A stretch of DNA of 26,683 nt from Candidatus Zixiibacteriota bacterium (lineage in GTDB: Bacteria > RBG-13-66-14 > B26-G2 > WVWN01). Location of the stretch: NCBI GenBank assembly GCA_030613505.1, contig JAUWLW010000040.1, positions 1 through 26,683 on the forward strand, written 5' to 3'. Each line of letters starts with the position of its first letter. Position 1 is the stretch's first letter. Position numbers and translations under genes: made by a program. The notes beneath the pieces are model-generated. The model saw nothing but the letters and a program-made list of their open reading frames with translations. It ran no database searches and was not told the DNA's origin. This document shows positions 1-26,683 of the stretch, piece by piece.

Positions 1-76
1 CAAAACAGCTTTAGCTCGGCGCCGTTTTAAATTGAAATTCTTGGCGTTTACGCTTGCGCCGGCGGCCAGTAATAAC

Positions 77-105
77 TTGACAGCGGCACTTGGCTCTGGT
101 ATTCT
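77..105 (+). promoter_or_regulatory. Sigma70-type promoter for the giant TPR gene and nadK
   Basis: An exact TTGACA -35 box lies at 77-82. A 17-bp spacer leads to TATTCT at 100-105, which matches the -10 consensus at four of six positions and is preceded by TG plus one base (97-99), an extended -10. The expected start is near 112, giving a leader of about 62 nt to the ATG at 174. The leader carries an AGAGGG ribosome binding site at 163-168, five bases before the ATG. Bases 1-76 show nothing recognisable. Confidence 0.7.
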
Positions 106-173
106 GTAATATTAAGTAGGTATTCATTAAACAAATAAATCGTCGCCACAGCCTATCAACGAAGAGGGCTAAT

Positions 174-3100
174 ATGAAGGCAACGAAACGGATTACGCTG
201 TTCACGCTCGCGGCCGCGCTCGTCGCGGCCTCGGCCGCCGCCCCGGCGTTCGGCCAGTCCGAGATGGAGATCCGCAACCGCGCGCTGGAGTCCTTCGAGG
301 AGGGAATGAAGCTCTTCGAGGCCAGCAAGTTCGCGCGCGCCGTCGCCGTGTTCGAGGAGGCGCTCGAGTTCTTCGACTCCATCGGCGACGTCGAGGGCGT
401 CGCTCGCGCCAACAACATCCTCGGCTCGGTATACGAGGTCCAGGGTGAGTTCGACGAGGCCATAGGCTTCTACCAAAAAGCGCTGAACGACTTCGCGGCC
501 TTGAAGGACAACGCCGGCCTGGCGCTGGTCAACAAAAACCTCGGCTCCACCTACCAGGCCAAGGAGCAGTACGACCAGGCGCTCACCTACTACGACGAGT
601 CGTACGGCCTCTATAAAAAGGCCGCCGACGTCACCGGCCAGGCGCGTGCCCAGGCCGCCATCGGCTCGATCTACTTCGCGCGCGGCGAGTACGAGCTGGC
701 GCTGAAGGCGTACGAGGAGGCCGCCGCCAAATACGCCGGCGCCGCCGACGAGAAGATGAAGGGCCGGATGTACCTCGAGGCCGGCCAAATCGTCCTGGAC
801 AAGGGCGAGGTGGACCGGGCGCTCGACTACTTCCGCAAGGGCCTCTCCATCTACGGCAAGCTCGGCGTACGCGAGGGCGAGGCCGAGGGCGAGATGCTCG
901 TAGGCCGCGTTTACCTGGAGAAGAAGGACTACGCCGGCGCGCAGTCCCAATTCGAGAAAGCCCGCGAGCTCTACACCAAGCTCGGCAAGCAGGACGGCAT
1001 CGCGCGCTGTTTGAAGTACTCCGCCGACGCCCTCCGCGCCCAGGGCGACGCCGCCAATTCGCTGAGGTACTACGAACAGGCGCTGTCCATAACGCGGCGC
1101 CTGGCCGATTGGGAGGGGACCGCCGAAATCCTGAATTCCATGGGCCTCGTCTACGCCCACGCCATGAAGAACTACCGCAAGGCGGCCATATACTTCAACG
1201 ACGCCATCAAGCAGTACCGCGAGATAAAGAACCAGACCGGCGCGGCCGACGCGGCCCACAACGTCGGCTACGCGTACGAGATGCAGGCCGACTACCGGTC
1301 CGCCCTCGAGTCGTACAACGAGGCGCTGCGCATCCGTCAGGCCCTCGGCCACAAGGGCAACGTTGCCGATACCACCATCGCTATCGCCCGCGTCTACAAG
1401 ACCACCGGCGAATACCCCAAGGCGCTGCAGACGTACGAGCAGGCGTTGGACATCGTAAAGGGGCTGAAGGACAACGCCCGCCTCGCCAAGGTTACGTGGG
1501 AGATAGGGACCATTCAGGTGCGCCAGGGTCAGCTGGTGGAGGCGCGCAAGTCGCTCGAGCGCGCGCTGTCCATCTACGAGGGCGAGAACATGACGGCGGA
1601 AGTGGCCGGCGTCCAGCGCGACCTCGGCGTGGCCCTCCAGATATTGGGCGACCAGGACGGCGCGTTGTCCCTCTTCGAGCAGTCGTCCCAGAACTTCGGC
1701 CGGGAGGGCGACGAGACGGGCAAGGCGCTCTCCCAGATGAAGGTCGGCGACATCAAGTTCGACCGCGGCCAGTACGGCGAAGCGCTCAGCAATTACACCG
1801 GCGCGTTGGATACCTTCCGCCGAACCGAGGACCGCACGAACGTCGGGCAGGCGCTCAACGCCGTGGGCAAGGTCAACACCGCCCAGGGCGATTTCGACCA
1901 GGCCAATAGCGCGTTCAACGAGGCGCTGGCGACGAACCGCCTGCTGCAGAACGAACTCGGCGTGGCGCAGACCATGGCCAACGTGGGCCGTATGCACTAC
2001 GCCAAGGGCGACTACAACTCCGCGGCCCGCTATCTGGACGAGGCGCTGCGCATCAACCGCGCCCAGGACTACAAGCTCGGCGTCGCGGAAGTGGAGAACG
2101 ACCTGGGCCTGACGTACGTCGCCAAAGAAGACTACGATACCGCGCTTCACTACTTCGACGACGCGCTCGCGGCCTATTCCGCGATAAACGACCAACTGGG
2201 CAAGGCCCGGACGCTGATGAACCTCGGCGCCGCCCACATGGCGAAGCGCGACTACCAGAACGCGTCCGCCAAGTTCTCGGAGGCGCTGAATATCTACCGG
2301 ACCGTCAAGGACCCCGCGGGCGAGGGGGCCGCGGCCGCGGCGCTGGGCGACGTGAAGTATCGCCAGGGGAACTACGACGGCGCCCAGGAGGATTACAAGG
2401 CCGCGTTGAGCGCGATGAATAAGGCCGGCAACACCAAAGACGTACCGTCGGTCTACAATCGCATGGGGGTCGCGTTCGTCGCCGCCGGCGAACAAAAGAA
2501 AGCTCTCGCGCGGTTCGACAAAGCCCTCGAGTACGAACGCGCGGCGAATACCAAGGCCGAGATAGCCGAGACGTCGGTTTACAAAGGCCAGGCCCACCTC
2601 GAGCTGGGCGAGTACGACTTCGCCAACCAGGCCTTCGGCGAGGCCCTCAGCACTTATACGTCCCTGGGAGACAAGAACGGCCAGGCGGAGGCCACTTTCG
2701 GCCGGGCTAAAGGGCTGCGGGCCCAGGAGAAAAACGACCAGGCGCTTAAAGATTTCGACGCCGCGCTCGAGCTCTTCCGCGGCGCCCGCAACCAGATGCG
2801 TACCGCCGACGCCGGCATCGAGATCGGCGCCATTCAGTTCGAGAAGGGGCAGCACAAAGAGGCTATACGCTCCTTCAGCGAGTCGCTACGCATCTACCGG
2901 ACGCTCAACATCGAGAAGGGGTCCGCGCTGGCGATGAACTGGATCGGGCGCGTATACGTCGTCCTTAAGCAGCCGGACAGCGGCCTGAAGTATCACAATG
3001 ACGCGCTGGCGCTGTATCAACAGGTGCAGGATAAGATGGGCGTAGCCGAGACCCAATACTACGTCGGCGAAGCCCAGGAGACCAAAGAGGCGTTGGACGA

Positions 3101-5606
3101 CGCGCTGTCCGCTTACAAGTCGGCGCTCGCCGGCTTCACCGGCCTCAACGAGGTGCACTGGACGGCGCGCACCCACCGCCGCCTCGGCGCCACCTACGAG
3201 AAGCAGGGAAATCTCAGCCAGTCGCAGGCCGAGTTCCAACAGGCGCTGGACGGCTTCACCGAGACCAAAGACGACCTCGCGGCGGCGGATACCGCGGTGG
3301 ACCTGGCTCGGGTCCGGTATCGCGCCGGCAACGCCGACGACGCTCTCGCGAGTTACAAGAAGGCCGAATCGATTTATAAAAAGCTCAACGATAACGCGGG
3401 CCAGGGATACTGCGAGCTTCAGATGGGCATCATCGCCTACGACCGCTACGACTACAAGAACGCCGAGAAGAACTTCGACCTCGGCCTTCAGTTCTACACC
3501 GCCGCCGGCGACGACGTGGGCCAGAGCCGGGTCTTGATCCGGCGCTCGACGCTGTTCGAGGCCGAGCTCCTCTTCGACCGGGCGGTGGAGGATGCCAGGA
3601 AGGCCCAGGCCCTCGCCGAGCGCGCCGGCGAGAACGCGTACGTCGCGATGGGGCTGAACGCGCTGGGCCGGGCGGAACGCCGGAAGGGCAACGCCGACGC
3701 GGCGCTAGCCGCGCACGCCCAGGCGCTGGAGACGTACCGGGAGCTGCACGACCAGCTCGGCATTGGCGAGTCGCAGCGCCAGCTGGCTCAGGCGCGGCTG
3801 GCCTCGGGCGACATCCGAACCGCCGCCCGCGAGTTCAACGAGGCGCTCCGCATCTTCAACGCCTTGAACGACGAGGCCGGCAAAGCGCGGGCGCTCGTCG
3901 GCCTGGGCGAAGTGTTCCTCGCCCAGGGCGATACCGCGACCGCGGCGAAATATTTCGGCGAAGCGGAGGCCATATACAAGACCGGCAAGATAGGCGCCGG
4001 TAAGGGTGACTTTTACTACAGCCTCGGCTTGACGCTGGCCGCCCAGGACGACTACGCCGGCGCGGTCCAGCGGTACGACAACGCGCTGGAGGTTTTCCGC
4101 GCTACGCTTCGGCCGATGGCGGAGGGCGACGCGTTGCGGGCCAAAGGGCTCGCCCAGGCCGAGCTGGGCCAATACGAGGTCGCGGCCAAGTCGTTGAGCG
4201 AGGCCGTAAGAGTCCAAAAGAAAATACAGAACACGCCCGCCGTAGCGCGGCTCTACGTCGACCTTGGCCAGCTCGCGCTACGGCAGGGAGCGCTTTCGAA
4301 GGCGGAGAAGAACTTCACCACCGCGCTCGGGACGGCGACACCCCTCAACGACAGGGGCTTCACCGCCGAGATTAAAAACCACCTCGGCTACACTAACGAG
4401 CTCATCGGCGTATCCAGGATAAGCCCCCGCGTCGCCGCCGAGGACCCCACTTATTTCCAGAAAGCGAAGACGCTGTACAACGAAGCGCTGGGCGCGTACC
4501 GCTCGCTCGACGATAAAGCCGGCGTCGCGACGTCGTTGAATCATCTCGGCTCGGCGCAAGCGCGGCTCGGCGAAGCGGAAGCGGCGAAGACGGGCCAGGC
4601 TGAGGCGCTGGCGTTGTGGCGCGAGCTCAGGCGGCAGGAGGAGGTAGCGCGCTCGCTCGTTTACCTAGGCGCTGCTAACTACGAGCTGGGCGATTACAAG
4701 GAATCCAACAAAGTGCTGACGGAGGCGCTGCGCATCTGGCGCCGCGAGGCCAAGAAGAACGAAGAGGGGACTACGCTGCGGATGATAGGCCGGGCGTTGG
4801 GCGCCCAGGAGAACTACCGCAGCGCGTTGAAATACTGCGACGACGCGCTGCCCCTCTTGACGGAGGCCAAGAACCAGAAGGAAATCGGCGAGACTAACTA
4901 CGACGCCGGCGTCTACCGCCAGGCGCTGAAGGAATACGGCGAAGCCGACTCGTCGTACAACAAGGCCAAGCAGGCTTTCGCCGCGGCCGAGGACGAGGAA
5001 GGCCAGCCGCGGTGCCTGCGCAAGCTGGGCGACGTGTACACGGCGCAGCGCCAGTACGACAAGGCCAAGACCAGCTACACGCAGGCCGTCGAGGCTTATA
5101 AACCCCTCAAGAAGTATACCTCCGACCTGGCCTACTGTTACCGCGCGCTGGGCGACGCCGAGTTCAACACCGCCAACCTGGCCGCCGCCGCGGCGGCCTA
5201 TAAGAACGCGTATAGCACGTACTCCAAATTGGACGATAAGGAAAATATCGCTTTGTCGGCGAACAAGCAGGGTTTGGTGGAGGCCGGCTTCGGAAAGTTC
5301 GAGGCCGCCGAGGCCAAGCACAACGAGGCGCTGAGCATATACCAGGGCCTGCGGGATGACCGCGGCCGGGCCGACGCCCTCTACAATTTGGGGCACGTCG
5401 ACGAGAATACGCAACAACTCAAAGCGGCTATGAAGAAGTACGAGGAGGCTCTGGCGCTCTACAAGTCGGTCCGTGCCGCGCTCGAGGTAGCGAATACGTT
5501 GAACAAGTTGGGGCTCCTCTACAATCGAACCGGCGACACGGAGAAGGGTCGGTCGTACTTGGACCAGTCGCAGCAGCTCTTGCGTTCCATACGGGCCGGC
5601 CGCTGA
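174..5606 (+). CDS. Giant exported tetratricopeptide-repeat (TPR) protein, 1810 aa
   Basis: The N terminus is a classic Sec signal peptide: basic KATKR, a hydrophobic Ala-rich stretch to about residue 27, and a likely cleavage after AFG before QSEME. Everything after that is tandem TPR units with a period near 40 residues, of the long-helix type in which A-x-A/N-x-x-x-x-LG, then Y-x-x-x-G-x-Y/F-x-x-A, then Y-x-x-A-L recur; about 44 units fit the length. One insertion, near the ISPRVAAEDP segment (about residue 1420), breaks the rhythm. No catalytic domain, second membrane helix, coiled coil or C-terminal anchor is visible. TPR arrays bind proteins or peptides, so an extracytoplasmic scaffold or binding role is inferred; the partner is unknown. 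nadK follows 13 bp later and should share the transcript. The ATG at 174 is supported by the signal peptide and the AGAGGG site. The reading frame is intact throughout. Confidence 0.93.
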   Translation: MKATKRITLFTLAAALVAASAAAPAFGQSEMEIRNRALESFEEGMKLFEASKFARAVAVFEEALEFFDSIGDVEGVARANNILGSVYEVQGEFDEAIGFYQKALNDFAALKDNAGLALVNKNLGSTYQAKEQYDQALTYYDESYGLYKKAADVTGQARAQAAIGSIYFARGEYELALKAYEEAAAKYAGAADEKMKGRMYLEAGQIVLDKGEVDRALDYFRKGLSIYGKLGVREGEAEGEMLVGRVYLEKKDYAGAQSQFEKARELYTKLGKQDGIARCLKYSADALRAQGDAANSLRYYEQALSITRRLADWEGTAEILNSMGLVYAHAMKNYRKAAIYFNDAIKQYREIKNQTGAADAAHNVGYAYEMQADYRSALESYNEALRIRQALGHKGNVADTTIAIARVYKTTGEYPKALQTYEQALDIVKGLKDNARLAKVTWEIGTIQVRQGQLVEARKSLERALSIYEGENMTAEVAGVQRDLGVALQILGDQDGALSLFEQSSQNFGREGDETGKALSQMKVGDIKFDRGQYGEALSNYTGALDTFRRTEDRTNVGQALNAVGKVNTAQGDFDQANSAFNEALATNRLLQNELGVAQTMANVGRMHYAKGDYNSAARYLDEALRINRAQDYKLGVAEVENDLGLTYVAKEDYDTALHYFDDALAAYSAINDQLGKARTLMNLGAAHMAKRDYQNASAKFSEALNIYRTVKDPAGEGAAAAALGDVKYRQGNYDGAQEDYKAALSAMNKAGNTKDVPSVYNRMGVAFVAAGEQKKALARFDKALEYERAANTKAEIAETSVYKGQAHLELGEYDFANQAFGEALSTYTSLGDKNGQAEATFGRAKGLRAQEKNDQALKDFDAALELFRGARNQMRTADAGIEIGAIQFEKGQHKEAIRSFSESLRIYRTLNIEKGSALAMNWIGRVYVVLKQPDSGLKYHNDALALYQQVQDKMGVAETQYYVGEAQETKEALDDALSAYKSALAGFTGLNEVHWTARTHRRLGATYEKQGNLSQSQAEFQQALDGFTETKDDLAAADTAVDLARVRYRAGNADDALASYKKAESIYKKLNDNAGQGYCELQMGIIAYDRYDYKNAEKNFDLGLQFYTAAGDDVGQSRVLIRRSTLFEAELLFDRAVEDARKAQALAERAGENAYVAMGLNALGRAERRKGNADAALAAHAQALETYRELHDQLGIGESQRQLAQARLASGDIRTAAREFNEALRIFNALNDEAGKARALVGLGEVFLAQGDTATAAKYFGEAEAIYKTGKIGAGKGDFYYSLGLTLAAQDDYAGAVQRYDNALEVFRATLRPMAEGDALRAKGLAQAELGQYEVAAKSLSEAVRVQKKIQNTPAVARLYVDLGQLALRQGALSKAEKNFTTALGTATPLNDRGFTAEIKNHLGYTNELIGVSRISPRVAAEDPTYFQKAKTLYNEALGAYRSLDDKAGVATSLNHLGSAQARLGEAEAAKTGQAEALALWRELRRQEEVARSLVYLGAANYELGDYKESNKVLTEALRIWRREAKKNEEGTTLRMIGRALGAQENYRSALKYCDDALPLLTEAKNQKEIGETNYDAGVYRQALKEYGEADSSYNKAKQAFAAAEDEEGQPRCLRKLGDVYTAQRQYDKAKTSYTQAVEAYKPLKKYTSDLAYCYRALGDAEFNTANLAAAAAAYKNAYSTYSKLDDKENIALSANKQGLVEAGFGKFEAAEAKHNEALSIYQGLRDDRGRADALYNLGHVDENTQQLKAAMKKYEEALALYKSVRAALEVANTLNKLGLLYNRTGDTEKGRSYLDQSQQLLRSIRAGR

Positions 5607-5619
5607 CGCCGGGAGACCG

Positions 5620-6528
5620 ATGGCAGGTACGGACAGCTATATTTTCGGCATCGTTGCCAACTGGAAGCAGAAGGACGCCGTCAACGGCGTAGCCTCCTGT
5701 TTGGAGGCGCTCGAGAAGCGCGGCCAGCGGTACGTCATCGAGGAGCGGACCGCCGTTTGGGGAAACTTGAAGGGCGACCGGGTGGCCATAACCGAGATGG
5801 GGAAGGCGTGTGACCTCGTCATCTCTTTCGGCGGCGACGGGACGTTGCTTTCCGTAGGACGGGTGGTGGCCGCCAACGAGGTGCCGGTCCTGGCCGTGAA
5901 CCTCGGCGGCCTCGGCTTCCTCTCCGAGATGGACATCAGCCTGATGGAGACCGCCGTCGACGCCATCTTGACCGACCGGTTCCTCGTCGAAAGCCGCATG
6001 TTGCTCTCCATCCGGCTCGAGCGATCGGACGGCGAAACGGAGCGCGACATACTAGCGGTTAACGACCTCGTCCTGGGACCCAAGGCTATCTCCCGCATCG
6101 TAATCGTGAACGCCTACATCCACCGCGAGTGCCTCTTCTCGTACCGGGGCGACGGCATCATCGCCGCGACGCCCACCGGCTCGACGGCCTATTCGCTGTC
6201 CGCCGGCGGCCCCATCGTCGACCCGCGCGTGGACGTACTGTTATTGACGCCGATATGCGCCCACTCGCTCACGGTGCGGCCCCTTATCATCCCGCCCACG
6301 CTCGAGGTGGGCATTGAACTCCGGATGCGGGGTAAAGAGGAGGCGGTGATGACGGTGGACGGCCAGGCCACCTACACCCTCGCCGAGGACGACCGCGTCT
6401 ACGTCACGCGCGCCAAAAAGCGCCTCCGCCTCATACGTCTGGAGGAGAAGGACTTCTACAAACTTCTACGGGAGAAATTGGGGTGGGGAATCCAGGAGTA
6501 TGTCCCCGAGCCGCGCGGCGAAGGATAG
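5620..6528 (+). CDS. nadK: NAD kinase
   Basis: A 302-residue cytoplasmic enzyme that phosphorylates NAD at the adenosine 2'-hydroxyl to make NADP. Diagnostic motifs are present: GGDGT at 71-75 with the catalytic Asp73, the N-D pair at 148-149 where the family has N-E or N-D, and the glycine-rich TPTGSTAYSLSAGGP stretch at 184-198. A TVDGQ segment follows near the C terminus. Length is normal for bacterial NadK (about 290-305). The ATG at 5620 follows a GGGAGA site at 5611-5616, only 13 bp after the TPR gene, so the two are probably cotranscribed. A functional link with the TPR protein is not implied by the sequence. Confidence 0.96.
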   Translation: MAGTDSYIFGIVANWKQKDAVNGVASCLEALEKRGQRYVIEERTAVWGNLKGDRVAITEMGKACDLVISFGGDGTLLSVGRVVAANEVPVLAVNLGGLGFLSEMDISLMETAVDAILTDRFLVESRMLLSIRLERSDGETERDILAVNDLVLGPKAISRIVIVNAYIHRECLFSYRGDGIIAATPTGSTAYSLSAGGPIVDPRVDVLLLTPICAHSLTVRPLIIPPTLEVGIELRMRGKEEAVMTVDGQATYTLAEDDRVYVTRAKKRLRLIRLEEKDFYKLLREKLGWGIQEYVPEPRGEG

Positions 6529-6555
6529 GACGAAACGTTACTACAGTATCAGTAA

Positions 6556-6574
6556 GGCCGGCTACGCGCCGGCC
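6556..6574. terminator. Hairpin between convergent nadK and the STT3-like gene
   Basis: A perfect 7-bp inverted repeat, GGCCGGC (6556-6562) and GCCGGCC (6568-6574), encloses a 5-nt loop and overlaps the stop codon of the minus-strand gene. Reading rightward, a T5 run follows six bases later (6581-6585), so it may act as an imperfect terminator for nadK. Leftward there is no T run. Placement between convergent genes fits a shared terminator, but the U tract is displaced. Confidence 0.4.
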
Positions 6575-8919
6575 ATAACTTTTTCCGTCAGGCGTATCCG
6601 CTCCAGGTTTTCCGGGTCGTCCGGATCGAGCTCGTACGCGCGGCGGTATTCCCTTAGCGCCGCCTCGTACGACCCGGTCGAGAAGTAGTACGACCCCATG
6701 TAGGTATGGGCCGTAGCGTTGTCGGGGTCGACGACCAACGCCCGTCGGAAATGGGGGCCGGCTTCGTCGTAGCGTTGGAGTTGTGCCAGGCAATAGCCGA
6801 GTCGTAATTCCGCGTCTTCGTAGTCGCGGTGGAGGCTGAGAGCGATGCCGAACTGCGCCGCCGCGTCCGACCACCGTTTCGAACGCTCCAGCGCCAGGCC
6901 CCGGTTGTAATGATCGCCCGCGCGTTCGATAGCGGCCACAACCTCCCGAAGGTGCTCGCGCGACGGCAACCCGGGAAAGAGGGAATTGTCGAAGTAGGGA
7001 TGGTAGCGCCTGGCGACGTAGCCGCCGTACGGCCGCCCGACCTCGAAGACGCGGAAGGTGTACGTTTCGTGGATGATACGGAAGCGCGTCAGCGACTCGG
7101 GGTGGAATTGCATCATCATGCCCACGGCGTCGGCCGGGGGGTGAGGCGTGGCGGCGAAGTACCGATCGCCCGGCGGCTGGTACACCAGGAAGACGGGGGC
7201 GTTGAAGACGACGTACGATACGCGCCACCGGCGGCAAAGGTCGTAGAACTCGTCCTCGGGTCCCACGTACCCGCGCGAGGTTTCAACGATCTTTGTCCTG
7301 ATGTACGGTACCTCGTACATGGGGTGGAGCGCCACCGGGCGCTCGCTCCAATACATTATCGACGCGCTCAGGCCGAATTGGCCGAGTAAGGCCGAACCCG
7401 CCGGCGTACGGTCTTTCAACCAGAAGAAAATCTCGTTGTCGCTTTTGCCGTAATCCCACAATGGGTCTTCCTTCTTCGGCAGCAACTCGAGCAGGCGCCG
7501 CGGAGCGCTGGGCCGGCTGTAATTCGTCGCCCAATAAAATTGGAACGCTAAAAGCCCCGCGACCAACGCCGCGGCGACGGCTTTGGTCCACGGCCGGCGG
7601 GCCCTCGCCGCCGGGAGCGTCGCCCATAACGCCGCCCAGGGCGCAAAGAAAATGGTCAGCCGGACCAGAAGCCAATATAGAAAGGCCGTGGCGACGGTCA
7701 TCGCCGCCGGGAAGAACGGCGCCCCTCCGACCGGCGTTTTCCTCCGCCGTAAGTACTTCCCGTAAGACCAGAAGAAGACCGCCGTCGCTACCGGGAGGAG
7801 GGGGCCGTATTCGATGAGGGCGCGCTTCAGCGTCGTCGTGTCGTACGGGCCCATCCAGAATATGCGCGCGTCGACCGGCAGCCGCGTCGGGTCGTCGGGG
7901 TGCACGCCCGCCAGCCGCAGCTTGGCCCAGATCAACGCGTACGCGTGGCCGTAGGCGCCGGACCCGACGGCCAGCAGCGATAAAGCCACCAGCGCCGTCG
8001 CCGACCCGGCCAATGCCAACCTCCAGCGGACGGTCGCCGGCTGCCGCACCATCCCCCACGCCGCCAAGGCCGCCGCCGCGGCGACGGTGGGGGACCAAAG
8101 GACGCCTTTCACGAAGAGCGGTTTGTTGAGGACCGCTGCGGCCGCGGTCCCCACGAGGAACGCGACTCCTATATGACCGTACAGGCCCCGCCGGCCGAAG
8201 AACGCCGCGAGGAACACGACTACCAGGAGCATGTTGGCGTAAAACTGGGCCATATGCCAGCAGCTCAGCGCGTAGAGGACGCACGCGCCCAGCGACGCGG
8301 CGACAGCGATTCTCTTGCCGCGGCCGTTCGGCTTTTCCTCCAGAAGCAGCCAAACCAGCGCCGACGCGGCCAGCAGCGCCGGCGTAGCGAAATCTTCGCG
8401 CAGGTAGTTCCCGGCGGCGCGGAGAAACGTCGGGAGGCACGTGGCGTAGAGGGCGGTGGCGGCCCAAGCCGGCCACGGCCGCCGGAACATTACCCAGAAT
8501 AATAGGAACGCCGCGGGGACGTACGCCGCGGCGTAGAAGGCCATGAAGTACCGGAGGTACGCGTAGCGGTCGGCCGGACCGAACACGTCGTTCCATAGCT
8601 TATAGCTCAAGCCGACGGCGTAGTCCGGCAGCGGCATTATCATCTCGTCGCGCGGAAAGCCCTCCGGCCACTGGACCATCGGGTCCGAACGCGGCAGCGC
8701 CCGGCCCGTCATGACCATTTCCGCGTACCGGAACCGAACCAGCGATTCCGAATACATCTCGTTGGTTTTGGGGGTGAGTTTAAAGACGAGGTCGACGCGG
8801 GCGGCGGCTACGGCGACCAAGGCGAGCGCCGTGGCGGCGAGGATTATACCCGGCCGGCGCGCGGCCGCGGCCCAGAGCGAGCGGGCCCGCGAAACGACGA
8901 GGGAAGGGAGGGCCGCCAT
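6562..8919 (-). CDS. Polytopic membrane protein, STT3/GT-C glycosyltransferase-like, with C-terminal TPRs
   Basis: 785 residues. Residues 1-465 hold about 10-12 hydrophobic helices. The segment DPLWDYGKSDNEIFFWLKDR (485-504), followed by TPAGSALL, resembles the region just after the membrane domain of archaeal/bacterial STT3 (N-E-x-x-x-W-L-K-x-x-TP-x-x-S-V). The large soluble domain, about 490-655, would face the periplasm. Residues 667-775 form about three TPRs (RWSDAAAQFGIALSLH, RYDEAGPHFRRALVVDPDN, SYEAALREYRRAYELDPDD). STT3 enzymes transfer lipid-linked glycans to Asn, but the WWDYG signature expected after the TP-x-x-S stretch is replaced here by GQFGLSAS, so oligosaccharyltransferase activity is doubtful; another GT-C polyprenyl-phosphate sugar transferase or an acceptor-binding homologue is possible. 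The start is uncertain: no ribosome binding site precedes the ATG, and a terminator ends seven bases upstream. Confidence 0.7.
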   Translation of the reverse strand: MAALPSLVVSRARSLWAAAARRPGIILAATALALVAVAAARVDLVFKLTPKTNEMYSESLVRFRYAEMVMTGRALPRSDPMVQWPEGFPRDEMIMPLPDYAVGLSYKLWNDVFGPADRYAYLRYFMAFYAAAYVPAAFLLFWVMFRRPWPAWAATALYATCLPTFLRAAGNYLREDFATPALLAASALVWLLLEEKPNGRGKRIAVAASLGACVLYALSCWHMAQFYANMLLVVVFLAAFFGRRGLYGHIGVAFLVGTAAAAVLNKPLFVKGVLWSPTVAAAAALAAWGMVRQPATVRWRLALAGSATALVALSLLAVGSGAYGHAYALIWAKLRLAGVHPDDPTRLPVDARIFWMGPYDTTTLKRALIEYGPLLPVATAVFFWSYGKYLRRRKTPVGGAPFFPAAMTVATAFLYWLLVRLTIFFAPWAALWATLPAARARRPWTKAVAAALVAGLLAFQFYWATNYSRPSAPRRLLELLPKKEDPLWDYGKSDNEIFFWLKDRTPAGSALLGQFGLSASIMYWSERPVALHPMYEVPYIRTKIVETSRGYVGPEDEFYDLCRRWRVSYVVFNAPVFLVYQPPGDRYFAATPHPPADAVGMMMQFHPESLTRFRIIHETYTFRVFEVGRPYGGYVARRYHPYFDNSLFPGLPSREHLREVVAAIERAGDHYNRGLALERSKRWSDAAAQFGIALSLHRDYEDAELRLGYCLAQLQRYDEAGPHFRRALVVDPDNATAHTYMGSYYFSTGSYEAALREYRRAYELDPDDPENLERIRLTEKVMAGA

Positions 8920-8925
8920 AGGCTT

Positions 8926-8950
8926 AAAAAAAGCCCCCGCCGCCGGGGGC
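8926..8950 (-). terminator. Rho-independent terminator of the fab operon
   Basis: On the minus strand GCCCCCG and CGGGGGC (plus positions 8944-8950 and 8933-8939) form a 7-bp GC stem around a 4-nt loop. Seven consecutive U residues follow directly (plus A run 8926-8932). It lies 13 bp after the acyl-CoA dehydrogenase stop and is the only textbook terminator downstream of the nine-gene operon. Confidence 0.92.
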
Positions 8951-8962
8951 CTACTGCGGCCG

Positions 8963-10120
8963 CTACGATTTGCGGCCCGCGGTTCGAATGAGGTCCAGCG
9001 CGATCACCTGCCGCTGGATTTGGTTCGTCCCTTCGTAGAGCTGCGTGATTTTAGCGTCGCGGAAGTACTTCTCGATTGGATACTCGCGCATGTAGCCGTA
9101 GCCGCCGAATATTTGGAGGGCGTCGGCGGTCACCTCGACGGCGACGTCCGAGGCGAAAGTTTTACAGATGGAAGAGTAACGGCTAACGTCGCGGGCGCCG
9201 GCGTCTATCATTCGCGCCACGGCGTACGTCATTGCGCGCGCCACCTCGGTCTTCGTCGCCATGTCGGCCAGCATGAACTGCAACCCCTGGAAGCTCGAGA
9301 TGGGCTGGCCGAACTGGCGGCGCTCTTTGGCGTAGGCCACGGCGAGCTCGAGCGCGCCCTGAGCGATGCCGACGGCCTGCGCCGCGACGCCGGGCCGCGT
9401 CCGGTCGAAGGTCCGCATCGCCGTTATGAAGCCCGAACCTTCTTTGCCGAGCAGGTTCGCCGCCGGCACCTTGCAATCGTCGAATATCAGCTCCCGCGTC
9501 GCCGACGCCCGGATGCCGAGCTTGTCCTCCTTTTTGCCGAAATCGAGGCCGGGGGTGCCCTTCTCGACCACGAACGCGCTCAGGCCGCGGACGCCGCGCG
9601 CCGGGGCGGTGCTCGCGATGACGACGTATATTTCCGCCTCGCCGCCGTTGGTTATCCATTGCTTGGTCCCGTTCAGGATGTAGTGGTCGCCGTCGCGGCG
9701 CGCCCGCGTCCGCACCGCCGACGGGTCCGAGCCGGCCTCGGCCTCGGTAAGGGCGAACGCCGCCAGCGCTTTGCCGGCGGCGACGCGCGGCAGGAACCTC
9801 TTCTTCTGCTCGTCGGTCCCCACGATTAAGATTGGCTCGGTGCCGAGCGCGGTCCCCAGGAGCGCGAGCGCGATGCCGGCGCACGCCTTGGACAGCTCCT
9901 CGGCGACGATGCACAGCTCGAAGACGCCCATGCCCAGGCCGTCGTATTCCTCCGGGACGAAGACGCGGAAGAGGTCCGCCTGCGCGAAGACCTCGACCAC
10001 GTCCCACGGGAATTCTTCGTGGCGGTCGTAGTACTCGGCCTTGGGCGCGACGGCATTACGCGCTATGTCGCGAGTGAGCTTCTGGAGCTCGCGTTGCTCT
10101 TCGGTTAGTAAATAGTCCAT
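8963..10120 (-). CDS. Acyl-CoA dehydrogenase
   Basis: 385 residues, the usual length of short/medium-chain acyl-CoA dehydrogenases, which introduce an alpha-beta double bond into acyl-CoA with FAD and pass electrons to ETF. The N-terminal helical domain (1-120) is followed by the FAD/substrate signature LTEAEAGSD (about 123-131) and WITNGG (about 157-162). The C-terminal domain ends with YEGTNQIQR, whose Glu363 is at the catalytic-base position of the short-chain and glutaryl-CoA branch. The IFGGYGY segment is also typical. It is the last gene of the operon, 28 bp after rnc and before the terminator. No ETF, thiolase or hydratase genes are nearby. Chain-length specificity cannot be read from sequence. 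Confidence 0.95.
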   Translation of the reverse strand: MDYLLTEEQRELQKLTRDIARNAVAPKAEYYDRHEEFPWDVVEVFAQADLFRVFVPEEYDGLGMGVFELCIVAEELSKACAGIALALLGTALGTEPILIVGTDEQKKRFLPRVAAGKALAAFALTEAEAGSDPSAVRTRARRDGDHYILNGTKQWITNGGEAEIYVVIASTAPARGVRGLSAFVVEKGTPGLDFGKKEDKLGIRASATRELIFDDCKVPAANLLGKEGSGFITAMRTFDRTRPGVAAQAVGIAQGALELAVAYAKERRQFGQPISSFQGLQFMLADMATKTEVARAMTYAVARMIDAGARDVSRYSSICKTFASDVAVEVTADALQIFGGYGYMREYPIEKYFRDAKITQLYEGTNQIQRQVIALDLIRTAGRKS

Positions 10121-10148
10121 CGGCTCAATTCACCGCCGGCGAGCCCGG

Positions 10149-10943
10149 TTAACGGGGTGCGCGTTGGCGCTTCCTCGACCTGAGCAGCTGCACCGTCTTG
10201 TGCGCCGCCCTCATCTCGGCGTCTTTCTTGGAGCGGCCGCTGGCTTTGCCGTATATTTTACCTTTGATCTCTACGCCCACGACGAACTCGGCGTTGTGCT
10301 GCGGGCCCCGGCGGTTGAGGACGCGGTAAGTCGGGTTTTCGCCGAACCGTTCCAATACGACGCGCTGCAGCAGCGACTTGTAGTTCTCGAGGTTGCCGTG
10401 CGCGACTATCTTTTGTATGCGCTCTTCCAATTGCTTGGTTATGAGATCCTTGGTTTCGTCGAGCGTCGACGAGAGGTAGAGGGCGCCCACCAGCGCCTCG
10501 AAAGCATCGGACAGTATGGACGGTTTGCGGCGGCCGCGGCTCAGGACCTCCCCTTTGCCCAGGTGCAGGAGCCGGTTCAAGCCCAGCTTGGTCGCCACCT
10601 CGGAAAGCGCGGCCTGGCTTACGACCTCGCTTTTTATCTTCGTCATGTCGCCCTCGTTCATACCGGGGAAGGTGTTGTACAGGTTTTCCACGACGACGAG
10701 GCTGATGACGGAGTCGCCCAGGAACTCGAGCCGCTCATAGTCCTTGGTGTCCTGCTCCGACTCGTGGGCGAACGACGTATGGGTTAAGGCCTGGTCGATG
10801 AGCGACAGGTCGGCGAGGTAGATGTTGTGCTCTTTACAGAAGTGCTTGAGCTCCCGGAGACGTTCTTCCGGGAGCTCGTCGTCGAAGAGGTAGCCCTCCA
10901 AAGGCCCCTGGCGACCGAATAATCTTTCCACGAAGTTTGCCAT
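10149..10943 (-). CDS. rnc: Ribonuclease III
   Basis: 264 residues. Endonuclease that cuts double-stranded RNA in rRNA and mRNA maturation. The signature ERLEFLGDSV is at 70-79 with metal ligand Asp77; the second catalytic pair is in SDAFEALVGALY with Asp146 and Glu149. A C-terminal double-stranded RNA binding domain spans about 183-256, ending with the basic helix GRSKKDAEMRAA. The N terminus carries about 20 extra residues before the family core. The gene sits 23 bp after fabF; linkage of rnc to acpP-fabF is common in bacteria (known from Firmicutes and others). Transcription from the rpmF promoter is inferred. Confidence 0.97.
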   Translation of the reverse strand: MANFVERLFGRQGPLEGYLFDDELPEERLRELKHFCKEHNIYLADLSLIDQALTHTSFAHESEQDTKDYERLEFLGDSVISLVVVENLYNTFPGMNEGDMTKIKSEVVSQAALSEVATKLGLNRLLHLGKGEVLSRGRRKPSILSDAFEALVGALYLSSTLDETKDLITKQLEERIQKIVAHGNLENYKSLLQRVVLERFGENPTYRVLNRRGPQHNAEFVVGVEIKGKIYGKASGRSKKDAEMRAAHKTVQLLRSRKRQRAPR

Positions 10944-10966
10944 AAGTATCGAGCGGGGGCCTGCTG

Positions 10967-12211
10967 CTACGCCTGTTTGAAAGCTAGCGTAACGTTTTGG
11001 CCCCCGAAAGCGAAGGAATTCGTGATAGCGAATTTTACGTCCGCCTGGCGCGCCTCGTTAGGAACGTAGTCGAGGTCGCATTCCGGGTCGGGGTATTCGT
11101 AATTTATCGTCGGGTGGATTACGCCTTTTTTTATGGTAAGGATGGTGGCGACGCTCTCCGCGCCGCCGGCGGCGCCGAGGAGGTGGCCGGTCATGGATTT
11201 GGTGGACGAGATGGGGAGCTTGTACGCGTGGTCGCCGAACACCTTTTTAATGGCTATAGTCTCGGCCACGTCGTTTAAGGGCGTGGAGGTGCCGTGGGCG
11301 TTTATGTAGTCGACGTCTTCGGGGTTCAACCCGGCGTGGTCGACGGCCATCTTCATGGCGCGGGCGCTACCGTCGCCGTCCGGGTCGGGCGCCGTTATGT
11401 GGTAGGCGTCGGCGGTCAAGCCGTAGCCGACTACCTCGGCGTATATGTCCGCGCCCCGCGCCTTGGCCCGCTCGTATTCCTCCAGGATAACGATGCCGGC
11501 GCCCTCGCCGATGACGAAGCCGTCGCGCTCCCGGTCGAAAGGCCGCGAGGCGTGTTCGGGGTCGTCGTTGCGCGTGGTCAGCGCTTTCATCATACAGAAT
11601 CCCGCGAAGCCCAAGGGCGTTATGGCGGCCTCGGTACCCCCCGCGATCATGACGTCGGCGTCGCCCCGCTCGATTACGCGGTAGGCGTCGCCGATGCAGT
11701 GGGCCGCGGTGGCGCACGCCGTGACGACGCAGCTGTTCGGGCCTTTGGCGTCGAAATATATCGAGAGTTGAGCGGAGGCTATGTTGGAGATAAGCATCGG
11801 GATCAATAACGGCGTTACCCGGCGGGGCCCTTTCTCGAGCAGTACGGCGTGCTGTTTCTCGATGACGCCGATGCCGCCGATGCCGGAGCCGACGATGACG
11901 CCGATGCGCGTGGCGTCGAGGTCGTCGTGACCCGTTTTAAAGCCGGCGTCGTCCATCGCCATTACGGCGCCGACGAGCGCGTATTGGACGAAAGTGTCCA
12001 TCCGCCGGAGGGCTTTGGCGTCGATGTGCTCTTCGGGTTTGAAGTTCTTGACTTCGCAAGCCACCTGGCTCGAGAACCCGTCGGCGTCGAAATGGGTAAT
12101 ACGCCCCGCGCCGCCCTTGCCGGCGACCAGGTTTTCCCAGTACTCGTGTAAGGTGTTCCCGTTAGGCGCCACTATGCCTAAGCCGGTTACTACGACCCGC
12201 CGTTCCGTCAT
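10967..12211 (-). CDS. fabF: 3-oxoacyl-ACP synthase II (KAS II)
   Basis: 414 residues from the chosen start. Condenses malonyl-ACP with acyl-ACP in fatty acid elongation. The Cys-His-His triad is visible: Cys166 in [10 protein letters not shown], His306 in [11 protein letters not shown], and His343 in [12 protein letters not shown]. The frame stays open upstream to an ATG at 12265, but the ATG at 12209-12211 ([10 protein letters not shown]) was chosen because it follows an AGGAG site by about eight bases and matches the usual KAS N terminus. It lies 135 bp after acpP, the longest gap in the operon, which holds a large hairpin (see separate entry). No fabZ or fabI is present in the window. Confidence 0.97.
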
Positions 12212-12271
12212 CGTCGTTTCTCCTCGCGCGTTGTGGCTTTTGAACAGCGGAAAGCGCCGCGGCAAAGCCCC

Positions 12272-12323
12272 GCCGGCTTGAAAACCCGCGTGCGGCCGGC
12301 GCTAATTTTCCCTCAAAGCCGGC
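12272..12323 (-). other. Large imperfect hairpin in the acpP-fabF intergenic region
   Basis: In the minus-strand transcript GCCGGCTT (plus 12316-12323) pairs with AAGCCGGC (12272-12279), and after a five-base bulge GAAAA (12306-12310) pairs with TTTTC (12280-12284), giving 13 pairs around a GC-rich loop that can fold further. There is no U tract behind it, so it is not an ordinary terminator. It may affect RNA stability or processing between the abundant acpP message and fabF; that role is inference. Confidence 0.5.
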
Positions 12324-12346
12324 CTCGACCGCGACACCCGGTCCAG

Positions 12347-12586
12347 CTACTCGCCCTTCTTGTTGACTATATAGTCGACCGCCTGTTGTACGGTCGTTAT
12401 CTTCTCCGCCTCGTCGTCCGGTATTTGGATGTCGAATTCCTCTTCCAGCGCCATTACGAGCTCTACCGTGTCCAGCGAATCGGCGCCCATGTCCTCGATG
12501 AACGAGGCTTCCGGTGTAACCTGCTCCGGCGTCACGCCCAACTGCTCGACGACGATCTCTTTGACTTTTCCGGCAACGTCCGCCAT
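12347..12586 (-). CDS. acpP: Acyl carrier protein
   Basis: 79 residues, acidic, the standard size for ACP. The phosphopantetheine attachment serine is Ser37 in [18 protein letters not shown]. It carries growing acyl chains for FabH, FabF, FabG and for PlsX, all encoded in this operon. A strong AGGAGG ribosome binding site lies nine bases before the ATG, consistent with high expression. A possible extra -10 element lies 44-49 bp upstream. Confidence 0.98.
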
Positions 12587-12629
12587 TTAAGGGTTCCTCC
12601 TGCGATAAATTATGATTAGTACTGAAAAC

Positions 12630-12635
12630 ATTATA
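12630..12635 (-). promoter_or_regulatory. Possible internal promoter (-10 box) for acpP
   Basis: An exact TATAAT is present on the minus strand in the 61-bp fabG-acpP gap, with an AT-rich surround. The expected start is near 12623, giving a leader of about 36 nt that contains the acpP AGGAGG site. The -35 region at 17 bp (TGATGA) is poor and there is no extended TG, so the call rests mainly on the -10 box and its position. Confidence 0.4.
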
Positions 12636-12647
12636 TCCTGACGGTAC

Positions 12648-13394
12648 TTACATCATCATACCGCCGTCGACGTATATCAATTGGCCGGTGAGGTAGGCCG
12701 ACGCCTCCGACGCCAGGAAGGCTACGACCTCCGCCACGTCCTCCGGCGCGCCGAACCGCCCTACCGGGATAAGCTTCTTATACTCTTCTTTGACCTCGTC
12801 GGCGAGGGAAGCCGTCATCTCGGTTTCGATAAACCCCGGCGCCACGGCGTTGACGTTGACGCCGCGGCCGGCGAGCTCTTTGGCCACGGTTTTGGTCAAC
12901 GCGATAAGGCCCCCCTTGGCCGCCGCGTAGTTCGCCTGCCCCGCGTTGCCCATCACGCCGACGACCGACGACATGTTGATTATCTTGCCCGAGCGCTGCT
13001 TGGCCATAATCCGACCCGCCGCCCGGCAGAAGTAGAACGCGCCGTAGAGGTTGACTTTCAGGACGCGGTCGAAGTCGTCGTCGCTCATCCGGATCAACAG
13101 GCCGTCGCGGGCGACGCCGGCGTTGTTGACCAGGACGTCCAGCGAGCCGAATTCGCGCGGGACCGCCGATACGAAGTTGTTTACGACCTCCGCGTCGGCG
13201 ACGTCGACGACGTATCCCCGCGCCGGCACGTCGTGTTCCTGCGCCAGCGCCGTCGCCGTCTCGTCCACTTCGTCGGCTAGGACGTCGCACAGAGCCAACG
13301 CGGCGCCGCCGCCCGCCAGTCGCGCGGCGACGGCCCGGCCTATCCCCCGCGCCGCGCCCGTCACTACGGCTACCTTGTTTTTGAATTCCGGCAT
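12648..13394 (-). CDS. fabG: 3-oxoacyl-ACP reductase
   Basis: 248 residues. NADPH-dependent reduction of beta-ketoacyl-ACP in each elongation round. A short-chain dehydrogenase with the nucleotide-binding TGAARGIG at 12-19, NNAG at 90-93, and the catalytic Ser143, Tyr156 and Lys160 (SSVVGVMGNAGQANYAAAK). The C terminus YLTGQLIYVDGGMMM is typical of FabG. A GGGAGG site precedes the ATG. The gene starts 26 bp after fabD, in the standard fabD-fabG-acpP order. Confidence 0.97.
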   Translation of the reverse strand: MPEFKNKVAVVTGAARGIGRAVAARLAGGGAALALCDVLADEVDETATALAQEHDVPARGYVVDVADAEVVNNFVSAVPREFGSLDVLVNNAGVARDGLLIRMSDDDFDRVLKVNLYGAFYFCRAAGRIMAKQRSGKIINMSSVVGVMGNAGQANYAAAKGGLIALTKTVAKELAGRGVNVNAVAPGFIETEMTASLADEVKEEYKKLIPVGRFGAPEDVAEVVAFLASEASAYLTGQLIYVDGGMMM

Positions 13395-13420
13395 AAGTTC
13401 GCCTCCCGTTTAATCCCCTT

Positions 13421-14362
13421 TTAAAGCGCGAATCCCCGGCACGCCTCGACGGCGGCGGCCAGGCTCGCCTCGTCGCCGACGTTGAAGACCAGGGCGTCGC
13501 GGTTCACTTTTTTAAACATCCCCGTCAGTACGCGGCCGTGGCCGAACTCGACGACGGCGTCGACGTCCCCCCCCGCCATACGCTCCAGCGTTTCGCTCCA
13601 CCGCACCGGTCGCGAGATTTGCTTGTATAGAAGGTCCCTTATGACCTCCGGCTGGCTGGCCGCTTTGCCGGAGGCGTTGGCTATGAAAACCCCCGCCGGC
13701 GGTTGGACCATAATTTTTTTCAGCGCTTCCTTCATTCGCTCCGCCGCGGCGGCGGCGAGCGGTGAGTGGAAGGCGCCCGAGACCTTCAGCGGTACGAACT
13801 TGCCGCCCCGCTCTTTGGCGAGTTCGCCCGCGCGCGCGACGCCGGCCTCGCTACCCGACACGACCACTTGCCCGGGCGTATTGTAGTTCGCCGGCACCAC
13901 TACCCCCGCGGCCGAGGCTTCCTCGCATATTTCCTCTACGGCCGCGTCGTCCAGGCCCATCACCGCGGCCATCGTCCCCGGGTTCTGGGCGCACGCGTCG
14001 GCGACGAATTGGCCGCGCAGGCAGACCAGGGCCGCGGCGGCGTCGAACGACAGCGCCCCGGCGGCGTAGAGGGCGGTGTATTCGCCGAGGCTGTGGCCGG
14101 CGTAGAAATCCGCGGCCAGCGGGCACCGCTCGCCGAAGAGGTCTAAGCAGGCGGCGGAGAGCGCGAAGATAGCCGGCTGCGCGTTCTCGGTCGCTACCAG
14201 CGTCTCCTCGGGACCGTCGAGCGTTATGGCCTTGAGGTCGCGGCCCAGCACCGCCGAGACTTTGCCGAAGTACTCGTCGACCACCGGTTCGCGCTCGAAT
14301 AGCTCGGCGCCCATGCCGACTTCGGCCGATCCTTGTCCCGGGAATAGAAAAGCGATCGTCAA
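13421..14362 (-). CDS. fabD: Malonyl-CoA:ACP transacylase
   Basis: 313 residues. Moves malonyl from CoA to ACP, supplying the extender unit to FabH and FabF. Motifs: GQGS at 9-12, the nucleophile Ser91 in GHSLGEYTAL, and His199 in SGAFHSPL. Length and architecture (alpha/beta hydrolase-like plus ferredoxin-like subdomain) match bacterial FabD. It begins 22 bp after the fabH stop and is followed by fabG. Confidence 0.97.
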   Translation of the reverse strand: MTIAFLFPGQGSAEVGMGAELFEREPVVDEYFGKVSAVLGRDLKAITLDGPEETLVATENAQPAIFALSAACLDLFGERCPLAADFYAGHSLGEYTALYAAGALSFDAAAALVCLRGQFVADACAQNPGTMAAVMGLDDAAVEEICEEASAAGVVVPANYNTPGQVVVSGSEAGVARAGELAKERGGKFVPLKVSGAFHSPLAAAAAERMKEALKKIMVQPPAGVFIANASGKAASQPEVIRDLLYKQISRPVRWSETLERMAGGDVDAVVEFGHGRVLTGMFKKVNRDALVFNVGDEASLAAAVEACRGFAL

Positions 14363-14384
14363 GTCGTTTCCCTGGCTTAGCCGG

Positions 14385-15380
14385 CTATTCCCACCGGACC
14401 AGATGCGCGGCCCAGGTGAACCCGGCGCCGAACGCCACGTTCAAAACCAGGTCGCCGGTTTTTACGCGGCCTTCTTCCAACGCCTCCGAGAGCGCGATGG
14501 GGATGGAGGCCGCGGAGGTGTTCCCGTATTTATCGAGGTTCACGAAGACCTTCTCTTCCGGTATCTTGAGCCGCTCGGCCACGGCGCTCATGATGCGCAA
14601 GTTGGCCTGGTGGGGTATCAAGAGGTCGACGTCTTCGCCGCTAAAGCCCCCGGCGTCGAGCACGTACGTGGCCGCCTCGCACATCGAGCGGACGGCGTGC
14701 TTGAAGACCTCGCGCCCGGCCATCTTTATATAGTGCAGCTTCTGGTCGAGCGATTCGTGGGTCGGCGGGTGGCGCGAGCCGCCGCCCGGCATCTCGAGCA
14801 GGTAACCTAAGGAGCCGTCGGCTTTCATGTGGGTCGCGAGGATGCCGCCCTCCCCCTGGGCCGGCCCGAGCACCGCGGCACCGGCGCCGTCGCCGAACAG
14901 GACGCACGTGTTGCGGTCGGTGTAGTCCGTGAGCTTGGTCAGCGTCTCCACGCCGATAACTAGGATGCGCTGGTAGTGGCCGGACTCGATGAGTTGGGAG
15001 GCGATGTTGCAGTTGTAAATAAAAGCGGAGCAACCTACCGAGGTGTCCAACGCCGCGACGTTCCGGGCGCCGATCTTATCTTGGACGATGCAGGCGGTGC
15101 TGGGGAAGAGATAGTCGGACGTAACGGTCCCCACGAGGATAAGGTCCAGCTCCTCCGGGGATACCCCCGCTTTCTCGAGCGCCGCGCGCGTCGCGGGGAT
15201 CGCCAGGTCCGACGCCGCCTGGTCCTCGGTCACGACGTGACGCTCCCGAATCCCGGTGCGCTCGAGGATCCACTCGTCCGTGGTGTCAACTATCTTCTCG
15301 AAGTCTGAGTTCGTCAACACGTTTTCGGGCGTATAGTGGCCCACGCCGAGGAACGCGGCCCGGCGGCCGCTAACGGCCAT
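14385..15380 (-). CDS. fabH: 3-oxoacyl-ACP synthase III (KAS III)
   Basis: 331 residues. Starts fatty acid synthesis by condensing an acyl-CoA primer with malonyl-ACP. The Cys-His-Asn triad is present: Cys117 in DTSVGCSAF, His257 in IPHQANLRIM, and Asn287 in YGNTSAASIP. The ATG overlaps the end of plsX by 11 bp, which suggests translational coupling. Primer preference (acetyl versus branched) cannot be decided from sequence. Confidence 0.97.
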   Translation of the reverse strand: MAVSGRRAAFLGVGHYTPENVLTNSDFEKIVDTTDEWILERTGIRERHVVTEDQAASDLAIPATRAALEKAGVSPEELDLILVGTVTSDYLFPSTACIVQDKIGARNVAALDTSVGCSAFIYNCNIASQLIESGHYQRILVIGVETLTKLTDYTDRNTCVLFGDGAGAAVLGPAQGEGGILATHMKADGSLGYLLEMPGGGSRHPPTHESLDQKLHYIKMAGREVFKHAVRSMCEAATYVLDAGGFSGEDVDLLIPHQANLRIMSAVAERLKIPEEKVFVNLDKYGNTSAASIPIALSEALEEGRVKTGDLVLNVAFGAGFTWAAHLVRWE

Positions 15381-16374
15381 CGGCGTCTCTCCGTATCTTC
15401 TCGGTTATCTTTTGCGTGGCGCCGAATTGGACGTACTTCTCCGCCACCAGGATCGCGTTCATAAAAGCTCCGGGTGACGACTTGCCGTGGCATATGATGA
15501 CGCCGCCGTTCACGCCCAACAGCGGCGCGCCGCCGTATTCGGCGTAGTCCCAACGCTTCTTGAGACGCCTGAGAGCCGCCCGCGACAAATAGGCGCCGAT
15601 CCGCACCAGGAGGTCCCTCTTCACCTCGCTCCGCAGGCCCGAGAACACGATTGCCGGCACCGATTCCGCGAATTTCAAGAGGATGTTGCCGGTGAAGCCG
15701 TCGCACGCTACGACGTCGGCCTTGCCGTTTAAGATGTCGCCGGATTCGACGTGGCCTATGTAATTGATGGGTGCTTGGGAGAGCAGGCGGTGCGCCTCGA
15801 AAACGATCTCCTTACCTTTCTCCGCCTCCTCGCCGATCGAGAGCAGGCCGACGCGGGGCCGCTCCATTTCGAAGAGACATTGGGCGTAGACTTCGCCCAT
15901 AATCGCGAATTGGTGGAGGTGGGCGGCTTTGCAGACGACGCTGGCGCCCACGTCCAGGACGACGGCGTGTCCTTTCCGCGTGGGGAACAGCGCCGCGACC
16001 GCCGGCCGACGTACGCCGCGCGCGCGGCCCATCGCGATAAGACAGGCCAGGGTCACCGCGCCGGTGTTACCGGCCGAAATGAAAGCCTCGCCCCGTTCCT
16101 CCCGGACGCACATCGCGCCGCCGCGGATGGAGGAGTCTTTTTTCTTGCGCAGCGCTTCCGCTGGCTTTTCGGCCATACCGATTATCTCGGAAGCCGGTAC
16201 GACTTCGATGCGGCCGCCGGGAACGGTGTATTTTCGCAGTTCCTTCGCGAGCCGTTCAGGGTCGCCCACCAGCAATATCTCGAGGTCGGGCGACTCTTTA
16301 AGCGCCTTAACGCAGCCGGCGGCCTCGTTCGCAGGGGCCGCGTCGCTGCCCATCCCGTCGACGACGATCTTCAT
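15370..16374 (-). CDS. plsX: Phosphate acyltransferase PlsX
   Basis: 334 residues. Converts acyl-ACP to acyl-phosphate, the donor for PlsY in phospholipid synthesis; a peripheral membrane enzyme. Family landmarks are the N-terminal VDGMGSDAAP, then GNTGAVTLACLIAMGRARGV, LDVGASVVCKAAHLHQFAIMG and the segment GKADVVACDGFTGNILLK. The order rpmF-plsX-fabH is one of the most conserved in bacteria. It lies 82 bp after rpmF, with a weak hairpin in the gap, and overlaps fabH by 11 bp. Confidence 0.97.
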   Translation of the reverse strand: MKIVVDGMGSDAAPANEAAGCVKALKESPDLEILLVGDPERLAKELRKYTVPGGRIEVVPASEIIGMAEKPAEALRKKKDSSIRGGAMCVREERGEAFISAGNTGAVTLACLIAMGRARGVRRPAVAALFPTRKGHAVVLDVGASVVCKAAHLHQFAIMGEVYAQCLFEMERPRVGLLSIGEEAEKGKEIVFEAHRLLSQAPINYIGHVESGDILNGKADVVACDGFTGNILLKFAESVPAIVFSGLRSEVKRDLLVRIGAYLSRAALRRLKKRWDYAEYGGAPLLGVNGGVIICHGKSSPGAFMNAILVAEKYVQFGATQKITEKIRRDADGR

Positions 16375-16400
16375 GGCGTGAGGCGGTACTTGAACTTATG

Positions 16401-16423
16401 AAATAAAGCCCGCCTAAGCGGGT
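16401..16423 (-). terminator. Weak hairpin between rpmF and plsX (possible attenuator)
   Basis: On the minus strand CCCGC and GCGGG (plus 16418-16422 and 16409-16413) form a 5-bp GC stem with a 4-nt loop, followed by the U-rich TTTATTT (plus 16401-16407). The short stem suggests partial termination, which would let rpmF be expressed above plsX and the fab genes. Confidence 0.45.
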
Positions 16424-16456
16424 CTTTTAAGTCGCGCGGCGGCCGTGAGAGCCCGT

Positions 16457-16639
16457 TCATTTCTCTTTCGGCTTGATGACTTCTTCGCCGTTGTAGTGGC
16501 CGCATTCCGGACATACGTGATGCGGCAGGCGCGCTTCGCCGCAATTGGGGCATAGCACCGGCTTCGGCGCGTTAACGCGGTCGTGGCTGCGGCGGTTTCC
16601 CCGCCGCGAACGTGACGTTTTTCTCTTCGGTACGCCCAT
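16457..16639 (-). CDS. rpmF: 50S ribosomal protein L32
   Basis: 60 residues, the normal size for L32. The basic N terminus MGVPKRKTSRSRRGNRRSHD is characteristic. Four cysteines (30, 33, 43, 46) in C-x2-C and C-x2-C pairs form the zinc-binding form of L32, not the Cys-lacking paralogue. It is the first gene of the operon, with a short leader of about 29 nt and an AAAGGT site. The yceD/DUF177 gene that often precedes rpmF is absent here. Confidence 0.97.
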   Translation of the reverse strand: MGVPKRKTSRSRRGNRRSHDRVNAPKPVLCPNCGEARLPHHVCPECGHYNGEEVIKPKEK

Positions 16640-16675
16640 GACGTTAAACCTTTATCAGGTCTAAGATTGACGTGC

Positions 16676-16704
16676 ATTATACGCGATATCTTTACCGCTG
16701 TCAA
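16676..16704 (-). promoter_or_regulatory. Exact consensus sigma70 promoter of the rpmF-plsX-fab operon
   Basis: On the minus strand TTGACA (plus 16699-16704), a 17-bp spacer and TATAAT (plus 16676-16681) match the consensus at all twelve positions. The expected start is near 16669, about 30 bases before the rpmF ATG. No operator-like repeat is obvious around it. Confidence 0.92.
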
Positions 16705-16824
16705 GGGAAATCGAGGAACGCAGTTCCGCGTGTCGCTTTCCGCTTTAGGCCTTGTCGATCCCGGCTTGGCGATTTCGGCCTTAAGGTGGAATGGCCGGCG
16801 CAACGGCGGTTCCCCAAACGTCGA

Positions 16825-16854
16825 TTGACCGCGAAGCCATAAAAATGTTATCAT
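16825..16854 (+). promoter_or_regulatory. Promoter of the DUF2284 gene, almost leaderless
   Basis: TTGACC at 16825-16830, an 18-bp spacer and TATCAT at 16849-16854 (five of six consensus positions in each box). The expected start falls near 16861, only about three bases before the ATG at 16864, and there is no ribosome binding site. The region 16705-16824, between this and the divergent rpmF promoter, shows no other feature. Confidence 0.6.
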
Positions 16855-16863
16855 TTACGAAAT

Positions 16864-17415
16864 ATGGATGGCGATAAGTATAGGCCGCGGCCGTTGGAGG
16901 AGTACTGCCGGCGCGCGCTGGAGCGCGGCGCGTCGCGGGCCCGGCCGGTACCGGCGTCGTACGTCGTTACGGCGCCGTGGGTCCTTTATAAGTGCCGGTT
17001 CGGCTGCGGGAGTTACGACGCCCGGCACCTCTGCCCGCCTGCTACGCCCACGCCGGCCGAAACCGAGGCCGTGGTGCGTTGTTACGGCAGGGCGATACTC
17101 GTAACGTACGAGGCCGTGGGCTCGAGCAAACAGCGGGCTTTGCGGAAGAAGATGCATAGGGACATGCTCGCGCTCGAGCGCGAAATTTTCCTCGACGGCT
17201 TCCACAAAGCCCTCGCTTTTGTAGCCGGTCCGTGTAACTTGTGCAAGACGTGTGACGTTTCGAAACCGTGCAAGCTCCCGGGGGAGCCGCGGCCGGCGAT
17301 GGAGGCGTGCGGCATCGACGTCTTCGCCACCTTCGCCAACGCCGGCGTAAAATTGAACGTCGTCCGCGACGAGTCGGACCCGTATAAATTGTGCGGTATG
17401 ATATTAGTAGAATGA
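16864..17415 (+). CDS. DUF2284 family cysteine-rich, predicted metal-binding protein
   Basis: 183 residues, cytoplasmic, no membrane segment. Two cysteine clusters are seen: Cys44, Cys48 and Cys57 in YKCRFGCGSYDARHLCPP, and Cys124, 127, 130, 136 with Cys149 in GPCNLCKTCDVSKPCKLP. This pattern is that of the DUF2284 family, annotated as predicted metal-binding and plausibly iron-sulfur; the biochemical role is not known. The second cluster looks ferredoxin-like. The ATG sits at the predicted transcription start, so translation is probably leaderless. The sulfatase gene follows after 21 bp. Confidence 0.85.
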   Translation: MDGDKYRPRPLEEYCRRALERGASRARPVPASYVVTAPWVLYKCRFGCGSYDARHLCPPATPTPAETEAVVRCYGRAILVTYEAVGSSKQRALRKKMHRDMLALEREIFLDGFHKALAFVAGPCNLCKTCDVSKPCKLPGEPRPAMEACGIDVFATFANAGVKLNVVRDESDPYKLCGMILVE

Positions 17416-17436
17416 CGTCCCGTTTAAAAGGTTGAT

Positions 17437-19278
17437 ATGAAGAGTGTCGTCGCGAAGATCGTAAAAATTATCGGCGTTTTACTGGCCGCCGCCGCTTTCG
17501 GCGCGGCTTGGGAATTGTTCCTCAACGGCTACCTCCGCCTAACCGAGCCGCTGGCGGGTTGGTACTGGTTGTGGTCGTTTTTTCACCGGGCCAAATTTTA
17601 CGCGGTGCTCGGCGCCGCGGCCGCGGGCTTGGCGTCGCTCGGCGCCGCGGCTTTTTGGGCCGTACGGCGGCGACGCACGGAAATGGCGACGGGCCGATCA
17701 TTGGGGCGGGTAGCGTACGCCGGCGCATTCGCCGCGCCACTGGCGGCGACGCCGCTCTGGATCGTTTTGGCCAACGTGCGGTTGGAGTTGCCGGCGTGGG
17801 CCGCGTTCGTAATAGCCGCCGGTTGGTTCGCGGTAGCGTTCGCGTTGACGTTCGGCATATATCGGTTGGCCGGTAGGTTGCGTCGCGCCGGGAGGTACGT
17901 CGTTCGGGCTTTGGCGGCCGCGGGTTACGTCGCCGTGGCGGTTTACGTCGTCGCGGGCGTGCTCTCGGTCCTTACGCGGCCCGCGCCCGCGCCCGGCCTC
18001 CCCGACGTAATAATAATAACGCTCGACGCCTGGCGGGCCGACAAGTTGGGCCCCCGCGCCGAAGGACCTTCGCTGACGCCCAACGTCGACCGCTTTGCCG
18101 AGGACGCGTACGTCTTCACGTACTGCCGCTCGCAGGCGAGCTGGACGTCCCCGTCGCTGGGGACCCTCCACACCGGCCAGTATCCCATGGTGCACTACAC
18201 CACCGCGCACCGGCCGCTCGGCACGTCGCAGCCGACGTTGGCCGAGATCTTGCGCGACGCCGGGTACGACACCAGGGCGGTAGTCGCCAACCGCCTTTGC
18301 CACCGGAGCTCGGGGCTGGCGCGCGGCTTCGACGACTACCTCTACTGGGACCAGAGCGAGCTGGTTCGCAAGTTGGGGTATTACGAGACCTATTTTTATT
18401 ACCTCGAGAACCGGATCTACGAGAAGCGGAACACGCGCATCGGCGTCAAGGATAACCATACGACGGTTATCACGGACCACCTCGTGCGGATACTGAGCGA
18501 GAAAAGGCGGCGGCCGCTCTTCTTGTGGACGCATTACCTCGACCCCCACTGTCCGTACAGCCCGCCGCCGGAGTACGTGGCCGCGGCGGACCGGCGTCTT
18601 ATAGACAGGTTCGCGCACGGCGATAAGAAGAGGGCCGACGTGCTCGAGCGTATGTACGACGGGGAGATACGCTACGTCGACGACGAGCTGGCACGCGTCT
18701 TCGCCGTGACGCCGGAGGACGCGTTGGTCGTGATCTCCAGCGACCACGGCGAAGAATTCTGGGAGCACGGCAGGTACGACCACGGCAAAACCCTGTACGA
18801 GGAGGTCATACGCGTACCGTTGGTGGTGCGGTATCCGGACGGCGTGGGCGGCGTTTCGGACGCCGCGGTGGGTCTGGTCGACTTCGCGCCGTCCATACTA
18901 TCTTACCTCGGCTTCGACGCGCCGCCGTCCGTGCAGGGGCGCGATATTCGCGTCGCCGCGCAGGGCGGCCGGGAGGGCGTCGCCGCGTTCGCCGGCTCGA
19001 GCATGCTGAAAGGCCAAAGGCGATATTGTGTAATTTATAAAGGCCGGAAACTTATCGTAGGCCATTGGGAAGATTGGTCCAAGGCGGAGTACTTCAACCT
19101 GGTGACCGACGCCGGCGAACAGGACCCGATAGGCCTTTTCGACCCGTCGCGCGTAAAGCTCGAGGATTTGCTACGGGCTTGGATGGAGGGCAACCTCGAG
19201 TTCTCGGAACGGTTCGAACGGGCGGGCGTAAGCAACGCCGTTCGCGACCAAATGAGAGCGGTAGGGTATGTCGACTGA
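17437..19278 (+). CDS. Membrane-anchored sulfatase / alkaline-phosphatase-superfamily enzyme
   Basis: 613 residues. About five transmembrane helices occupy 8-180, followed by a large extracytoplasmic hydrolase domain. Metal-binding landmarks are LDAWRAD (Asp197), SDHGEE (Asp436, His437) and DHG at 448-450. At the nucleophile position, where type I sulfatases have C/S-x-P-x-R, the sequence is T-S-P-S-L with Thr237. A Thr nucleophile is known in LtaS-type and phosphoethanolamine transferases, so this is probably a phospho- or sulfo-transferase/hydrolase without formylglycine; the substrate is unknown. The five-helix N terminus resembles the layout of LtaS and EptA but the catalytic part reads as the sulfatase family. 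An AAAGG site precedes the ATG. The stop overlaps the next gene by 11 bp, implying coupling. Confidence 0.88.
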   Translation: MKSVVAKIVKIIGVLLAAAAFGAAWELFLNGYLRLTEPLAGWYWLWSFFHRAKFYAVLGAAAAGLASLGAAAFWAVRRRRTEMATGRSLGRVAYAGAFAAPLAATPLWIVLANVRLELPAWAAFVIAAGWFAVAFALTFGIYRLAGRLRRAGRYVVRALAAAGYVAVAVYVVAGVLSVLTRPAPAPGLPDVIIITLDAWRADKLGPRAEGPSLTPNVDRFAEDAYVFTYCRSQASWTSPSLGTLHTGQYPMVHYTTAHRPLGTSQPTLAEILRDAGYDTRAVVANRLCHRSSGLARGFDDYLYWDQSELVRKLGYYETYFYYLENRIYEKRNTRIGVKDNHTTVITDHLVRILSEKRRRPLFLWTHYLDPHCPYSPPPEYVAAADRRLIDRFAHGDKKRADVLERMYDGEIRYVDDELARVFAVTPEDALVVISSDHGEEFWEHGRYDHGKTLYEEVIRVPLVVRYPDGVGGVSDAAVGLVDFAPSILSYLGFDAPPSVQGRDIRVAAQGGREGVAAFAGSSMLKGQRRYCVIYKGRKLIVGHWEDWSKAEYFNLVTDAGEQDPIGLFDPSRVKLEDLLRAWMEGNLEFSERFERAGVSNAVRDQMRAVGYVD

Positions 19279-20065
19279 CGTGGGCGCGTACGAGCCGTAC
19301 GTTTCGTTCGCCAGGCGCGTGGCCGCGGAGGCAGGGGCGTTAATCGCCGAGAGCTTCCTGGGTTCGTTCGGCGTCGACCGCAAGGGCGCCACCAACCTCG
19401 TCACCGACGTCGACCGCCGAGCCGAGAAACTAATCGTGGACGCCATAGGCCGTGAGTATCCTTCTCATGCGGTCGTGGCGGAGGAGGGGACGGCGCGGGA
19501 GGGGCAAGGTGGTTGGCGATGGTACGTCGACCCGCTGGACGGGACCAACAATTTCGCCCACGGCTACCCGATGGTGGCGGTCTCGCTGGCGTTGCAGCGC
19601 GACGGCGAGGTTGTGGTCGGCGTCGTCTTCGACGCGTTGCGCCGCGAGGCGTTTTGGGCCGAGCGCGGCGGCGGCGCGGAGTGTGAGGCGGGGCGCCTTG
19701 AAGTGTCGGCGGTGGTTGCGCTGGCCGACGCGCTCGTCGCCACGGGTTTCCCGTACGACAAACACAAGTCGGCCGTGGACAACGTCGCGAACTTCGGCCG
19801 CGTTACCAAACGCGTCATGGGCATCCGGCGGGGCGGCTCGGCGGCGCTGGATTTGGCGTACGTAGCCGCGGGCCGGCTGGACGGCTTTTGGGAGTTGAAA
19901 CTTTCGCCCTGGGACACCGCCGCGGGGGTACTCCTCGTCGCTGAAGCGGGGGGAAAAGTGAGCCGCGTAGACGGCTCGGCGTACGTCCCGGGTGACGTCG
20001 ACGTAGTGGCGACTAACCGCCGCATTCACGAGGCGCTGTGCGGCTTTTTGAAGGTCGAGGGGTGA
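19268..20065 (+). CDS. Inositol monophosphatase family protein
   Basis: 265 residues, standard length for the family (SuhB, CysQ, HisN relatives). Magnesium ligands: Glu73 in VVAEEGT, Asp88 and Asp91 in the DPLDGTNNFAHGYP motif, and Asp216 in the C-terminal WDTAAGVLLVAEAGG motif. It removes phosphate from inositol-1-phosphate or a related small substrate such as histidinol phosphate or PAP; specificity cannot be settled. The 11-bp overlap with the sulfatase-like gene and the GTGA overlap with the next small gene show it is in a tight operon. GGTAGGGT just before the ATG may serve as the ribosome binding site. Confidence 0.93.
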   Translation: MSTDVGAYEPYVSFARRVAAEAGALIAESFLGSFGVDRKGATNLVTDVDRRAEKLIVDAIGREYPSHAVVAEEGTAREGQGGWRWYVDPLDGTNNFAHGYPMVAVSLALQRDGEVVVGVVFDALRREAFWAERGGGAECEAGRLEVSAVVALADALVATGFPYDKHKSAVDNVANFGRVTKRVMGIRRGGSAALDLAYVAAGRLDGFWELKLSPWDTAAGVLLVAEAGGKVSRVDGSAYVPGDVDVVATNRRIHEALCGFLKVEG

Positions 20066-20172
20066 CGGACGTGGTAAAAAAGAAGGCGAATCCGGCGTAC
20101 GCGCGCGCGGCGATATACGGCGCGTTATTCGTAATCATTATAGTCTACTTGATCTGGAAGGGTGGATGTTAG
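20062..20172 (+). CDS. Membrane microprotein, 36 aa
   Basis: Starts with GTG overlapping the phosphatase stop (GTGA) and ends directly against the GTG of the next gene. The product has a basic N terminus (VVKKKANPAYARA) and one hydrophobic helix, IYGALFVIIIVYLIW, ending in KGGC. With positive charges before the helix, a cytoplasmic N terminus is expected. An AAGGTCGAGGG stretch lies just upstream. The exact overlap and abutment on both sides, with a frame that does not continue either neighbour, support a true gene. No family is recognised. Confidence 0.72.
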   Translation: MTDVVKKKANPAYARAAIYGALFVIIIVYLIWKGGC

Positions 20173-21264
20173 GTGGCGGCGAAGGGCACGTTTGCGTTGA
20201 TATTGGCTTTGGCCGCGGCGGCGCCGGCGCTTACGGCGGCGCTGACCGTCGAGGAAGCGTACGAAAACCTCGGGCACGGCACGCTGGGGGAGCAGTGCGA
20301 GGCCGCGGAGTACCTCGGCATTGCGGGCGACGAGGCGGCGCTCGAGCCGCTCGTCGTCGCGCTGGGAGACGAGAATCCCGAACTTCGGCAAAGCGCGGCC
20401 ATGGCGCTCGGCGAGCTGGGCTCGAGCCGCGCGGTTCCGGCCTTAACCCGGGCCTTGAAGGATCGGGACCGAGCCGTCCAGTGGTTTGCCGCTACCGCCT
20501 TGGCCAAGCTCGGCGAGCCGGCGGCGAAGGCGCTCCTGGCGGAGCTCCGGTCGGACGACGAGGACGCCGTGGTAGGCGCGGCGATAGCTCTCGGCCGCAT
20601 GCGGGAGCCGCGGGCGGTAGGCCCGTTGCTCAAGCTGTTATCGTCGCCCGACCTCTACGTGCGGGAACAAGGCATCGAAGCCCTGGTGACTATCGGCAAG
20701 CCGTCGGTGGGGTCTTTGGTCAAGACGCTCGGTTCGGCCGAGCCGGTCGCGAAAAAGAGCGCCATTGTGGCGTTGGGTCGACTTGCGGACGAGGAAGCGG
20801 CGGCGGCGCTGGGTAGACTACTCGGCGAGCGGGACCTCGTGGCGCGCCATTACGCGATGGTGGCGCTCCGCGATATGGGCCCGGATGCTTACGACGTTCT
20901 GGAAGCGGCGTTGGCTTCGCGTAACCCGTCGGCCCAAAAGGCGGCCTGCGAGATCCTGGGCTTCGGCCGCGACGCCCGGGCTATCGAGCCCGTCGCCGCG
21001 CTGCTCGACGACGACGACGAATCGGTCCGGTGGACCGCGGCCAAGACGCTGGGGGCTATCGACGGGAAGTACGCCGTGGCGAGTCTGATCCGGGCGCTTC
21101 AGGACCCCAGCCCGCGGGTGCGCGAGGTAACGGTGCTCGCGCTGGGTAAGATCGGCCACCTCGACGCCGTGCCGTCCTTGACCGCCGTCGCCGAGAACGA
21201 CCCCGACGACGCGGTGCGGGCCGCCGCAACCGACGCGCTGGCGGCGATCGCCGGCCGCAAGTAA
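20173..21264 (+). CDS. Exported HEAT-repeat protein
   Basis: 363 residues. The first 25 residues (KGTFALILALAAAAPALTAA) form a signal peptide. The rest is about ten HEAT/PBS-lyase-type repeats of about 31 residues, with the recurring pattern D-x-x-x-V-R-x-x-A-A-x-A-L-G-x-I/L-G-x-x-x-A-V-x-x-L. Such superhelices bind proteins; no catalytic residues are visible. The GTG start is used because it begins the signal peptide and abuts the microprotein stop; GAAGGGTGG lies about 8-16 bases upstream. It may act in the cell envelope with its neighbours, but the partner is unknown. Confidence 0.88.
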   Translation: MAAKGTFALILALAAAAPALTAALTVEEAYENLGHGTLGEQCEAAEYLGIAGDEAALEPLVVALGDENPELRQSAAMALGELGSSRAVPALTRALKDRDRAVQWFAATALAKLGEPAAKALLAELRSDDEDAVVGAAIALGRMREPRAVGPLLKLLSSPDLYVREQGIEALVTIGKPSVGSLVKTLGSAEPVAKKSAIVALGRLADEEAAAALGRLLGERDLVARHYAMVALRDMGPDAYDVLEAALASRNPSAQKAACEILGFGRDARAIEPVAALLDDDDESVRWTAAKTLGAIDGKYAVASLIRALQDPSPRVREVTVLALGKIGHLDAVPSLTAVAENDPDDAVRAAATDALAAIAGRK

Positions 21265-21276
21265 CGCCCCGTATCG

Positions 21277-21684
21277 ATGGAACTCCAAGGCGACGACTAT
21301 TGTTTCGGCTGCGGCGCCGCGAATCCCGTCGGCCTGCGGCTGGAGTTCGACGTCGACGAAGGGCGGCGCTCGGCGGAGGCGACGTTCAGGCCGCGGCTCG
21401 AACATCAGGGCTATACCGGCGTAACGCACGGCGGTATAATCGCGACCTTGCTCGACGAGGCGATGTTGAAGCTGTGCTGGGAACTCGGCATCCCCGCCGT
21501 CACGGCGCGGCTGGAGGTGGAGATTAAAAGGCCGGCGCCGGTGGGCCAAGAGCTGCGGGTCCGGGGTTGGATCGTCAAGGATAGGGGAAGGGCGGTCGAA
21601 GCCGAAGCCGAAATTACAAACTCCCGCGGAGAGCTGGTGGCTGCGGGCCGGAGCACGGCGGTCGTAAGGGGGCCGCGCCGGTAA
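21277..21684 (+). CDS. PaaI/4HBT-type hotdog-fold acyl-CoA thioesterase
   Basis: 135 residues, one hotdog domain. The N-terminal CFGCGAANPVGLRLEF and the central HQGYTGVTHGGIIATLLDEAM are typical of PaaI-like thioesterases; the Asp/Glu in LLDEA is where the catalytic acid of the family lies, and the HGG forms the oxyanion side. It would hydrolyse a small acyl- or aryl-CoA. It starts 12 bp after the HEAT-repeat gene with no clear ribosome binding site, so it is probably translated by coupling. The substrate is not predictable. Confidence 0.88.
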   Translation: MELQGDDYCFGCGAANPVGLRLEFDVDEGRRSAEATFRPRLEHQGYTGVTHGGIIATLLDEAMLKLCWELGIPAVTARLEVEIKRPAPVGQELRVRGWIVKDRGRAVEAEAEITNSRGELVAAGRSTAVVRGPRR

Positions 21685-21710
21685 CGCGGGCGGCCTTTCG
21701 GATTATCAAG

Positions 21711-22694
21711 GTGAAGATTTTAGGGCTGGAGACTTCCTGCGACGAAACGGCCGCGGGCGTCGTCGAAGACGGCGTCCGTTTGATTTCGAACGTCGTAGCG
21801 AGTCAAGCGCGGCTCCACGCGCCGTACGGCGGCGTCGTGCCCGAGCTCGCCTCGCGCGAGCACGAAGTCAACCTGCTCCCGGTAACCGAGGCCGCGCTCG
21901 AGCCGGTGGGGGGCTTACGCGGCGTGGACGCGCTGGCCGTAACGGTGGGGCCGGGTTTGCAGGGCTCGCTTCTGGTAGGGATGACGTTCGCCAAGGCGGT
22001 GGCGCACGCGGCAGGTCTGCCGGCGTACGCCGTAAACCACTTGGAGGGTCACCTCGCGGCGCTGCGGCTGATGGACGGGCCGCCGGAGCCGCCGTTCGCA
22101 GCGCTTTTGGCCACCGGCGGCCATACCGCGCTCTACGACGTCGTCGGTTGGGGGGACTACCGCCTGCTCGGCGAGACGCGCGACGACGCCGCGGGGGAGG
22201 CTTTCGACAAAGTGGCTCGCTTGCTCGGTATGCCGTATCCCGGGGGGCCGCCCCTGGAGCGGGCCGCGGCCGGGGGCGCTACCGCGTTCGAGTTCCCGCG
22301 GCCCATGTTGGGGCGGGGCTTGTCGTTTTCCTTCGCCGGTCTGAAGACCGCGGTAGCCCTGAAGGTCAAGGAGTTGGGGGAGGAGGAGACGGCCCGCCGG
22401 CGCGCGGACCTCGCGGCTTCGTTCCAGGAAGCGGCCGTCGGCGTCCTGGCGGCCAAAGCGTTGCGAGCGTGCGAGGAACTGGGTAGGGAAAGGCTCGCTG
22501 TCGTGGGGGGCGTCGCGGCCAATCGGCGGCTCAGGGAAATAATCGCGGCCGGCGACGTAGAACCTTATTGGCCCCCGGCCGAGCTCTGCGGCGACAACGG
22601 CGCGATGGTGGCGGCGGCGGGTTTTATGGCCGCGGCCCGGGGCGAGGTTCTCGACGAGGCGGCGGACCCGGCGCCCTCGGCCGCCATCGGCTAG
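21711..22694 (+). CDS. tsaD: tRNA N6-adenosine threonylcarbamoyltransferase
   Basis: 327 residues, slightly short of the usual 335-340. Transfers threonylcarbamoyl to A37 of ANN-decoding tRNAs. Landmarks: GLETSCDETA at 5-14, PELASREHE at 44-52, the metal ligands His110 and His114 in NHLEGH, GVAANRRLR at 267-275 and Asp295 in CGDNGAM. The start is GTG; the only ribosome-binding candidate is AAGG immediately before it. tsaB, tsaC and tsaE are not in the window. It ends the plus-strand gene run that begins at 16864; no terminator is visible after it. Confidence 0.96.
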   Translation: MKILGLETSCDETAAGVVEDGVRLISNVVASQARLHAPYGGVVPELASREHEVNLLPVTEAALEPVGGLRGVDALAVTVGPGLQGSLLVGMTFAKAVAHAAGLPAYAVNHLEGHLAALRLMDGPPEPPFAALLATGGHTALYDVVGWGDYRLLGETRDDAAGEAFDKVARLLGMPYPGGPPLERAAAGGATAFEFPRPMLGRGLSFSFAGLKTAVALKVKELGEEETARRRADLAASFQEAAVGVLAAKALRACEELGRERLAVVGGVAANRRLREIIAAGDVEPYWPPAELCGDNGAMVAAAGFMAAARGEVLDEAADPAPSAAIG

Positions 22695-22712
22695 TTAAGC
22701 GGGAGAATTATC

Positions 22713-22742
22713 TTGCTTTATAAATAGTTTATCGGTTATAAT
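22713..22742 (+). promoter_or_regulatory. Promoter of the FlgO-like/TPR membrane protein gene
   Basis: TTGCTT at 22713-22718, an 18-bp spacer and an exact TATAAT at 22737-22742. The expected start is about 22749, giving a leader of about 25 nt. The -35 box is weak. The ribosome binding site is poorly placed: GGGAG and GGGTAAG lie more than 10 bases before the ATG. Confidence 0.6.
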
Positions 22743-22773
22743 CCCGCGTGGGAGTGGGTAAGCGCAAACGCCT

Positions 22774-24486
22774 ATGGCAATCTGGGATTTTATCGCGCGG
22801 GTCGTAAGCTACCCGGTATACTTCCGCACCGAGACGGCTTTCGCCGTGCTGTTGGCGATAGTCATCGTCGGCCTCGTTTACTTCTTCTTCAAATTTAACC
22901 GCGACGTTTTCCGGACCACCGACATCATCTGGGTGGCCGACGCCGCGGCCATTCTGTTCATCATAATATTTTCGTTGCTGGTGAAGAACTTCGTCGCCTC
23001 GGCGATATTGGTCGTCGCGTTCCTGGCGGCGGTTGCGGCGGAGGTCGTTTATTTAACTCGCCGGGGCACGAGTACCATCGCCTTGCGGAAAGACGCCGAG
23101 ATCGCCGTTATGCCGATGTTGTTGGGGGGAGTGGTTGAGGAGAACTGGCGGCTGGGTTACGGGTTGGCGGACGTGGTTTCGCGTTGCCTGTCGGCGTACG
23201 ACGTGGCCGTTATGGACCCGGTTCGGGCGGCGACGGGATACGTACGGCGGGGGGTGGTGTCCGAAGCCGAGGTCGTCGAGTGGGGGGAGGCTTTGGAAGT
23301 AGATTATTTAATAATAGGGCGGGCGCGCAGGGTAGGCCGAAACGTACAGGTTCGGTACAAGATAGCGGGGTTGTTCGAACGGCGCGATTGGCGGAGGCCG
23401 CGCGTGCTCGTCGCCGGGGACCGGCCTTACGAGGTGGCGCGGGCTATCCTCGACGACGTAGTGGGGCTGTGCGACCTGCATGTCAAGAACGAGGCGGCGC
23501 TCGCTTATTACGCGGAGCCGACGTCGTCACCGCTCGCGTGGAGGAATTATTGCGACGGCCGTCGCTACCATATCTCGGGGACGCCCGAGAATTTGGAGAA
23601 GGGGCGCGAAGCGTACCGCCGGGCGATGGCCGAGGACGAGGACTTCACGCTCGCGGCCGTCGCCGCGGTCGAGCTCTTGTTGCAATTGGCGCGCCGCCAC
23701 GTACGCGACGAGGATAAGTTCCTCTCGTTCCTCGAGGAGGCGTACCGTTTGGCGCTTCGAGCCGTACGGCAGCATCCCGAGCTCTACGAGACGCAAAACG
23801 TGATGGGCGAGGTATTCGTCTTCCTGTCGGGCGGCCGGGACGAGGACCTCTTCCGTCGCGCGCAGACGCGCTTCCTGGAGGCGGTGCGGCTCAACCCCAA
23901 TTCGGCGCGGTCGTGGTATAATCTGGCGTTAATCTCGAAGTACAGCGTTCCGGAGGAGGACGTGGGTTACGCCGACTTCCTCGGCAAGGCGATCTCGGCC
24001 GACCCGTCGTACATTACGGCGCGCTTGGCGCTCGGCCGGCACCTCGACGAGAAGAACGACCACGAGGGCGCGCGGCAGCAATATCGGTTGGCGCTGACCT
24101 ATAACCCGCGGAATACGTCGGCCCTGAACGAATTGGGTTATTTCTACCTCAAACGCGGCGACGCCGAGCGCGCGACCGAGATCCTTGAGCGCAGCAAAGA
24201 GGTCGACGAGGCCAACCCCACGACGCGGTATTACCTCGGCATAGCCTATTTCCGAAAGGGCGAAGTGGCGCCCGCCGAGGAGGAGTTGTGGGCGGCGCTG
24301 GCTTTCAGGCCCCAGGTGCCGAAGTACTACCACGCGTTGGCGCGGGTGTTGGAAGGGGCTAAGAAGTACGTAGAGGCGATAGCGGTGTGGGAGGAGGCGC
24401 TGAAGCGAGTGAGGGACGAGGCCGACGCCCAGAAAGTCCGCGGACACATCAAACGCCTCGCCGAGGAAGTAAAAGAGAAAACTTAA
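22774..24486 (+). CDS. Membrane protein with FlgO/TolB-N-like domain and TPR repeats
   Basis: 570 residues. Three hydrophobic helices occupy about 20-40, 49-70 and 72-93. Residues about 104-205 (IAVMPMLLGG, then GYGLADVVSRCLSAYDVAVM, then VDYLIIGRARRVGRNVQVRYKI) follow the layout of FlgO/TolB-N-like domains, which often precede TPRs in large bacterial signalling and envelope proteins. Residues about 270-560 contain about six TPRs, clearest at 370-540 (NPNSARSWYNLALISKY, NPRNTSALNELGYFYLKRGD, NPTTRYYLGIAYFRKGE). No kinase or cyclase domain is fused. It probably assembles partners at the inner membrane; which ones is unknown. It has its own promoter and no close downstream partner other than the RNA gene. 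Confidence 0.8.
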   Translation: MAIWDFIARVVSYPVYFRTETAFAVLLAIVIVGLVYFFFKFNRDVFRTTDIIWVADAAAILFIIIFSLLVKNFVASAILVVAFLAAVAAEVVYLTRRGTSTIALRKDAEIAVMPMLLGGVVEENWRLGYGLADVVSRCLSAYDVAVMDPVRAATGYVRRGVVSEAEVVEWGEALEVDYLIIGRARRVGRNVQVRYKIAGLFERRDWRRPRVLVAGDRPYEVARAILDDVVGLCDLHVKNEAALAYYAEPTSSPLAWRNYCDGRRYHISGTPENLEKGREAYRRAMAEDEDFTLAAVAAVELLLQLARRHVRDEDKFLSFLEEAYRLALRAVRQHPELYETQNVMGEVFVFLSGGRDEDLFRRAQTRFLEAVRLNPNSARSWYNLALISKYSVPEEDVGYADFLGKAISADPSYITARLALGRHLDEKNDHEGARQQYRLALTYNPRNTSALNELGYFYLKRGDAERATEILERSKEVDEANPTTRYYLGIAYFRKGEVAPAEEELWAALAFRPQVPKYYHALARVLEGAKKYVEAIAVWEEALKRVRDEADAQKVRGHIKRLAEEVKEKT

Positions 24487-24516
24487 GGCCTTTAAGGTTA
24501 AAGTAGAAAATAAAGC

Positions 24517-24545
24517 TTGATTTTTCGATATATATTTTGTAGCAT
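24517..24545 (+). promoter_or_regulatory. Putative promoter of the 6S-like RNA
   Basis: TTGATT at 24517-24522 (four of six) and TAGCAT at 24540-24545 (four of six) are separated by 17 bp. The predicted start near 24548-24552 coincides with the first paired bases of the RNA closing stem. An alternative TATATT at 24531-24536 lacks a good -35 box. Confidence 0.45.
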
Positions 24546-24547
24546 CG

Positions 24548-24726
24548 ACTTCCCTGCGGTGCAGGTGATGGGGACTAGAAGATTACAGCTTACAACCGTT
24601 GTTTAGGGAGTCAGCCCTTGAGCGTCGGGCAAGCCGCGACCAGCGGAAGTCCAAACCTCAAAAAGCAGACACCCACGTTAAACAGCTGTTCCAATCTCAC
24701 CCTCACACGGCACCGGCGGGGTAATA
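24548..24726 (+). ncRNA. ssrS: 6S RNA candidate (RNA polymerase-binding regulator)
   Basis: About 180 nt without a credible coding frame and with lower GC than its neighbours. It folds as a long rod closed on itself. CCCTGC plus GGTGC (24552-24562) pairs with GCACC and GCGGGG (24710-24714, 24716-24721), 11 pairs with one bulged G. GTGA (24565-24568) pairs with TCAC (24703-24706), and GGG (24570-24572) with CCC (24700-24702). After an open region ACAGCT (24585-24590) pairs with AGCTGT (24684-24689), then GTTTAGG (24601-24607) with CCAAAC (24651-24656), and an apical hairpin follows. The rod with an internal bubble, the size, the CCCTGCGGTG start of the closing stem and the location just upstream of rarA all fit 6S RNA, which is known to neighbour rarA in many bacteria. 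6S RNA mimics an open promoter and binds sigma70 polymerase in stationary phase. It lacks the signatures of RNase P RNA, tmRNA or SRP RNA. The ends are estimates. Confidence 0.72.
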
Positions 24727-24752
24727 AAAGGGTCCGCAAGGACCCTTTTTGT
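24727..24752 (+). terminator. Rho-independent terminator of the 6S-like RNA
   Basis: AAAGGGTCC (24727-24735) and GGACCCTTT (24740-24748) form a perfect 9-bp stem capped by the tetraloop GCAA, followed by further T residues. It ends the RNA gene just before rarA. Bases 24753-24809 show no gene; a directly repeated GCGGCGCC (24794-24801 and 24812-24819) overlaps the rarA promoter. Confidence 0.93.
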
Positions 24753-24809
24753 TTTATCAGTACCCGCTATTCGATGAGCGCCCCGAGTATCGAGCGGCGC
24801 CCTTTTTAA

Positions 24810-24838
24810 TTGCGGCGCCGCCGTTTGCTTTCTATAAT
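24810..24838 (+). promoter_or_regulatory. Promoter of rarA that places the start site on the GTG codon
   Basis: TTGCGG at 24810-24815, a 17-bp spacer and an exact TATAAT at 24833-24838. The usual seven-base distance puts +1 at 24845, the first base of the rarA GTG. The -35 box matches only the conserved TTG. Confidence 0.7.
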
Positions 24839-24844
24839 TACGCC

Positions 24845-26146
24845 GTGGCCGAGGCTTTATTCGAAAAAGATGACGACGCCCGGGCGCCGCTCGCGGTGCG
24901 GATGAGGCCGCGTACGCTGGACGAGTTCGTAGGCCAGGAGGACGTGCTCGGCCCGGGCACCTTCCTCCGCCGCGCCATAGAGGAGGACCGCCTCCAATCC
25001 CTCGTCCTCTACGGCCCGCCGGGGACCGGCAAGACCACGCTCGCCCACATCATCTCGAACGTGACCGGCGCCGCGTTCGAAGCGCTCAACGCCGTCACCG
25101 ACGGCCTGCCCGAGCTCCGCGCCGTCGTCGAGCGGGCGAAGTCGCGGCGCGCGCTCGAGGGCCGGCGCACCCTCCTCTTCATCGACGAGCTCCACCGCTT
25201 CAACAAGACGCAGCAGGACGGTCTCTTGCCCCACGTCGAGGCCGGCCTCTTCGTCATGGTGGGCGCGACGGTGCACAATCCCTACTTCGCGCTCACGCCC
25301 CCCCTCCGCTCTCGCAGCCGCATCGTCCGCCTCGACGCCCTGAGCGACGAGGACCTCAACGTCGTCGCCGACCGCGCGCTGGCCGACGACGAGTGGGGGC
25401 TCGGCAAACTTAAGTTGAAACTGGTCGACGACGCTCGTCGCCACATCCTCCGCGCCGCGGAGGGCGATGCGCGGCGGGTCCTGAACGCCCTCGAGGCGTC
25501 GGCGTTGCTGGTGGGCGAGGGCGGCGAGATAACGGTCGACGTCGCGACGGAGGCCACGGGAGGCCGCGACTACCTCTACGACCGCGACGAGACCGGCCAC
25601 TACGAGACCATCTCGGCGTATATCAAATCCATGCGGGGCTCCGACCCCGACGCCGCCCTCTACTGGCTGGCGCGGATGCTCGCGGGCGGCGAAGACCCGC
25701 GCTTCGTCGCGCGGCGGATGGTCATCTTCGCCTCGGAGGACGTGGGCCTGGCGGACGCCAAGGCCGCGCTCTTGGCGCAGGCGGCCTTCCGCGCCGCGGA
25801 GACCATCGGCGACGCCGAGATGCCCCTCATCCTCGGCCACGTCACTATCTACCTGGCGACGGCGCCCAAGTCCAACACGGCGACGAGGGCGATAGGGCGG
25901 GCGCAGAAAGAGGTGGAGGAGGGGCCGCGGCGAGAGGTCCCGCTGCCGCTGCGCAACGTCCCGCGCGCCGGCGACCCGGACCACGAGGACTATAAATATC
26001 CCCACAGTTTCCCGGGCGGCTGGGTGGAACAGGAATACATGCCCGAGCCGGTTCAATTCTACGAGGCCGGCGAGCGCGGCGACGAGGCGCGGATTAAAAA
26101 ATATTTGGCGTGGATTGCGGATATGAGGAAGAAGTCGCGCAAGTAG
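24845..26146 (+). CDS. rarA: Replication-associated recombination protein A (MgsA/RarA AAA+ ATPase)
   Basis: 433 residues from the chosen GTG. An AAA+ ATPase of the clamp-loader-like RarA/WRNIP1 family that acts at stalled forks. LAVRMRPRTLDEFVGQE at the N terminus is diagnostic. Walker A GPPGTGKTT is at 57-65 with Lys63, Walker B LLFIDELHRF has Asp114 and Glu115, and sensor/arginine-finger region PPLRSRSRIVRL follows. The C-terminal half (RGSDPDAALYWLARMLAGGEDPRFVARRM, then EDVGLADAKA) is the family's oligomerisation domain. The frame is open upstream to a TTG at 24749, but that lies inside the preceding terminator; the GTG at 24845 gives the normal N terminus and coincides with the predicted transcription start, so the mRNA is probably leaderless. 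Confidence 0.95.
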   Translation: MAEALFEKDDDARAPLAVRMRPRTLDEFVGQEDVLGPGTFLRRAIEEDRLQSLVLYGPPGTGKTTLAHIISNVTGAAFEALNAVTDGLPELRAVVERAKSRRALEGRRTLLFIDELHRFNKTQQDGLLPHVEAGLFVMVGATVHNPYFALTPPLRSRSRIVRLDALSDEDLNVVADRALADDEWGLGKLKLKLVDDARRHILRAAEGDARRVLNALEASALLVGEGGEITVDVATEATGGRDYLYDRDETGHYETISAYIKSMRGSDPDAALYWLARMLAGGEDPRFVARRMVIFASEDVGLADAKAALLAQAAFRAAETIGDAEMPLILGHVTIYLATAPKSNTATRAIGRAQKEVEEGPRREVPLPLRNVPRAGDPDHEDYKYPHSFPGGWVEQEYMPEPVQFYEAGERGDEARIKKYLAWIADMRKKSRK

Positions 26147-26148
26147 TT

Positions 26149-26177
26149 TTGACTGCGACGATTAGTATTGGTATAAT
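26149..26177 (+). promoter_or_regulatory. Strong promoter of the hicBA pair
   Basis: TTGACT at 26149-26154 (five of six), a 17-bp spacer, and an exact TATAAT at 26172-26177 with an extended TG (26169-26170). The start is expected near 26184, with a leader of about 26 nt holding GGAGG at 26199-26203. The promoter begins directly after the rarA stop. No clear inverted-repeat operator was seen. Confidence 0.85.
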
Positions 26178-26209
26178 AACGGCGGCGGTATTAGTTACGG
26201 AGGTACGAG

Positions 26210-26431
26210 ATGGTTAGAAGATATAACGCGGTAATAACCCGCGAAGGCAAGTGGTACGTCGCGCGGTGCATTGAACTCGGCGTCGTGAGTCAGGGGACGA
26301 CGGTCGAAGAGGCGCAAGCAAATCTTAAAGAAGCGGTGGACCTGTATGTCGAGAGCTTCGGCGGCGAGGATTTGCCCGAGGGTTCCAGTCCGGCGCTCGT
26401 GTACCAGCTAGAGGTCGCCGTCGGTGCCTAA
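26210..26431 (+). CDS. hicB: HicB-like antitoxin
   Basis: 73 residues. The sequence RRYNAVITREGKWYVARCIELGVVSQGTTVEEAQANLKEAV is the partial RNase H-like fold of the HicB_like antitoxin family, with the G-x-W-Y-V-A-x-C-x-E-L and TVEEA-x-x-N-L-x-E-A blocks. It should bind and neutralise the HicA toxin encoded next. There is no C-terminal helix-turn-helix or ribbon-helix-helix domain, so autoregulation, if any, needs another mechanism. A perfect GGAGG lies six bases before the ATG. It overlaps the toxin gene by 8 bp. Confidence 0.88.
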   Translation: MVRRYNAVITREGKWYVARCIELGVVSQGTTVEEAQANLKEAVDLYVESFGGEDLPEGSSPALVYQLEVAVGA

Positions 26432-26645
26432 GCTGCCGGTATTGTCCGGGGTCGCCCTAATAAAATTATTGAAGAAAGCCGGTTTCGAGGAAGTGCGGCA
26501 GTGGGAGAGCCACTTTACCCTTGGGAAGGGGGAGTATAAAACCGTCGTTCCGCTCCACGCGGAGCTTGCGCCGGGGACGTTGCTCGGGATAATGAAACAA
26601 TGCGGCCTTACGCGGGACGATTTAAAGGCCCTTTTAGGTAAATAA
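26424..26645 (+). CDS. hicA: HicA/YcfA family mRNA interferase toxin
   Basis: 73 residues, the normal size for this double-stranded-RNA-binding-fold toxin, which cleaves mRNA. The N terminus PKLPVLSG-x-x-L-I-K-L-L-K-K-A-G-F is highly typical. The active His is His30 in ESHFTL; most relatives have G-S-H here, so Glu28 replaces the usual Gly. VPLHAELAPGTLLGIMKQCGL matches the family C terminus. It starts at GTG inside the end of hicB, suggesting coupled translation with the antitoxin first. Confidence 0.88.
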   Translation: MPKLPVLSGVALIKLLKKAGFEEVRQWESHFTLGKGEYKTVVPLHAELAPGTLLGIMKQCGLTRDDLKALLGK

Positions 26646-26670
26646 ATAACGTTTGACCAAGATACCGTTT

Positions 26671-26683
26671 GGAGCGAACTATG
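26671..26683 (+). other. Possible ribosome binding site and start codon of a gene cut by the window edge
   Basis: GGAG at 26671-26674 is followed after six bases by ATG at 26681-26683, the last bases of the window. This is the spacing expected for a start, but only the first codon is visible, so no product can be named. Confidence 0.35.

Follow-up and report, generated by a model that had tools for sequence, protein, structure and literature searches.

A divergent 6S RNA gene upstream of rarA in a member of Candidatus Coatesbacteria

In the window, i.e. the whole stretch of 26,683 nt analyzed here, a gap at 24487-24748 separates the stop of a gene for a TPR protein (22774-24486) from an open frame similar to rarA, which encodes an AAA ATPase and whose real start probably lies near 24845. 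No gene covers the segment 24517-24752, which the earlier note on this DNA had rightly called non-coding: the longest ORFs inside it reach 41-42 aa, a 63-aa TTG ORF runs across only its 3' part, and a coding role was rejected because these ORFs are only short and overlapping. The same note had described the stretch as poor in GC. This holds for the segment as a whole (51% versus 64% for the window), but the RNA itself has a GC content of 55%, and the low GC is mostly that of the promoter region, with 30% in the leader 24487-24547. The features of the locus are the following:

24517-24522, forward strand: -35 element TTGATT, identical in three congeners and TTGTCA in G003 (same order), always 17 nt before the -10 element
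24540-24545, forward strand: -10 element TAGCAT, after a 17-nt spacer; in this position relatives have TACAAT, TATTAT, TAGGAT or TAGAAT
24548-24726, forward strand: 6S RNA gene (ssrS), matching positions 1-187 of RF00013 with 55.2 bits (E 3.1e-10) and the lineage model R1 with 146 bits
24552-24562, forward strand: 5' strand of the closing stem, CCCTGCGGTGC, present in the minimum-energy fold and the Rfam structure and backed by covariation
24580-24593, forward strand: predicted template of the product RNA (pRNA) 5'-GUAAGCUGUAAUCU, whose first base would lie opposite C24593 according to the alignment with the E. coli start site
24670-24676, forward strand: CACCCAC, a conserved motif in the 3' strand that corresponds to aCCCACCU of the Rfam consensus and is retained in relatives
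24710-24721, forward strand: 3' strand of the closing stem, with the same three lines of evidence as the 5' strand
24726-24749, forward strand: intrinsic terminator, a perfect 10-pair stem followed by TGTTTT; three congeners have a GC-rich stem-loop at the same place
24749-26146, forward strand: open frame of rarA (NCBIfam PRK13341, E 5e-144; RarA PRK14700, E 1e-56)

The assignment to 6S RNA is based on an Rfam scan with permissive filters, in which RF00013 matches the forward strand over the full length of the model (187 of 187 positions) and above the gathering cut-off of 46.4 bits. Among 4227 Rfam families, this is the sole significant match at the locus. The 6S identity proposed in the earlier note is therefore upheld from end to end, and a better match to another RNA family, named there as a counter-sign, did not turn up. 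The score exceeds the cut-off by just 9 bits, and 39 of the 49 Rfam pairs form in this copy, several of the positions being mismatched. With default filters, no Rfam match is returned for the whole window or for the 3-kb locus (L001) around the gene; this blank is due to the filters and not to the absence of 6S RNA, and it makes the label "unannotated" plausible. The lineage model R1 scores the copy in the same range as those of its relatives, with the reservation that this copy is itself part of R1. The CACCCAC motif is kept in nearly all aligned relatives. A search of the genome with the 6S model found no second 6S gene.

The predicted fold of 24548-24726 has a free energy of -67.2 kcal/mol, compared to a mean of -51.9 kcal/mol for dinucleotide shuffles (z -3.6; all 200 shuffles were higher; single-sequence minimum-energy structures throughout). 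In the outer helix of this fold, 24552-24562 is paired with 24710-24721, which is exactly the closing stem that had previously been drawn by hand, and according to this fold and the end-to-end model alignment, the closing stem, an open central bubble and an apical stem form one rod. A good fold is also predicted for the reverse strand (z -3.2), but an RNA from that strand was rejected: the lineage model gives it only 11.9 bits, and neither a promoter nor a terminator that would serve it was found.

Covariation was assessed by laying the Rfam structure on a plain sequence alignment (A1); this structure derives from the match between RF00013 and the window copy, which somewhat favors it over shifted versions. 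In A1, 71% of the cells pair versus 64.5% in shuffles, two-sided changes occur in 21 pairs versus 14.0, and the covariation score amounts to 0.211 versus 0.122, with none of 500 shuffles as high. Every one of these pairing and covariation measures falls when one side is shifted by 1-3 columns. A second alignment (A5) of 12 sequences fitted to the model, which leans towards its model, agrees with A1. An 11-sequence MAFFT alignment misplaced parts of the sequences from G003 and from G002 (same class), and pair counts were therefore taken from A1 and A5. Within the closing stem, six pairs show two-sided changes, and the outermost pairs are often broken. Hence, the expected covariation among homologs is present beyond both shuffled and shifted controls, closing stem included.

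The gene also has its own sigma-70-type promoter, as judged from sequence, TTGATT-17-TAGCAT at 24517-24545. Throughout the genus (four members), TTGATT is followed after a 17-nt spacer by a TAnnAT element just before the first model position; G003 has TTGTCA-17-TAGAAT at the equivalent position, and in family f5 a TTGCCA/TTGTCA-17-TAnCCT pair is located about 10 nt further upstream than in the genus. The promoter was recognized by this conservation of position in relatives. The -10 element of the window is weak (4/6), and an automatic promoter scan found none at the locus because both elements together match only 8/12. From the promoter position, the 5' end should lie at about 24550-24553; at the other end, the perfect terminator that had been described is indeed there, its stem followed by T-rich sequence. 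The distance between these signals corresponds to a transcript of about 175-180 nt, so that promoter, terminator and a length within about 150-200 nt give the layout of an independent gene at the level of sequence. Within the genus the RNA is conserved near-completely, and outside the RNA conservation drops except in the promoter elements and the terminator.

According to the rarA protein, the nearest named relative is a Candidatus Coatesbacteria MAG (CP070633.1; 87% identity in the best segment). Of the 14 genomes of this phylum that were searched, 12 yielded a 6S RNA, 10 of them in the search with the RF00013 model. The scores of this model vary: 77.2, 72.6 and 51.2 bits in the congeners, 100.4 bits in G002, and 34-38 bits in family f5, i.e. 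under the cut-off. In G003, a whole-genome search with RF00013 missed the gene even at E 10, and a direct scan beside rarA retrieved it with 33.9 bits (E 2.4e-4), the distance to the rarA match further downstream being about 120 nt; comparing the syntenic region upstream of rarA, as had been recommended, thus disclosed an otherwise overlooked copy. The lineage model, built from ten lineage sequences with G003 and G011 held out, recovers the held-out copies at 130.5 bits (G011) and 46.1 bits (G003). Neither the Rfam nor the lineage model detects 6S RNA in G001 or in G008 (75% complete). Nor was a rarA match obtained in G001, which belongs to the same class and is smaller (1.6 Mb, with a completeness of 91%). 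The G012 locus contains a tandem duplication of 156 nt (L008:1608-1763 and 1833-1988; 88% identity between the copies), which comprises the 3' portion of the 6S gene and its downstream flank; the second copy is without a proper 5' half.

Adjacency to rarA had been listed among the features that fit 6S RNA, and this calls for a qualification. In the window, G003 and G002, rarA directly follows the 6S gene, but in the three congeners it begins about 1 kb downstream of 6S. In the two congeners whose gap was read, the space is taken up by a convergently oriented ORF of 242-257 aa (L003:1776-2549 and L005:1762-2490; the gap in L004 has the same size), which matches outer-membrane beta-barrel proteins weakly. 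The window lacks this ORF, and a homolog was not found in its genome either. In f5, 6S and the rarA match are on different contigs, and in G012 and G011, the gene is located between ORFs which, by reading alone, resemble uvrC and a chloride channel gene. Because gene order varies in this way among relatives, the RNA is to be regarded as a free-standing gene and not as a rarA leader. A cis-acting 5' leader of rarA, whether attenuator or riboswitch, would agree with the arrangement in the window, where the RNA is directly upstream of rarA with a terminator between them; yet the same RNA and terminator precede the convergent ORF in the congeners, the f5 copies are on another contig than the rarA match, those of G012 and G011 are flanked by the uvrC-like and chloride-channel-like ORFs, and no riboswitch family matches, which leaves this reading very improbable.

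Even less credit can be given to two further explanations. One is an RNA of the Ms1 type, which binds core polymerase; Ms1 is described as structurally related to 6S (PMC9130861). The Rfam search gives only 6S at the locus, however, and it is with RF00013 that the conserved CACCCAC and AGCC/GGUUC positions agree. No Ms1 match appears among Rfam hits up to E 10, which is telling only if the release includes an Ms1 model. The other, equally implausible, is that of a degraded and non-working 6S: the window copy scores below two of the three congeners, and some model pairs are left unpaired in it. Against decay stand the near-complete conservation with the congeners inside the RNA and the lesser conservation outside it, the intact promoter and terminator, and a lineage-model score like that of the relatives, though with this copy in the model. 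By sequence and structure, with covariation, promoter, terminator and conservation in the lineage, the RNA is a member of the 6S family, and 24548-24726 is almost certainly a free-standing, divergent 6S RNA gene (ssrS).

6S RNA is a widespread small RNA which holds back the main RNA polymerase of bacteria by imitating an open promoter. It occupies the housekeeping holoenzyme, and its release follows the transcription of a short pRNA from the bubble (PMC8414754, PMC12005410). By homology, the most likely function of the RNA described here is that of a decoy for the sigma-70-type RNA polymerase, released by pRNA synthesis. Transcription from the sigma-70-type promoter would yield an RNA ending near 24726 or at the terminator, which would fold into a rod with its open central bubble resembling melted promoter DNA. 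To go by the family, this RNA would bind the housekeeping holoenzyme and keep it blocked in times of nutrient shortage, until the polymerase copies the bubble into a short pRNA, predicted to be 5'-GUAAGCUGUAAUCU, and the RNA is set free.

The start of this pRNA was placed by alignment through the Rfam consensus to the E. coli start site, whose position we take as given. The predicted start is opposite C24593, a position that is C in 11 of 11 aligned sequences, and the 5' end of the pRNA would read GUAAGCUG. At positions 4/5, the predicted pRNAs have AG in the window, the congeners and G003, and GG (GUUGG) in G002 and f5. Known pRNAs have GG at positions 4/5 or 5/6, those of E. coli and other Gram-negatives at 4/5 (PMC8414754). 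The AG is a small oddity that speaks against the 6S reading. The pRNA template could have drifted in this order from the CC of E. coli and of the rest of the phylum to a CU or UC type, giving AG, and early pRNA synthesis or release may then be tuned differently; we consider this rather unlikely.

The finding places a regulator of the housekeeping polymerase in Candidatus Coatesbacteria, an uncultured and little-studied phylum for which no mention of 6S RNA was found in the literature searched. It further demonstrates that a true 6S RNA can be lost to the default filters of Rfam even when it scores 9 bits above the curated cut-off, and some divergent lineages reported to lack 6S may therefore have a gene that escaped the search.

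Among known systems, Ms1 of Actinobacteria is an RNA polymerase-binding RNA structurally related to 6S, but it constitutes a different family and is not matched in the Rfam search. Closeness to rarA is shared with 6S-1 (bsrA) of Bacillus subtilis and with the 6S RNA of lactic acid bacteria, for both of which it has been reported (PMC8414754); the other neighbor is uspA in lactic acid bacteria and the TPR protein gene in the window. Compared to 6S/SsrS of E. coli (RF00013; ssrS), the predicted pRNA of the window starts with G and has AG in place of GG at positions 4/5, and the default filters of Rfam fail to pick up the gene. With this family it shares the length, the closing stem, the central bubble, the GGG/CCC helix, the CACCCAC motif and the apical arm, as well as a promoter and terminator of its own and a match to the model over its full length.
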